The notes beneath the pieces were generated by a model. That model did no database searches. It was given only the letters and a program-made list of their open reading frames with translations, and was not told the DNA's origin. A DNA stretch of 64,000 bases from Roseospira marina (GTDB lineage Bacteria > Pseudomonadota > Alphaproteobacteria > Rhodospirillales > Rhodospirillaceae): positions 1-64,000 of the forward strand of contig NZ_JACIGJ010000017.1 in NCBI RefSeq assembly GCF_014197855.1. Direction: 5' to 3'. Position numbers and translations under genes: made by a program. Below are positions 1-64,000 of this stretch, one piece after another; the stretch's first letter is position 1, and every line of letters starts with the position of its first letter.

Positions 1-8
1 CCCCCACC

Positions 9-92
9 GTGGCCGACGACACCATTGACTGGGACGCATTTTTCACCCTGCACCACGACATGCCCCGCGAGGGGCCGGGCAGCGACGCGATG
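9..92 (+). pseudogene. N-terminal stub of a class I SAM methyltransferase
   Basis: A GTG at 9 opens about 28 codons. The stretch FFTLHHDMPREGPGSDA resembles the N-terminal segment of class I SAM-dependent methyltransferases (FF.LH..LPREGPGSD). Homology stops near base 92. What follows is unrelated debris leading into transposase sequence, and no SAM-binding GxGxG motif is present. The gene is therefore a truncated remnant. The assignment rests on one short motif from memory, so confidence is modest. Confidence 0.35.
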
Positions 93-236
93 ACGCCTAC
101 TTCTTCCTCAAAATCCGCGACGCCTTCCCCGGAATTCCGTCATGAACCAAAAAAATGGGCCGCTCAAAATCCGCGATATCCCCCTTTTATCGCTTACAAA
201 ACCCTGATCCGCCAAAAAACCGCTGACGCATCCGGG

Positions 237-560
237 TTCGAGGCCCACGGCGCCCGCATCGACGCCGTGCTCAGCGACAATGGTCGGGAATTCTGCGGCC
301 GACCGGACCGACACCCCTACGAGTTGTTCCTCCAACTCGAAGGCATCAAGCACAAACGCACCCAGGTCTCCCGGCCCCAGTCCCACGACATCGTCGAGCG
401 CCTCCACCGCACCCTGCTCGACAAGCACTTCCGCGTTGAGGGCCGCAGGACCTGGTTCGAGACCGTGGACGAGATGCAAATCGCCCTGCAGACTTATCTC
501 GCCCACTAAACGAGAAACGGCCCCACCAGGGCCGCAGGGTGAACGGAGGCGCGCCCTGCC
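237..560 (+). pseudogene. IS481-family transposase C-terminal remnant, frameshifted
   Basis: The sequence encodes the end of an rve integrase core: VLSDNGREFCG (second catalytic Asp region), then KRTQVSRPQSHDIVERLHRT with the catalytic Glu, then the ETVDEMQ segment. The frame hits TAA at 507-509. One base away, reading resumes with NEKRPHQGRRVNGGAP, the standard IS481 tail, so a single-base deletion near 508 breaks the gene. The N-terminal helix-turn-helix half is missing. It is a dead insertion-sequence fragment lying between a methyltransferase stub and a LysR tail. Confidence 0.7.
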
Positions 561-562
561 GG

Positions 563-681
563 GACGATTTCGTACCGGCTCTGCCTACTGGTTCGTCGAG
601 CGCGCGCAGTACGCGAGATCGAAGCCGGTGCAGCGGTTCTTCGACTGGCTTCGGGAAGAGCTGAAAGCATGTCTGGAATGA
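563..681 (+). pseudogene. LysR-type regulator, C-terminal fragment
   Basis: The frame reads TGSAYWFVERAQYARSKPVQ followed by FFDWLREEL. This matches the conserved end of GcvA-like LysR regulators (a SAYWFV strand, then a FRDWLLEE helix). About 35 residues remain. Everything upstream, including the DNA-binding domain, has been replaced by IS481 sequence. The TGA at 679-681 overlaps the start region of the next gene, which suggests the two were once adjacent and on the same strand. Confidence 0.5.
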
Positions 682-1538
682 CCCGGCAACCCCAACGGAT
701 CATCGTGACCGGCGGCAGCGGGCGGCTTGGCAAAACAATCGCCACGGCCGCCCGACGGGCCGGTGCGCATGTCGTCTCCTGCGATCGAGTTCCGGCGCCG
801 AACGCGGTGACTGCCGACATTCGCGATCTGCAGCGTCTTGCCTCGCTGTTCGACGGCGCGGATTGCGTAATCCATTGCGCCGGGCTGCACGCGCCCCATG
901 TCGGCGTCCAGCCGGACGCGGAGTTCCGTGACATCAACGTCGAGGGGACCGCAACCGTTCTGCGCGCCATGCGGCAGGTTGGGGTCCCCTCCCTCGTGTT
1001 TACCAGCACCACGGCCCTGCTCGGCGGCGGCGCGCAGCCGGGGCAACCGGCGCGCTGGATAGATGACACGACTGCTCCCTACCCACGGAGCATCTATCAC
1101 GAGACAAAGATGGCGGCGGAGAATCTTGTCAGATCGGAATGCGGAGCGTCGCTGTCGGCATCAATCCTGCGCCTTGGTCGTTGTTTCAAGGAAGCGCCAG
1201 ACATCATGGCGATCCACCGGCTATCGCGGGGTATCGATCCCCGCGACGCTGCCATGGCGCATTTGCGCGCCGCCCGGTTCGTGGCCCAGGAACCGGAGCC
1301 GCTAATCGTGAGCTGTTCTACACCATTCCACCATGCGGATTGCGCAGCTCTTGGCTGCGAGGCGGACAAGCTCATCCGCAACCGGTGCCCCACCTTGGCC
1401 CGGAACTTCGACGCTCTTGCCTGGCGCCTCCCTGCCACAATCGACAGGGTTTACGACAGCCGTCTCGCCCAGGGGCGATGGGCCTGGCGACCACGCTTCG
1501 GCGCGCAGAGCATTGTCGCGCGATGGCTTAGGCCGTAG
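669..1538 (+). CDS. NAD-dependent epimerase/dehydratase (extended SDR)
   Basis: This 289-residue protein has an extended-SDR Rossmann start, TGGSGRLG at residues 14-21, for NAD(P) binding. A DIRD segment near residue 50 and the catalytic YHETK (Tyr143, Lys147) follow. It probably oxidises or epimerises a sugar nucleotide or small hydroxy-acid; the substrate cannot be read from sequence. The start at 669 has a GAAGAGC ribosome site; a second ATG lies at 678. The last codons (AGG CCG TAG) span the terminal inverted repeat of the adjacent IS5 element, so the native C-terminus was lost or altered at insertion. The core looks intact, but activity is uncertain. Confidence 0.75.
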   Translation: MSGMTRQPQRIIVTGGSGRLGKTIATAARRAGAHVVSCDRVPAPNAVTADIRDLQRLASLFDGADCVIHCAGLHAPHVGVQPDAEFRDINVEGTATVLRAMRQVGVPSLVFTSTTALLGGGAQPGQPARWIDDTTAPYPRSIYHETKMAAENLVRSECGASLSASILRLGRCFKEAPDIMAIHRLSRGIDPRDAAMAHLRAARFVAQEPEPLIVSCSTPFHHADCAALGCEADKLIRNRCPTLARNFDALAWRLPATIDRVYDSRLAQGRWAWRPRFGAQSIVARWLRP

Positions 1539-1548
1539 ACTCATAAGC
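1531..1548 (+). repeat. IS5 right terminal inverted repeat
   Basis: GGCCGTAGACTCATAAGC pairs with the repeat at 2362-2379, with two mismatches in the first 16 bases. It also supplies the stop codon (TAG at 1536-1538) of the epimerase gene. Confidence 0.8.
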
Positions 1549-2305
1549 TCTGGCACCACAGGCGTACCGAGACGAACTTGAGAGCGGCGAGGAAATTGTC
1601 GGGTCGCTTGTCGTAGCGGGTTGCGATGCCTCGGAACTGTTTGATCCGATTGAAAAACCGCTCCACGAGGTTGCGCTGCCGATAGACCCAGCGGCAGAAG
1701 ACGAAAGAGCCCTTCCGATTGGCCTTCGGAGGAATGTTGGCCCACGCCTTCCGCTCATCGGCTTTCGCCCGGATGGCGTTGCTGTCGTAGCCCTTATCGG
1801 CCAGCAGGATGTCGCCTTCGCCAAGGCCGTCGATCAACGCCTCGGTCTCCGTGCAGTCGGCGACCTGACCGCCGGTCAGGCGGAGGGAGACGGGGCGTCC
1901 TTCGGCATCGACGATGCGCGTGGATTTTGCTCGTGAGCCCGCCACGGGAACGTCCCATGCCGCCATCGTCTCCCTCCCCCTTTTTCCCGTGGCCGCGTGC
2001 TGATGAACACGAACACAGGTGGAATCGATCATGACGATGTCGCCGTCGTAAGCCTCGGAAACCGCTTCGAGAAGCCGATCCCAGACACCGGCCTTCCTCC
2101 AACGGACGAAGCGATTGTAGCAGGTCGTCGGCGGGCCATAACGCTCCGGGATCTCCGCCCAGGGGGACCCCGTCCGAAACCGCCAGAGGATGCCGTTCAG
2201 CACCCGGCGATCATCGACACGAGGAACGCCGCGCGGTTTGTTGGGAAGCAACGGCTGGATAATTGACCATTCGTGGTCGGTGAGTTCTGAGCGTCGGCGC
2301 GTCAT
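1541..2305 (-). CDS. IS5-family transposase
   Basis: This DDE transposase of 254 residues begins with the family start LTDHEWSIIQPLLP. DIVMIDSTCVRVHQHAA carries the first catalytic Asp, DILLADKGYDS the second, and RNLVERFFNRIKQFRGIATRYDK the YREK-like end. One oddity: residues from about 108 to 130 (ETMAAWDVPVAGSRAKST) are not family-like. The expected GRSRGGLTSKIHA is encoded in an overlapping frame after a run GGGAAAAAGGGGG (1976-1988 on the + strand). Two compensating indels therefore replaced about 20 conserved residues, or the run is a frameshift signal. Activity is doubtful. Confidence 0.85.
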   Translation of the reverse strand: MTRRRSELTDHEWSIIQPLLPNKPRGVPRVDDRRVLNGILWRFRTGSPWAEIPERYGPPTTCYNRFVRWRKAGVWDRLLEAVSEAYDGDIVMIDSTCVRVHQHAATGKRGRETMAAWDVPVAGSRAKSTRIVDAEGRPVSLRLTGGQVADCTETEALIDGLGEGDILLADKGYDSNAIRAKADERKAWANIPPKANRKGSFVFCRWVYRQRNLVERFFNRIKQFRGIATRYDKRPDNFLAALKFVSVRLWCQSL

Positions 2306-2361
2306 TCAAGGCTCTCTCGTTCGGAAGCCTTGAATCATGCCAGGCCGAAAGCGCCAAGCCG

Positions 2362-2379
2362 ATTTATGAGTTTACGCCC
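2362..2379 (-). repeat. IS5 left terminal inverted repeat
   Basis: Read on the minus strand it is GGGCGTAAACTCATAAAT. The same end recurs at 12331 with one substitution (GGGCGTAAACTCGTAAAT), which identifies the second copy of the element. Confidence 0.8.
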
Positions 2380-2381
2380 TA

Positions 2382-3011
2382 ACCCCAACCCAGGGCGGCA
2401 CTGTCAGGTGATTACCCTCTCTGTACACCTCGATGTCTTTCTGCCCACCAAATGTGCCAACGACTTCAAAGCTGCCGGCTATTCACACTCATCTTAAGCA
2501 CGCTCTACTGAGTCTGCGGCCTACGACGCGGTCAGCGCACGCGGCCTTGCTCCGATCGAGACACCTCCACGACCGTGGCTGGGTCGGCCCGGTCTTGCCC
2601 GACCAAGACTGTGTTGATCGCATGAGCCCTATATATCGTACCTTTTACACATAACAACCCGTATATAATGCGTTTTGGCGAGTCCACTCGTGTTTGGCAC
2701 AAGGCACCTCGCGCACATGCAGACCAAACGCGCCATCCAATGGACGACTCAGCCCTCCAAAATCAGCCGCTACCGACACTTTTCTGTTGACCGCTTTTGT
2801 CAGTCCATGTCATTTTATCGGCCGAGTTAGAGGGGGGCCATCCGCAAAGCGGCACAGGCACGCGCTTTTACCCAGCCCCCTCCCCGGACGCACAACACTA
2901 CCAGTAATCCCGTTATCGTTGGCATTGCCGGTCCGGCCTTATCGCTACAATTCGCGCCAGGCCGGAACAGTTCTCCACTGAACTCCCTACGTTTTTTTTA
3001 GCGAGGGTGCC
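2382..3011. other. Gene-free leader of the low-GC biosynthetic island
   Basis: No convincing gene is seen; the short frames here lack ribosome sites and family resemblance. Base composition falls relative to the flanks, which marks entry into transferred DNA. A TATAAT at 2664-2669 is a possible -10 box without a clear -35 partner. The last bases carry a GAGGGTGCC ribosome site for the PhzD-like gene. Confidence 0.4.
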
Positions 3012-3635
3012 ATGAATGCCATTCCTTCGCAGATATCTTACCCCCTCCCCTCTCAAACCAATCTTCCACGAAATACTGCACAGTGGAGGGTCGACAAAAG
3101 TCGAGCCGTATTATTAATTCATGATATGCAACGGTATTTTACACGTTTCTTCGCCCGCCAAATGCGCGCCTCTCTTATTCAGAACATCGCTAAAATTCGA
3201 CAAAAAAGTAACGAGCTTTGAATACCTGTTGCTTACTCCGCTCAACCAGGTGGAATGGACACTCACCAGCGCGGTTTGCTCAGGGATTTCTGGGGCCCAG
3301 GCATGGCCATTAATCCCGAGGATCGCAATATTGTGGACGATCTTAACCCCGGCTCAAATGACTGGCGTCTCACAAAATGGCGATATAGTGCATTTTTTAA
3401 CTCTGATTTGCTCGAAAGAATACGATTAAGTCAGCGAGATCAAATCATATTAACAGGTGTCTATGCGCACGTTGGCGTCATTGCGACAGCAGTCGATGCC
3501 TTTTCAAACGACATACAGCCATTTTTCATAGCCGATGCCACAGCCGACTTTACCGAGCATTTCCATTACACAGCTCTCTCTTATGCAGCTCAACGCTGTG
3601 CGTTCGTCACAACTTCTGAGAGGGTCTTCGTATGA
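3012..3635 (+). pseudogene. phzD: PhzD-like isochorismatase with one in-frame TGA
   Basis: PhzD-type isochorismatases hydrolyse ADIC to trans-2,3-dihydro-3-hydroxyanthranilate (DHHA) and pyruvate. Homology runs the full length of about 207 codons. The N-terminus reads [13 protein letters not shown] with the catalytic Asp. The centre reads [21 protein letters not shown] and [10 protein letters not shown]. The end reads [30 protein letters not shown]. The only break is TGA at 3219-3221, codon 70, where PhzD has Gly (GGA to TGA is one change). The frame on both sides is the same. The stop codon overlaps the start of phzE (ATGA at 3632-3635). The gene is probably inactive unless the UGA is read through. 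Confidence 0.82.
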
Positions 3636-5635
3636 GCATCACAGCGCCGTGTTCAAATACTCCGCCGGAAATGCTCGAAGCTGTGTTCTCCAATACACCG
3701 CCTCCCTACGCGCTTATTCGCCGCCACTCGAGGCACAACGGCGGACAGCTGACCGACTTTCTTATCGGAACCGCTGCCGTATTAAATACACTTGCCGATC
3801 TCGAGCCTACAACGGCCTCCTGGAGATCCCCTTATCCCGAGCATGGTGTGCTCGCTCTGTTACCTTTTCGTCAGATCCGCGAGCGAGGCTACGACTACGT
3901 CGATGACGGCGCAGATCTTATTGCACTCAGCATTACAAAATCGGCCTTAATTTCATCCGACGAACTCATCCGCAGGCTTCCACAAGAACACATCGAGCTT
4001 AGCGGAGAATGGTATGATCTTGACGATAACACATACTCAGAACGAGCTCGCACTATTATTCAGGACGAGATCGGCGGCGGCGCAGGTGCGAATTTCGTCC
4101 TTAAGCGGTCATGTTTGGCTAACATTGCCGGGTTCGACAATCTCAAAGCTTTAACTTTATTCCGCCGTCTCATGCTGCACGAAACCGGAGCCTACTGGAC
4201 GTTCATCGTCCACACGGGCGACCGGGTGTTCGTCGGGGCTTCGCCAGAGCGGCATGTCAGTCTTTCCCGTGGGATTGCCACGATGAACCCAATCAGTGGC
4301 ACGTATCGATATCCCCCGTCCGGGCCAACCCTAGACGGCTTGATTTCGTTTTTAGCCGATAGAAAAGAAACGAACGAACTTTATATGGTCGTTGACGAAG
4401 AACTTAAAATGATGGCCCGCATCTGCGCAACGGGCGGGACCATTTATGGGCCTACTATTAAGTTTATGTCGCGACTTGCCCACACAGAATACCATATTAA
4501 GGGTGAATGCACCCTGCGACCCAGTGAAATACTGAAAGAAACTCTGCTCGCTCCCACAGTAACCGGAAGCCCGCTCGAAAGCGCTTGTCGAATCATCAAA
4601 AAATATGAGCCTGACGGACGACTATATTATAGTGGCATAATCGCCTTAATTGGCCGTGACAGTGATGGAAACCATGAACTAGATTCTTCCATTCTTATAA
4701 GGACGGCCGACATCAGCTCCACAGGCAACCTTCGCGTGAGTGTCGGGGCGACCCTGGTGCGGGATTCGGACCCGCTTTCGGAAGCCGCCGAGACGAAGGC
4801 CAAGGCATCAGGCTTGTTGCTGGCGTTGAAGACCAGCGGAGCGGATCAGGGCGAACTTCCGAACCCACGCAACGGAATCGCCGTGACGTTCAAGGAACTC
4901 GGGCAAGACGCGAGGGTCTGCAGCGCACTCGCCGGACGTAACACAAACCTCTCTCGGTTCTGGCTTGAGGATTGGCGGCACCGCATTCGTCCACAAAAGG
5001 GTCTTCTGGCGCTGAGCGTGCTGATCGTGGACGCTGAAGACACCTTTACGTCGATGATACGCCACCAGTTGGAGTCCCTTGGCCTTTCGGCTGTTGTCCG
5101 ACGGCACGACGAGCCATTCGACCTAAATTTGTTCGATGTCATCGTAATGGGGCCTGGCCCTGGAAACCCTCTGGACGCGAGTGACAATAAAATTGCCGCA
5201 CTCGAACGCGTTATTGACACCGTACTATCGGAGCAACGCCCCTTTATTGCCGTATGCTTGAGCCATCAGGTTCTTTCGCGAAAACTCGGGCTCGATTTGT
5301 CTCGGCGCCACCGGCCTAATCAGGGGAGGCAGTGTCAGATCAGCCTTTTCGGAAAACAGGAATTCGTTGGTTTCTACAATTCATTCAGCGCCACATCCTC
5401 GGTTAGTAATATTACCTCGAAGGACGGCTATAACGTCGATATCTGCCGCGACATTGAAACAAATGAAGTATTTGCGCTACGTTCAGAATTTTTTGTTTCT
5501 TTCCAGTTCCATACCGAGTCAGTGCTTTCCCGCGCGGGCGATCAGATCCTCAGTCACTATCTCCAGGACGTTGTTCGCGCGCGATCCTATCTGCGCACCG
5601 CTCACCCACGCCTAGACTTGGCCGTCGAGCCCTGA
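3632..5635 (+). CDS. phzE: ADIC synthase PhzE (chorismate-utilising, fused glutamine amidotransferase)
   Basis: This protein of 667 residues has the PhzE layout. Residues 1-430 form the chorismate-binding aminating domain ([48 protein letters not shown]). From about 465 there is a class I amidotransferase with VMGPGPGNP, nucleophile Cys542 in [10 protein letters not shown], and His627/Glu629 in [20 protein letters not shown] and VGFYNSF are distinctive for PhzE rather than TrpE/TrpG. It makes 2-amino-2-deoxyisochorismate from chorismate and glutamine. It is translationally coupled to the PhzD-like gene and appears intact, ending in TGA. Base composition is lower in GC than the flanking genome. 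Confidence 0.9.
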
Positions 5636-5663
5636 TGCACCGGAATGCAAAGGATACGCACTT

Positions 5664-7154
5664 ATGGCTAACAGCTCCACGCTCGTAGTGAGCCGCTCCA
5701 CCGAGGACGCGATAAAACGGCGTGCCTGGCTTGGACTTCTAACCATTCTTGGCCCCGTTCTCCTCGTGTCAATGGACGGCTCGATCCTTTTTATTGCGAT
5801 GCCTCGCGTGACATCGGCCATCACGCCTACGGCCGACCAGGCGCTGTGGATTCTTGATATTTACGGCTTCGTGGTCGGTTCCCTGTTGATTGCATTCGGC
5901 AATATCGGTGATCGCTTCGGCCGTCTAAAGCTCATCATGGCCGGCGCTCTCCTATTCGGTGTCGGATCGACGGGAGCCGCCTTTTCGACCAATCCAGAGA
6001 GCCTCATCGCGTGTCGCCTGCTGATGGGGGTGGGTGGGGCGACCCTGCTTCCTTCCGGTTTGGCCATTGTTGCGGCACTCTTCCCTGACTCCCGGAAACG
6101 CGCGCAAGCGATCGGCATATTTGCGGCGACTTTCGCTATGGGTTTCGCGATCGGGCCGGTGCTCGGCGGTTTCCTTTTGCAGATCACCGATTGGTGGGGT
6201 AGCGTTTTCCTAATAAACGCACCAATTGTCATCGGATTTCTGGCCGTGGCGCCCATCACTTTAAAAGAAGTACGATCCAGCCATTACGGGCGGATCGACC
6301 TTCTCAGTCTGTTCCTGTCATTTGTCGGCATTCTTCTGTTTACATATTCTGTAAAACGTGCGGCAGCGTTCGGACTCACCCAGGAGCAACTTCTGTATGG
6401 TGTCGTGGGCATTGCAGCCGTCGTGTGGTTCATTCGACGTCAGCGCGCCATTGAAGACCCTCTGGTCGATCTCCGCCTGTTTGGGGATCGGGTATTTACG
6501 ATCTCCATTCTGGCGGGATTTCTGTCTCTTGTTGTGTGGTCTGCTGCCGGATATATGACCAGCGTCTATCTTCAATCGGTCTTGGGATACACGGTCTTTG
6601 CAACGGCACTGCTAATGCTCCCGGGCGCCGTGGTCATTACCGGAACCTGCATTCTCACGCCGTATATCATCGAGCGCATCGGAAAGAGAGTTGGATTAAT
6701 TGCAGTTTACTTGCTGATTGCGATTGGCGTAGGTCTTCTTTTGTTTACCGATGTTGACACGGGCGTCACATTGGTGGTCGTATCAACAATCATTGCTGGT
6801 GTTGGGTACGGTATATCGTTCAGTCTCGTCGCGGACGTTGCCGTATCGGCCGTCCCGGTCGAGCGAGCGGGCGCAGCCGGCGCGATCGCCGAAACGAGCA
6901 ACGAGCTTGGCAATGCGTTCGGCATCTCCCTTCTCGGGTCAGTCGCTGCGCTCGTCTTCCGCCTGTACGGCCCGGGACTTGCCGGGACCCTAAACGAAAC
7001 CTTAGACACCCCGGACATTGCTGCCGACGGGATTATCCGCGCAAACGAAGCTTTTGTCTTCGGGTTTCATATAGCGATGGGTATTGCCGCCGTGATCATG
7101 TTGTTCGTCGGTCTGATCGCCGTTCGATGGCTCCCCCGAAAACTTCCTGAATAA
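5664..7154 (+). CDS. MFS exporter, DHA2 family (14 transmembrane segments)
   Basis: This inner-membrane proton-driven exporter has 496 residues. Features of the drug:H+ antiporter-2 family include the long first helix with SMDGSILFIAMPRVTSAI, motif A GNIGDRFGRLKLIM after helix 2, and the conserved RLLMGVGGATLLPSGLAI. The helix-5 motif GFAIGPVLGGFLL and a C-terminal half with ERAGAAGAIAETSNELGNAFGISLLG follow. A ribosome site AAAGGAT lies eight bases before the ATG, and the gap to phzE is 28 bases. Its position between phzE and the reductase gene suggests that it exports the product of the cluster, as MFS genes do in other chorismate-derived amine clusters. This role is inferred. Confidence 0.88.
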   Translation: MANSSTLVVSRSTEDAIKRRAWLGLLTILGPVLLVSMDGSILFIAMPRVTSAITPTADQALWILDIYGFVVGSLLIAFGNIGDRFGRLKLIMAGALLFGVGSTGAAFSTNPESLIACRLLMGVGGATLLPSGLAIVAALFPDSRKRAQAIGIFAATFAMGFAIGPVLGGFLLQITDWWGSVFLINAPIVIGFLAVAPITLKEVRSSHYGRIDLLSLFLSFVGILLFTYSVKRAAAFGLTQEQLLYGVVGIAAVVWFIRRQRAIEDPLVDLRLFGDRVFTISILAGFLSLVVWSAAGYMTSVYLQSVLGYTVFATALLMLPGAVVITGTCILTPYIIERIGKRVGLIAVYLLIAIGVGLLLFTDVDTGVTLVVVSTIIAGVGYGISFSLVADVAVSAVPVERAGAAGAIAETSNELGNAFGISLLGSVAALVFRLYGPGLAGTLNETLDTPDIAADGIIRANEAFVFGFHIAMGIAAVIMLFVGLIAVRWLPRKLPE

Positions 7155-7187
7155 ATCTCGATCGACGACCTGTACCATCAAGGACTT

Positions 7188-10100
7188 TTGGTGCCACCCC
7201 TAGGCAGGATGACGTTAATGCGTCTCGCTCGAACAGTCGAAGAGGTTATGTCCAAGTTTGCGGACCGCCCGGCGATCGCAGAGCGGCGCACACGCCTCGT
7301 TCGCGATCCCGTAACGTCGCGAATGGCGCTCGATTACGAGCACTCGTACACCGCGACGACATATCGGGAGCTCTGGAGGCGAGCGAACATCATCGCTGCG
7401 GAGTTCGCACAAAATGAAGACCATCCGGTGCACGCTAGAGACAAAGTCGCCTTCCTGGCTTTTGCCAGCGGCGACTATGCGGCCCTTGATCTGGCCTGTA
7501 TCCGCTTGGGGGCGGTCACGATCCCACTTCAAACAACGTCATCTGATGCGGAACTCGCTGCCATTCTGGCCGAAACGGAGCCGGTGATCCTGGCGGTGAG
7601 CCCAGAGTATCTTGAACGAGCGACGCCCCTGGCGCTTGGGGCACCGTCGGTCCGGCGCATGGTGCTGTTCGATTTCCACTCTCAAGTGGATGATCACCGC
7701 GAGATGGTCGAGGCCACCAGAGATGTTCTCGATAGAAACGCAGGCCCGTCGTTAACTTCGCTCGTGGACGCTCTGGAAAGGGGAGCCGGTTTGGCGGAAG
7801 CGGACTGGCCTTCGGAAGACGAAACGCACGACCCCCTCGCGATGCTAATCTACACTTTCGGCAGCACCGGCTCTCCAAAGGGAGCGATGTACATCGAAAG
7901 TCTAGCGGCCGGAATGTGAGGGGGATCATGGTCGCAGATCTTTTCTGATGAGCGCGCCATCAGTATTCACTACCAGCCGATGAGCCATGTCGCGGGACAC
8001 TCCTCCCTGAAGAACACCTTGGCCCGAGGAGGGACGTGCTATTTCACGGCGCGCAGCAATCTATCGAGTCTTTTAGAGGATATGCGCTTAGCAAAACCGA
8101 CGGAATTATCTCTGGTCCCGCGCGTCTGTGAGATGCTCTATCAGCGATACCATAGCGAGCTTGCCAAGCGACGTCCTTTCCTGGTTGGCAACGAAAGCAC
8201 ACTTCGAGCGGACATTCTAAGCGAACTGCGAACGGACGTTCTTGGGGGCCGCGTGCGATGGGCGAGTTGCAGTTCGGCCCCACTTTCGGCAAAGCTCAAG
8301 GAATTCACTGAAGACCTTCTTGGCACTGAACTTCATAACGTCTACGGGTCCACCGAGGCTGGCGCAATATGGATTGATAACAAATTGTTAAAGCCGCCCG
8401 TCCTCGAGTATACGCTTATTGATGTCCCAGAACTCGGCTATCACAAAACGGATAAACCATACCCGCGAGGTGAATTGCTTCTTAAGACCGCGTCCATCAT
8501 ACCCGGCTATTACAAAAGGCCCGACCTATCAGAGATTTTGTGTGACTCCGACGGGTTTTATCGAACTGGGGACATCGTCACTGAAACCGGTGAGAACGAA
8601 TTACACTTTATAGATCGACGCAAGAACGTGATAAAACTTTCTCAGGGCGAGTTCGTTGCAACGGCTAAACTGGAAACTCTCTTCGCAGCGAGCCCGCTTA
8701 TCCGCCAAATCTTCATTTACGCACGAAGCGAGTGGTCGAGCCTATTGGCTGTGATCGTGCCGGCAGCGCATATCCGCGATCAATTCGTCGATATGGAACA
8801 TGAGCTCAAACGCCTTATTTCCGAATCCTTTCGGGATATAAAGAAAAAAGAACAACTCAAACCCTACGAAGTCCCACGAGACTTCATAATCGAGTGGGAA
8901 TTTTTTAGTCAGAATAACGGTCTATTATCGGATCACGGCAAGCCGATGTGGCCCAAGCTTCGACAGCGCTACACCACCGAGCTTGACCGACTGTATGAAG
9001 CACTCGCCTCCCGCGAGATCGAAAAGATGCAGGGCATTTACCATAATCGAAACGGGCAAACCGTGATGGAAACCGTCAAAATGGCGGTTCGAACTATTAT
9101 CGGCAGTTCCGACATTGATGTGAAGCCGTCCGACCAATTCCGGGATCTCGGTGGCGATTCATTGTCGGCCGTCCAGCTATCGACCGTGCTTGAGGACGTA
9201 TTCGACACGCGGATACCGGTCGATATGATCATTAGTCGGGGATCAGATGTCCAGAGCCTTGCTGATTACATCGAACACAAACAGGGTGCCGTGATTGACC
9301 GTCCCACGGTAGCATCCATTCATGGTGTGGGAGCAACCGCCTTCCACGCAAGCCAATTGAAGCTCGACAAATTCGTTAGCCCGAACCTATTGGCGCAAGC
9401 CAGCACCCTACCTCGCCCAGGCGGGGCGTCGCGTACCGTGCTCCTCACAGGCGCTAGCGGCTTTCTTGGCCGTTTCCTCTGTCTCGCACTTCTTGCAGAT
9501 CTCGAAGAGTGTGGTGGAAAGCTTGTTTGCATTGTTCGTGGAAAAGACAACGCCTCCGCATACGAGCGGCTTGCCGGCGTGTTTGGGCAGCATGATCCGA
9601 AGTTGGATCATGAGTTTCGTAATCTGTCTGCCCGGCGTCTGGAGGTTATAGCAGGGGACATCGCACTTCCGCAGTTTGGTCTCGATCATGATACGTGGGA
9701 GCGATTGTCCGGCGAGGTGGATGCGATCGTCCACGCTGGCGCTCTGGTCAATCATGTTTTTTCTTACAGCCAGATTTTCGAGGCAAACGTGCTCGGCACG
9801 ACGGAATTAATCAAGCTGGCGTTGACCGCGCGTCTGAAGGAGTTTGTCTTCATATCAAGCATTGCGGTGGCGAGCCCGACCGAAAGCAGGAACGCTCTCG
9901 ATGAGGATAGCGACATCCGCGTGTCTCTTCCGAGCATAGCCATTGATGGCAATTACGCAACTGGCTATGCGACGAGCAAATGGGCCGGCGAGATATTGCT
10001 GCGGGAGGCAAATGAAAAATACAGCCTCCCCGTGACAGTATTCAGATCAAGTATGATTCTTGCTCACCGCCGGTATATTGGTCAGCTTAATGTCCCGGAC

Positions 10101-10682
10101 GCATTTACGCGCTTGCTCGTCAGCATCATTCTTACGAGACTAGCGCCCGTGAGCTTTTATAACACGAATGCTATAATGTCGTGTTTGACAGCACATTACG
10201 ACGGGCTGCCCGTAGATTCCACAGCGGATGCCATCATCACTCTCGGGCTTGGCCATCACGAAGGCTATCGTACCTATAATCTTGTCAATCCACACGACGA
10301 CGGCATTTCGCTTGATACGGTGGTCGACTGGCTGGACGAATTTGGGTATCGGATCCGGCGGGTCCGCGATTATGTGGCGTGGCGTGACGAATTCGAGGGG
10401 GCTCTACAGTCACTGCCAGAGAAGGATCAAAAAAGTTCGACACTCCCGTTGTTGCATGCATACGAAAGACCGCTGACCCCGATATCCGGGTCGTTGATCT
10501 CGGCAACGCGATTCGAGCAGGCCGTCCAAAGCGCTGGCATTCGCTTGGAGTGCATTCCGCACATTTCACCGTCATTAATTGCCAAATATGCCCGTGATCT
10601 CGAAACGCTTGGCCTCATACCGCCACACGAAAAAAGAGATTCGCGACTGGCATCCTGCGAAGCTGAGCGTATGCATATGTGA
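7188..10682 (+). pseudogene. Carboxylic acid reductase (A-T-R) with one in-frame TGA
   Basis: The CAR family adenylates an acid, loads it on a phosphopantetheine arm and reduces it with NADPH to the aldehyde. Read across one stop, the frame gives 1164 residues, the usual CAR length. Residues 1-560 are the adenylation domain (RPAIAERRTRLVRDP, LIYTFGSTGSPKGAMY at 220-235, PMSHVAGHSSL, FYRTGDIV). The carrier domain has LGGDSLSAVQ (Ser658). The reductase starts at TVLLTGASGFLGRFL, near 750. The stop is TGA at 7917-7919, codon 244, exactly where CARs carry Trp (AATMW). A GTG at 7191 or ATG at 7209 are alternative starts. In YTFGSTG, a normally small Ser is Phe. Confidence 0.85.
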
Positions 10683-10793
10683 GCCGGATCAGCTCCACCG
10701 ACCGGAGGTGCTGGGGTTCTATTCAGTGGGGCGGCCGATTATTATCCAAGATCGTGTCCAGTCGATTTTTGTACTGACCGGGTCGGTTGGTAC

Positions 10794-12097
10794 CGTCCAG
10801 GATCTTTCGCACATTTGGTCACGCGACGGCTCCGGATGATGAGGCCCGCATCGCGTGGAGCGGCGCCATATTCATGTAGCGCCGGGCCGACCACTGCGAT
10901 CCGGCGATGTGCCGCAGCCGGGCCGCAGCCAGGTTGAGGCAGCTCTGGCCATCGGGGAAGGCGCCCACCACCCGGGTGCGGCGGCGGATCTCCTTCATGA
11001 TCCGTTCCAGCGGGTTGTTGGTCCGGATCTTGGACCAGTGGACATCCGGGAAGGCGTAGTAGGTCAGCGTCTCACCGATGTGCTCCGCCACCAACTCCGC
11101 CGCTCGGGTCAGCTTCTGACGGCGCAGCTCCGCTTCGACAGCATCGGCCTTCTCCTGGGCCGCCTCCCGGTTTTCCTGGGCATGGATCGCCTTCAGCATG
11201 TGGGCGATCTCGCGCACCTTCGTGGCCGGCACGTGGCTGAAGACATTGCGATAGAAGTGCACCATGCACCGTTGCCACTGGGCGTCCGGCAGGAAGTCCG
11301 CCACGCTCTCCACCAACCCCCGGCAGGCATCCGAGATGATCAGCTGAACGCCCGACAGGCCGCGGTCGACGAGGTGGCGCAGGAAGGCGCTCCAACCGGA
11401 TTTGTCCTCCTTGGCGCCCTCCCAGATGCCCAGAATCTCCCGGTACCCCTCGGCATTCACTGCGCTGGCCATCAGCAGCGAGACGTTGCGAACCTCCCTG
11501 GCCCAGGTCCGCTTCATCACGATCCCATCCAGATACAGGTACGGATGCTCGCCCTCAATCGGCCGGTGACGCCAGTCCTCGATCTTCGCGTAGATCTTCT
11601 TGTTCAGACTGGACACTGTCGACGGCGAGACCCGGGTGCCCCACAGCGCTTCGGTGATGTCTTCCACCCGCCGAACCGAGACGCCGGCCAGGTACATCTC
11701 GATCAAGGCTTCTTCCACCGAGCTTTCCCGGCGCCGGTAGCGCTCGACGATCGCCGTCTCGAACGTCTGGCGCCGCAGCTTCGGCACCTTCAGCGTCACC
11801 TCGCCGGCCTTCGTGTGAAGCGCCCGTTCATAGCTGCCCGCCCGCGTGTCCCGCCGGCCCTCCGACCGCTCGTAGCGCGCTGCCCCGCACAGGCGATCCG
11901 CCTCCGCGTCCAGCACCGCATTCAAGGCCTCTTCCACCGTACCGCGGACCCTCTCGCCCAGATGGTCGCGGTTCCGCCCCTCATCGATCTGGATCACCTG
12001 GCCCATCGGCGTCGCGCCCTTCTGATCGTCCATTCCAAGCTCCTTCCGTCAGGATAGAAGGAGCCGCCCAATCCGAAAGTGCGAAATAAACCGTACG
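10794..12097 (-). mobile_element. IS256-family insertion sequence
   Basis: The left end CGTCCAGGATCTTTCGCAC (10794-10812) and the right end read inward, CGTACGGTTTATTTCGCAC (12079-12097), share the core TTTCGCAC and further matches. Exact element borders are estimates. No 8-9 bp target duplication was found, so the flanks may have been rearranged after insertion. The right side abuts a group II intron fragment. The left end plus the last transposase codons recur at 51165-51230. Confidence 0.7.
10819..12033 (-). CDS. IS256-family (mutator-like) transposase
   Basis: The full-length transposase has 404 residues. Landmarks are the N-terminal LKVPKLRRQTFETAIVERYRRRE, the region YLAGVSVRRVEDITEALWG, and the DDE core. 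The core contains YLYLDGIVMKRTW (first Asp), GVQLIISDACRGL (second Asp) with QRCMVHFYRNVFSHVP just after it, and KIRTNNPLERIMKEIRRRTRVVGAFP carrying the catalytic Glu. No internal stop is present, so it could be active. It lies between the reductase gene and the TetR gene of the island and may have separated the two. Confidence 0.92.
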   Translation of the reverse strand: MDDQKGATPMGQVIQIDEGRNRDHLGERVRGTVEEALNAVLDAEADRLCGAARYERSEGRRDTRAGSYERALHTKAGEVTLKVPKLRRQTFETAIVERYRRRESSVEEALIEMYLAGVSVRRVEDITEALWGTRVSPSTVSSLNKKIYAKIEDWRHRPIEGEHPYLYLDGIVMKRTWAREVRNVSLLMASAVNAEGYREILGIWEGAKEDKSGWSAFLRHLVDRGLSGVQLIISDACRGLVESVADFLPDAQWQRCMVHFYRNVFSHVPATKVREIAHMLKAIHAQENREAAQEKADAVEAELRRQKLTRAAELVAEHIGETLTYYAFPDVHWSKIRTNNPLERIMKEIRRRTRVVGAFPDGQSCLNLAAARLRHIAGSQWSARRYMNMAPLHAMRASSSGAVA

Positions 12098-12331
12098 TTA
12101 TCGAAGTTTCGAGGGATAAAATCGACCGTAGTAGCCCACCCAGCCCATAAGGACAGGGCGGACCCATGCGGCGATTTCCGCCAGATCAAGATCATTCCTG
12201 CGATGCAATCGCCAGCGGCGCACGCTGAGCCGCATCCTCTTGGCCGCCTTTGGACTGACCGCGGGGATGAATGCGACGAAGCGCCCGCCGTGGCGGTTGT
12301 GCGCCAATCTGGGCCGGAACGTGTAGCCTAG
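12098..12331 (-). pseudogene. Group II intron reverse transcriptase/maturase, C-terminal fragment
   Basis: The fragment encodes LGYTFRPRLAHNRHGGRFV, FIPAVSPKAAKRMR, and WVRPVLMGWVGYYGRFYPS, the GIIM maturase domain of group II intron proteins. The upstream polymerase part is cut at CTAG (12329-12332), where the truncated IS5 copy is inserted with its TA target at 12329-12330. The downstream end is lost at the IS256 border. No recognisable intron ribozyme domain V was seen in the short flank. Confidence 0.72.
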
Positions 12332-12562
12332 GGCGTAAACTCGTAAATCGGCTTGGCGCTTTCGGCCTGGCATGATTCAAGGCTTCCGAACGAGGGAGCC
12401 TTGAATGACGCGCCGACGCTCAGAACTCACCGACCACGAATGGTCAATTATCCAGCCGTTGCTTCCCAACAAACCGCGCGGCGTTCCTCGTGTCGATGAT
12501 CGCCGGGTGCTGAACGGCATCCTCTGGCGGTTTCGGACGGGGTCCCCCTGGGAGGAGATCCC
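12331..12562 (+). mobile_element. Truncated second copy of the 1531-2379 IS5 element
   Basis: Starting with GGGCGTAAACTCGTAAATCG, it matches the left end of the first copy almost base for base through the first 50 codons of the transposase (12405-12554). Divergence begins just after GAGATCCC near 12562. Orientation is opposite to the first copy, so both left ends face the biosynthetic cluster. The right terminal repeat is absent. Confidence 0.8.
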
Positions 12563-12638
12563 CTTAGCGCCCTGTCCAAATTTAGCCGGCCGGCTCCGTT
12601 CTTCGAGGCGGTCCTTTCGGGCGGTGGATACCTCCTGA
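12405..12638 (+). pseudogene. IS5 transposase N-terminal fragment
   Basis: The first 50 or so residues (TRRRSELTDHEWSIIQPL through FRTGSPWEEIP) are identical to the intact transposase at 1541-2305 except Ala to Glu near residue 50. After that the frame runs into unrelated sequence and stops. All catalytic residues are missing. Confidence 0.8.
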
Positions 12639-12706
12639 AACTGGGTGACAGAAGCGTTACGGCGTGATCCCATACTCGTCAGCGTCAGGCGATCAGGAGC
12701 GGTGGC

Positions 12707-13170
12707 ATGATGGGCCAACCGGCGTTCTGGGCCCTGCAGAATCGCTTTCAGCCGATCTCCAAGCAGGGCGACGCCTTGGAGAAGCCGGCCCGAACGGTGC
12801 AGTGCGAACTCCTTCGCCCGACACCGCAGCGCGCTTTGGGGCGCGGCAATCCGGCCAAAAGCAGACGTCGCGCCGTTGATCCGCTCCTCACAATTCGGAT
12901 GCGAGTCTGGCAGGCGATGCATGGGCTGTCCCTGGAAGAAACGGAAGATCTGGTCGGCGATCTGGTCGCCCGGTTAGAACAGGCCGTCACGGAAACCGGA
13001 GTTCTCCCGATGTCCGGCCAGATCGTGGATGCAACCCTGGTCGCCGCCCCGCGCACACATAACGACGAAGAGAAAGAAGCCCGGATTACGGTCGGCGAGA
13101 CCACCGCTGCCACTTGGCCCGACACGCCAGCCAAGGCTAGGAAGTCCACTGATTTTGCTGACGTTGTTCA
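12707..13170 (+). pseudogene. Internally deleted IS5-family transposase of a different subgroup
   Basis: The frame begins MMGQPAFWALQNRFQPISKQGDALEK, like the FWDVDERYARLSEAGDPLEKL start of another IS5-family subgroup. It then jumps from MRVWQAMHGLSLEETED to LVGDLVARLEQAVTETGVLPMSGQIVDATLVAAPR, so the segment in between is deleted. IVDATLVAAPR carries the first catalytic Asp, and WPDTPAKAR follows. The match ends near 13150, just before the TetR gene. It is non-functional. Confidence 0.65.
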
Positions 13171-13206
13171 ATTCCCCGCACCGATAAAAATAAAGGAGCG
13201 AATGCC

Positions 13207-13923
13207 GTGAAAGAAACCGGCGAGCTTGGCCGTAGAGAGAGAAAAAAAGCAGAGCTGAGGTGCGCCCTCATCGAAGCCGCATTTGCCTTATTTGCAGAAA
13301 GAGGTTTTGATGAAACTCGCGTTGAGGACATAACAGAGAAAGTTGATGTATCATCAAGAACTTTTTTTCGTTATTTCTCCTCAAAAGAGGAGGTTGTGCT
13401 AGAATATTACTCAGTAGAGTATGATGAGATAATCTCTGCTTTAAAGGAGAGGCCCCGCCATGAACACATTATGACGGCTCTCAGGCGCGCAATCGTCAGC
13501 GTTACGAGGGGTTGTGAGGAGGGGTTCTACGGGGTCGATGGCGATCGATTCCGTACACTTCGTTCTCTTATCCGCACTCATCCCATCATTCGCGCCAAAT
13601 GTCTTGAGCAGTCCGATTCTCGAAAATGCCAACTGATTTCTGTTATAGCCCAACGCCTCGAAATCGACGCTTCTTCTGACCTGAGGCCACTATTGTTAGC
13701 CGGGGTTTTTGAATTTGCATCAAGCGCGGCATATGATGTCTGGCGGGAACCACAGTCGCGCGGGATTCCTTATTTCAAAATTCTAGACAACGTATTTGAT
13801 ACAATTGAGCGTGAGCTTGGATCGGCGGACGGAAACGTGGAATCCTTGGACGAGGCAACGGACGCTCGTCGTCGCGACGCCGGACGACACCGACGATCTC
13901 GCGGTCGTCCGTCCGTCCAGTGA
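13207..13923 (+). CDS. TetR-family transcriptional regulator
   Basis: This DNA-binding repressor has 238 residues. Residues 12-60 form the TetR helix-turn-helix domain ([25 protein letters not shown], then [28 protein letters not shown]), and a C-terminal ligand domain follows. The GTG start at 13207 is chosen because AAAGGAG lies seven bases upstream; an ATG at 13201 reads only two codons. Base composition is low-GC like the phz-like cluster and unlike the genes after 14 kb. It may be the original local regulator of the cluster and its exporter, later separated from it by insertions. That link is inference. Confidence 0.85.
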
Positions 13924-13937
13924 GACCCGTGTTTGTC

Positions 13938-14034
13938 TACAGTAAATCCCGAGCAATCTGGAACGGATTGCGACGACGATTTGCGTAAGAGTCAATAGTT
14001 TAGAGCGTTTGCATCATCCAGATACCGTGCAACA
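13938..14034 (+). repeat. Dispersed two-hairpin repeat, copy 1
   Basis: The segment AAATCCCGAGC...GATTTGC followed by TTTGCATCATCCAGATA matches the reverse complement of 19324-19429 over about 95 bases with scattered substitutions. In this copy the inner stems are weaker than in copy 2. It lies right after the TetR gene and before the TSUP gene, near the border of the island. Confidence 0.72.
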
Positions 14035-14190
14035 CCCGGCTGAACGATGACGGCCGCGTCTGGCTGACCACGGCCGTCGTATCGGGTATATCGGACGGCA
14101 CGGCGTGTCGGTCCTGACGGCCGACATCGCGCCGCATGTGCGGCGCGCCTCCCATGCGCGGCCGATCCGCCCCCCCCTTGGAAGCCCACC

Positions 14191-14931
14191 ATGACGGATA
14201 CCCTTTTGCTGCTTATCGCGGCCCTGATCGTTGGCCTGTCCAAGGGTGGCCTGGCCTCGGCGGCCGCCATTGCCGTGCCGATGCTGGCCCTGTTCATGAA
14301 CCCCGTGAAAGCGGCCGCAACGCTGCTGCCCGTGTACATCGTGACGGACTGGATCGGGGTGTGGCTCTACCGGAAGAGCTATTCGGCCCGGAACCTTAAG
14401 ATCCTCATCCCGTCCATGCTGTTCGGTGTGGCGATCGCCACCGTGATCACACCCTATACGTCGGAAGCGGTGCTGCTGCTGATCACGGGCGGGATCGGCC
14501 TGTGGTACTGCGCCAACGTCTGGCTGAGACGGACGCCATCCGAAAAGACCGAAGCCCGCGTGCTACCCGGCCTCTTCTGGGGATCGCTCACGGGAGTGAC
14601 GAGTTTCATCACCCATTCCGGCGCGCCACCGTCCCAGGCCTTCCTGTTGCCGCAACGGCTGCCGAAGCTGGAGTTCGCGGGCACGGTCGCCATCGCGTTT
14701 GCGGTCGGCAATCTGGTGAAGCTGCCGGCCTACTATGTGATCGGACAGCTCAATGGCCTGAACTGGGGCCTGATCGCCGGACTGGCGGCGACGGGGATCG
14801 GCGGCACCGTGTTCGGCCGTTGGCTGACCGGAAAGCTGTCCGAGGCGCTCTATATGCGCACCATCCAGATCATGCTCTTCATTCTCTCCTGCCTTCTTCT
14901 GGCGCGCGGCGGAAGCGAGGCCTTCGGCTGA
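14191..14931 (+). CDS. TSUP (TauE/SafE) family membrane permease
   Basis: This integral membrane protein of 246 residues shows the TSUP signature. It starts LIVGLSKGGLASAAAIAVPMLAL, has a repeat half GLFWGSLTGVTSFITHSGAPPSQAF, and about eight hydrophobic helices. The family moves sulfite, sulfoacetate or related anions out of or into the cell. No partner gene indicates the substrate. The upstream 150 bases hold no gene. A strong hairpin after the stop (14975-15005) separates it from the convergent TTT operon. Confidence 0.85.
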   Translation: MTDTLLLLIAALIVGLSKGGLASAAAIAVPMLALFMNPVKAAATLLPVYIVTDWIGVWLYRKSYSARNLKILIPSMLFGVAIATVITPYTSEAVLLLITGGIGLWYCANVWLRRTPSEKTEARVLPGLFWGSLTGVTSFITHSGAPPSQAFLLPQRLPKLEFAGTVAIAFAVGNLVKLPAYYVIGQLNGLNWGLIAGLAATGIGGTVFGRWLTGKLSEALYMRTIQIMLFILSCLLLARGGSEAFG

Positions 14932-14974
14932 ACCCTGCCTCTTCACGAATCACAGAGCCCCCTCGGGTCACAAA

Positions 14975-15005
14975 ACAAACCCCGCCGAATGACGACGGGG
15001 TTTGT
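14975..15005. terminator. Bidirectional hairpin terminator
   Basis: ACAAACCCCG and CGGGGTTTGT form a perfect 10-bp stem with an 11-base loop. On the minus strand a T-rich tail (TTTTG) follows. It sits between the convergent TSUP and tctC genes. Confidence 0.75.
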
Positions 15006-15099
15006 CTTCGGGTCTCACCGCGGGTCCCCTCGGACCACGGCCCGTCACGACGACGAGCCGGGTCCGCATGGGGCGGTGTGCCGCAGGGTCACACTGCGC

Positions 15100-16059
15100 T
15101 TACAGGCCGGATTCTTCGAAGATCGGAACGCGCTTTTCGATCACGGTTTTCAGGTGCTCTTCGGTCGCCGCGGAGTCCATGAACACGGGGCTCAGGTTGT
15201 TGCGGGCGATGTAATCCTGCTGCCAGCGGTCGGTCTCGGCCACCTTTCCCAGCAGGTCCTCGTAGTACGCGACCGCGTCGTCATCCATCTCCGGCGGGCC
15301 GAGGACCACGCGGGTCTCGGCAGCGACGACATCCGGATAGCCCAGTTCGGTGAAGGTCGGGGTATCACCGAACATCGGCGAGTCCATCCGCTCGGCCGAG
15401 AAGGAGGCCAGGGGCACCACGGTGCCGGCTGCGATCTGACCGCGCGCCTCGCCCGGATTGAAGATGCCGACATCGACATGGCCGCCGAGCAGCGCCGACA
15501 TAACCTCGCCGGAGCCGCCGAACTGCACGTACTTGAAGTTGGTTTCAGCGTACTTGTTCAGCAACAAATAGGCGAGGTGGTCGCTGTTCGCCTTCTGGGA
15601 CGACCCGAAGGTGATGTCGCCACTCTTGGCGGCTTCAATGGCGGCCTCGGCGTTCTCGAACCGGTCCGTCAGGGCGCAGAGGAAGAAGTCATCGTTCGCC
15701 ATGATGGCGATCGGGGTCATGTCGGCGCCCTTGATGTCCCAATCGAGCGCGTAGGAGCTGATGATCTGACCGATGGCGATCGTGATCAGCATGTCGTTGT
15801 TGCCGGTCTGGGTCGTGGCATAGGCCAGCGCCACCGCGCCCGAGCCGCCGGGCCGGTTGGTGACCACGTAGTTGGTGTCCTCGGCCAGGTTCTCGCTGCG
15901 GATCACGTCGGCGAGCGTGCGGGCGAACAGGTCGCTGCCGCCGCCGGCGCTGGACGGAACGATCACATCCACGTCCTGGTCCGGTTCGAAAGCGAGGGCC
16001 GGGCTGACCAGGGACGCGGCAAGGCCCAGGGTCGCGAGACATGTCAGGGTGCGTTTCAT
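15100..16059 (-). CDS. tctC: TTT system periplasmic binding protein (TctC/Bug family)
   Basis: This 319-residue protein starts with a Sec signal peptide (MKRTLTCLATLGLAASLVSP, cleavage after ALA). It then shows Bug-family features: DVDVIVPSSAGGGSDLFART, TNRPGGSGAVALAYA, SSQKANSDHLAYLLLNK. It captures a small carboxylate and passes it to the TctAB membrane complex. It is the last gene of pdxA2-tctB-tctA-tctC, 63 bases after tctA. Gene context argues for a four-carbon aldonate (tetronate) as ligand, which is inference. A terminator follows at 14975-15005. Confidence 0.88.
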   Translation of the reverse strand: MKRTLTCLATLGLAASLVSPALAFEPDQDVDVIVPSSAGGGSDLFARTLADVIRSENLAEDTNYVVTNRPGGSGAVALAYATTQTGNNDMLITIAIGQIISSYALDWDIKGADMTPIAIMANDDFFLCALTDRFENAEAAIEAAKSGDITFGSSQKANSDHLAYLLLNKYAETNFKYVQFGGSGEVMSALLGGHVDVGIFNPGEARGQIAAGTVVPLASFSAERMDSPMFGDTPTFTELGYPDVVAAETRVVLGPPEMDDDAVAYYEDLLGKVAETDRWQQDYIARNNLSPVFMDSAATEEHLKTVIEKRVPIFEESGL

Positions 16060-16122
16060 TGTTTCCTCCGGAAAGTGACGTTGCGGTTGGTGGGCGCGGC
16101 CTCCGATCGACCGCGCCAGGGT

Positions 16123-17679
16123 TCACCCCCTCTGACCGAGGGCGCGGACCGCCTTGATCATCATCGGAACCAGACAGATGGCGACGATGACGAGAAGGAA
16201 GCTCAGGGCAATGGGGCTCTTGTAGAAAATGCTGATCTGGCCGCCGGAAATCTCGAACGCGGCGCGCATGGACCGCTCCAGGATCGGGGCCAGAACGAAG
16301 GCGAGAAGAAGCGGTGCCGTCGGGTATTTGTATTGAACAAGGAAATAGCCGACCACACCCGATGCCAGCATCACGCCGATATCGAACGCACTGTTGTTCA
16401 CGCTGAACGCACCCACCACACAGACAACGGTAATGATGGGCGCGATGATCCGCACCGGAATCTGAAGAATCTTGGTGAGGAACGGAATAATCGAGACCGC
16501 GACGATGAGGCACATGATGTTGCCCACGTACATCGACGCGATGAGGCCCCAGGAGAATTCCGGCTGTTCCGTGAACAGCAGCGGGCCGGGCGTCAGCCCC
16601 CACATCATCAGGCCGCCCAACAGCACCGCCGTGGTGCCGCCGCCCGGGATGCCGAGGGAGAGCAAGGGCGCGAACGCACCGGCGGCGGCGGCGTTGTTGC
16701 CGGCCTCGGGAGCGGCGACACCCTCGATGACGCCCTCACCCATGGCGGCGCCGTTGCCGCCGGTCCGCTTTTCAAAGATGTAGCACAGGAAGGCGGCCAT
16801 GGTCGCCCCAGCGCCGGGCAGCACGCCGATGATGGTTCCCAGCAAGCCGGATTTCGTCGCGACCGGGACCACACGAAAGAACTCCTGGCGGGTCAGCAGG
16901 CTGTCGCGCAGCCGAATTTTCTGCTGCGCCATCGGCACCGCATCCGCTTGCGGGGCGTCGGTGTCCTTGGCCTGCGCCGCGTCGCGCTTTTTCCGGCGCT
17001 CGTCGGTCATCAGGATCATGACCTGCGAAAAGCCGAACATACCGATGACCAGGGGAACGAAGCTGATCCCGCTCAGCAATTCCGGGAAGCCGAAGGCAAA
17101 CCGCGACATGCCGCGCGCCATGTCGACCCCGACCACGGCCAGCATCAGGCCGAGGCAGGTCGCCAGGCCGCCCTTGGTGGGGTTCTCGCCCAGCAGCCAG
17201 CCGATGGACGTGAAGGCCATCAGGATGATCGCCGTCATTTCGGCCGGGCCGAACCGCAAGCCCAAGGCCGCCAGCAGCGGTCCCATGATGGTGATGATGA
17301 TGATGCCGATGGTCCCGCCGATCGACGAGGCCAGGATCGCCGTGAACAGGGCCTTGCCGGCCCGGCCGTTCCGCGTCATCCGGTGGCCGTCCAGGGCGGT
17401 CATGACGGCCGGCGAATCCCCCGGGATGTTGAGCAGAATCCCGCTGAACGAGCCGCCGTACATGTTGGCGTAGTAGATCGCCGCCAGCATGATGATGGCC
17501 GCCGTGGGATCGAGCTTGAAGGTCAGCGGCAGCAGCAGGGCGATGCCGGCGAGCGAGCCGATGCCCGGCATCGCGCCCACGATCAGGCCCATGATGGCGC
17601 CCGCGAAGGCGAACATCAGGTTATAGGGCGTCAACGCGACATCGAAGCCGTTGAGCAGGTGGGTAAGGGTCTCTTCCAT
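16123..17679 (-). CDS. tctA: TTT system large membrane subunit TctA
   Basis: The protein has 518 residues and 11-12 predicted helices. The family duplications are plain: GAIMGLIVGAMPGIGSLAGIALLLP near the N-terminus and GTIIGVLPGAGATMAAFLCY near residue 280. GGSFSGILLNIPGDSPAV and APEAGNNAAAAGAFAPLLSLGIPGGGTTAVLL are also present. It forms the translocation channel of the tripartite tricarboxylate transporter with TctB. The start lies 12 bases after the tctB stop, so the genes are co-transcribed. Confidence 0.93.
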   Translation of the reverse strand: MEETLTHLLNGFDVALTPYNLMFAFAGAIMGLIVGAMPGIGSLAGIALLLPLTFKLDPTAAIIMLAAIYYANMYGGSFSGILLNIPGDSPAVMTALDGHRMTRNGRAGKALFTAILASSIGGTIGIIIITIMGPLLAALGLRFGPAEMTAIILMAFTSIGWLLGENPTKGGLATCLGLMLAVVGVDMARGMSRFAFGFPELLSGISFVPLVIGMFGFSQVMILMTDERRKKRDAAQAKDTDAPQADAVPMAQQKIRLRDSLLTRQEFFRVVPVATKSGLLGTIIGVLPGAGATMAAFLCYIFEKRTGGNGAAMGEGVIEGVAAPEAGNNAAAAGAFAPLLSLGIPGGGTTAVLLGGLMMWGLTPGPLLFTEQPEFSWGLIASMYVGNIMCLIVAVSIIPFLTKILQIPVRIIAPIITVVCVVGAFSVNNSAFDIGVMLASGVVGYFLVQYKYPTAPLLLAFVLAPILERSMRAAFEISGGQISIFYKSPIALSFLLVIVAICLVPMMIKAVRALGQRG

Positions 17680-17691
17680 CGGTCCGCCCCC

Positions 17692-18114
17692 CTAAACGCC
17701 GAACAAACCGGTGGGGAACGGAACGTTCAGCCACAGCCGGAAAATCCCGTACACCACCAGCATCGGCCAAAATGTGATGAACAGGGACGTCAACGGCCGG
17801 TAGCGCTCCAGCAGCCAAAGCCACAGGAACAGCATCACGGCCAGGGCGGGCAGCAGGCCGACCAACATGGAGAGCGTGAACGCCGCGCCCACCATGCCAA
17901 GAGGAATGAAGGCTGCGGGAGGGATCGCCTGGGCCGTGGTGTCCGGCTTCACCAGCAGGATCACGGCAAACAGCGCGGCGAGGGACGAGGCGAAGACCGG
18001 CATGAAACCACCGCCGGGTCCGTCGTTATACCACACGCCGTAATCGAAGACGCCTTTGTAGAACCAAAAGACACTCATAAGAAGAACGAGAATGGGTATG
18101 GCGCGCCGGCTCAT
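17692..18114 (-). CDS. tctB: TTT system small membrane subunit TctB
   Basis: This 140-residue protein has four hydrophobic helices, the standard TctB size and topology. It starts MSRRAIPILVLLMSVFWFYK and has the GPGGGFMPVFASSLAALFAV segment common in the family. It supports assembly of the TctA channel. It lies 45 bases after pdxA2 and 12 bases before tctA on the same strand. Sequence conservation in TctB is weak; the call rests on size, topology and position. Confidence 0.85.
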   Translation of the reverse strand: MSRRAIPILVLLMSVFWFYKGVFDYGVWYNDGPGGGFMPVFASSLAALFAVILLVKPDTTAQAIPPAAFIPLGMVGAAFTLSMLVGLLPALAVMLFLWLWLLERYRPLTSLFITFWPMLVVYGIFRLWLNVPFPTGLFGV

Positions 18115-18159
18115 AATAGGTCCTCCCGGGCTCTGTGCCCGCTGTACAATCGGCTTTTC

Positions 18160-19197
18160 TTATTGGCCTTGATGGCCCTTGGTCTTGTTTCGTCGCACTG
18201 CGCTCATGCGGCAGCACACGCCGAGGGCGTTTTCGGTCGCCCGGGTGTTCACCGTACCCGTTCCCGCCTTGTCGAAGGCCGTGCCGTGGGCCGGGGTGCA
18301 GATCGGCACCGGAAAACCGCCGGCGACCGTGACCCCTTCGCTAAAATTCTTGGTCTTCAGGGCGATCTGTCCCTGGTCGTGGTACAGGGTCACCACCATG
18401 TCGAACTCGCCAGAAAACGCGCGGGTGAACGCGGTATCGGCGGGAAGCGGTCCGCGCACGTCAATGCCCCGGGCCGCGGCGGCCTCGACCGCCGGAGCGA
18501 TGACGTCGATTTCCTCCCGCCCGCACTTGCCGTTCTCGCCGGCATGCGGGTTGAGCGCGGCGACGCCAAGCCGCGGGGCGTCAAACCCGGCCTGCGTCAG
18601 GACGTCGTGGCCAAACGCAATGGTCTGCTCGATGCGGTCCTGGGTGAGGGCGTCGCTGACGTCCTTCAGCGGGATGTGGCTGGTGACGCGGGTCGTCCAG
18701 AGGTTGCCGAGAATGTTGATCTCGCCGTGATGTTCCGTCTCCATGAGCGAGGCGAACAGGGCCTCCTCGCTTTCGAACGTGAAGCCGCCCAAGTACAGCG
18801 CCTGCTTGTGGATCGGCGCGTACAGGATCCCGTCGATCTGATTCGCGAGGGCCAGTTTGATGGCCGTCGTCAGGGTCTCGCCGACCGCGCGGCCGCAGTC
18901 CGCGCTCACCTCACCAAGCGCGAACGTCGCCGGGTCCAGGTTCTTCAGGTCGAGAACCGGCAGGCTTCCATCCTCCCAGCGCGCCTCCGCCGGTGCGGCG
19001 ATGATCGCCGTCGGCACGGTGACACCGGCATACGTCTGGGCCTTGGCGAACACCCGGGCATCCCCGATCAGGATCGGCCGGCAGGTCTCGGTCAGAGTGC
19101 CGGCGGCCGCCAGCTTGGCGATGACTTCCGGTCCGCATCCGGACGCATCGCCCAGGAGAATGCCGACAATGGGGCTGTCCTCGTTCGTCTTCTGCAT
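18160..19197 (-). CDS. pdxA2: 4-phosphotetronate dehydrogenase, PdxA2 type
   Basis: The protein has 345 residues and is related to PdxA. It shows GILLGDASGCGPEVIAK near the start, ALNPHAGENGKCGREE with metal and substrate ligands, and VTLYHDQGQIALK followed by TPAHGTAFD (catalytic and metal-binding residues). PdxA2 proteins oxidise and decarboxylate D-threonate 4-phosphate or D-erythronate 4-phosphate to dihydroxyacetone phosphate. The ATG at 19197 is preferred because the family N-terminus starts there. Being first in an operon with a TTT transporter and near otnK/otnC supports catabolism rather than vitamin B6 synthesis. Confidence 0.85.
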   Translation of the reverse strand: MQKTNEDSPIVGILLGDASGCGPEVIAKLAAAGTLTETCRPILIGDARVFAKAQTYAGVTVPTAIIAAPAEARWEDGSLPVLDLKNLDPATFALGEVSADCGRAVGETLTTAIKLALANQIDGILYAPIHKQALYLGGFTFESEEALFASLMETEHHGEINILGNLWTTRVTSHIPLKDVSDALTQDRIEQTIAFGHDVLTQAGFDAPRLGVAALNPHAGENGKCGREEIDVIAPAVEAAAARGIDVRGPLPADTAFTRAFSGEFDMVVTLYHDQGQIALKTKNFSEGVTVAGGFPVPICTPAHGTAFDKAGTGTVNTRATENALGVCCRMSAVRRNKTKGHQGQ

Positions 19198-19323
19198 CAC
19201 TGACACTCTTTGACTGAGGGAAATCGGTCGCGGGACAGGGGGCACACGCCCCCCGCTCCGTCCGGCGACGGGGGGCTTCGATCGGGGAAAACAGTCCGGA
19301 CCCGCATAGCATCGCGCCTCTTC

Positions 19324-19429
19324 TAGAGCCTTTTGCGTGATATCTGGATCATGCAAAAGGCTCTATTATATTGATAATTAAGCAAATCGTCGTCGCGATC
19401 TGGTCCAGATCGCTCGGGATTTGCTCTAG
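19324..19429 (-). repeat. Dispersed two-hairpin repeat, copy 2
   Basis: Hairpin A: TAGAGCCTTTTGC (19324-19336) pairs perfectly with GCAAAAGGCTCTA (19353-19365). Hairpin B: GCAAATC and GCGATCTGG pair with CCAGATCGC and GATTTGC across 19382-19424. The segment begins at the stop codon of the DeoR gene and lies upstream of pdxA2. It matches 13938-14034 in inverted orientation. Transcribed from the DeoR side it could end transcription or stabilise mRNA. Confidence 0.8.
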
Positions 19430-20187
19430 TCCGCCAGGATGACGTCGACGTTCCTGGCCCGAATGGCATCAATCACGCTGGCCGACAAACCCCGGTCGCT
19501 GATCACGGCATCGAGGAGATCCAGCGGAATGGCGTTGAGCGGCGCTACGATGCCGTATTTCGAGGAGTCGCAGACCAGGATGCTGCGCGCGGCCGACTGC
19601 ACGACGGCCTTCTTCACCGGCACCTTGGTTTCCGCGGGGGTCGACAGTCCGTTGATGGTCCACGACGAGGCGGACACGAACGCAATGTCGAAGTTGAAGC
19701 GTCGGATCGCCTCGGCGGCGCCCTCGCCGACACAGGACTGGTTCTCGCGCTCGACCAAGCCGCCCGTGTGATAGAGCTGGCACAGCGCGTTCCGCATCAG
19801 GAAGGACGCCACCTCGAAATCATTGGTGACCGCGATCAGGTCACGGCGTTCGGTGAGGTTGCGCGCGATTTGAAGGCTGGTGGTGCCGGCGTCGAGGTAC
19901 AGGACGGCGTTCTCCGGCACCAGGGAGGCCGCGACGCGGCCGATGCGCGCCTTCTCGTCCTGGCGAATGCCGGCCTTCACGACGTGCGACGGCTCCAACG
20001 CCAGGCGCTCCGGAAGCCGGACGCCACCGGACACCGACATGACCCGGCCCGCCTGCTCCAGGTGCTGGATGTCACGGCGCACGGTCATACGGGAGACGTC
20101 GAGCTGACTCGCCAATTCGGCGATGCTCATCACCCCGCGGTTGGCCAGATGGGACAGAATGAAATGCTGTCGTTCCGCCGGGATCAT
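19426..20187 (-). CDS. DeoR-family transcriptional regulator
   Basis: The protein has 253 residues. The N-terminal DeoR helix-turn-helix reads RQHFILSHLANRGVMSIAELA followed by SQLDVSRMTVRRDIQHLEQAG. The C-terminal sugar-phosphate-sensing domain has LYLDAGTTSLQIARNL and SSWTINGLSTPAETK. The ATG at 20187 is preferred because GGGAGGA lies ten bases upstream; a longer reading frame upstream has no family resemblance. Lying between otnC and pdxA2 on the same strand, it probably senses a phosphorylated tetronate intermediate and represses both flanking operons. Its targets are inferred from position. Confidence 0.87.
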   Translation of the reverse strand: MIPAERQHFILSHLANRGVMSIAELASQLDVSRMTVRRDIQHLEQAGRVMSVSGGVRLPERLALEPSHVVKAGIRQDEKARIGRVAASLVPENAVLYLDAGTTSLQIARNLTERRDLIAVTNDFEVASFLMRNALCQLYHTGGLVERENQSCVGEGAAEAIRRFNFDIAFVSASSWTINGLSTPAETKVPVKKAVVQSAARSILVCDSSKYGIVAPLNAIPLDLLDAVISDRGLSASVIDAIRARNVDVILAD

Positions 20188-20362
20188 CGTGGTCGTTCCT
20201 CCCGGGGCGCGGCGGGATCCGCACGCGCCCATCCTCCACTCACACCGCGTATTTTTTTGGTGGGCTTCTTGGCCCGGGCGCGGTGCCCTTTCAAAGTCGC
20301 GCGTCGTCTCGCGCGGGGTATGGGCCCACCGGATCCGGTTCACAGGAGGCCGGTCCGTAACG

Positions 20363-20392
20363 CGCATCGTCCGGTGGGCGGCGGACGATGCG
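20363..20392 (-). terminator. Hairpin after otnC
   Basis: CGCATCGTCCG and CGGACGATGCG form an 11-bp perfect stem six bases beyond the otnC stop. No strong T tract follows, so it may stabilise mRNA 3' ends or act with Rho. Confidence 0.55.
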
Positions 20393-20397
20393 AGGAG

Positions 20398-21027
20398 TCA
20401 GGGCCTCAGTTCGGCGATCTCGGCGTCCGTCAGGTACCGGATCCGCTCGCCGCGCAGCAGGAAGGCCAGCTTGGCCGTCTCCTCCAGCTCCTCGGCGTTG
20501 TCGACCGCCTGCTCCAGCGTATCGCCCAGCACCACCGGCCCGTGGGACGCCAGCAGGAAGGCACGGGCGTCCGTCTTGCGGGCCAACGCCTCCAGGTCCT
20601 CGCCGATGCGCGGGTCGCCCGGCCGGTAATAGGGCACGACCGGCAGGCTGCCGGCCCGCATGACGTAGTAGGGCGTGAAGGGCCGCAGGGCGTTCTCGTA
20701 ATCCAGGTCCTGCCGACAGGCCAAAGCCGTCAGATAGGTCGAATGCAGGTGCACGATGGCCCCGGTCTTCGGGCGCGCCCGGTAAAGGCTCAGGTGGAAC
20801 GGCAGCTCCTTCGACGGCTTTGCGCCCGTCAGAAGCGCGCCGTCGGCGTCCACCTCCGAAATGTCGTCCGGCCCCATCCGACCGAAGTTGCCGCCGGTTG
20901 GGGTGATCAGAATGCGATCCTTGGCGGTGCGCACCGAGATGTTGCCCGCACCGCCCGCCACCAGGCCGCGGTCGAACAGAGAACAGCCCAACGCGCACAT
21001 GCGTTCGCGATACGCCCCAATACTCAT
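20398..21027 (-). CDS. otnC: 3-oxo-tetronate 4-phosphate decarboxylase (class II aldolase family)
   Basis: The protein has 209 residues of the class II aldolase/adducin fold. GGAGNISVRTAKDRILITPTG binds phosphate. VHLHSTYLTALA has the zinc-binding HxH. ASHGPVVLGDTLEQAVDNAEELEE is also typical. OtnC decarboxylates 3-oxo-tetronate 4-phosphate to dihydroxyacetone phosphate or its isomer. Its ATG overlaps the otnK stop (ATGA, 21024-21027), so translation is coupled. An ATG 18 bases further upstream in otnK is possible but less likely. Confidence 0.85.
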   Translation of the reverse strand: MSIGAYRERMCALGCSLFDRGLVAGGAGNISVRTAKDRILITPTGGNFGRMGPDDISEVDADGALLTGAKPSKELPFHLSLYRARPKTGAIVHLHSTYLTALACRQDLDYENALRPFTPYYVMRAGSLPVVPYYRPGDPRIGEDLEALARKTDARAFLLASHGPVVLGDTLEQAVDNAEELEETAKLAFLLRGERIRYLTDAEIAELRP

Positions 21028-22277
21028 GAACCGCCCCCCTGACACGCGAAGAAAAACCGCTCCTGGCCGAAGTTGCCGGACTTAAGGGCCATGGCATACG
21101 GCTTGTTGACGGCCCGCACCCACGGCACGCCGGGCGCGATGGTCGGCCCGATATGGAACGCGCTGACGCCGAGCGCCTGGACCACCGCCCCGGAGGTCTC
21201 GCCACCGGCCACGACGAAGCGGGTGAATCCGGCCGCCGCCAGCTTGGCCGCCAGGGCCGCGAACGTGGCCTCGATGGCCGCGCTGGCCGCCGGACCAAAG
21301 GTCCGTTGGATCTCGTCCAAGGCCTGCGGAGCGCGGGTCGCATACACCAAGGGCGCCCATGGCGCGGCCCGGTTCTCCAGCACCCAAGCCGCCAGGACAT
21401 CGACATAGTCCGGATCACTCAGGCAGCGACTGACGTCGACCGCAAGGGCCGGCGCCTCGGCCGCGTAGGCCGCAACCTGACAGTTGGTCATCGTTGAGCA
21501 CGACCCGGCGATCACGACCGTCTCGGTGCCAACCGGCGCGCCCGCGTCACTGGCCCGTGCCGGGTCGGCCAGCCGGGTGCGCCACGCCCGCGCCAACCCC
21601 GCGCCCAGGCCCGACCCGCCGGTTACCAGCGGCATGTCGGCCACGGCCTGTCCCAGCGTATCCAGGTGCGCGTCCGTCCGGGCATCGAGAACGGCATAGC
21701 GATGTCCGGCCGCGCGCTGGGCCTCAAGGGCTTCGCGCACGGCGTCCGGCCCCCGGTCCACGACCTCGCCCGTCACCACACCGCAGGATCCGCGCGCCTG
21801 GGCCGCCATCAGCCGCGCCAGATGGCTGTCGGTCATCGGGTTGACCGGGTGGTACCGCATGCCCGACTCGGCCAGCGGCACGTCGCCGACGAACAGCTCG
21901 CCATTGTGGACCGTGCGTCCATTGACGGGCAGCGCGGGACACAGAACCGTGAAGTCGGCGCCGAGGGCATCCAGCAATGCATCCGCGACGGGACCGATGT
22001 TGCCCGCAGCCGTGCTGTCGAAGGTCGAGCAGTATTTCTGGAAGATCAGAGGGCAGTCGCGCGCCTGCAGCCACTCCAGCGCCGCCAGCGAGTCCGCCAC
22101 GGCTTCCGAGGCCGGGCAGGAGCGGGACTTGAGGCTAATGACGACCGCCTCGGCGTCCACGGCCATGTCGGCGGGCGGCACGCCGATGGTCTGGATGGTG
22201 CGCACCCCCTCCGCCACGAGGAACCCGGCGATGTCGGTCGCCCCGGTGAAATCGTCCGCGATCACGCCGATCAGCAT
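21024..22277 (-). CDS. otnK: 3-oxo-tetronate kinase (four-carbon acid-sugar kinase)
   Basis: This kinase of 417 residues belongs to the former DUF1537 family. The sugar-binding domain starts LIGVIADDFTGATDIAGFLV and contains ALKSR-like VVISLKSRSCPA and FQKYCSTFDSTAAGNIGP. The C-terminal nucleotide-binding domain has FVVAGGETSGAVVQALG and KSGNFGQERFF. It resembles OtnK more than the D-threonate kinase branch. OtnK and OtnC usually act with a dehydrogenase (LtnD/DenD) and the isomerase OtnI; neither is seen here. PdxA2 nearby suggests an alternative or additional oxidation route. Confidence 0.87.
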   Translation of the reverse strand: MLIGVIADDFTGATDIAGFLVAEGVRTIQTIGVPPADMAVDAEAVVISLKSRSCPASEAVADSLAALEWLQARDCPLIFQKYCSTFDSTAAGNIGPVADALLDALGADFTVLCPALPVNGRTVHNGELFVGDVPLAESGMRYHPVNPMTDSHLARLMAAQARGSCGVVTGEVVDRGPDAVREALEAQRAAGHRYAVLDARTDAHLDTLGQAVADMPLVTGGSGLGAGLARAWRTRLADPARASDAGAPVGTETVVIAGSCSTMTNCQVAAYAAEAPALAVDVSRCLSDPDYVDVLAAWVLENRAAPWAPLVYATRAPQALDEIQRTFGPAASAAIEATFAALAAKLAAAGFTRFVVAGGETSGAVVQALGVSAFHIGPTIAPGVPWVRAVNKPYAMALKSGNFGQERFFFACQGGGS

Positions 22278-22449
22278 CGCCTCCTCCCCAAGACAGGTGC
22301 AGCGAATAGGGTCATCGAACTATCACACTTCGGATCGGAAGACGACAGAAATTCACACATCGTCACATTTCTGATCAGACCAGCGCACCCGACGCCCGTA
22401 CTTCCCCCATGCTCCCGGCCCTCTCACCCTCAAACCCGCGCGGGCCGAG

Positions 22450-22496
22450 GCCCGGTTGGGGCGCTTTTGGGCTTGCCAAGCGCGCCCCAACCGGGC
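22450..22496. repeat. 15-bp perfect inverted repeat between otnK and fbpA
   Basis: GCCCGGTTGGGGCGC (22450-22464) pairs with GCGCCCCAACCGGGC (22482-22496) around a 17-base loop. It sits in the 299-base divergent region, 80 bases before fbpA. It could act as a terminator or attenuator in front of fbpA or as a structural barrier between the two operons. No T tract follows. Confidence 0.6.
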
Positions 22497-22510
22497 TAGT
22501 CCGTGCGCAT

Positions 22511-22534
22511 GCGTTTCATTCTCAATAGAAACGC
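22511..22534. promoter_or_regulatory. Candidate iron-regulator operator upstream of fbpA
   Basis: GCGTTTC-N10-GAAACGC is a perfect 7-bp dyad with the Fur-like half ATTCTCA inside it. It lies 43 bases before the ferric-iron binding protein gene. The role is inferred from dyad symmetry and gene function only. Confidence 0.4.
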
Positions 22535-22576
22535 CGCACACGATATGAGCCCCATGGATCGGACAGGGAGTGTTTC

Positions 22577-23608
22577 ATGATGGTTTCCAAGCGAGTCGTT
22601 CTCGCCGCCGGCGTGGTCGCCGCGTCTCTCGCGGGCCCGACAGCAGCCTGGGCCGCGGACGAGGTGAATATCTATTCGTATCGGCAGCCCTTCCTGATCC
22701 AGCCGATGCTTGACAGCTTCACCGCAGAGACCGGGATCGAGACCAACGTGGTCTACACCGACCAGGGGCTGGTGGAGCGACTGAAGGCCGAGGGCATGAA
22801 CAGTCCGGCCGACGTCGTGTTGACCGTCGACATCAAGCGCCTGACCGAATTGGCCGAGGCGGATGTGGTTCAGCCCGTCTCGTCGCCGGTGCTCGACGAG
22901 AACATCCCCGCCGCATACCGCCATCCGGAGGGGCTGTGGTTCGGCCTGACCACGCGCGCGCGGGCGATCTACGCCTCCAAGGAGCGGGTTCCCGAAGGCA
23001 CGATCACCCGCTACGACGATCTGACCGATCCCGAATGGAAGGGCAAGGTCTGTACGCGCCCCGGCGATCACGTCTACAATATCGGCCTGATCTCGGCGAT
23101 GATCGCGCATGACGGCGTCGAAGACACCCGCGTCTGGCTCGAGGGGCTCAAGGCCAATCTGGCCCGAAAGCCCGGCGGCAATGACCGCGCCCAGGTCAAG
23201 GCGATCAAGGAAGGCCTCTGCGATCTGGCCCTGGCCAACACCTATTACATGGGCGCCATGCTCAACGATCCCGAGCAGCGGGCGTGGGCCGAGAGCGCTT
23301 ACATGATCTTCCCGGACCTGTCGGGCCACGGCACCCACGTCAACGTCAGCGGCATGGCCATGACCCAGAGCGCACCGAACACGGACAACGCCCTGAAGCT
23401 CATGGAATTCCTGTCCGGCGACGAGGCCCAGGCCCTTTACGCCGAGGTCAATCACGAGTTCCCCGTAAAGCCAGGCGTGCCGCGCAGCGACCTGGTGGCC
23501 TCCTGGGGAGAGTTCGAGGTCGATTCGATCAACCTAGCCGAGGTCGCCGCCCACGCCTCGGAGGCGCTGATGCTGGTGAACGAGGTCAACTACAACGAAG
23601 GCCCCTAA
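22577..23608 (+). CDS. fbpA: Ferric-iron ABC transporter periplasmic binding protein
   Basis: The protein has 343 residues with a signal peptide ending at AWA near residue 26. FbpA/FutA-type features follow: EVNIYSYRQPFLIQPMLDSF, ADVVLTVDIKRLTELAEADV, ADLALANTYYMGAML (the Tyr-Tyr ferric-iron ligands) and SGMAMTQSAPN. It binds ferric iron in the periplasm and delivers it to FbpB/FbpC. An AGGGAG-type ribosome site precedes the ATG. The 198-base gap to fbpB holds no gene. Confidence 0.9.
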   Translation: MMVSKRVVLAAGVVAASLAGPTAAWAADEVNIYSYRQPFLIQPMLDSFTAETGIETNVVYTDQGLVERLKAEGMNSPADVVLTVDIKRLTELAEADVVQPVSSPVLDENIPAAYRHPEGLWFGLTTRARAIYASKERVPEGTITRYDDLTDPEWKGKVCTRPGDHVYNIGLISAMIAHDGVEDTRVWLEGLKANLARKPGGNDRAQVKAIKEGLCDLALANTYYMGAMLNDPEQRAWAESAYMIFPDLSGHGTHVNVSGMAMTQSAPNTDNALKLMEFLSGDEAQALYAEVNHEFPVKPGVPRSDLVASWGEFEVDSINLAEVAAHASEALMLVNEVNYNEGP

Positions 23609-23806
23609 GCCAACCGCGGCGGCCTGACCGCGGCGGGTCGATGCGACGTCCGTCCCACCGCGTCCCGAACCCGTGCGACGGCGCGGCGCACCTCGAACCG
23701 GGGTCCGGTGTCCGGGGGCGCCGCGCGCTTTTGTTCGATCGCCACGATTGTTCGATCACCACAGTGCCGGCTCCGCCCCTGGTTTCGGAAGGGACGAAGG
23801 ACGTTC

Positions 23807-25624
23807 ATGACCGAGAAGACCGTCCGTGCCATGCCGCCCGACGGTCCCGTCCTGCGACGGGGCTGGCCCCGCCCCTCGTTCTGGACCCGCCCCTCGTTCT
23901 GGACCCGCCCCTCGTTCTGGACTCTGGGCGCCGCCCTGGCCGCCCTGATCGTGGCCACGCCTACCATCGCCGTCGTCGTCATGGCCCTGACGCCGGGCGA
24001 CGCCAACATCTGGCCCCATCTGGCCAGCACCATCCTGCCCACCTACATCCGCAACACCCTGCTGCTGCTGCTCGGCGTGGGCTTGGGCACCTTCCTGATC
24101 GGGACCGGCACGGCCTGGCTGGTGACGATGTTCCGCTTCCCCGGGCGGCGCCTGTTCGAATGGGCTCTGCTGGTACCCCTGGCCGTTCCGGCGTTCATCA
24201 TCGCCTTCACCTACACCGAGCTGCTGGAGTACGCCGGCCCCGTGCAGGCGGCCCTGCGCGCCCTGTTCGGCTGGTCCAGCCCCCGCGACTACTGGTTCCC
24301 GGAGATCCGCAGCCTGGGCGGGGCGGTGTCGATGATGACCCTGGTGCTGTACCCGTATGTCTACCTGCTGGCCCGCTCGGCCTTCCTGGAACAGTCCCTG
24401 TGCACCCTGGAGGTCAGCCGCACCCTCGGTTGCACACCCTGGGCGGCGTTCCGCCGGGTCGCCCTGCCGTTGGCCCGCCCCTCCATCGCCGTGGGCTTGG
24501 CCCTGGTGCTTATGGAAACGCTCAACGACTACGGAACCGTGAAGCTGTTCGGCGTCCAGACGCTGACCAACGGCCTGTACAATGTGTGGCTGATCATGGG
24601 CAACCGATCCGGGGCGGCGCAGGTGGCCTGCGTGCTCCTGCTTTTCATCATCGGGTTGATCGTGCTGGAGCGTCAGGCGCGGTTCCGGCGCGCGTATCAG
24701 AACACCGGCACGCGCATGCGCCCCGTGGAGGGCCGGCCGCTGTCCGGCTGGCGTGGCTGGGGGGCGACCCTGGCCTGCGCCCTGCCCATCACCCTGGGCT
24801 TCCTGGTTCCGGCCAGCGTGCTGCTGCGCAACGCCATCCCCCGCTTTTCCGAAAGCGGAACGGCCGATGTCTTGGCGTTCGCCGGAAACAGCCTGACGCT
24901 GTCGGCCACCGCCGCCGTGGTGGCCGTGGCCATCGGGGTGTTCATGGCCTATGCCTCGCGCCTGGGCACGGGCACCGGGTTGAAGTGGTGCGTGCGCATC
25001 GCCAGCCTGGGCTACGCCATTCCCGGCACGGTCCTCGCGATCGGCATCCTCGCACCCTTCGGCGCCGTGGACACCGCGGTGGACGCCTTTTTCCGCGCCA
25101 CGTTCGGGGTCTCGACCGGGCTGCTGCTCTCGGGCACCCTCTTCGCCCTGGTGTTCGCCTATGTCGTGCGGTTCCTGGCGCTGGCCTATGGCACGGTCGA
25201 GGCGGGCCTGGGCCGGGTGCGCCCGACGGTGGACATGGCCGCCCGCACCCTGGGCTGCACCCCGGGGCGGGTGCTTTGGCGGGTCCACCTGCCCATCATG
25301 CGGGGCAGCCTGTTGACGGCGGCCCTGCTGGTCTTTGTGGACGGCATGAAGGAGCTGCCCGCCACCCTGCTGCTGCGGCCCTTCAACTTCGACACCCTGG
25401 CCACCCATGTCTTCCAGTTCGCGTCGAGTGAACAGATCGAGCAGGCCGCCCTGGGGGCGCTGGCCATCGTCGCCGCCGGCCTTCTCCCCGTGATCGTGCT
25501 CAGCCGCTCCATCGCCCGCGCGCGCCAATGGGCCCCCTCCCCGGCCGCCGCGTCGGTCGACCGAGAGGCGAGGGTTGCGCCCCGATCCCCATTCCGGTCC
25601 CAAACCCAGGAGTCCGCCGCGTGA
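23807..25624 (+). CDS. fbpB: Ferric-iron ABC transporter permease (fused two-domain)
   Basis: The permease has 605 residues and two binding-protein-dependent permease halves, each ending in an EAA loop: TLEVSRTLGCTPWAAFRRVALP and VDMAARTLGCTPGRVLWRVHLP. About twelve membrane helices are predicted. The start at 23807 follows GAAGGACG; an upstream in-frame start would add 33 unlikely residues. The N-terminal tail contains three copies of RPSFWT encoded by an 18-bp tandem repeat. The stop overlaps the fbpC start (GTGA). Confidence 0.9.
   Translation: MTEKTVRAMPPDGPVLRRGWPRPSFWTRPSFWTRPSFWTLGAALAALIVATPTIAVVVMALTPGDANIWPHLASTILPTYIRNTLLLLLGVGLGTFLIGTGTAWLVTMFRFPGRRLFEWALLVPLAVPAFIIAFTYTELLEYAGPVQAALRALFGWSSPRDYWFPEIRSLGGAVSMMTLVLYPYVYLLARSAFLEQSLCTLEVSRTLGCTPWAAFRRVALPLARPSIAVGLALVLMETLNDYGTVKLFGVQTLTNGLYNVWLIMGNRSGAAQVACVLLLFIIGLIVLERQARFRRAYQNTGTRMRPVEGRPLSGWRGWGATLACALPITLGFLVPASVLLRNAIPRFSESGTADVLAFAGNSLTLSATAAVVAVAIGVFMAYASRLGTGTGLKWCVRIASLGYAIPGTVLAIGILAPFGAVDTAVDAFFRATFGVSTGLLLSGTLFALVFAYVVRFLALAYGTVEAGLGRVRPTVDMAARTLGCTPGRVLWRVHLPIMRGSLLTAALLVFVDGMKELPATLLLRPFNFDTLATHVFQFASSEQIEQAALGALAIVAAGLLPVIVLSRSIARARQWAPSPAAASVDREARVAPRSPFRSQTQESAA
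23870..23923 (+). repeat. Three tandem copies of an 18-bp coding repeat
   Basis: The unit CGCCCCTCGTTCTGGACC occurs at 23870, 23888 and 23906, the last with one terminal change. It encodes RPSFWT three times just before the first membrane helix of FbpB. The length is a multiple of three, so copy-number change would not break the frame. Confidence 0.9.
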
Positions 25625-26775
25625 CCCGTCCCCCGCAGGAGCGGACCCCTCCCGCCCTGGAGATGCGCGCCATCACCCATGGGTACGGATCCCGGCCGGT
25701 GGTCCGCGACGTCTCCCTGGTGCTGCCGCCGGGGCAGTTGATGTGCCTGCTCGGCCCCTCGGGCTGCGGCAAGACCACCACCCTACGCATCGCCGCGGGG
25801 TTGGAGCATCCCTGGACCGGCGAGATTCGCATGGGCGGCGAGACCGTGGCCATGGGCGCCGAGGCCTTGCCGCCGGAGCGCCGGCACATCGGCTTCCTGT
25901 TCCAGGACTTCGCGCTGTTCCCCCATCTGACCGTGGCCGACAACGTGGGCTTCGGGATCACCCACCGCCGTCGGGCCGAGCGACGCCAGCGCGTGCGGGC
26001 GGCCCTGGACATGGTCGGCATGGCCGAGCATGCCAAGGTGTATCCCCACACCCTGTCCGGCGGTCAGCAGCAGCGCGTAGCCTTGGCCCGGGCCCTGGCG
26101 CCGGAGCCCCGGCTGATGCTGTTGGACGAGCCGTTCTCCGGCCTGGACGCCCGCCTGCGCCACCAGATCCGCGCCGAGACCTTCGACGTCCTGCGCGCCA
26201 ACGGCGTGGCGGCGGTGATGGTCACCCACGACCCGGAAGAGGCCATGTATATGGCCGACCGCATTGTGCTGATGGATCAGGGGCGGATCGTGCAGACGGG
26301 CGATCCGGCGACGCTGTACCACCAGCCCGCCTGCCCCTTCGCGGCGCGCTTTTTCGGCGAGATCAATGAGCTGCCCGCCCGGGTCCGCCACGGGGTGGCC
26401 GAGACGCCGTTGGGTACCCTGCCGGCGCCGCCCCGGGCCGGCCATCGGGATGCCCCCAGGAACGCCCTCGCGATGATCCGCCCCGAGGCCTTTGTCCTGG
26501 AGACGGCGCCCCAAGGGGACCAACCTCGGGCCCGAATCACGGCCATCCGTCACCTGGGCCGCTTCCATGACGTCACCCTGGTGATCGCGGACGGGGCGAC
26601 CGGCACCCACCTGCACGCCCATATCGCCGACATGCCGCCGATACCCCTGGGCGCGGAGGTCGGGATCGGCCTGAAACCCGCCGGGGTCTTCATCTTCCCG
26701 GCGGACGAACGCGGCAAGGCCGCCGTCCTATCGCCGGAGCCTGGATCGGTATCGTCTGTGCATCCCGCCCTATGA
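25621..26775 (+). CDS. fbpC: Ferric-iron ABC transporter ATP-binding protein
   Basis: The ATPase has 384 residues. Walker A is GPSGCGKTTTLR, the Q-loop region is FLFQDFALFPHLTVADNV, the signature is [15 protein letters not shown], Walker B is LMLLDEPFSGLD, and the H-loop is VTHDPEEAMYMADR. The C-terminal 130 residues form the regulatory TOBE region of FbpC/PotA-type ATPases. A GTG start at 25621 overlaps the fbpB stop and has AGGAG eight bases upstream. It powers the FbpABC importer. Confidence 0.92.
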   Translation: MTRPPQERTPPALEMRAITHGYGSRPVVRDVSLVLPPGQLMCLLGPSGCGKTTTLRIAAGLEHPWTGEIRMGGETVAMGAEALPPERRHIGFLFQDFALFPHLTVADNVGFGITHRRRAERRQRVRAALDMVGMAEHAKVYPHTLSGGQQQRVALARALAPEPRLMLLDEPFSGLDARLRHQIRAETFDVLRANGVAAVMVTHDPEEAMYMADRIVLMDQGRIVQTGDPATLYHQPACPFAARFFGEINELPARVRHGVAETPLGTLPAPPRAGHRDAPRNALAMIRPEAFVLETAPQGDQPRARITAIRHLGRFHDVTLVIADGATGTHLHAHIADMPPIPLGAEVGIGLKPAGVFIFPADERGKAAVLSPEPGSVSSVHPAL

Positions 26776-26790
26776 CGGAAGTGCCGCCCA

Positions 26791-27249
26791 TCAACTGTGG
26801 GCCGGCCGGGTGCGTATCGGGCCTGTCGGCTCACCGCCGTCGAACCCAAGGCGCGGTGTCCGCCGGGGCGAGCGGCGCAGGCGGCGACGCTGTTCCGCGT
26901 GGCGCACCCAGGGCGACGGCCGGACCCGCAGGGTCTGAATCAGGTCCTCCAGAGCATGCGCGATGCTCCAGCCCGCGCACCGCACGATCGGGTGGACGCC
27001 CTGATGGCTGAGGCGCGCGTGCGCCGACTCGCCCACGTCGCTCGCGAACACCAGCGCGCACCCCCGTAGCGCCTTGAGTTTGGGCGGCAGCTTGCCCTCG
27101 TCCCCATCCGCACGGAGGGCGCCTTTGAACCGCACGGTGCGCAGGTAGGTGTGCCCCTCGGCCGACACCTCGTAGATCAGAAAATGCTGCGCCCATCCAA
27201 AGTGCGCGTCGATGTGCGTCAGGTTCTGGGTTGCAAAGGCGATCATCAT
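26791..27249 (-). CDS. NifX/NafY-like FeMo-cofactor-binding domain protein
   Basis: The protein has 152 residues. The first 110 or so match the dinitrogenase iron-molybdenum cofactor domain: IAFATQNLTHIDAHFGWAQHFLIYEV, then KLKALRGCALVFASDVGESAHARL and GVHPIVRC. Such domains bind metal-sulfur cluster precursors in NifX, NafY and the end of NifB, but also occur in non-nitrogenase proteins. No nif gene is visible in the window. The Arg-rich tail from residue 110 is unlike the family and may be an extension into non-coding DNA. It is convergent with fbpC. Confidence 0.7.
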   Translation of the reverse strand: MMIAFATQNLTHIDAHFGWAQHFLIYEVSAEGHTYLRTVRFKGALRADGDEGKLPPKLKALRGCALVFASDVGESAHARLSHQGVHPIVRCAGWSIAHALEDLIQTLRVRPSPWVRHAEQRRRLRRSPRRTPRLGFDGGEPTGPIRTRPAHS

Positions 27250-27415
27250 GGTGGTGCCTCGCTGCTCACCGCACGTCCGGATGCCCCGAATCCCCGGCAG
27301 GCCGCGTTGAGGGGCCTTGGGGAAACGGCCTCAATACACCGTTATGGTTCCCATCTATATAACGGTAGCTGTATCCGGCATCTTGGGTCAAGGGACCACG
27401 GGTTTGCGACGGCGT

Positions 27416-29203
27416 TCACCCGCCCGGAACACCGGGGCCACCCGGTGGGAGCATGCGCGCGAGCAAGGGCACCGCGACCAGTCCCGTCAGCACCAGCAGC
27501 GGCAGGCCGGGCCGCCAGTAGTCGCCGAACCGGTAGCCGCCCGGCCCCATGATGATGGTGTTGTTGTGGTGCCCGAAGGGGGTGAGGAAGTCGGCCGAGG
27601 CTCCGATGGCCACCGCGATCAGGAACGGATCCACGGGCAGTCCGGCCTGCGTGGCCAGGCTCACCACCACCGGCGCCAGCACCAGAACTGTGGCCACGTT
27701 GTTGAGCACCGGCGTCACCAGCGCCGTGAAGGCGAAGGTCATCGCCAGCAGGGCCGTGGGACCGGCGCCATGCGCCAGCCCCAGCGCCGTTTCGGCCAGC
27801 GCGCGGGCGGCGCCGGTCTCGGCCAGCGCCTCGCTCAGGGGCACCAGAGCGGCGAGCAGCACGATCACCGACCAGTCGACACGCCGATAGACATCGCGCA
27901 CCGGCAGCACGCCCGCCAGCACCATGGCCAGAATGGCCCCGGTAAAGGCGATCTCCGCCGGCACCACCCCAGCGGCGGCGACCAAAAGTCCCACGCCGAA
28001 CAGGGCCAGGGTCACGCGCGGGCGGCGGCGCTCCAACGCGATGCCGCGCGCCGCCAGCGGCAGACAGGCCAGATCGTCCACCGCCTGCTCGATCAGCGCG
28101 CGCGGGCCGTGCAGCAGCAGCACATCCCCCACGGCCAGGGTCAGGTCCTCCAGCCGCCCCTCGTAGCGGCGCCCATTGCGCGCCACCGCCACCACGGCGA
28201 TGCCCCAGCGGTCGGCGGCTTCCAGGCTCGCCAGGGCACTGCCCAGGACCACGGCGCCGGGCGGCACGACGGCTTCCAGGAGGACGAACGCATCGTCGCC
28301 GTCGCCCGTCCCCTCACCTCCCCCACGCACCGCCCCCAAGGTTACCGCGCCCGCCCCCGTCAAACGCTCGATGGTGGCGAGGTCCGCTTCCGCGCACAGG
28401 ACGTCCCCGGCCTCCAGGCGAATGGCCTCGCGGCGCGCGAACACCCAGGCGCCCTCCCGCAACACGCCATGGATGGTCAGGCCGGCCGCCGTCTCGACGG
28501 CGTGGAGGCCCTGCCCGGCCAGGGGGCCCGGCGCCACGGTCAGTTCACACTGGTAGCGGCCCACCTCGAAGGGGGCGCGGCCCGCTACGGGGCGCCGCTG
28601 GGGGACCAGCCGCCACCCCGCGAGCGACAGCCAGGCGACGCCGACCAGCGCCACCGGCACGGCCACCGGCGCGAACGACAGCAGCGAGAAGGGTGCGCCC
28701 ACGGTCTCGGCGCGAATCTGGGCGATCAGCATATTCGGCGGCGTGCCGATCAGGGTGGTCATGCCGCCCAGCAGCGCGGCAAAGGACACCGGCATCAGCA
28801 CGAGGGACGGCGGCAGGCCGCGCCGCGCCGCCACGGCCAGGGCCACCGGCATCATCAGGGCCAGGGCGCCGACGTTGTTCATCAGGGTTGAGGCCGCCGC
28901 CGTCGTGCCACACAGCACCGCGACGAGGCTGACGGGCCCCGTTCGGAACCGGCCAACCCGTTCGGCAAAGGGGTCCAGCGTTCCGGTCGCCACCATCGTG
29001 CGGCCCAGGACGAGGATGGCGGCCACGGTGACCACGGCCGGGTTGGACAGGCCGGTGAACGCACCCTCCATCGGCACCAGTCCCAACGCGACGCCGGTCA
29101 GCAAAGCGGCCACCGCCACCACATCGTAACGCCAGCGGTGCAGGGCCAGCGCCACCAACGTCGCGAGCAGAAGGCCGATGATGAGGATCTGATCGTGGGT
29201 CAT
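27416..29203 (-). CDS. SLC13/DASS-type anion permease with two TrkA-C (RCK_C) domains
   Basis: The protein has 595 residues. Membrane halves flank a cytosolic insert. The first half carries VVTVAAILVLGRTMVATG, STLMNNVGALALMMPVALA and GGMTTLIGTPPNMLIA (the SNT-like signature). Residues of about 210-385 form two RCK_C regulatory domains. The second half has TALVTPVLNNVATVLVLAP and ADFLTPFGHHNN. Such transporters with RCK inserts move sulfate or dicarboxylates using sodium or protons. It lies 52 bases after cysA on the same strand, so sulfate is the likely substrate. Confidence 0.87.
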   Translation of the reverse strand: MTHDQILIIGLLLATLVALALHRWRYDVVAVAALLTGVALGLVPMEGAFTGLSNPAVVTVAAILVLGRTMVATGTLDPFAERVGRFRTGPVSLVAVLCGTTAAASTLMNNVGALALMMPVALAVAARRGLPPSLVLMPVSFAALLGGMTTLIGTPPNMLIAQIRAETVGAPFSLLSFAPVAVPVALVGVAWLSLAGWRLVPQRRPVAGRAPFEVGRYQCELTVAPGPLAGQGLHAVETAAGLTIHGVLREGAWVFARREAIRLEAGDVLCAEADLATIERLTGAGAVTLGAVRGGGEGTGDGDDAFVLLEAVVPPGAVVLGSALASLEAADRWGIAVVAVARNGRRYEGRLEDLTLAVGDVLLLHGPRALIEQAVDDLACLPLAARGIALERRRPRVTLALFGVGLLVAAAGVVPAEIAFTGAILAMVLAGVLPVRDVYRRVDWSVIVLLAALVPLSEALAETGAARALAETALGLAHGAGPTALLAMTFAFTALVTPVLNNVATVLVLAPVVVSLATQAGLPVDPFLIAVAIGASADFLTPFGHHNNTIIMGPGGYRFGDYWRPGLPLLVLTGLVAVPLLARMLPPGGPGVPGG

Positions 29204-29255
29204 GGTCGGATCGGGCGGCGGACGGCGGGACGGGACGGCGGTTCAGGGGGTGGGC

Positions 29256-30314
29256 TCAGGACGGAAACACATGGCAGTGGGTCAGCCGGACCTGGATGGG
29301 CTGGCCCGGCCGCACGGCGGTCCAATGCGCGTCAGACATGGGAATATCCAGTTCCAGCCGTGTGTCCAGCCCCGGTACCGCCATGTCCACCCGCAGAAGG
29401 CCGGGGGCGACGCGCACCGCCTCGGCGATGCCGCACAGCCCAGGCCCCGTGTCGTCGGTGGTCAGCGCCACATCGTGCGGGCGCGCATACATCACCGTCG
29501 GCCCATCCGCGACCCGAAGCCCGTCGGCGACCGGTCGCGTGGCGCCGTTGAGGAACGCGGCGCCGTCGCGCACCTGCACCGGCAGCCCATTGCACGCCCC
29601 CATGAACCCGCACACGAAGGCGCTGGCCGGGGTGAGATAGACCTCGGACGGTCGCCCCACCTGCTCCACGCGGCCCGCGTTGATGATGGCGACGCGATCC
29701 GATAGCTCCAGGGCTTCCTCCTGGTCGTGGGTCACGAACACGGTGGTGTGCCCGGTGTGGTCGTGCAGGTCACGCAGCCAGCGGCGCAGATCCTTGCGCA
29801 CCTTGGCGTCGAGGGCGCCGAAGGGCTCGTCCAGCAACAGCACCGTCGGTTCCACCGCCAAGGCGCGCGCCAGGGCCACCCGCTGACGCTGGCCGCCCGA
29901 CAACTGGGTGGGGTAGCGGTGTTCGAGCCCCTGCAGCTGCACCAAGGCCAACAGCTCCTCCGACCGGCGGCGGATTTCGGGGCGGCTCGGGCGCCGCGCG
30001 CGGGGCCGTGCCGCCAGGCCGAAGCCGACATTCTGGGCCACCGTCATGTGACGGAACAGGGCGTAATGCTGGAAGACGAAGCCGACGTTGCGCTCCTGCA
30101 CGGAGCGATGGGCGGCATCCGTGCCGTTGAACAGCAGGCGGCCGCTGTCCGGCGTCTCCAATCCGGCGATGATGCGCAGCAGCGTGGTCTTGCCCGACCC
30201 GGAGGGGCCCAGCAACGCCAGAAGCTCGCCCGAGGTCACGGAGAGGCTGAGCCCATTCAGGGCGGCGGCATGACCGTCGAAGGCTTTGCGGATGTCGTGG
30301 ACCTGGATATCCAT
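29256..30314 (-). CDS. cysA: Sulfate/thiosulfate ABC transporter ATP-binding protein CysA
   Basis: The ATPase has 352 residues. Walker A is [12 protein letters not shown], the signature [15 protein letters not shown], Walker [13 protein letters not shown], and the H-loop [19 protein letters not shown]-terminal TOBE region with [11 protein letters not shown] is characteristic of CysA. The start ([14 protein letters not shown]) lies inside the end of cysW, an overlap of about 58 bases. It energises uptake through CysT/CysW with the binding protein encoded upstream. Confidence 0.92.
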
Positions 30315-31189
30315 GCGGTCGCGTGCTCCCTAACGCTGGGGCTGGGCGTCGTGCCGGACCCAAGACGCGCCTCCAGGGCGGTCTTCAGGACCAGGGTCAC
30401 GAGCGCCAGCACCGCCAGCAGCGAGGCCACGGCAAAGGCGGCCGGGAAGTTGTATTCGTTGTAGAGAATCTCGACGTGCAAGGGCACGGTGTTGGTCAGG
30501 CCGCGAATATGGCCGGAGACGACCGACACGGCCCCGAACTCCCCCATGGCGCGGGCGTTGCACAGAAGAACGCCGTACAGCAGGCCCCAGCGGATGTTGG
30601 GCAGCGTCACCGTGCGGAAGGTGTGCCAGCCGCTGGCGCCCAGGCTGAGCGCGGCCTCTTCGTCCGAGGCGCCCTGGTCCTGCATCAGCGGGATCAGCTC
30701 GCGCGCCACGAACGGCAGCGTCACGAACAGGGTCGCCAGCACGATCCCCGGCACCGCGAACAGGATCTCGATGCCCTGCGCCTTCAGCCAGGGGCCGAGC
30801 ACACCACCGCCCCCAAACAGCAGCACGTACACCAGACCCGAGATCACCGGGGAGACGGAGAACGGCAGGTCGATCAGGGTGATCAGCACCGCCTTGCCCG
30901 GAAACTCGAACTTGGCGATGGCCCAGGCCGCCGCCACGCCGAACACGACGTTGAGCGGCACGGCGATCGCCGCCACCAGCAGGGTCAGGCGCAACGCGGC
31001 CAGGGCGTCCGGTTCCGTGATGGCCGCGATCCACGCGCCCGGCCCCAGGCGGAACGCCTCGATGAACACCGCCACCAGCGGCAGCAGCAGGAACAGGCCC
31101 AGGAAGGCCAGCGCCGTTCCAATCAGCAGCGCGCGCGTCAAAGGCGGCTCGCCGATGGGAGAAGGGGGATGGCGTGGTGCGCTATCCAT
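30257..31189 (-). CDS. cysW: Sulfate ABC transporter permease CysW
   Basis: The permease has 310 residues and six predicted helices. [25 protein letters not shown] is CysW-like, and the EAA loop reads [46 protein letters not shown] and [12 protein letters not shown], both distinctive of CysW, follow. The N-terminus overlaps the cysT end by 8 bases, and the C-terminus overlaps the cysA start. The last 30 residues are variable and may be dispensable. Confidence 0.92.
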
Positions 31190-32042
31190 GGCCGAACCTC
31201 CGCCGGCTCCAGCCCTGAATCAGGTTGATGAGCAGCAGCAGCCCGAAGGACAGCATCAGCATGACCGCGCCGATGGCGGTGGCGGCGGCCGTGTTGAACT
31301 CCTCCAGGCGAATAACGATCAGGAGCGGCGCGATCTCGGAGACGAAGGGGATGTTGCCGGCGATGAAGATCACCGAGCCGTACTCTCCCACCCCCCGCGC
31401 AAAAGCCAGGGCGAAGCCGGTCAGCAACGCCGGGGCCAGCGCCGGCAGGATCACCGACCGGAGGGTGCGCGCCCGGCTGGCGCCCAGGGTGGCGGCGGCC
31501 TCCTCCACTTCGCGGTCGAGGTCCTGCAACACCGGTTGGACGGTGCGCACCACGAACGGCAGGCCGACGAAGACCAGGGCGACCACGATGCCCACCGGGG
31601 TATAGGCGACGGTCAGGCCCAGGTCGGCCAGCGGTTGCCCGATCCAGCCGTTGGGGGCGTACAGGGCGGCCAGGGCAATGCCGGCGACGGCCGTGGGCAG
31701 CGCGAACGGCAGATCCACGGCGGCATCCAGAAGGCGCCGGCCGGGAAAGCGGTAGCGCACCAGCACCCAGGCTACGAGGGTGCCAAAGATGGCGTTCACG
31801 ATCGCCGCGATCAGCGCCGTGCCAAAGCTGATCCGCAGGGCCTGCACCGTGCGCGGCGCCAGGGCGAGCGACCAGAAGTTCTCCCATCCCAACGTCGCGG
31901 AATGCCATGCTAGCCCCGACAGCGGGACGAACACGATCAGCGTCAGATAGGTCAGGGTAAAGCCCAGCGTCAGACCGAACCCGGGCAGGACGCTGGGCGC
32001 ACGGACCCGCCAACGGCGCGCGGCGATGGCAGCGGGGGGCAT
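31182..32042 (-). CDS. cysT: Sulfate ABC transporter permease CysT (CysU)
   Basis: The permease has 286 residues. It starts [23 protein letters not shown] and includes [30 protein letters not shown]. The EAA loop reads [21 protein letters not shown], and [22 protein letters not shown] is characteristic of CysT. It pairs with CysW in the inner membrane. It starts one base after the binding-protein gene stop and overlaps cysW by 8 bases, so the operon order is sbp-cysT-cysW-cysA-SLC13. Confidence 0.92.
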
Positions 32043-32043
32043 C

Positions 32044-33063
32044 CTAGTGGCCCGCGCCCGTGATCTGGTCGAACACGCCGCCGTCGGCGAAGTGGATCGC
32101 CTGGGCCGCCGCCCAGCTTCCGAAGCGGTCGGCGATGCGCACCCGCGTCACCTCAGGGAACGGGGCGAGGTCGGCCGCCGGCACACGATCCGGCCGGGCC
32201 GGGCGGTAGAAGTGTCGCGCCGCCAGCGTTTGTCCTGTTTCTGAGTAGAGATACTCAAGATAGGCCGTGGCCAGGGCCGTGGTGCCCCGACGCTCCGTGT
32301 TTCCGGTCACCACCGTCACCGGCGGCTCCGCCCGTACGCTGACACTGGGCACCACGATATCGAACTGGTCCGCGCCCATCTTCTGGCGCGACAGGAACGC
32401 CTCGTTCTCCCAGGCCAGCAGCACGTCGCCGATGCCGCGCTGGGTGAAGGTGATGGTGGAGCCGCGCGCCCCCGTGTCGAGCACCGGCACGTTGCGGTAC
32501 AGCCGCGCCATGAAGTCACGCACCCGGGTTTCGTCCCCCGGGTAGGTATCCTCGGCGTAGATCCAGGCCGCCAGATAGTTCCAGCGGGCCCCGCCCGAGG
32601 TCTTGGGATTCGGGGTCACGACCTGCACGTCGTCGCGCAACAGATCGTCCCAGTCGTTGATATCCTTTGGGTTTCCCTTGCGCACCAGGAAGACGATGGT
32701 GGAGGTGTAGGGTGCGCTGGCGTCCGGCAAGCGGTCCTGCCAGTCGGCCGGGATTGCGCCGGTGGCCTCCGCGATTCGATCGATGTCCACCGAAATGGCG
32801 AGCGTCACGACGTCCGCGTCGAGGCCGTCGATGACCGAGCGGGCCTGCTTGCCGGAGCCCCCGTGCGACATCCGGATGGTCACGGGGGCGCCGCCCTCCG
32901 CCGTCCAATGCTCGGTGAATGCTGCGTTGAAATCCTTATAGAACTCCCGGGTCGGATCGTACGAGACGTTCAGAAGGGTGTCGTTTGCCCGTGCACTCGG
33001 CGTCATCAGCAGGCCGGTGATCAGGGCGAGGGCCAGAAGGCCGCGGGGCTTCGAAGAGGTCAT
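32044..33063 (-). CDS. sbp: Sulfate-binding periplasmic protein
   Basis: The protein has about 339 residues. An N-terminal signal peptide (LLALALITGLLMTPSARA) precedes LLNVSYDPTREFYKDFNAAF, the classic Sbp/CysP start. SHGGSGKQARSVIDGLDADVVTLA, NPKTSGGARWNYLAAW and TFTQRGIGDVLLAWENEAF follow and contribute sulfate ligands. The ATG at 33063 fits the signal peptide; one five codons upstream is also open. It is the first gene of the sulfate operon, and a consensus-like promoter lies ahead of it. Confidence 0.93.
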   Translation of the reverse strand: MTSSKPRGLLALALITGLLMTPSARANDTLLNVSYDPTREFYKDFNAAFTEHWTAEGGAPVTIRMSHGGSGKQARSVIDGLDADVVTLAISVDIDRIAEATGAIPADWQDRLPDASAPYTSTIVFLVRKGNPKDINDWDDLLRDDVQVVTPNPKTSGGARWNYLAAWIYAEDTYPGDETRVRDFMARLYRNVPVLDTGARGSTITFTQRGIGDVLLAWENEAFLSRQKMGADQFDIVVPSVSVRAEPPVTVVTGNTERRGTTALATAYLEYLYSETGQTLAARHFYRPARPDRVPAADLAPFPEVTRVRIADRFGSWAAAQAIHFADGGVFDQITGAGH

Positions 33064-33099
33064 CGCGAACGGTCCCATCTTGACGATGTCGACCCTTAT

Positions 33100-33127
33100 T
33101 TCCTATTAAGTCGGTAGAGATTGTCAA
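33100..33127 (-). promoter_or_regulatory. Promoter of the sulfate operon
   Basis: On the minus strand TTGACA (33122-33127) and TAGGAA (33100-33105) are separated by 16 bases, 37 bases ahead of the sbp start. The interval is AT-rich in an otherwise GC-rich setting, and the Rrf2 gene lies on the other side. It is a likely control point for that regulator. Confidence 0.5.
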
Positions 33128-33257
33128 TAATGTTGTGTGCGTGGACCAACCCTGGCTCCCACAGCGGCACCGACCCCGGCCCCTCACGATGCGACTTGAC
33201 CCACCGGCTCCGGGCGGCGAAGACCGGGGACAGCCCTCCCGAGAGCGGATCGCCCGC

Positions 33258-33701
33258 ATGATTTCCCAGAAAGCCAAATATGCCCTGCGTGCGCTGCTCG
33301 CCCTGGCCGAAGCCGGGGTCGGGCAATCGATGCAGATTTCGGACATCGCCGACGGGCAGCGGATTCCCCGCAAGTTCCTGGAGCAGATTCTGCTCGACCT
33401 GAAGCATCGCGGCTTGCTGTCCAGCCGGCGCGGCAAGAACGGCGGCTACGCTTTGCTGCGGGCGCCCGATCTGATCACCGTGGGGGAGGTGTTGCGCCTG
33501 ATCGACGGTCCTTTGGCCCCGCTGCCCTGCCTGAGCCGCATGGCCTATCGCCGCTGCGAGGACTGCGACGGCGAGGACGATTGCCGGATCCGGCGGGTGT
33601 TCGCCGAGGCGCATCGGGCCAACACGGCCGTGCTGGACGCCACCACCCTGGCCGACATGAGCGGCGGATCGGCGCATCACCGAATCTTGGGTGCCGGCTG
33701 A
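33258..33701 (+). CDS. Rrf2-family regulator (sulfur/cysteine type)
   Basis: The protein has 147 residues and begins MISQKAKYALRALLALAEAG, the Rrf2 winged helix. QRIPRKFLEQILLDLKHRGLL and SRRGKNGGYALLRAPDLITVGEVLRLIDGPLAPLPC follow. Four Cys (C-x8-C-x2-C-x5-C between residues of about 95 and 115) may be redox- or cluster-sensitive. It is divergent from the sulfate operon and so probably controls it in response to cysteine or O-acetylserine, as CymR does in Firmicutes. An upstream in-frame start exists but gives a non-family N-terminus. Confidence 0.87.
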   Translation: MISQKAKYALRALLALAEAGVGQSMQISDIADGQRIPRKFLEQILLDLKHRGLLSSRRGKNGGYALLRAPDLITVGEVLRLIDGPLAPLPCLSRMAYRRCEDCDGEDDCRIRRVFAEAHRANTAVLDATTLADMSGGSAHHRILGAG

Positions 33702-34031
33702 CGTTCTGGAACACCCCGGCGAGGGTATCGCGACGAGACACCCGCCAGCGCCACGTTAAACAGAGGCGGGACAGAGGCAGTCGGACCGGCCCCGTTGGCC
33801 CATCCAGCCGTTGTACGGGCGTGGCCGCTGTGACGATACCACCAACCCCGCATCCCCGCGGCGGCGGCCCCGGCGGTCGAGCCGCCGACGCACGATATTG
33901 CGGCGCTGCGCCGCCTGGCGATGGGGCTAGCGCTGACCCTGCCGGACGAGGCGGATCGCGCCTTGACGGAATTGCCGCTGGCGGTCAGCACGGTTCAGGC
34001 CGAGACTCCAGCGTGGAGAAGGTGACGTATC
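33702..34031. other. Intergenic stretch with a possible gene remnant
   Basis: No complete gene is recognised. From about 33880 to 34024 one + strand frame reads THDIAALRRLAMGLALTL, then PDEADRALTELPLAVSTVQA. This looks protein-coding but lacks a start and is not recognised. It may be the tail of a lost gene. A GAGAAGGTGA ribosome-like site precedes galE. Confidence 0.3.
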
Positions 34032-35105
34032 ATGCCCTCTGATACCCGCGATGGCGCTCGGTGGACCGGCAACGGGCCGGTGGTCCTGGTGACCGGCGGC
34101 GCCGGCTTCGTCGGCAGCCACACATGCAAGGCCCTGGCCGGCGCCGGGTTCCGTCCGGTGGTGTACGATAACCTGTCCAACGGCGCACGCCAGGCCGTGC
34201 AGTGGGGGCCCCTGGAGGTCGGCGATCTGGACGACGCGGAGCGTCTGGCGGCCGTGGTGGCGGCCTACGCGCCGAAGGGCGTGCTGCACTTCGCGGGACG
34301 GATCGAGGCCGGGGCGTCCGTGACGGATCCGGCGGCGTTCTATGACGCCAACGTCGCCGCGACGCTGACGCTGCTGCGGGTCATGCGGGCGGCGGGCCTG
34401 GATGCGATTGTGTTTTCCTCGACCGCGGCGGTGTACGGCGATCCCGACGTGCTGCCGATCCCGGAAACCCACCCACTCCACCCTGTTAACCCGTACGGCC
34501 GCACCAAGCGCATGGCCGAGGAGATTCTGGCCGACCTGCACACGGCCGAGGGCCTGCGGTACGCGGCCTTGCGGTACTTCAACGCTGCGGGGGCCGACCC
34601 CGACGGGGACCTGTGGGAGACGCACCAGCCGGAAACCCACCTCATCCCGCTGACCGTCCAGGCGGCGCTGGGCCTTCGCCCGGAGATCGCCGTGTTCGGC
34701 ACCGACTACGACACGCCGGATGGCACCTGCGTGCGCGACTATGTCCATGTCGCCGACCTGGCCCAGGCGCATGTTCTCGCGCTGGGGCGCCTGTTGGGGG
34801 GCGGGGCGCCGCTCGTCGCCAACCTGGGCACCGGCCGAGGGCATTCGGTGCGCGAGGTGGTCGCGACCGTGGAGCGCGTGACCGGGCGCCCCGTCCCGAC
34901 CCGGATCGCGCCCCGCCGCCCTGGAGACCCGCCCACACTGGTCGCGGCCCCGGACACGGCGATAGCGGAGCTTGGTTGGCGACCGATCCACGCCGCACTG
35001 GAGGCGCAGGTCCGCGATAGTGTGCGGGGCGAGCGACGTCGCGCGGGACTCCAGGCCCCGGACGATGGCGGCCCCCTTTCGGCCTCCGGCAGCGCCCCAC
35101 CCTGA
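34032..35105 (+). CDS. galE: UDP-glucose 4-epimerase
   Basis: This extended SDR has 357 residues. VTGGAGFVGSHTCKAL binds NAD, and VYDNLSNG is the GalE motif after beta-2. FSSTAAVYGDP precedes NPYGRTKRMAEEIL with the catalytic Tyr-x3-Lys. RYFNAAGADPDGDLWE and DGTCVRDYVHVADLAQAH are GalE-specific. It interconverts UDP-glucose and UDP-galactose for envelope polysaccharide. The C-terminal 25 residues (rich in Gly, Ser and Pro) extend beyond the usual end. It appears monocistronic. Confidence 0.93.
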   Translation: MPSDTRDGARWTGNGPVVLVTGGAGFVGSHTCKALAGAGFRPVVYDNLSNGARQAVQWGPLEVGDLDDAERLAAVVAAYAPKGVLHFAGRIEAGASVTDPAAFYDANVAATLTLLRVMRAAGLDAIVFSSTAAVYGDPDVLPIPETHPLHPVNPYGRTKRMAEEILADLHTAEGLRYAALRYFNAAGADPDGDLWETHQPETHLIPLTVQAALGLRPEIAVFGTDYDTPDGTCVRDYVHVADLAQAHVLALGRLLGGGAPLVANLGTGRGHSVREVVATVERVTGRPVPTRIAPRRPGDPPTLVAAPDTAIAELGWRPIHAALEAQVRDSVRGERRRAGLQAPDDGGPLSASGSAPP

Positions 35106-35442
35106 AACCACGGTGATACGCGCGAGTGTCACCCTTCTCGTGCCGGCTCCCTCCGTCGGACTTGACACTGGCGCGATGCGCCCGCGGCAGCCTGTTCGTG
35201 CCCCGGCCTCTTTTCTATCCAGGGCGGCATACTTGGTCGCCTTGTTAACCCTTGGTGTGCGAGACTCCGTGTCTCCGGGACCGGCCCCGCGGCTGCGGCC
35301 CTCGGTCTCACGGCGCCCGGGTCTCAACCCAGTCGTGGCGATCCTAGTGGCGATCCTCGTGAGCGCCCGGCACGCCCGATGGAGCCGGCCATAGCCACGG
35401 TTATCCCGGCGCGGCGCCCTGAAACCCTGGATGTGAACCGCC
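35106..35442. other. Gene-free leader before the hybrid kinase
   Basis: No convincing gene, RNA or terminator is seen. Short frames lack ribosome sites. The likely kinase start at 35443 follows GAACCGCC, a weak ribosome site. Confidence 0.4.
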
Positions 35443-40900
<5,458 letters not shown>

Positions 40901-40911
<11 letters not shown>

Positions 40912-41310
40912 TGTCCACGCCCGCCCGACCCTGTTGATCGTCGAAGATGATCCCAGTACGCTTCGGCTTTTAGCCTCGGTTTTTGAGGACTCGTACGACA
41001 CATACAGTGCCACAACCGGCGAAGAAGCGTTAGCCGTGGCGCGACGCGAACACCCCGACCTGATTCGTCTGGACCGGCACCTTCCGGACATCGCCGGTTG
41101 GGAGGTGTACCGACGGGTCGTCGCCGATCCGGACGTGGAGTGAGTCCCCATCATCCTCCTGGCCGCCGACCAGGATCCCATAAAAGTCATCTCAGCCGAG
41201 GTGGGCCTGCAGGAGATGTCGCGCAAAAACAAACCGCTCTTGAAAAACCGTGTCGATCCGGCCGTCGAGACCCTGAATGATCGCGTCATCCCGGTCTTCG
41301 ATGAGCACGA
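40901..41310 (+). pseudogene. REC-GGDEF response regulator remnant
   Basis: The frame starts inside the kinase stop region with PTLLIVEDDPSTLRLLASVF, a receiver domain whose acceptor site reads LIRLDRHLPDIAGWEV. TGA at 41141-41143 interrupts it. Beyond the stop the same frame continues VPIILLAADQDP, then LQEMSRKNKPLLKN. That resembles the linker into GGDEF domains (SRKNDLLEKLAxxDGLTxIxNRRxFDE), with the C-terminal part of the receiver deleted. An IS110 fragment on the other strand replaces the rest near 41310. It is probably the former output partner of the adjacent kinase. Confidence 0.6.
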
Positions 41311-41745
41311 GGTGCCGATCAGTCGGGTTCGCGCCTCCGCCAACAGCGCGCGAACCTTGTGGAGTGTCAGGGCCGACTACTGCTCTTCCATCTTCACCGG
41401 CACGAAGCGCATGGATGACGGCTTCACGGCCTCCCAGATGGCCGCCGCATCGTTGGCGTCGTTTTTCCGCGTTGTACGCAGGGCTCTCCGTACGACGGCG
41501 GAATCAGTCGAGCCTCATGGCCGGAGGCCCGCAACTCCCGCGCCCAGTGATGTCCTGTCGCACACGCCTCAATGCCGATCCGGCACGGCGCCCACTGCGC
41601 GAAGAAGGCCTGCATCTGGCTCCGGCGCAGCTTCTTGCGCACGCCGACCTCCCCATCTTCGGCAACGCCGTCAACTTGAAAGTAGACCTTGGCAATCGCG
41701 GCCAGCTCTATGGTCGTCGGCCTGGTGGGCTCCGACCGGGGGCGC
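41311..41745 (-). pseudogene. IS110-family transposase remnant
   Basis: The minus-strand reading gives IELAAIAKVYFQVDGV, RRSQMQAFFAQWAPCRIGIE, ACATGHHWARELRASGHEAR and LIPPSYGEPCVQRGK. After a frameshift it continues NDAAAIWEAVKP, MRFVPVKMEEQ, stop, and HKVRALLAEARTRLIGT. This is the N-terminal half of an IS110 transposase (DEDD RuvC-like domain, usual form IDLAKNVFQVHG). The first catalytic Asp is lost, and the C-terminal Tnp20 domain is absent. Confidence 0.78.
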
Positions 41746-41830
41746 CGCCATTCCCACCACCCACCTTGATCCTTGCTTTCGACGACTCCTCCGGTGGCCC
41801 CGGCCCTAATCGGATCCCGGCCCCCGTTTG

Positions 41831-42754
41831 TCACTGAGCCGCATTGGTGACCGGAGCGATGCTTTCGATCTCCGCGATGGATTGAAACTCAGTGAGGTAC
41901 TCTTGGCGATGCCGTGAGAGCCACGCCACGACCCTTGGATTGCCAAGGAGTTTCCGCACATATCCCTTGGCGAGTGTCAGGTGAAGGTTGTCGAGCCCGT
42001 AGGTGTCTTCCACGGACTTTACCTGGATCTGTAGGCTCGCCAGCTCCCGCTCTAATCTGGAAATCTGCTCAGCCGTGACCGCACGTTCGCCAGCCTGCTT
42101 TTTCTTTCGCGGATCGACGATCATGGCCTCCGGTGTCGCCGCCAGGATCGCCTTGGCAAAAGCGGCCGTGAAATTGTTTTGTCCCACCATCAGCTCGGCG
42201 GCCTCGACCTGTCGCATCGAGGCCATGCGCCGCAGCACATCGAAGCTCGCCGCCGGACAGGGTGCGTCCTTCAGGATCTCGGCGGCATCGGCGCAAATCC
42301 CTTCGAGCAGCCTCGTTCGCCTTTTGATGGTCTGAATATTCAGGTGAAAGGCCTCGGCTATTTTCTCTTCCGGGACGCCGAGTTTGATCGCGCGCAGGAT
42401 CATGCGGTTTTGCTGGATGGGCGGAATCCGGCTTACCCTCTTGTTGTAGGTGTAGGTCTCGTCATCCGTGGCGATAAGACACTTGACCTCCGTTATACCC
42501 AGGTCCTTGAGCGCCTCGATCCTCAAGTGCCCGTCGAGCAGGAGATACCGACCGGACCGGTCCGGGTCCGGTATGACCGCAGGAGGTTCAACGAGGCCCA
42601 CCAGGCGAATGGAACCAAGGATTTGTTGGTACGTCTGGCTCTCCTTGGTCCCGGGTCGCAGGATCTTGAGAGGAACCAAGTGAGTGAGAGCGACCACCTT
42701 GCAATCATGCTCGAAGGCGACCCGGGTCCCCGTGTTCCTGGTCTCGTCCCTCAT
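41831..42754 (-). CDS. RepB-like plasmid-partition-type protein (ParB N-domain plus RepB C-domain)
   Basis: The protein has 307 residues. Residues 25-95 resemble the ParB N-terminal fold: a VPLKILRP strand, IRLVGLVEPPAVIPD, and YLLLDGHLRIEALKDLG in place of the usual GERRxRA. A helix-turn-helix follows (GVPEEKIAEAFHLNIQTIKRR). Residues 150-300 resemble the RepB C-terminal domain, with a coiled coil AEQISRLERELASLQIQVKSVEDTYG. It is the third gene of an overlapping trio behind a serine recombinase and starts inside the end of the second ParB-like gene (ATGA). Its role in partition or in directing recombination is unknown. Confidence 0.8.
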   Translation of the reverse strand: MRDETRNTGTRVAFEHDCKVVALTHLVPLKILRPGTKESQTYQQILGSIRLVGLVEPPAVIPDPDRSGRYLLLDGHLRIEALKDLGITEVKCLIATDDETYTYNKRVSRIPPIQQNRMILRAIKLGVPEEKIAEAFHLNIQTIKRRTRLLEGICADAAEILKDAPCPAASFDVLRRMASMRQVEAAELMVGQNNFTAAFAKAILAATPEAMIVDPRKKKQAGERAVTAEQISRLERELASLQIQVKSVEDTYGLDNLHLTLAKGYVRKLLGNPRVVAWLSRHRQEYLTEFQSIAEIESIAPVTNAAQ

Positions 42755-43653
42755 CCGCGCGCCCTTCCGTCCATCCGCTCCGCCAGCGGGCGAGGCATAC
42801 TATCCAGCCCCTCCGCCCGCAGCAGAGTGGTGTAGCCCTCGTCCAAGTGAAGGTCCTTCATGGCCTCGACGATGAAAAGCAGTCGGGCTTGGGTGTAGTC
42901 GGCTTTCTTGGCCAGAAGGCGATGCTTTTCGGCCTCCCGCTGATAGACGCGGAGCAAGTCCTCGGCGGTGAGTCGCCGGGACGAGGCCTTGCGGCCGAGC
43001 TTCAGATTTTTCAGTCCCCGACGTTGGCGGTCGCGCAAATCCAGGAGACGCCGGATCGCCGCAATCTTCTTGCCTTTGATTTTCCCGGTTTCATAGGCCT
43101 CCATAAGGACCGTTTGCGCGTCCTCGTTTTCCATCATGGCGATTTCCACGGCGAGGCCGATTGGAATCAGCCCGGTTTCGACGGCAGACACCAAGCGTTC
43201 TTCGCCTCGCTCCAGCAAGGTGAGCACGTTGAAAACCCAACTTCGGGAGCATCCGATTTTTTCGGCGATTTGGGCGTCGGTGTAGCCGCGCTTGGCGAGG
43301 GTGCCGATGTCCACCATGAGGTCGATCGGCCGATGTGGCCGCCGCGCGATATTCTCCACGAGGCTCATGATCAGACAGGCTTCCTGGGGCGCTTCGATGA
43401 CAAGAGCGGGAATGACGTCCTCGCCAAGCATGCGAAAAGCCTCGAGTCGGCCCTCGCCACAGACGAGATCATAGCGCGTCTTGTTTCCGGAGCGACGACG
43501 GCTGACGGTGATCGGGCGTTTGAGGCCGACAGCGGCGATGTTGTCCACGATCTCCCGATGCTGCCGCTTGTTGCGGGCGCGAGGGTTCAACACGTGGATC
43601 GCGTCAACGGGGATCATTTCGATGGTGTCGGTCTCGGTCCGCTCGGTCATCAT
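42751..43653 (-). CDS. ParB-like DNA-binding protein
   Basis: The protein has 300 residues. The N-terminal ParB domain has IHVLNPRARNKRQHREIVDNI, then LVCGEGRLEAF (the CTP/arginine box) and MSLVENIARRPHRPIDL. The helix-turn-helix reads TDAQIAEKIGCSRSWVFNVL, with LIPIGLAVEIA after it, as in ParB/Spo0J. The C-terminal 100 residues are basic and helical. It overlaps the recombinase upstream and the RepB-like gene downstream by four bases each. No ParA ATPase is present, so it is not a standard plasmid segregation system. Confidence 0.82.
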   Translation of the reverse strand: MMTERTETDTIEMIPVDAIHVLNPRARNKRQHREIVDNIAAVGLKRPITVSRRRSGNKTRYDLVCGEGRLEAFRMLGEDVIPALVIEAPQEACLIMSLVENIARRPHRPIDLMVDIGTLAKRGYTDAQIAEKIGCSRSWVFNVLTLLERGEERLVSAVETGLIPIGLAVEIAMMENEDAQTVLMEAYETGKIKGKKIAAIRRLLDLRDRQRRGLKNLKLGRKASSRRLTAEDLLRVYQREAEKHRLLAKKADYTQARLLFIVEAMKDLHLDEGYTTLLRAEGLDSMPRPLAERMDGRARG

Positions 43654-45224
43654 GCCACCGCCCGGATGCGCACTGGCGCCGCGAGTTCGTAAAGGAGGTC
43701 GAGCGTTTCAACGCGGTAAGCGTCCAATGACAGTCCGTTCTCCTCGGCCAGCCGTATCCTTTCCGCGGTCTGGTCGATGCGGGGAAAGAGGTAGTAATCG
43801 ATAGGGCGTTCGTTACGGGCATCCATGCGAATGGCGACCAGGATGTCTGGATCGTTCCCATTGTCGAAGCGCAACATCCAGCGGAGGGCCCCGGCGGGGG
43901 TTTCCTTGCAACGGGCAATGACAACAGCGAGCGAGACTTCCCCGTTCACGGTTAACAGATCGGTGTCCTCGTTCCTCTGGACCACGGCGCCGGACGTCTT
44001 CAGGCCGGTGATGATCTCAGCCAGGATTTCTGGATGCAGACGGCGGAGGCTGCGGTTGATGTCGATATAACGATAGTCACGACGCGGCGAATACCCGACG
44101 AGCCGATAGGCGCGCAGCAGACCGCCGAAGCGGTGCCCATAGGTGCTGCTCGACGGAAGATCCTCCATCTCGTCGATGATGAGGCCGGATAGTCGGCCAT
44201 GTATCTCGTAAAGCGTGCGCAGACCGCGCAGCATTTCTTCATCGGTCAGACGACGGGACCGGTCGGCGATGATTCGCTGGGCCTCCTCGAACAAAGGACC
44301 CGCCACGATGCCCGCGAATGCGCCTTCGGCCTTGATCCACATATCCGGACGGTTGCGCACTCGCTTTCTCTTGAGTTTGAATGAAACACGGTTCCAGACG
44401 TTGTGCCCCACATACTTTGGGTTGATCAAAACTTGGTGCACGGTGCCTCGGGTCCACGGCCGGCCTAGATCGGTCATGATACCGCGTCCATTCAGGGTCT
44501 CGGCGATCTCCCGCTCGGGCTTTCCTTCTTGAACGAAAGCCCGGTACATCCAGCGCACGGTCTCGACTTCCTCCGGTGGTCCAGGGACGAGGACCACGCG
44601 GTCGGTTTGCAGGCTTTTCTGTTCGCCGATACCCAGTATGCCTTGCCGTTCACCGTGTTGGTTGACGCGCATGCGGCGCAATCCAAAACCGGCGGCTCCC
44701 CCTTGGCGAAAACCGTGCTCGATTAGGCGGCCCTGACCCGCGAAGACTTTCGCGGAGAGTTCCCGGCTATACTCGCCGGCCATGGCCCGCTTAACGCCCT
44801 TAACGATCGTCGCGGTCGGACTGCCATCGTTGGCGAATTGTTCCGCGCAGTATTCGACTTCAATCCCGGCCCGCCGACATCGGTACTCATAATAGGCGCT
44901 TTCGTCGGCATCTTGGAAACGACCCCAGCGGCTGACGTCATAGACGAGAATGACATCGAAATCCGCGGAGCCTCCCTCGACATCGTCGATCAGGCGCCGC
45001 AGAGCGTCTCGGCCTTCGATCCGAAGGCCGCTTTTCCCCTCGTCGGCATACGTACGGACGATCGTCAGGCCGCGTTGCGCGGCATAAGCTCGGATCGCGG
45101 TCGATTGGTTTTCGGTTGAGTACTTCTGGTGGTCGGTGGACATGCGCACGTATTCGGCGGCCCGTTTAAAGAGAGGGGCCTCCTCGGTGTGATCCGGCGT
45201 CCGCGAATTTCGCCGTCCAGACAC
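43650..45224 (-). CDS. Large serine recombinase without zinc ribbon
   Basis: The protein has 524 residues. The resolvase domain starts KRAAEYVRMSTDHQKYSTEN with nucleophile Ser29. It contains FDVILVYDVSRWGRFQDADES, the Arg-rich active-site segment, and EYSRELSAKVFAGQGRLIEHG. A recombinase domain follows (PEREIAETLNGRGI, GRPWTRGTVHQVLINPKYVGHN). From about residue 310 the usual Cys4 zinc ribbon is missing. In its place is a domain with PSSSTYGHRFGGLLRAYRLVG and DYRYIDINRSLRRLHPEI. It is the first gene of an overlapping trio with two ParB/RepB-like genes and is divergent from an XRE regulator. Confidence 0.88.
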   Translation of the reverse strand: MSGRRNSRTPDHTEEAPLFKRAAEYVRMSTDHQKYSTENQSTAIRAYAAQRGLTIVRTYADEGKSGLRIEGRDALRRLIDDVEGGSADFDVILVYDVSRWGRFQDADESAYYEYRCRRAGIEVEYCAEQFANDGSPTATIVKGVKRAMAGEYSRELSAKVFAGQGRLIEHGFRQGGAAGFGLRRMRVNQHGERQGILGIGEQKSLQTDRVVLVPGPPEEVETVRWMYRAFVQEGKPEREIAETLNGRGIMTDLGRPWTRGTVHQVLINPKYVGHNVWNRVSFKLKRKRVRNRPDMWIKAEGAFAGIVAGPLFEEAQRIIADRSRRLTDEEMLRGLRTLYEIHGRLSGLIIDEMEDLPSSSTYGHRFGGLLRAYRLVGYSPRRDYRYIDINRSLRRLHPEILAEIITGLKTSGAVVQRNEDTDLLTVNGEVSLAVVIARCKETPAGALRWMLRFDNGNDPDILVAIRMDARNERPIDYYLFPRIDQTAERIRLAEENGLSLDAYRVETLDLLYELAAPVRIRAVA

Positions 45225-45264
45225 GTGGCAACCCTCCGATCCTGCGTTGGCGCCTCGTTAAAAT

Positions 45265-45440
45265 CCAACAGACTGTTGGTGACGTGTCAATCGTAAATGC
45301 ACCAAAATGTTGGAAATTCTCGTCGCCCTTCACTCTGGAGCTCTTCGAGAGCAGCTTATTCGCCGTTTGAAGCTGTCGGAACGCCGGATCTAATGATATC
45401 TTCCAACACACCGCTCTCGCTTAAAGAACAAAATGTTGGA
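45265..45440. promoter_or_regulatory. Operator cluster between recombinase and XRE genes
   Basis: A perfect palindrome CCAACA-GAC-TGTTGG lies at 45265-45279, 41 bases ahead of the recombinase start. Single half sites TGTTGGA (45308-45314), TCCAACA (45402-45408) and TGTTGGA (45434-45440, next to the XRE start) share the motif. The layout suits a repressor that controls both divergent promoters. The link to the XRE protein is inferred. Confidence 0.6.
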
Positions 45441-45445
45441 GTCAC

Positions 45446-45772
45446 ATGGAGAATAGAATCAGGGAATGGCGCAAGGCCCGGGGGCTGACGCTGAAGCAGT
45501 TGGCGGAGCGGGCCGGTACCAGCAACCAGCAGATCAGTCATTTGGAGAAGGGACGCCGCCGTTTGTCACTTGAATGGATGCAGCGGCTGGCTGAAGCACT
45601 CGACTGCCTCCCATCGGATCTGCTCGCGGACTCGTCCCAGCCGCGCAACGAACGTGAGCGGGCTTTGGTCGAGCTGTTCCGTGGGCTTTCGGAAGAACAG
45701 CAGGAAGCCTTTCTCAAGGCGACTCTTGCGTTGGCGAAACCGGTGACGTTTTCAAAGAAGGAAACCAGCTAG
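45446..45772 (+). CDS. XRE-family HTH repressor
   Basis: The protein has 108 residues. Residues 5-58 form a Cro/CI-type helix-turn-helix: IREWRKARGLTLKQLAERAG, then TSNQQISHLEKGRRRLSLEWMQRLAEAL. A short helical tail (ERALVELFRGLSEEQQEAFLKA) follows. It is divergent from the serine recombinase and its ParB/RepB partners. The intervening 221 bases carry repeated TGTTGGA sites, one of them abutting its own start. It probably represses the recombinase operon and itself. Confidence 0.85.
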   Translation: MENRIREWRKARGLTLKQLAERAGTSNQQISHLEKGRRRLSLEWMQRLAEALDCLPSDLLADSSQPRNERERALVELFRGLSEEQQEAFLKATLALAKPVTFSKKETS

Positions 45773-45823
45773 GTTCCCAAAGAGAAATTTCGGAAGACGT
45801 ATGGATTGGGGCCGTTCTTCCAT

Positions 45824-46494
45824 TGACCCTGCCCGTTGGACGTGGCCCGGGATTGGGTTGAGTCCGACCCAAAGCAGGGGGATCGGACGATCATGGGGAA
45901 GAGCCGTTCCAGCGAGGCACAACTCATCGGCATCCTGACGGCACAGGAGGCCGGAGAACGGACGGCGGATGTATGTGGGGGCCACGGGGTCCGTGAGGCG
46001 ACAGTCTACAAATGGGCGACGCACGGCCGACGGGTGCGGATCATCTCGGACAACGGGACCGAATTCACCTCGAACGCCGTGCTCGGGTGGCGCCGGGATC
46101 AGGACGTGGATCGGTGCTATCTCCGGCCCGGTAAGCCGGTGGAGACCGCCTACGCCGAGAGCTTCATCGGCCGGTTGCGGGACGGATTCCGGAACAAGAC
46201 GCTGTTCCTCAGCCTCGCCCAAGCGCGGGAGGAAGTGGCGACGTGGTGCGACGGCGACACCCACGTTCGCCCGCACGGCGCGCTTGGCTGGCGCACGCCG
46301 GCCGAGGTCCTGGCTCAGGCGTGTCCTGTGGATAGGATGGACAAGCCTGACGTCTTGCCCACAAACCCACAGGGCCATCCGCCACAGGTGTTGTTTTCAA
46401 CGGGTTTGATCGGGGGGCCGACGCCCGACCCCACGGTCACGCACCACCTGGAAGGGCTCTCCTGACCGCGGGACCAACGTTAGGGGCTGGGTCA
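45824..46494 (+). mobile_element. Internally deleted IS3-family element, 671 bp
   Basis: The left end TGACCCTGCCC and the right end read inward, TGACCCAGCCCC, form short inverted repeats typical of IS3 (TGA...). The interior holds one open frame that joins the start of OrfA to the end of OrfB. An intact IS3 would be about 1.2 kb, so roughly half is missing. It might still be moved by a transposase supplied in trans. Confidence 0.65.
45893..46465 (+). pseudogene. IS3 OrfA-OrfB deletion fusion
   Basis: The frame starts MGKSRSSEAQLIGILTAQEA, then TADVCGGHGVREATVYKW, the OrfA helix-turn-helix. It then passes directly into VRIISDNGTEFTSNAVLGW (second catalytic Asp), KPVETAYAESFIGRLRD (catalytic Glu) and RPHGALGWRTPAEVLA of OrfB. 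The first catalytic Asp and the OrfB start are deleted. The join is in frame, giving a DNA-binding domain fused to half an integrase core. Confidence 0.8.
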
Positions 46495-46678
46495 CTTGCC
46501 ATCGCTGAATGAACGCGCCGTCGTGGCATACGGCGACACCCTCGGCCTGACCAACAGGACGCCGACGGGCCTTCTGATCATGATCCGTTTGTCGTTGGTC
46601 GCCATGAGCATGAGCGGGGCCGAACCGGGCGGGCGGGGCCGCGCCAGTCGAGCCTCGCCGATCGTGGCGGTCACAGGC

Positions 46679-47021
46679 CCTGTAGGGCACCAATCACCGT
46701 ACCGGCCCCGGACAGGGCGATCAGGCCGCCGGCCAGCAGAGCCAGGAGGCCGAGATCGCCGGCCGGGAATGCGGTGTCGATGATCCCCCGGAGCAGGAAC
46801 GGCGCGGCCACCCCGGCGAGGGACGAGGCGAGAATAAGCCCGAGGATAACGATCAGCCGCCCCCCATAGGGCCGAAACAAGCCGAGCGCGCGACGCCAGG
46901 AGACGTGCGTCGCGGCGCGTGCGTCGTAGCCGAGATCCTCGTTCCCAAACGCGCCCCAGTCCTCGTCCTCCTCACGCCTCAACGGCAGGCTCCGATGGCC
47001 GCGCGCCCGCGTCTGGGCCAC
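46679..47021 (-). pseudogene. ABC exporter (permease-ATPase), N-terminal fragment
   Basis: About 105 residues remain. EDEDWGAFGNEDLGYDAR leads into LGLFRPYGGRLIVILGLILASSLAGVAAPFLLRGIIDTAFP and GLLALLAGGLIALSGAG. This is the first two helices of a type I exporter half-transporter. The frame stops at ALQGL, where such proteins continue into helix 3, and no ATPase domain follows. The fragment begins inside the 3' end of the DHA2 exporter gene on the same strand. The start is uncertain. The 180 bases between it and the IS3 remnant contain nothing recognised. Confidence 0.6.
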
Positions 47022-48517
47022 AGGCCAACGGCACAGCCGGTCACGACAAGAATGACCGTGGCGGCGACAATCACGGTGACGAACGCCCGGTCGAAGGCGG
47101 CCCGCGCGAGCGCGCGCAGATCATCCGCCATCGGCCCGTGCATCCCTTCGGCCACAAGCAACGCCTGATCGAGCCCGTCATAGGCCATCGCCGACGCCCC
47201 AAGAGAGTCCGGCAGGACCAGCGATGTGGCATAGACGGCGGACAGCAGGCTACCAAGGATGGCGATGCCGACCGCACCGCCCAGTTCATACGAGACCTCC
47301 TCGATCGAGGCCGCCATGCCCGCCCGATCGCTGGGGGCGGACAGCATGATCATGCTGGAGGCCGCCGTCATGGCGGCGCCAAGGCCAAGACCCAGGGCGG
47401 CCATGCTCGCGATTTGCAAGGGCCCTGCGGTGTCGAGCTGCAGGAGATATCCGCTAAGCCCGGCCGCGGCCAGCAACAGGGCGCTCCACAGAATGGGCGT
47501 TCCGCCCCACCGCGGGAGGCCCAACCCCGCCAAGGGGCTGCCGACGAACGCGGCCAAGGGGATGGGGAGAATGAAGAGCCCCGCCTCGAACGGAGACAGG
47601 CCGAGGACCAGTTGCAGCCGCTGGCTTATCGCCAGTTCGACCCCAACCAGCGCAAGAGACGCGATCAAGGCGGCGGCCACACCCGAGGCGAACCGGGCGT
47701 CGCGAAACAGGGCGAAGTCCACCAGAGGATCGGCGGCGTACTTCTGCCGGCGGATGAAGAGAGCCAGCGCCGCGATCCCCACGACGCCGGCCAGGACAAA
47801 GCTTCCGTAGGAGGGGCTGGGTTTCGCGATCTCCTTGATCGCGTAGATGATCCCCACCAGGGCGGAGAGAATCTGAATCGACGCGATCAGATCCCACGGA
47901 CGGTCGCGGCGGGTGTCGGCCTCGGGAATCACGATGATCGCCAAAACCCCGGCGACGAGCACGATGGGCGCGTTGATCAGGAAGACGGAGCCCCACCAGA
48001 AAGACTCGAGCATCAGGCCGCCGACGATCGGGCCGAACGCCGCGCCGCCGGAGGCGACGGAAGACCAGATTCCGAACGCCAGCGCCTGTTCACGCTCGTC
48101 GATGAAGGTCAGGCGAATGATGGAAAGCGTCGCCGGCATCATCATTGCCGCGCCCACCGCCAGCACGACCCGCGCCGCGATCAAAACAGCGGGCGTTCCG
48201 GCGTAGGCGGCCATCAGCGAGGCGACGCCGAAGACGGCTAGGCCGCCCAGGAAGAGCCTCTTATGGCCGACCCGGTCCCCAAGCGTTCCGAACCCGGGCA
48301 GCAAGCCGGCGACGACCAGCGGGTAGGCGTTGACGATCCAGAGTTTTTCGGCGGCCGTGGCGCCCAGATCATGCGTCAGGCGCGGCAGTGCCGTATAAAG
48401 AACCGTCATGTCGATGACAATGAGCAGCAGGGCGCTGGATACGATGGCCAAGATCAGCCACCGGTTGGACGAAGCCATTTTAGGGTCACCGATGTCTTTT
48501 TTGGGGGGCGCGGTCAC
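46979..48517 (-). CDS. MFS exporter, DHA2 (SmvA-like) family
   Basis: The transporter has up to 512 residues and 14 helices. VIDMTVLYTALPRLTHDLGA is the helix-1 region, and GFGTLGDRVGHKRLFL is motif A. RVVLAVGAAMMMPATLSIIR and SGGAAFGPIVGGLML (motif C) follow. APSDRAGMAASIEEVSYELGGAVGIAILG marks the second half. Family members export quaternary ammonium and related cations. The start may be the GTG at 48517 or the ATG at 48478 (MASSNRWL), which fits the family better. The TetR gene is divergent across an operator-like palindrome, so drug-inducible control is likely. Confidence 0.9.
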   Translation of the reverse strand: MTAPPKKDIGDPKMASSNRWLILAIVSSALLLIVIDMTVLYTALPRLTHDLGATAAEKLWIVNAYPLVVAGLLPGFGTLGDRVGHKRLFLGGLAVFGVASLMAAYAGTPAVLIAARVVLAVGAAMMMPATLSIIRLTFIDEREQALAFGIWSSVASGGAAFGPIVGGLMLESFWWGSVFLINAPIVLVAGVLAIIVIPEADTRRDRPWDLIASIQILSALVGIIYAIKEIAKPSPSYGSFVLAGVVGIAALALFIRRQKYAADPLVDFALFRDARFASGVAAALIASLALVGVELAISQRLQLVLGLSPFEAGLFILPIPLAAFVGSPLAGLGLPRWGGTPILWSALLLAAAGLSGYLLQLDTAGPLQIASMAALGLGLGAAMTAASSMIMLSAPSDRAGMAASIEEVSYELGGAVGIAILGSLLSAVYATSLVLPDSLGASAMAYDGLDQALLVAEGMHGPMADDLRALARAAFDRAFVTVIVAATVILVVTGCAVGLWPRRGRAAIGACR

Positions 48518-48552
48518 GCATGTGTGTGAGTCGCGCAGCGCTCAGATATAAA

Positions 48553-48562
48553 TACGATCGTA
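48553..48562. promoter_or_regulatory. Putative TetR operator
   Basis: TACGATCGTA is a perfect 10-bp palindrome in the short AT-rich gap between the divergent exporter and TetR genes, 23 bases before the TetR start. Confidence 0.5.
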
Positions 48563-48585
48563 CTAAAACTCAACGGGAGAACGGG

Positions 48586-49197
48586 ATGGGGAGACCGCGC
48601 AAGATCGACCGCGACAAGGTGCTGGACGCCGCCGAGGCCGTCGTTGGCGACGTCGGCGCGGCGGCCCTCTCGATCGATGCCGTCGCGAAGGCGGCGGGCA
48701 TTACCAAAAGCGGGGTGCAGTATTGCTTCGGGACCAAACAGCAGTTGATCGATGCGATGTTCGGACGCTGGGAGACGGAGTTCACCCAGGAGGTCGCCGA
48801 ACTGGTCGGCCCCAACCCCGATCCCATCTCCTTCATTCGCGGTCACATCGAAGCGACCATGCGAACGGACGAGGTCGAGAACGCCCGCTCGGCGGTGCTG
48901 ATGGCCGCGCTCCTGCAAACGCCGGAGCAGCGCCAACGGACTCAGGACTGGTACCGGGAACGCCTGGACGCACTTGATGTCTCGACGAACCTCGGGCGCC
49001 GCACCCGCCTTGCCTTCCTGGCATCGGAGGGCCTGTTCATCCTGCGGTGCTGTGGGTTGATGGACGTGTCCGAAGCCGAGTGGGCCTCGGCGTACAAGGA
49101 CATCCTCGATTTCCTGATGCCCAATGAAGCCTCTGCGCACGACGGGCTTGGTGGCGCCGGATCATCCGGCACAGGAGATCGCCCGGCTTCCGGTTGA
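48586..49197 (+). CDS. TetR-family regulator of the adjacent exporter
   Basis: The protein has 203 residues. The helix-turn-helix reads GRPRKIDRDKVLDAAEAVVG, then AALSIDAVAKAAGITKSGVQYCFGTKQQLIDAMF. The ligand domain is all-helical, ending DVSEAEWASAYKDILDFLMP. The ATG at 48586 is preferred because GGGAGAACGGG precedes it and MGRPRK is a family start. It is divergent from the DHA2 exporter with a palindrome between, the usual arrangement for local repression relieved by the exported compound. Confidence 0.87.
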   Translation: MGRPRKIDRDKVLDAAEAVVGDVGAAALSIDAVAKAAGITKSGVQYCFGTKQQLIDAMFGRWETEFTQEVAELVGPNPDPISFIRGHIEATMRTDEVENARSAVLMAALLQTPEQRQRTQDWYRERLDALDVSTNLGRRTRLAFLASEGLFILRCCGLMDVSEAEWASAYKDILDFLMPNEASAHDGLGGAGSSGTGDRPASG

Positions 49198-49340
49198 GCG
49201 CGCGGCTGTCCGACACCGCGCTGCGGGCAAAGGCACGGACCATTGCCCGCCTTTGGGGGGCAATCGGAAAGATGACCCCGCTTGTTGGGCGCGCACGCAT
49301 GGCGTACCGTATCGGTGCGCTAAATCGACGAGCCCCGCCC

Positions 49341-50561
49341 ATGTATCGCCTTCTCGCTGTTCTTTTCGTCCTGACCCAGGCGGGCACGGCGTATTGCGCC
49401 GACCGGCTGGCCGTGTTCGACGAGGCGGCCCGCATCACCGCCGAACAGTTCTTCGATCCCGGCATGAACGGCGTCGACTGGGACGCGGCGGTGACCGCCC
49501 ACCGCACCGCCGTCACGCCGGGCATGGAGCGGGAGGCGGTCGCGGCGGAGGTCAATGCGCTGCTCGCATGCCTCACGACCTCCCACACCCGGCTGTACAC
49601 GCAGGACGACCCCGCTTGGTATCAGCTCGCCGGCGTCTTCCTGCACGGCAGCGAGGAGATCGCCGCCGCGCTCGCCCCCTTTCTCCCGGACGGCGCCCCC
49701 ATCTATGCCGGGATCGGCGTGATGACCGAAGCGCGGGACGATGGCCTGTTTGTGACGGGCGTGCTCCAGGGCCATCCCGCCGAGGCGGCCGGTGTCGTGG
49801 TCGGCGACCGGCTTGTCGCCGTGAACGGCGCCCCGTACCACCCGATTCAGTCCTTTGCCGGGCGGGTCGGAACGGAGGTGACGTTGACCCTCGAACGGAC
49901 CCCCGGGGAGTACCGCGACCTCGTGGTGACGCCCGCCCGGCTGGACGGCGTGACGATGTTCGAGGATGCCATGCGGGCGAGCGCCCGCGTGATCGAGCAT
50001 GCCGGCACGCGCGTCGGCTATGTGCGCATCTGGTCCTACGCCGGCCGGAAGTACCAGGACATCCTGGTTGGGGAGGTGCTGTACGGACGCCTGAAGGAGG
50101 CCGACGCCCTGGTGCTCGACCTGCGGGGCGGCTGGGGCGGCGCCAGCCCCGAATACCTGACCCTGTTCCCAGACCGGGCCATGGACATGACCCGCATCGG
50201 CCGTGACGGAACGGCGTTCACCGTTGCGTCGGGGTGGACGAAACCCGTCGTACTGCTGGTCGACGATGGCTCGCGGTCGGGCAAGGAGCTGATCGCCCAT
50301 GGCTTCCGGGCGCTGGGGATCGGGCCCATCGTCGGTGAGACAACGGCCGGAGCCGTCCTCGCCGGGCGCCTCAACGTGCTGTCGGACGGAAGCCTGTTGT
50401 ATGTCGCCGTGATGGACGTGCGGGTGGACGGCGCACGGCTGGAAGGCGTCGGCGTTGCGCCGGATATCGCGGTCCCCTTTGATCCCCCGTTCGCGGCCGG
50501 CGCGGACCCGCAACGGGACCGGGCCGTTGAGGAAGCGGTCCGGCTGGCCGGCGGCGGATAA
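49341..50561 (+). CDS. S41-family (C-terminal processing-like) peptidase
   Basis: The protein has 406 residues. A signal peptide (MYRLLAVLFVLTQAGTAYCA) sends it to the periplasm. A PDZ-like domain occurs near 130-195 (DGLFVTGVLQGHPAEAAGVVVGDRLVAVNG). The S41 catalytic domain has DALVLDLRGGWGGASPEYLTLF and VLLVDDGSRSGKELIAHGFRA with the nucleophilic Ser. VVGEKTFG, where CtpA has the general-base Lys, is here IVGETTAGA, as in the tricorn-like branch. The start at 49341 is chosen for the signal peptide; the frame is open about 50 codons further upstream. Substrate is unknown. Confidence 0.85.
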   Translation: MYRLLAVLFVLTQAGTAYCADRLAVFDEAARITAEQFFDPGMNGVDWDAAVTAHRTAVTPGMEREAVAAEVNALLACLTTSHTRLYTQDDPAWYQLAGVFLHGSEEIAAALAPFLPDGAPIYAGIGVMTEARDDGLFVTGVLQGHPAEAAGVVVGDRLVAVNGAPYHPIQSFAGRVGTEVTLTLERTPGEYRDLVVTPARLDGVTMFEDAMRASARVIEHAGTRVGYVRIWSYAGRKYQDILVGEVLYGRLKEADALVLDLRGGWGGASPEYLTLFPDRAMDMTRIGRDGTAFTVASGWTKPVVLLVDDGSRSGKELIAHGFRALGIGPIVGETTAGAVLAGRLNVLSDGSLLYVAVMDVRVDGARLEGVGVAPDIAVPFDPPFAAGADPQRDRAVEEAVRLAGGG

Positions 50562-50627
50562 GGGGGGCGGATTGCTCGGTTTAGGCCGCAAACGGAGCGG
50601 CGCGTTCAAAATTTGACGGTGACTTCG

Positions 50628-51314
50628 ATGAGGCCGGTCCATCCCGATCTGATTGAGGCGCTCGGTCTTCTCAGACGTCTCGCCGAATTTTGTCCTGTGG
50701 TTATTGGAACGCCACCTCTGGGCATCGCGACGGAGTCAAGTGATATCGACGTCGCGTGTTCAACACAGGATCTCGGGCATTTCGCCGATGTTGCACGAGA
50801 CCATTTTGGACATATGGAGTCCTTCTCGCTTCGCACGGCGCGGCATCTCCCCGATCCCGCAGTGATCGCATCATTCTTGGCCATGGAATGGGAGATTGAA
50901 CTGTTCTGCCAACGGCTCGCAACGGAGGATCAGTGGGGCGTTCGCCATTTTCGCATCGAAGAACGACTTCTGAGATTGGGCCCGCAGCTGAGAGAGCCGG
51001 TTGTGCGTTTGAAGCAGGACGGCCTGAAAACGGAGCCTGCGTTTGCTAGGATTCTGGCGCTCCCCGGCGATCCTTACGAGGCGCTTCTTGGGTTGGAAAC
51101 TCTGGCCGATGACGATCTTCGCACGATGATTGAGATGGCCCAGGTGCCGGGATGCACCGATCCGCAATGCGATGCGGGCTTCTTCAGCGGACGCCCTCGC
51201 GTGACGGAATGTGCGAAAGATCCTGGACGGCACCCGGTCCGGGCCTATTTCGCGGAAGGTGCGGCTCAACGGCCGCCCATTGGCGGGCGATCCACCAAAA
51301 CTCGCGCGCCATGA
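50628..51314 (+). CDS. DUF4269 protein with 3' end replaced by IS256 sequence
   Basis: Residues 1-175 match the DUF4269 family (nucleotidyltransferase-like). VVIGTPPLGIATESSDIDVAC is the core, followed by FLAMEWEIELFCQRLATEDQWGVRHFRIEERLL and KTEPAFARILALPGDPYEALL. The function is unproven. From about codon 180 (base 51165) the DNA is the end of an IS256 element read in another frame, so the last 45-50 residues are not native. The native stop has probably been lost, but the core looks complete. The start at 50628 fits the family. Confidence 0.75.
   Translation: MRPVHPDLIEALGLLRRLAEFCPVVIGTPPLGIATESSDIDVACSTQDLGHFADVARDHFGHMESFSLRTARHLPDPAVIASFLAMEWEIELFCQRLATEDQWGVRHFRIEERLLRLGPQLREPVVRLKQDGLKTEPAFARILALPGDPYEALLGLETLADDDLRTMIEMAQVPGCTDPQCDAGFFSGRPRVTECAKDPGRHPVRAYFAEGAAQRPPIGGRSTKTRAP
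51165..51230 (+). mobile_element. IS256 3'-end remnant
   Basis: From ATG at 51172 the bases encode MRASSADALA and stop, against MRASSSGAVA and stop at the end of the transposase at 10819. The following AATGTGCGAAAGATCCTGGACGG (51208-51230, given here as AATGTGCGAAAG plus ATCCTGGACGG) is identical to the reverse complement of 10793-10815. It is thus the last dozen codons and terminal repeat of a relative of the IS256 copy at 10794-12097. Confidence 0.82.
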
Positions 51315-51386
51315 TCCAAACCCTGCCGTTTCTTCCCTTGAATCACGGCACGCACACTATCTCCATGCCTTAATTGGGTTTTGACC

Positions 51387-52460
51387 CTAGAGCAACGGAT
51401 GCGTGGGGCGCTGCACGGCGGCCAGAAACAGCACCAGTCCAAGGCCGAAAATAACGCTACCGCCGGCCAGCCCGAGAAGGCGTCGCCACCAGAAGGCGCG
51501 GCCGGCGTGCGGCTGCGGCACGGCCGTCTTGCCGAGAGTGCTGGCCACGGCCGCCAACACGGACACGGTCAACGCGGTTCCCAGACCCATGCACAGGGCC
51601 GCCGCGACCCCGGCGGCCCACAGCCCCACACTGAAGCTGAGGATCAGCACCAGGATGGCCCCCGTGCAGGGGCGCAGGCCGATGGCGACGGCCAGGGCTG
51701 CGATCTGCCGCCACGACCCGGCCTCAGTCACTTGATCCGGTGTCGGCATGTGGGCATGGCCGCACCCACAGCCCTCGCCGTGGTCGTGTCGGCCGTGGTG
51801 TCCATGATCGTGATGATGATGGGGTTCACGTGAGAGGTCCGGCGCGGACGGTGCGTGTGGGGGCTCCGTGCCCGATGGCGACGACGCCCCCGTGCGGCCG
51901 CCGACCCACGCCTTGAGCCACGGCCAAACCGCCCGCAAGGCGACCCAGCCTCCCAGCCCGGCGATGACGGCGTAGCTGGCGGGTTCCAGATAGCGGTCTC
52001 CCGCCTGCGTCGCCCATCGGGCGCCGCCGTGGATCAGCAGGAAGGCCGCAGACACCAGCGTGATCGCGCTCAGGGCCTGCACCAACCCCGCAGCCAGCGA
52101 CAGGATCACCGCCCGCCGCACCTGACGCAGATTGGCGGCGGCATAGGTGCCGATGACGGCCTTGCCATGGCCTGGTCCCACGGCGTGCAGAACCCCGTAC
52201 AGAAAGCTCAGCCCGGCCAGAGTCAACGCCGCCGTTCCCGGATGCTCCTCGCGCAGGGCCAGAACCGCGTCCTTCAAGGCCAGTTGGTACTCGCCCTGGA
52301 CGGTTCGGACCCACGTCAAAGCAGCCGACGCCCAGCCCGGGGGCAGCAGAACCAGCCCAAGACCCGCCGCCAGAGCGAGGCCGAGGACCAGAAGAAGACC
52401 CCATGGGGCCCGGCGACCGATCCGTCCGGCCGATGCGTTCACGGACACGTCACTCTCCAT
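51387..52460 (-). CDS. NicO-type nickel/cobalt (RcnA-like) transporter
   Basis: The membrane protein has 357 residues. FLYGVLHAVGPGHGKAVIGTYA carries the HAxGPGHGK motif of the NicO family. IGLRPCTGAILVLILSFSVGLW is the second signature. A cytoplasmic loop at about 213-240 is very rich in His, Asp and Cys and could bind metal. NicO members import or export Ni/Co. The start overlaps the end of the DUF1007 gene by 22 bases. Direction of transport is not clear, but DUF1007 partners are common with uptake-type systems. Confidence 0.85.
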   Translation of the reverse strand: MESDVSVNASAGRIGRRAPWGLLLVLGLALAAGLGLVLLPPGWASAALTWVRTVQGEYQLALKDAVLALREEHPGTAALTLAGLSFLYGVLHAVGPGHGKAVIGTYAAANLRQVRRAVILSLAAGLVQALSAITLVSAAFLLIHGGARWATQAGDRYLEPASYAVIAGLGGWVALRAVWPWLKAWVGGRTGASSPSGTEPPHAPSAPDLSREPHHHHDHGHHGRHDHGEGCGCGHAHMPTPDQVTEAGSWRQIAALAVAIGLRPCTGAILVLILSFSVGLWAAGVAAALCMGLGTALTVSVLAAVASTLGKTAVPQPHAGRAFWWRRLLGLAGGSVIFGLGLVLFLAAVQRPTHPLL

Positions 52461-53080
52461 ATCTCCGCATAGGCGTATCCGATCCCGTCCTCGCCGGGCT
52501 CGACGACGACGGACTGGTACGCATCGGACAAAACCATGAAATTCGGCTGCTCCGGCGCGGGCGACCGGGTGACGGAGCAGGCGGCATCGGACGGACGCAG
52601 GGTCACGGCGCGGTCCTCCGGGACCGCGATGTCGATGTAGTAGGTTGGGTCGTACAGCCGAAGCTCCACGGTCTCGGCGATGGGGTCCACGGGCCGCGTC
52701 AAGGGCAGTGTAAACGCATAAATCAGGCGGCCGTCGCGCCAGTGGGCGTCATAGGCTTCGACGGGACCGAAGGTCTGCCGGATGCCGTCCGCCCGCAGGT
52801 CGGTGAAGTACAGCCACGGCACCAGATTGTGTACGGCCTCGGTCACGAGGGGCCGCAGATCGGCGGAGGTCCGCCCCTCCACGGCGATCACCGTATCTTC
52901 GGAATACAGCTCGTCGAAGGTCCAGGTGACGTCCAGGGCGGTGATCTGCCCGGCCGGCCCAAGGACCACGGTCGCGTCGGCATCGATCCACACATGTGGA
53001 TGGGCCTCGGCCGGTCCGGCGGTCCACAGAACTCCCACGAGAGCGACCCCTTTGAGGGCGAGCCGGGCCAACCCTCTCAT
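52439..53080 (-). CDS. DUF1007 periplasmic metal-associated protein
   Basis: The protein has 213 residues. An N-terminal signal peptide ends at AEA, followed by the family hallmark HPHVWIDADATVVLG at the mature N-terminus, a likely metal site (HPH). TALDVTWTFDELYSE and TYYIDIAVPEDRAVTL are also typical. Two Cys near the C-terminus may pair. The ATG at 53080 has CGGAGGATC nine bases upstream. It is coupled to the NicO gene and probably presents or senses nickel, cobalt or zinc for that transporter; the role is inferred. Confidence 0.83.
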   Translation of the reverse strand: MRGLARLALKGVALVGVLWTAGPAEAHPHVWIDADATVVLGPAGQITALDVTWTFDELYSEDTVIAVEGRTSADLRPLVTEAVHNLVPWLYFTDLRADGIRQTFGPVEAYDAHWRDGRLIYAFTLPLTRPVDPIAETVELRLYDPTYYIDIAVPEDRAVTLRPSDAACSVTRSPAPEQPNFMVLSDAYQSVVVEPGEDGIGYAYAEIWRVTCP

Positions 53081-53419
53081 GGCGCGATCCTCCGATACAG
53101 ACGAGATCCGCACCATGCCCGAGACGGCGGCCGTTTGGCAATCCGCTGGGAGCCCGGTGGTACGCTGGGCCGGCCAAGGCGAGCCCTCACCTGCGTTCTC
53201 CAAATTCGAACGCGGCCAGGGGCTTCCGTGGCGCGTCAATGGCCAGGGGGCGCGTCGACCCGGGACTGGATTTTGAGGAACGAGATGTGCGATGACCCTA
53301 GCGTGAACGCGCCACCCGGTATGATCGTTTGGCCCCCAGGATGAAAAGGGGCAGATGCCCTGCCGCGCGCGGCGCGTTGTTCACGAACAGATTGTGTTCA
53401 CCGATTGGATGAGGTCGCC
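53081..53419. other. Divergent intergenic region before the MetE-like gene
   Basis: No gene is seen. GAACA-GATTG-TGTTC (53389-53403) is a short dyad 17 bases before the MetE-like start and could be an operator. A cobalamin riboswitch was looked for on the minus strand; no convincing B12 box was found. Confidence 0.35.
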
Positions 53420-54541
53420 ATGACTGCTCTGCCCCCGTCTCGTGCCGATCATGTGGGATCTCTTCTGCGTCCGGCCGCCGTCAAGGAGGCCCGTCAGCGG
53501 GTCTTTCAGGACAAGACCCTGACGCCCGACGCCCTGAAGGCCATAGAGGACGAGGCGATCACCGCCGTGATCCGCCTTCAGGAAGAGGTCGGGCTGAAGG
53601 TCGTGACGGACGGCGAGATCCGCCGCTCCTTCTGGCACTACGACTTCATGGGCGGACTGACGGGCCTGGATTTGGTGGAGCGCTCGCCTGAAGAGGGAAT
53701 GCCGTTCCATGGCGTCACCCTGCGGCCCGTGTTCCCGACCATTTCCGAACGACTGGCGTTCCCGGACGACCACCCGATGCTGGATCACTTCCGGTTCGTG
53801 GCCGCCACCACCACCGTCACGCCGAAGATCTCCATTCCCGGACCGAGCTGCTGCCACTTCCGCACCGCGAAGGCGGACATCGCCGTTCCGGAGTACGTGA
53901 ACGACCCCGAGGTCTTTTTCGCCGACCTGGCGCAGACCTATGCCACGGCCGTCCGAAAGTTTTATGAGGCCGGCTGTCGGTACCTGCAGATGGACGATAT
54001 TTTCTTTGCCTATCTCTGCGATCCGAAGCACCGCCAGCAGAAGGAACAGGAGGGGTTCGATCCGGACTGGCTGATCGGCAAATACGCCGAGGTCATGCAG
54101 GCGGCGATCAAGGATCGGCCCGACGATATGCTGATCGGCATGCATCTGTGCCGGGGTAACTATCGCTCCACCTGGGCGGCGGACGGGGCCTATGATTTGG
54201 TCGCCGACACGGTGTTCAACCGCACGGGCGTGGACCTGTTCTTCATGGAGTACGATACGGATCGCGCCGGTGGGCTGGATGCGTTGCGGTTCCTGGCGAA
54301 GGGCACCCAGCGTGTCTATCCCGGGTTCATCACCACCAAGACGCCGGAGCTGGAGAGCGTGGACGCCCTGAAGCGCAAGGTCGATGAGGCGGCGACCTAT
54401 GTCGACCTCGATCAGATGGGCATCGCGCCGCAGTGCGGATTCGCCTCGACCGAGGAAGGCAACGCCCTGACCGAGGACGATCAGAAGCGCAAACTGGAAC
54501 TGGTCGTCAAAACGGCGGAGGCCATCTGGGGTTCGGCCTGA
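53420..54541 (+). CDS. MetE-like (cobalamin-independent) methyltransferase, C-terminal-domain type
   Basis: The protein has 373 residues and corresponds to the catalytic half of MetE. RADHVGSLLRP starts the barrel, and GLKVVTDGEIRRSFWHYDF binds folate. Zinc ligands are visible in IGMHLCRGNY (His, Cys), FFMEYD (Glu) and IAPQCGFAS (Cys). Stand-alone members transfer methyl groups from folate or corrinoid donors to thiols; the acceptor is unknown. The ATG at 53420 is chosen over one five codons upstream because GAGG lies nine bases ahead of it. Confidence 0.88.
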   Translation: MTALPPSRADHVGSLLRPAAVKEARQRVFQDKTLTPDALKAIEDEAITAVIRLQEEVGLKVVTDGEIRRSFWHYDFMGGLTGLDLVERSPEEGMPFHGVTLRPVFPTISERLAFPDDHPMLDHFRFVAATTTVTPKISIPGPSCCHFRTAKADIAVPEYVNDPEVFFADLAQTYATAVRKFYEAGCRYLQMDDIFFAYLCDPKHRQQKEQEGFDPDWLIGKYAEVMQAAIKDRPDDMLIGMHLCRGNYRSTWAADGAYDLVADTVFNRTGVDLFFMEYDTDRAGGLDALRFLAKGTQRVYPGFITTKTPELESVDALKRKVDEAATYVDLDQMGIAPQCGFASTEEGNALTEDDQKRKLELVVKTAEAIWGSA

Positions 54542-54688
54542 TCCGAACGGACCGGCGACAAGGCGGGCCGATAACGGGGCGCGGTTCACCGCGCCCCCCG
54601 TGCTTATTGCATCCTCGGCGCCCGCGTGGTCCTGAGGGCTTCGCCGACGGATTGGCCGTTGGCGTCGTCACCCATCTGGGGGGGGCCG

Positions 54689-55018
54689 ATGGGAACTGTT
54701 CCCGCCTACGTCCTGGCGGCCTTTGCCGAGATCGCCGGATGCTTCGCCTTCTGGGCCTGGTTGCGCCTGGACAAGACGCCCCTGTGGCTGGGTCCCGGGC
54801 TGGCCAGCCTTGCCCTGTTCGCCTGGACCTTGACCCGGGTGGACGCGGATTTGGCGGGGCGCGCCTACGCCGCGTATGGTGGGATCTACATCGTGGCATC
54901 GCTGGTCTGGATGTGGGGCGTCGAAGGCAGCCGCCCGGATCGGTGGGATGTGGCGGGCGCGATCCTGTGTGTCTGCGGCGCCGGGGTCATCCTGTTCGGG
55001 CCGCGCGGCGGCGAATAG
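54689..55018 (+). CDS. YnfA/UPF0060 small membrane protein
   Basis: The protein has 109 residues and four helices. It has the family pattern [20 protein letters not shown], then [47 protein letters not shown]. It is distantly related to small multidrug exporters, but its function is not established. The ATG at 54689 follows GGGGGG, a serviceable ribosome site. It lies just upstream of a convergent MerR regulator. Confidence 0.85.
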
Positions 55019-55084
55019 GTGGCCGTCCGCCGATCACGATCGGAGCCCGCGCGGCCTGACGCGAGACGCGGCCCCCGCCGTCGT

Positions 55085-55492
55085 TCAGTCCGGCGTGATC
55101 GCGTCCAGAATGCGGCAGTTCGAGATCGTGCCGCCGCCGTGGCACGACGTGGAGATCCGGCGCAGTTCCACCGCCAGCGCCTGCAGGTCCGCGATCTTTT
55201 TCTCAACCTCGGCCAGATGCGCGGCCGTGATTTGGTTGACCTCGTCGCAGGGGCGCTCCGTCTCCGACGACAGGTCGAGCAGTTCCCGAATATCGCCCAG
55301 CGAGAACCCGAGATCCCGGCACCGTCGGATGAACCGAAGACGGTCCAATGCGGCCGTATCGTACCGTCGGTAGTTCGCCTCGCTCCGGCCCGGCGGGGCG
55401 ATCAGACCGATCGTCTCGTAGTATCGGATGGTGACCACCTTGGTGCCGGTCGCGCGCGCGAGGTCGCCGATCTTGAAGTCTGCGCCGGACAT
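55085..55492 (-). CDS. MerR-family metal-responsive regulator
   Basis: The protein has 135 residues. The winged helix reads KIGDLARATGTKVVTIRYYE, then NYRRYDTAALDRLRFIRRCRDLGFSL. A dimerisation helix follows, and the C-terminal metal loop CHGGGTISNC, with Cys also in ERPCDEVN, is the ZntR/CadR/PbrR pattern for divalent metals (Cd, Pb, Zn). It is divergent from a CDF-like transporter, and a promoter with a 19-bp spacer over a CTATAG dyad lies between, which is the classical MerR target. Confidence 0.9.
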   Translation of the reverse strand: MSGADFKIGDLARATGTKVVTIRYYETIGLIAPPGRSEANYRRYDTAALDRLRFIRRCRDLGFSLGDIRELLDLSSETERPCDEVNQITAAHLAEVEKKIADLQALAVELRRISTSCHGGGTISNCRILDAITPD

Positions 55493-55495
55493 GCC

Positions 55496-55526
55496 TTGAC
55501 CCTATAGCGACTATAGACCGTACGGT
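55496..55526 (+). promoter_or_regulatory. MerR-type promoter of the CDF-like transporter
   Basis: TTGACC (55496-55501) and TACGGT (55521-55526) are spaced by 19 bases. The spacer holds the dyad CTATAG-CGA-CTATAG (55502-55516). The long spacer needs MerR-protein distortion for transcription, so metal-induced expression is expected. Confidence 0.82.
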
Positions 55527-55579
55527 TGGCCGGCTTGGGCCCATCCCAAGCGTTCCGGACACCGTGGCGAGATCGTACA

Positions 55580-56224
55580 ATGGCTTGTTGTTCCAACGAT
55601 ACATGCGCTTCCAAGGCCCTGGCGTCGGGCCGCTACCGCACCGTGCTGTGGATCGTGCTTGGGATCAACGCGGTCATGTTCCTCGTCGAGATCACCGCGG
55701 GCGTCGCGGCCGGATCGGCGGCGCTTCAGGCCGACGCGCTCGACTTCTTCGCCGACGCGGCCAACTACGGCATCAGCTTGTTCGTGCTCGGCCTCAGCCT
55801 GCAGTGGCGGGCGAGCGCGGCCCTTGTAAAGGGGGCCTCGATGGGCCTGTTCGGCCTTTGGGTGATCGGCAGCGTGATCTGGCACGCCGTCCACGGCACG
55901 GTGCCTGGGTGGGGCACAATGGGCGTTGTCGGTGTGATGGCCTTGGCCGCCAACGCCGCGTGCCTTGCCCTTTTGTATGCTTGGCGCGACGGCGACGCCA
56001 ACATGCGCTCGGTCTGGATTTGCTCGCGCAACGATGTCCTCGCGAACCTGGCCGTTCTGGGCGCCGCTCTCGGGGTGTTTGGCTCCGGAACCGGCTGGCC
56101 CGACATCCTCGTGGCCGCGATCATGGCCGTGTTGGCCCTTCAGGGGGCGGTGACCATTGTCCAGCAGGCCCTGTCGGAGCTTCGCCATCACGGTCGGCCC
56201 GGTGCCCTGACCCGCGCGCGGTGA
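55580..56224 (+). CDS. CDF-like divalent cation transporter
   Basis: The protein has 214 residues and six helices. The N-terminus MACCSNDTC has three Cys that may bind metal. LQADALDFFADAANYGISL gives a DxxxD-type site in helix 2, and CSRNDVLANLAVLGAALG resembles the paired site of helix 5, where typical family members have HxxxD. The C-terminal cytosolic domain is nearly absent. It belongs to the short branch often linked to MerR regulators and probably exports Cd, Zn or Pb. The ATG at 55580 lies 54 bases into a longer open frame and fits the family start. Confidence 0.85.
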   Translation: MACCSNDTCASKALASGRYRTVLWIVLGINAVMFLVEITAGVAAGSAALQADALDFFADAANYGISLFVLGLSLQWRASAALVKGASMGLFGLWVIGSVIWHAVHGTVPGWGTMGVVGVMALAANAACLALLYAWRDGDANMRSVWICSRNDVLANLAVLGAALGVFGSGTGWPDILVAAIMAVLALQGAVTIVQQALSELRHHGRPGALTRAR

Positions 56225-56234
56225 GGCGACCCGT

Positions 56235-56615
56235 GCTGTTCGGCCCCTGTCCTCGGGCGTTCGGCGGATGACGGCAGGACCGCGTCGGTGCTGTGAAACA
56301 GCCAGACATCCCCGGGCCGAACGGCGTGCGACGGGTCCCGCCCACCGAACCCAAACAGGCTGAGACCCGTGCGCCCGAAACACAGCGTCGCGGAGGCCCC
56401 CCCTGCTCCCGTTGGGCATGGTAATCAGACGAAAGTCGCGTCTCGCTCTGGGTCACGGAGAGCTTCGGCCCAAGAGACCTGGTGCGCACCCGCAGACCGC
56501 CGTCCACCAAGGGCAGCGTGATGTCCTGCCACACCCCGGCCGGTGGCGTGAACCGGTCCAGCGTGTTCCGATCGAGCCGCAGACACACAGGCGCCGGCGA
56601 TGCAACGGCGGTCAT
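56235..56615 (-). pseudogene. AraC/PchR-like regulator, truncated and frameshifted
   Basis: The ATG at 56615 has GGAGGGGG upstream. The frame reads LDRFTPPAGVWQDITLPLVD and SVTQSETRLSSDYHA. A tract of seven G (56397-56403 on the other strand) then shifts it. In the next frame the sequence continues ASATLCFGRTGLSLFGFGGR and VRPGDVWLFHSTDAVLPSS, the sensor domain of PchR-like regulators. The HTH is missing, since the CDF gene ends there. A Fur-like palindrome TGCGAATGATTCGCA lies 74 bases upstream. Confidence 0.6.
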
Positions 56616-56688
56616 GAGCGGGTCCCCCTCCCGGTCGTCGCGCCGGGTGAGCCGGCGTCCCTTTGAGCGGGGAAGACGGCAAACTTGG

Positions 56689-56703
56689 TGCGAATGATTC
56701 GCA
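56689..56703. promoter_or_regulatory. Fur-like palindrome upstream of AraC remnant
   Basis: TGCGAAT-G-ATTCGCA is a perfect 7-1-7 dyad, the geometry of Fur sites. A related sequence (TGCGA-N5-TCGCA) stands upstream of the TonB receptor at 59981-59995. Confidence 0.6.
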
Positions 56704-56826
56704 AAAAAAGGAGGTCCGGTGTTGTTTTGGACCGGACGTCGGCACTGTCCCCGTGGACCGTGTGGCACGTGATGCCGAGACGGGGCGTTCATCAATGCCA
56801 AAAGCCGCTTGATCAACACGGATACT

Positions 56827-57765
56827 CTAATCAGCACGCTTTGGCATAAGAGGCGCGCTCGGGGCGGGAAAGTGCGCCCGCCAGTGGCGGGCGATATCCA
56901 CCCGGCGGCAGATCCAGACCGCGTCGTGACCCGCCACGTAATCCAGGAACCGACGCAGTCCCGCCAGCCGCCCGGGCCGTCCTGCGAGACGGCAATGCAG
57001 GCCCACGGACATCATGCGCGGGCGCTCCTCGCCCTCCTCGTAGAGCACATCGAAAGCGTCGCGCAGGTAGGTGTAGAACTCCTCTCCGGTGCTCAAGCCA
57101 TGGAGCGTGGCGAACTTCATGTCGTTGTTGTCGAGCGTGTAGGGAACGATGAGCTGGCTTTTCGCGCCGGCCTGTTCCCAATAAGGCAGATCGTCGGCAT
57201 AGCTGTCGGCATCGTACAGGACCTCCGTCTCCTCGGCCACCAGACGGCGGGTCTGGGGGCTGACCCGCCCCGTATACCAACCCAGCGGCTTGGCCCCTGT
57301 CACCTTCTCATGCAGGGCCAGGGCCTCCCGGATGTGGGCGCGTTCCACCGCCTCGGGGATGTTCTGATAGTCGATCCAGCGCAGACCATGGCTGGCGATC
57401 TCGTGCTCGGACTCGAGCAGGGCCGCCACCGCCTCGGGATTACGCTCCAGGGCCATGGCGACCCCATAGACTGTGACCGGCATCCGGTAGCGCTCGAATA
57501 GGCGCATCAGACGCCAGAACCCGGCGCGGGATCCGTATTCATACATACTCTCCACCTGGATGTTGCGGACACCCGGCAAGGGCGTGAGCCCCGGCACCTC
57601 CTGGAGGTAGGCCTCCGAGGCGGCATCGCCGTGGAGAACGCAGTTTTCACCCCCTTCTTCGTAGTTGATCACGATTTGCAGGGCGATCCGCGCCTGCCCC
57701 GGCCACTGGGCATGAGGCACGGTTCGACCGTAGCCGATCAGGTCGCGGGCATAGGGGGGGACCAT
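56827..57765 (-). CDS. puuE: Polysaccharide deacetylase family protein, PuuE-type allantoinase
   Basis: The protein has 312 residues and matches PuuE, the metal-independent allantoinase of purine catabolism. YGRTVPHAQWPGQARIALQ starts it, then VINYEEGGENCVLHGD, YEYGSRAGFWRLMRLFERY, EIASHGLRWIDYQ and VLYDADSYADDLPYW. Sequence SVGLHCRLAGRPGRLAGL is also family-specific. Allantoinase hydrolyses allantoin to allantoate. No other purine-degradation gene is in the window, so the assignment rests on family resemblance; other deacetylase-like substrates are possible. Confidence 0.85.
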   Translation of the reverse strand: MVPPYARDLIGYGRTVPHAQWPGQARIALQIVINYEEGGENCVLHGDAASEAYLQEVPGLTPLPGVRNIQVESMYEYGSRAGFWRLMRLFERYRMPVTVYGVAMALERNPEAVAALLESEHEIASHGLRWIDYQNIPEAVERAHIREALALHEKVTGAKPLGWYTGRVSPQTRRLVAEETEVLYDADSYADDLPYWEQAGAKSQLIVPYTLDNNDMKFATLHGLSTGEEFYTYLRDAFDVLYEEGEERPRMMSVGLHCRLAGRPGRLAGLRRFLDYVAGHDAVWICRRVDIARHWRAHFPAPSAPLMPKRAD

Positions 57766-57975
57766 CCGGGACTCCTTATGCAGGCTACAGGGCGGTGAGG
57801 AGCCGACGGCATCGCCACCGTATGCTTCGCGCCCTGCGGCGCGACGGCCGGTCGTATGACGCCATCGCGACGCACGCGCGGATCACTATTGTAGGCACTT
57901 TGCCGGGGCAATCGTCGACAATTTTCCGCGCCGCACGACCGCCCGCCGCCCGCACCGGCGCCCGCACCGGCGCCC

Positions 57976-58905
57976 ATGGGGGGCCTGATCCGGCCTCCCG
58001 CGCAGCGCAGTCGGCCCCGTGGGCGCCGTGGGCGACGGCCATTGCGCCGGCCGTCGCCGCCGACCGACGGAACAGCGATGCGCCCGTGGACTGGAGCGCC
58101 GTGGTCGACACCGCCTTCACGGACCACCACGGTTCAGCCCGGCCTGTGGGCGGGAGTGCTGATGCGGGGCCATGTGTTCTGCGCCGTCGACGGCCTGGGC
58201 GAGACGATGACGTCGCCGGCCTCCGTCATCTCGTTTCAAACCTCCCGGCCGGTGGAATTCCACCACCAGTCCCAAGACACGGGCCCCTTGTCGGCGGTCT
58301 TCATCCGTGTGAGTGAAGCCACCATCGCCGATCTGGTGGGCGACGACGGCGCCGCCACGTTCCGTCCAGCGCTGTCGCTTACGGACGCCCCGCACCCGGG
58401 CGCCACGGCGGCCCAACGCCTGTTCCTGGCCGCCAAGGCGCTGGAGTTCCTGGCCTCCGTCGCCGACGGCTGCGGTCGGTCCGGCGCACGCGGAACGTCC
58501 GGAATGTCCTTGGCCCACGATCTGGCGCCGCGTGATATCGGACGGGTGATGGAAACCCGCGACATCATCCTTGCCGACCTGAGCACCGCGCCGTCCGTTC
58601 CGGATCTGGCCCGGCGTGTCGGTTTGAATGCCCGCAAGCTGACGCGCGGTTTCGATGCGCTGTTTGGCCTGCCCGTTTACGCCTTCATCAAGAGCGCCCG
58701 CCTGGACAGCGCCAAGGCGCTGATCGAAAGCGGCGCCATGACGGTGGCCGAGGCCGCCTACGCCGTCGGCTATCACCCGGCGCACCTGTCCACGGCGTTC
58801 CGCCACCGGTTCGGTGTGACGCCTTCCGACGTGCGCCGCGCCACGCGGGTGCGGTGCGGGGTCTTTGACGGCGCGGCGATCGACACGGCGCCCGCCGGTC
58901 CGTAA
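57976..58905 (+). CDS. AraC-family regulator (PchR-like), N-terminus probably frameshifted
   Basis: Residues 45-309 are convincing. LWAGVLMRGHVFCAVDGLGET and FQTSRPVEFHHQ form the sensor domain. Two helix-turn-helix units follow, VPDLARRVGLNARKLTRGFDALFG and MTVAEAAYAVGYHPAHLSTAFRHRFGVTPSDVR. The first 45 residues are not family-like. An overlapping frame upstream reads VDWSAVVDTAFTDHHGSAR, the expected N-terminal region, so a deletion near 58140 seems to have shifted the frame. The gene may be inactive. The 210 bases before it hold nothing else recognised. Confidence 0.72.
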   Translation: MGGLIRPPAQRSRPRGRRGRRPLRRPSPPTDGTAMRPWTGAPWSTPPSRTTTVQPGLWAGVLMRGHVFCAVDGLGETMTSPASVISFQTSRPVEFHHQSQDTGPLSAVFIRVSEATIADLVGDDGAATFRPALSLTDAPHPGATAAQRLFLAAKALEFLASVADGCGRSGARGTSGMSLAHDLAPRDIGRVMETRDIILADLSTAPSVPDLARRVGLNARKLTRGFDALFGLPVYAFIKSARLDSAKALIESGAMTVAEAAYAVGYHPAHLSTAFRHRFGVTPSDVRRATRVRCGVFDGAAIDTAPAGP

Positions 58906-58950
58906 CCTATGGTCCGCACCCCATGGTCCGGACCCCACGGGCGGCCGCCA

Positions 58951-59919
58951 TCAGACCCCCGGGCAGCGGCGCGCCCAGTCACGGGGCGACAGTCCGGCGT
59001 GGTCCTTGAACGCCTTGCTGAAGTGGCTGAGGCTGGAAAACCCGACGGCGTAGGCCGTCTCGGTCACGCTCTGTCCCCGCTCCAGCATCGCCATGGCGGC
59101 CGCCAGCCGCACCGACCGAAGGTGGTCCTGCACCGAAGCCCCGATGATCTGGCGGAAGCCGACGCGCAGCTTCTTCTCGCTCAACCCGACCTCCCGGGAC
59201 AGACGCTCTATGGTCCAGGGCGTCGCGTAGTCCCGCTCCAGCAGCCGGCGGGCCGTCACCACCCGTTTGCGATCGCGCGCCGGTACCGCCTGTCGCGGGT
59301 GGGGCATCGTGTCCCGCAGCACGACAGCCAGCAGCTCCAACGCCTTGGCGCGCAGGAACAGGGCGCGGGCGACCCCTTCGAAGTCCTGGCAGGAGAGAAT
59401 GTCCGTGGCCGTCCGGCGGGCCGCCGGCGAGGCGGGCGCATGGCGGAAGACGCCCGCCCCGCCACAGGTCTCGGCGCCCGGAAGAATGGCGTCGCGCAGC
59501 ACCGGCACAAGGCTGCCGGCGATGATCGGCAGGAAGGCCTCCGCCGCGAATCGCACATCGACCAGACGCAGCGTCCCCTCGGCCCGCAACACGTCCTGCC
59601 CAGACACACCCTGGGCCGCCGCATGAAGCACGATGGTCCCCGGTCCCAACGTCAGGGCCGGACCACTGTCCGGCGTCATGGTCAGAGTGCCCTCCAACAG
59701 AATCCCAACGCAGACCATGGGCGGAGCCTCGCCCCGGATGGTCCACGCCGTATCCGCGCCGCCGTTCCAGGTGGTGACGGTGATGTCGTCGGGCAGATCC
59801 TGCACCCGCACGGCCCGCGTCCAGTCCGGCGGGATGGTCATGGCCGGCAGGCGCGGGTGCGCGCGGATGTCCGTGGCACCCTGTTCCGTCAAAGAGAAAA
59901 CGCCTGCATCCAGATCCAT
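58951..59919 (-). CDS. AraC-family regulator (PchR-like) of the TonB receptor
   Basis: The protein has 322 residues. A sensor domain (residues 30-170) has VCVGILLEGTLTMTP and LGPGTIVLHAAAQGV. The C-terminal AraC domain has TIERLSREVGLSEKKLRVGFRQIIG and SVTETAYAVGFSSLSHFSKAFKDHAGLSPRDW. PchR-like proteins bind ferric siderophores and activate their receptor genes. It is divergent from the TonB receptor across about 195 bases that include a Fur-like palindrome. The ATG at 59919 (MDLDAG) is preferred; one eight codons upstream is also open. Confidence 0.88.
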   Translation of the reverse strand: MDLDAGVFSLTEQGATDIRAHPRLPAMTIPPDWTRAVRVQDLPDDITVTTWNGGADTAWTIRGEAPPMVCVGILLEGTLTMTPDSGPALTLGPGTIVLHAAAQGVSGQDVLRAEGTLRLVDVRFAAEAFLPIIAGSLVPVLRDAILPGAETCGGAGVFRHAPASPAARRTATDILSCQDFEGVARALFLRAKALELLAVVLRDTMPHPRQAVPARDRKRVVTARRLLERDYATPWTIERLSREVGLSEKKLRVGFRQIIGASVQDHLRSVRLAAAMAMLERGQSVTETAYAVGFSSLSHFSKAFKDHAGLSPRDWARRCPGV

Positions 59920-59980
59920 CCGTTTTTTTCCCGGTTTCGACAATTCCGCCCGGACACCGTTAGACGGCCGCTCCCGCGCA

Positions 59981-59995
59981 TGCGATTTAGTCGCA
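59981..59995. promoter_or_regulatory. Fur-like palindrome upstream of TonB receptor
   Basis: TGCGA-TTTAG-TCGCA lies between the divergent AraC regulator and the receptor, 119 bases before the receptor start. It shares its arms with the palindrome at 56689-56703. Confidence 0.55.
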
Positions 59996-60114
59996 ATACC
60001 ACACCGAAGTTATGGGTGTCGACGCGGGGCTGCGCCCGCGTGTCGACCCGCCCTCTTCCCGCCCTCCGCTCTGACGAACCCTTGGGACCTCGCTCCCGAG
60101 AACAGGAGACCCTG

Positions 60115-62130
60115 ATGCACGCTTCCCTTCGCGCCGGTGGCGCTCTGCTGTTGGTGACGCATGCGCTGCCGGCCCTGGCGCAGCAGACACAGACGCCCGC
60201 GACCGCCCCGCCCGGCCCCGTCATCACGCTTGAGCCTGTCACGGTGACGGCCAACAAACGCGAACAGACGGATTTCGACGTGACGGGCAGCGTCAACGTG
60301 ACAACCGCCGAGGACCTGCAACGCGAGGGCGTGACCACCACCGACACCCTGGACGAGGTGTTTCCCGAATTGCAGTCCATGGGCCGCAGTTCGCGCGTCT
60401 ACAACAACTTCACCCTGCGCGGGCTGTCGTCCGGCGACTTCTATGGCCCCGCCGTCGGCCTGAACGTGGATGGCGTGCCGCAGTTGCCGCATGCCTATGC
60501 GCAGGCGATGCAGAACGTGGACCGGGTCGAGCTGGTGAAAGGCCCGCAAGGCGCGGTCTATGGGCGCGGCGCCCTGGGTGGTGTGATCAACGTGGAAAGC
60601 GCCCTGCCCGGCGAGGATCCCGACGCCTGGACCGATTTGCAGGTGTTCAGCCGGGGCCACCGCGTGTCCGGTGGGGCATCCAGCGGCCTCTGGTCGGGCT
60701 GGGCCATCCAGGGCATGGCCACCGACTCCATGGAAGGCGGGTCCCTGGACGATCCGGCCAACGGCCGCGACAACGTGGACGACAGCCGCACCACCAGCGG
60801 CCGGATCTCGCTACACTACCTGCCCGACGACCTGCCCCTGGAAGCCCGCCTGAAACTGGGCACCGACCGCTACCGGTCTGAGGAGGAATACTATGTTCCC
60901 CTCGATGACCTGTCGCGTGATCGGGTCAATCCGATCGTCGAAACGCCGCACCTGGATCGGCGCATCGACGACATCAGCCTGGACGCGACCTACGACATCA
61001 CTGACACGTGGTCCGTCACGGGGATCATCGCCTATCAGCGCATGAACCTGGACCGCACGTTCGGCTCGTACGGCATCGACACCGAAGAGTTCCAGGACAG
61101 CCTGTACGGCGAACTGCGAGCCGCCTACGAGGACGAGGACCTGTCCATCCTGTTCGGCTACAGCGGCCAGAGGCAGCACTACAAGTACGAGGATGTGGAC
61201 TACGGCACCGGCCTGGGCGACATGGGCGGCCCCCTGTCGGACAATCACATGGTGACGCACGCGGTGTTCACCGACGGCACCTATCGGTTCGCCCCGAAGT
61301 GGGAACTGAGCGCGGGCGCGCGCGTGGCCTGGGAAAAGGCCGACTCCCTGATGACCATTCCGGACGCCGACGGCACCAACGTCGATTACGAGAACGACGC
61401 CACGTTCTGGTCCATCACGCCCCACGCCGGCATCGCCTATCTGCCGAGCGAGGAGCACCGCCTCTGGGCCAGTGTCGGTCGGGGCTACAAGCCGGGTGGC
61501 TTCAACAAAGCCGGCAGCAGCGCCCTGGACACGGCCAGTTATGACTCCGAAACCGCCATCAGCTTCGAGGGCGGGTGGAAGTACCGCTCCCAGGACGGCA
61601 CGCTGCGGGCCGAGGTCACGGTCTACGACATCGAAAGCTATGACGTGCAGGGGTATTCCGGCCCGGCGGGCCTGGAGACGTTGACCAACATGGGTGACGC
61701 GCGCAGCTTCGGCGCGGAACTGAGCGCCGGCGTCGTGCTGTTCGACGATCAGGAATTTTCGGTCGGCGGCATGGTCAACCGCAGCCGCTTCGTCGGCGGG
61801 CCTTACGAGGACAACGACGTCCCCTACGCCCCCGTCTACAGCGTTCGCGCATCCTGGCTGGGGCACTTCGGCGAACGCGGCCAGTGGCAGCCCAGCGCGA
61901 CCATCCGCCACGTGGGCGAACACTATTTCGACGAGGACAACACCCTGCGCCAGGGGGCGTACACGACCCTCGACGCCGCGGTGAACTATGAAACCGATTT
62001 CGGGGTGACGGTCGGCGTCTACGGTCGCAACCTGACCGACGAGATCTATCAGGTCTACGCCAACAGCTACGTCGGGGCGCAGTTGGGTGCGCCGCGCGAG
62101 TTCGGCCTGCACATGACCGCCCGGTTCTGA
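60115..62130 (+). CDS. TonB-dependent outer-membrane receptor
   Basis: The protein has 671 residues. A signal peptide ends near ALA (residue 22), and ITLEPVTVTANK contains the TonB box region. The plug domain has TLDEVFPELQSMGRSSRVYN, LRGLSSGDFYGPAVGLNVDGV and VELVKGPQGAVYGRGALGGVINV. A 22-strand barrel runs to the C-terminal Phe (MTARF). The likely ligand is a ferric siderophore, given the PchR-like regulators around it. The ATG at 60115 follows AGGAG. The frame is open upstream, but that part is antisense to the AraC gene. The DUF4198 gene starts 21 bases downstream. Confidence 0.93.
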   Translation: MHASLRAGGALLLVTHALPALAQQTQTPATAPPGPVITLEPVTVTANKREQTDFDVTGSVNVTTAEDLQREGVTTTDTLDEVFPELQSMGRSSRVYNNFTLRGLSSGDFYGPAVGLNVDGVPQLPHAYAQAMQNVDRVELVKGPQGAVYGRGALGGVINVESALPGEDPDAWTDLQVFSRGHRVSGGASSGLWSGWAIQGMATDSMEGGSLDDPANGRDNVDDSRTTSGRISLHYLPDDLPLEARLKLGTDRYRSEEEYYVPLDDLSRDRVNPIVETPHLDRRIDDISLDATYDITDTWSVTGIIAYQRMNLDRTFGSYGIDTEEFQDSLYGELRAAYEDEDLSILFGYSGQRQHYKYEDVDYGTGLGDMGGPLSDNHMVTHAVFTDGTYRFAPKWELSAGARVAWEKADSLMTIPDADGTNVDYENDATFWSITPHAGIAYLPSEEHRLWASVGRGYKPGGFNKAGSSALDTASYDSETAISFEGGWKYRSQDGTLRAEVTVYDIESYDVQGYSGPAGLETLTNMGDARSFGAELSAGVVLFDDQEFSVGGMVNRSRFVGGPYEDNDVPYAPVYSVRASWLGHFGERGQWQPSATIRHVGEHYFDEDNTLRQGAYTTLDAAVNYETDFGVTVGVYGRNLTDEIYQVYANSYVGAQLGAPREFGLHMTARF

Positions 62131-62151
62131 CCCCACGAAAGGACAAGGGAC

Positions 62152-63060
62152 ATGCCATTCCGTCCGACCCTTCTTCCCCTGCTGGCGTTGGTCGCGTCCG
62201 TGGCGGCCCTCATGGTGGTCCCCACTGCGGCCGACGCGCACTCTCTGTGGATCAACGCCCACGAGTCCCACGCCCACCAGCCGCCCCATGCCATCGTGTC
62301 ACTGGGCTGGGGGCACCGGCTGCCCGTGGACGACATCCTGAACAGCCCGAACGGGCGGATCGTCGTCGAGCGCTTCGCCATGATCGCTCCCGCCGGGGAT
62401 CGCACCGCGCTGGCGCCGCCGACCGCCGCCCTCGCCGCCCCGATCGCCGAGACCGGCGATGTCACCGTGTTCGCCGCCGACCTGGGGGCGCAGAAGCTCG
62501 CCTTCAACGCGGACAGCGCGCCCGGCCCCTACCAGATCGAAGCCGTCTCCCAGCCCAATTTCTACACCCAGTACATCGACACCCAGGGCCGCACCCGTCT
62601 GGCGCTGGCCCCGCGCGACGCGGTGGAGGATGTCCAGACGGTACTGATGTCGGTAAAGTATCAGGCGTTCGCCAAGTCCATTGTAACCGTGGGCGACTGG
62701 ACGGAGCCCGCCCCCCTTGGCCATGACCTGGAGATCCTGCCCCGCACCGACCTGAGCGCCCTGCATGTCGGCGATCTGGTCGAGGTGGACGTGCTGTTCC
62801 ATGGCGAGCCGCTGAGCGCGACCGCGCAAAGCCTGGATTTCATCACGGCGCAGGGCACCGGGTTCGGGCAAAGCGACGGGTTCGCCCTCTTCTCCTACCT
62901 CAAGGAGGGACGGGCGCAGTTCCGGGTCCAGAGCGCCGGCCAATGGATCATCATGGTGAACCACAAGCAGGACGTCACGCCGGACGGCCCCTTGGCGGAC
63001 CTCGCCGGCAAGGCGGGTCAGGTCTATACCGGCGCGAGCCTGACCTTCACGGTCCACTGA
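62152..63060 (+). CDS. DUF4198 periplasmic protein (NikM-like)
   Basis: The protein has 302 residues. A signal peptide (LLPLLALVASVAALMVVPTAADA) is followed by HSLWINAHESHAHQPPHAI, a His-rich mature N-terminus typical of DUF4198 proteins. SLGWGHRLPVDD and two Ig-like folds follow, the second with LHVGDLVEVDVLFHGEPLSA. Family members accompany TonB receptors or nickel/cobalt systems and may shuttle metal in the periplasm. The AAAGGACAAGGGAC ribosome site and 21-base gap put it in one operon with the receptor. Confidence 0.85.
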   Translation: MPFRPTLLPLLALVASVAALMVVPTAADAHSLWINAHESHAHQPPHAIVSLGWGHRLPVDDILNSPNGRIVVERFAMIAPAGDRTALAPPTAALAAPIAETGDVTVFAADLGAQKLAFNADSAPGPYQIEAVSQPNFYTQYIDTQGRTRLALAPRDAVEDVQTVLMSVKYQAFAKSIVTVGDWTEPAPLGHDLEILPRTDLSALHVGDLVEVDVLFHGEPLSATAQSLDFITAQGTGFGQSDGFALFSYLKEGRAQFRVQSAGQWIIMVNHKQDVTPDGPLADLAGKAGQVYTGASLTFTVH

Positions 63061-63275
63061 ACGCGGTTGATCACACCCGGCACCACACCCCGTTGCCCCA
63101 CAATCGAGAACGCGTATTATTCTCTTGCATGGAGTGGGGGAATGGGTCCGTTCGCGGCCGGAAGGCGCGTGGACGGCAGTGGCTCAGAGGGAACCGGGTG
63201 GTGGACGCGATACAAGGGTCGAACAGGTCCCGCCACGGGGAGGCTTCTGAAGGGGGGGCTTCTGACGGGGGCGGT

Positions 63276-64000
63276 ATGTCTGGGCCGGCCGCCGACACCG
63301 GATCGCGGCTCGCGGCCCCACACGCGTCGTCCCAGTTCGCGACGCTGGCCGACTACTACACCGAACAGTTCGGCGCGCGGGATGCGCTCCGAGTTCGGGC
63401 CTGCGCGGAGACACGCTTGTGCCTTGAGTTGAACCCCGTTCTGGGGTCCGGCCGGATGGACCTCCAGCAGTTCCGCAACGGCCTGACCCTCAGCGTTGGC
63501 GATTACGCCGTGCGGGATGAAATGGCGGAATCCTACCCGGCGATCGGGCCCCATTTCGGGTTCAGCATCGTGGTGGATGGGCGGTTCGACCTCAGCGCCC
63601 CCGACATGGGTGTGCATCAGCCGGTCTCGGACGGTGAGGTCTGGCTGCGCGCCGGAGACATCGGGGCGATGCATGCGCGTGTGGCTCCGGGTATGCGGAT
63701 GCGCGGGCTGTCGATCGAGATTCCCCCGGAGATGGCGGAGGACTGGCGCACGGACGGACCGCGCGCCCTCAACGCGGCCATTGCCGGAATCCTGACCGGA
63801 TCGGGCACGGTCTGCGCGCGCGTTCCGGCCGTCAGCCGTCGTGTTCTGGAGATCGCCGACGCGCTCGTCGACGCGAACGCCGACACGGCCTGTGGACGCC
63901 TGCACACCGAATCCCTGGCGCTGGACCTTCTGGCGCGGCTGCTCGCGCCCGACGCGGACCCGGCCGAGGTGGCGGGATTGGGCGGGCGTGTCGGGGGACG
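63276..64000 (+). CDS. AraC/PchR-like regulator, cut by the window end
   Basis: The reading frame is open to the last base, so only about 241 residues are seen. The sensor domain has FATLADYYTEQFGARDALRV, LQQFRNGLTLSVGDYAVRDE and EVWLRAGDIGAMHARVAPGM. A helical linker (PAVSRRVLEIADALVDANAD) precedes the expected AraC helix-turn-helix, which lies beyond the window. The ATG at 63276 has GGGGGCGG close upstream. A dyad GAGAA-N9-TTCTC occurs at 63106-63124. It is the fourth PchR-like regulator or remnant around the receptor. Confidence 0.75.
   Translation, partial: MSGPAADTGSRLAAPHASSQFATLADYYTEQFGARDALRVRACAETRLCLELNPVLGSGRMDLQQFRNGLTLSVGDYAVRDEMAESYPAIGPHFGFSIVVDGRFDLSAPDMGVHQPVSDGEVWLRAGDIGAMHARVAPGMRMRGLSIEIPPEMAEDWRTDGPRALNAAIAGILTGSGTVCARVPAVSRRVLEIADALVDANADTACGRLHTESLALDLLARLLAPDADPAEVAGLGGRVGG

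Follow-up and report, generated by a model that had tools for sequence, protein, structure and literature searches.

A decaying, probably acquired PhzD-PhzE-carboxylic acid reductase island in Roseospira marina and its counterparts in Pseudonocardiaceae

PhzE and PhzD supply the phenazine precursor DHHA, and the locus described here raises the question of what such a pair does beside a carboxylic acid reductase (CAR). The window, that is the whole 64-kb stretch of Roseospira marina DNA that was analysed, contains four consecutive genes on the plus strand: a phzD-like gene for a putative ADIC hydrolase (3012–3635), phzE for a putative ADIC synthase (3632–5635), a gene for a DHA2-type MFS exporter (5664–7154), and a CAR gene in two pieces (7188–7919 and 7980–10682). 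Two of the genes are as the preliminary description had stated. PhzE is an open frame of 667 aa with Pfam domains PF00425 (Chorismate_bind) and PF00117 (GATase) and matches PDB 3r74 with E 4.7e-171. The exporter is an open frame with PF07690; its NCBIfam matches are of LfrA, QepA, and EmrB type, all under their cut-offs. The expected PhzD homologue is also present, with its C-terminal piece matching PDB 3r77 (E 4.3e-59) and 1nf9 (E 3e-58), but its frame is interrupted by an in-frame TGA at 3219–3221. Similarly, CAR has all three domains of the proposed single adenylation-carrier-reductase protein, but is divided into two frames by a TGA at 7917–7919. Specifically, the first piece, which ends at this TGA, encodes the N-terminal part of the adenylation domain (NF041592 carboxyl_red, 222 bits, profile 32–257), while the second piece, in the same frame, encodes the remaining adenylation domain, the carrier domain, and the reductase domain (1200 bits, profile 283–1160). 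Together they cover nearly all of the carboxyl_red profile (1160 positions) and define an A-PCP-R architecture (Pfam AMP-binding, PP-binding, and NAD_binding_4). The larger piece matches the solved CARs 5msc (PDB, E 1.1e-275) and 5msp. The assignments to families are firm.

Because of the in-frame stops, one in each, the phzD-like and CAR genes are not open, so that two of the four genes are broken and the idea of a working copy is not supported here. The pieces of the PhzD homologue have no changes in the near-invariant PhzD columns that they cover, compared with 42 other sequences, and PhzE has one of 90 invariant columns changed (counted on 43 of the 58 rows of the PhzE tree). The C-terminal part of CAR has changes in 12 of 148 otherwise invariant columns, the highest of 46 rows (runner-up 7 of 143), and the N-terminal part in four of 28 near-invariant columns. 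The window CAR is the most divergent of the 46 rows, so some of its changed columns are perhaps plain divergence. Judging by these counts, selection on CAR may have been relaxed for a longer time than on PhzD and PhzE. An artefact of assembly may account for one or both of the stops.

The remaining phenazine genes are absent from the window, as had been proposed, but are present in the genome. With the genome's own PhzF, PhzG, and PhzB as queries, there is no tblastn match at 1e-3 in the whole 64 kb. Neither DAHP synthase nor a DHHA dehydrogenase/oxidoreductase of the Lim4/DhbX type has a match there at 1e-3, and methyltransferase and MetK have no match in the window. Another contig of the same genome, C26, contains two PhzA/B-family genes, phzD, phzE, phzF, and phzG, all in the same direction and each one open frame; its PhzG scores above the NCBIfam equivalog cut-off and its PhzF above the subfamily cut-off. 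This operon refutes a phenazine-free genome, and the lack of these genes therefore characterizes the window and not the organism as a whole. C26 also encodes a protein that was named by eye as nitric-oxide-reductase-like and is ~80% identical to Roseibium and Ruegeria plasmid proteins. The genome also has one PF01648 match (55.5 bits, above the cut-off), in a 300-codon open frame, for a putative phosphopantetheinyl transferase that may or may not serve a CAR.

The borders of the island indicate how it may have arrived. An IS5-family insertion sequence (1529–2381, minus strand; transposase 1541–2305; NCBIfam transpos_IS5_3, 277.9 bits), whose terminal repeats match at 14 of 16 bases, lies at the left border. 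Its inner end (2148–2381) recurs as an inverted, partial, 234-bp copy on the other side (12329–12562, plus strand), which is 98.7% identical on the opposite strand. The segment 2382–12328 is thus bracketed by the same IS end at both sides and resembles a worn composite element. An IS256-family transposase gene (10819–12033, minus strand; NF033543, 354.7 bits) lies directly downstream of CAR. The island is A+T-richer than the surrounding window, with a G+C content of 53–57% (2–10 kb) against 59–73% in most other 2-kb steps.

Both key genes are rare among relatives of the host. PhzE at E 1e-60 is found in one of 73 genomes of the host's family, and CAR at 1e-100 in one of 398 genomes sampled across the phylum, in each case the R. 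marina genome itself. With R. marina included, PhzE is found in four of the 398 phylum genomes at 1e-110 and in eight of 385 genomes of the class at 1e-80. The rarity, together with the IS borders and the low G+C content, makes horizontal acquisition likely. On the phylum and class counts, the idea of close relatives within the same phylum was dropped. A plasmid route for CAR was also considered and rejected: 371 plasmid records match, with the best place in each below 60% identity, and no PhzE is annotated near CAR at the three plasmids whose surroundings were inspected. The window copy, a damaged import, is ordinary in itself.

The combination of genes is more than an accident of one genome. 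A PhzE search in the order of Umezawaea gave matches in 97 of 397 genomes at 1e-130, and ~20 kb was examined around 40 of the PhzE matches listed. PhzD is present at 28 of these 40 loci, and CAR at one of the 28, the locus of the top PhzE match (L077). A CAR search in the family of the L077 genome, which includes Lentzea and Umezawaea, gave matches in 50 of 297 genomes at 1e-200. The neighbourhoods of 44 of the 59 listed matches were read (40 fetched, L077, and L022–L024): six contain PhzD and PhzE, seven contain a PabAB-type gene (at L022 with Chorismate_bind, GATase, and Anth_synt_I_N), and 31 contain neither. The six genomes with PhzD, PhzE, and CAR (L077, L148, L149, L151/L198, L156/L192, and L161/L195) are all Pseudonocardiaceae. 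Their clusters include relatives without stops.

The six loci share further features. DAHP synthase has a match at every one of them, of class II by Pfam in L148, and five have a methyltransferase gene and MetK (SAM synthetase) adjoining CAR, plus a MarR regulator. The simplest locus is L148 (genome G1249), where genes for DAHP synthase, PhzD, PhzE, and CAR adjoin in this order, followed by a plus-strand MmyB-like regulator gene (Pfam MLTR_LBD) on the opposite strand and then by MFS. Genes for AMP-binding, acyl-CoA dehydrogenase, and carrier proteins start ~5 kb past MFS and may or may not be part of the cluster. At the other five loci, several kb that include other genes separate PhzE from CAR. 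The PhzE of L151/L198 came to light only upon extending the fetched stretch, so that the genes are less tightly grouped there than at L148. The preliminary description had suggested a search for co-occurrence of the genes, and PhzD, PhzE, and CAR do occur together, but the window's gene order, with MFS between PhzE and CAR, is matched by none of the six. The unusual linkage of PhzD and PhzE to CAR is real and is repeated at these six loci, where PhzF, PhzB, and PhzG have no match (55–59 kb each). The preliminary description had also suggested seeking an intact relative with an added dehydrogenase: copies without stops exist, but no recognizable DHHA dehydrogenase is found near the six clusters in 55–59 kb, where one 27%-identical SDR lies far off. 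The window MFS shares 60% identity with the one beyond the L148 CAR and 67% with a Sinorhizobium plasmid MFS, and so was rejected as proof of common descent with L148; being nearer to the rhizobial plasmid pumps, the exporter may be a local addition.

A CAR tree of 46 rows (the 44 read neighbourhoods, a Streptomyces plasmid CAR designated L036, and the window) places the window CAR in a 14-member clade with SH-aLRT support of 99.9, whose other members are linked to PhzD/E (six) or to a PabAB-type gene (seven). All 13 other members of this clade are near chorismate-to-aminobenzoate genes, compared with none of the 31 other CARs, which were viewed in ~20 kb, less at contig ends; in a view of that width the CAR of genome G1384 (L151) would count as unlinked, and the PhzE genes of L156 and L161 lie at the edge. 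Upon extension to a matching span or to the contig end, none of 11 unlinked CARs gained a PhzE, PabAB, PhzD, or DAHP synthase match, and neither did a further one extended on one side. These neighbours tie the CARs of the clade to the supply of aminobenzoates. The phylogeny thus lends support to the predicted substrate class, and the neighbours suggest that natural substrates of these CARs may be chorismate-derived aminobenzoates. The window CAR has a long branch (0.78) and an odd letter composition, which make its placement inside the clade unsure. Neither grouping it with the PhzD/E-linked members (p-AU 0.435) nor grouping it with the PabAB-linked members (p-AU 0.275) is rejected by the test, and the tree does not choose between the two affinities.

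In the PhzE tree (58 rows, with short duplicate loci and partial matches omitted), the six CAR-linked PhzEs form a single clade, and the six loci therefore represent one evolutionary event, not six. In the free search, the window PhzE lies beside the phenazine PhzE of C26 (support 92), apart from the CAR-linked PhzEs. Constraining it to a clade with the six CAR-linked PhzEs is not rejected (p-AU 0.648) and gives a likelihood above that of the free search.

Loci with and without CAR differ in what may become of DHHA. Among the 27 PhzD+PhzE loci without CAR, 18 have a relative of DHHA dehydrogenase and six have PhzF, 24 of 27 in all, compared with none of the six CAR-bearing loci (Fisher 7.6e-5, which is overstated since the six form one clade). 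The 24 of 27 come from the 40 PhzE loci seen in ~20 kb, and the six include five loci from the CAR search. The lack of both enzymes at the CAR loci suggests that CAR is the consumer of DHHA, or that 3-hydroxyanthranilate is made by an enzyme encoded elsewhere. Such a supply of DHHA dehydrogenase in trans is possible, because the R. marina genome has 25 SDR matches elsewhere (best 39% at E 2.4e-33) and the L077 genome has two more PhzE loci with a dehydrogenase (L081 and L088).

Our best explanation, to which we assign a probability of about 0.6, is that the island came by horizontal transfer and is now a decaying version of a Pseudonocardiaceae-type cluster whose CAR would reduce DHHA or 3-hydroxyanthranilate to an amino-aldehyde. 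Specifically, a DAHP synthase, not in the window, would boost chorismate. Judging by their families, PhzE would convert chorismate and glutamine to ADIC, and PhzD would remove pyruvate from ADIC to give DHHA. CAR would then adenylate its acid substrate at the carboxylate, transfer the acid onto the carrier domain, and reduce it with NADPH to a free amino-aldehyde; the acid would be DHHA itself, or 3-hydroxyanthranilate where another enzyme first oxidises DHHA. The MFS pump would move the product out of the cell. The methyltransferase and SAM synthetase genes beside CAR at five of the six loci suggest that the product may be methylated in the related clusters.

More tentatively, and in our view doubtful, CAR might reduce DHHA directly. 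The product of this third fate of DHHA would be 6-amino-5-hydroxycyclohexa-1,3-diene-1-carbaldehyde, which would be methylated, exported, or aromatised, either by water loss to 2-aminobenzaldehyde or by oxidation to 2-amino-3-hydroxybenzaldehyde. If true, this would be a route to reactive aminobenzaldehydes for which no description was found in the literature searched.

An alternative is that the substrate of CAR is another acid derived from chorismate (anthranilate or 4-aminobenzoate, for example), with PhzD and PhzE serving another branch. Seven of the 13 clade relatives are PabAB-linked, the PhzE homologue Lim6 yields a little anthranilate according to PMC5958127, and CAR adenylation domains are reportedly broad (PMC8658869). 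All six clusters, however, keep PhzD beside PhzE, and neither anthranilate nor PABA would need PhzD, which makes this reading unlikely.

The island could also be a fragment of phenazine tailoring, in which CAR reduces a phenazine carboxylate made by the C26 enzymes (e.g. PDC) to a formyl- or hydroxymethyl-phenazine. EhpF and a reductase that follows it probably act in this way en route to griseoluteic acid. EhpF is cited in PMC3175449. The same genome encodes the phenazine core, and one tree places the window PhzE beside the C26 PhzE. Carboxylate-activating genes do exist beside phenazine genes: in a Pantoea agglomerans plasmid cluster (L203), presumably of the griseoluteic-acid/ehp type, genes for AMP-binding and aldehyde-dehydrogenase-family proteins follow a PhzG-like gene, and in B. 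ubonensis such a pair lies shortly after PhzE. The Pantoea cluster resembles the island in having PhzD and PhzE beside carboxylate-activating enzymes and an MFS exporter, but it has PhzA/B, PhzF, and PhzG-like proteins, and its two activating proteins are separate, with no CAR. The single CAR is of a different type from such a pair of separate proteins, aminobenzoate genes are what its clade is linked to, the phenazine genes PhzF, PhzB, and PhzG have no match in 55–59 kb at any of the six related loci, and a second PhzD/PhzE would be redundant; phenazine tailoring is quite unlikely on these grounds.

That insertion sequences brought a phzDE piece together by chance with an efflux pump and a CAR unrelated to it, the three sharing no pathway, would fit the IS at both sides and the IS256 element adjoining CAR, the exporter nearest to rhizobial plasmid pumps, the gene order unlike that of the six relatives, and the two broken genes, but is rather improbable given that six other genomes have PhzD, PhzE, and CAR side by side or in one neighbourhood, that the window CAR groups with the linked clade apart from the 31 unlinked CARs, and that the four genes are consecutive on one strand.

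PhzD, PhzE, and CAR thus define a genuine type of cluster that recurs and for which no description was found in the literature searched. No paper combining carboxylic acid reductase with phzE was found, 2-amino-3-hydroxybenzaldehyde was found in no paper, and among the matches listed by broader searches no PhzD-PhzE-CAR cluster is described. To our knowledge, the natural substrates of most CARs have yet to be established, and we know of no member of this cluster family whose chemistry is known. The reading of the island as a decaying copy of a Pseudonocardiaceae-type cluster points to a family that would act on the phenazine precursor DHHA and end in an aldehyde-forming reductase. The window would then hold an actinobacterial-type gene set in an alphaproteobacterium, decaying there, and the substrate prediction is directly testable in the related actinobacterial clusters.

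Known systems resemble parts of this cluster. In limazepine-type chorismate/DHHA clusters, DAHP synthase and homologues of PhzD and PhzE make DHHA outside phenazine biosynthesis; PMC5958127 assigns lim3-6 to this pathway and also names tilivalline, paulomycins, calcimycin, and caboxamycin. Limazepine and tilivalline differ in that an oxidoreductase (Lim4/DhbX) acts on DHHA and an NRPS carries out assembly, whereas the CAR clusters have no recognizable dehydrogenase nearby and a free-standing CAR. In grixazone biosynthesis, GriC/GriD is described in PMC10179220 as a carboxylic acid reductase on 3,4-AHBA, so that an aminohydroxybenzoate is likewise activated and reduced to an aminohydroxybenzaldehyde. 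There, 3,4-AHBA comes from GriI/GriH, not from chorismate, and GriC and GriD are two proteins instead of one A-PCP-R protein.

A CAR gene adjoining a second DAHP synthase gene is also described in Pseudonocardiaceae, in nearly identical clusters of Lentzea sp. GA3-008 and Allokutzneria albata (PMC8658869). This adjacency makes it possible that the Lentzea/Allokutzneria CAR belongs to the 14-member clade. The comparison is by description: the relevant section of PMC8658869 names no PhzD or PhzE and weighs amino-acid-derived pyrazines as a putative link. The more distant Streptomyces plasmid CAR, L036, adjoins genes annotated as 2-amino-3,7-dideoxy-D-threo-hept-6-ulosonate synthase and 3-dehydroquinate synthase II, which resemble the pair of an aldolase and a dehydroquinate synthase II that PMC10179220, on ahbamycin, connects with 3,4-AHBA.

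The second recurring type of CAR cluster is found at seven loci (L022, L023, L024, L152, L155, L157 and L179). All seven contain a PabAB-type gene together with genes for DAHP synthase, a P450 and CAR, and six of the seven contain a GMC oxidoreductase gene. At L023, Pfam identifies a carbamoyltransferase. On a plasmid of Streptomyces sp. Mut1 (L036), the CAR gene lies next to genes whose annotations read 2-amino-3,7-dideoxy-D-threo-hept-6-ulosonate synthase and 3-dehydroquinate synthase II, and the gene set looks as if it were one for a 3-amino-4-hydroxybenzaldehyde product.

In the plasmid clusters of Pantoea (L203) and Burkholderia ubonensis (L035), an AMP-binding protein comes after PhzD and PhzE, together with a member of the aldehyde dehydrogenase family. 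This pair is a different enzyme solution next to phenazine genes. Genes for AMP-binding, acyl-CoA dehydrogenase and carrier proteins occupy positions 12975-19398 of L188, about 5 kb past the MFS gene of the simplest related cluster (genome G1249).

Eight PhzE homologues (L106, L107, L109-L113 and L115) form one clade with support of 100 in the PhzE tree. No PhzD was found in the 20 kb fetched at each of these loci, and within that span the PhzE-like genes are lone.

The genome of the window itself has a phenazine core on another contig, C26 (L020, 7541-13109, minus strand), which comprises two PhzA/B-family genes, PhzD, PhzE, PhzF and PhzG. MarR, HlyD-like and EmrB-like genes, all three read by eye, lie nearby.

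At window positions 13207-13923, a TetR-family regulator gene lies in DNA of about 52% G+C and may have arrived together with the island. A transposase-like remnant, recognized by eye, adjoins this gene.
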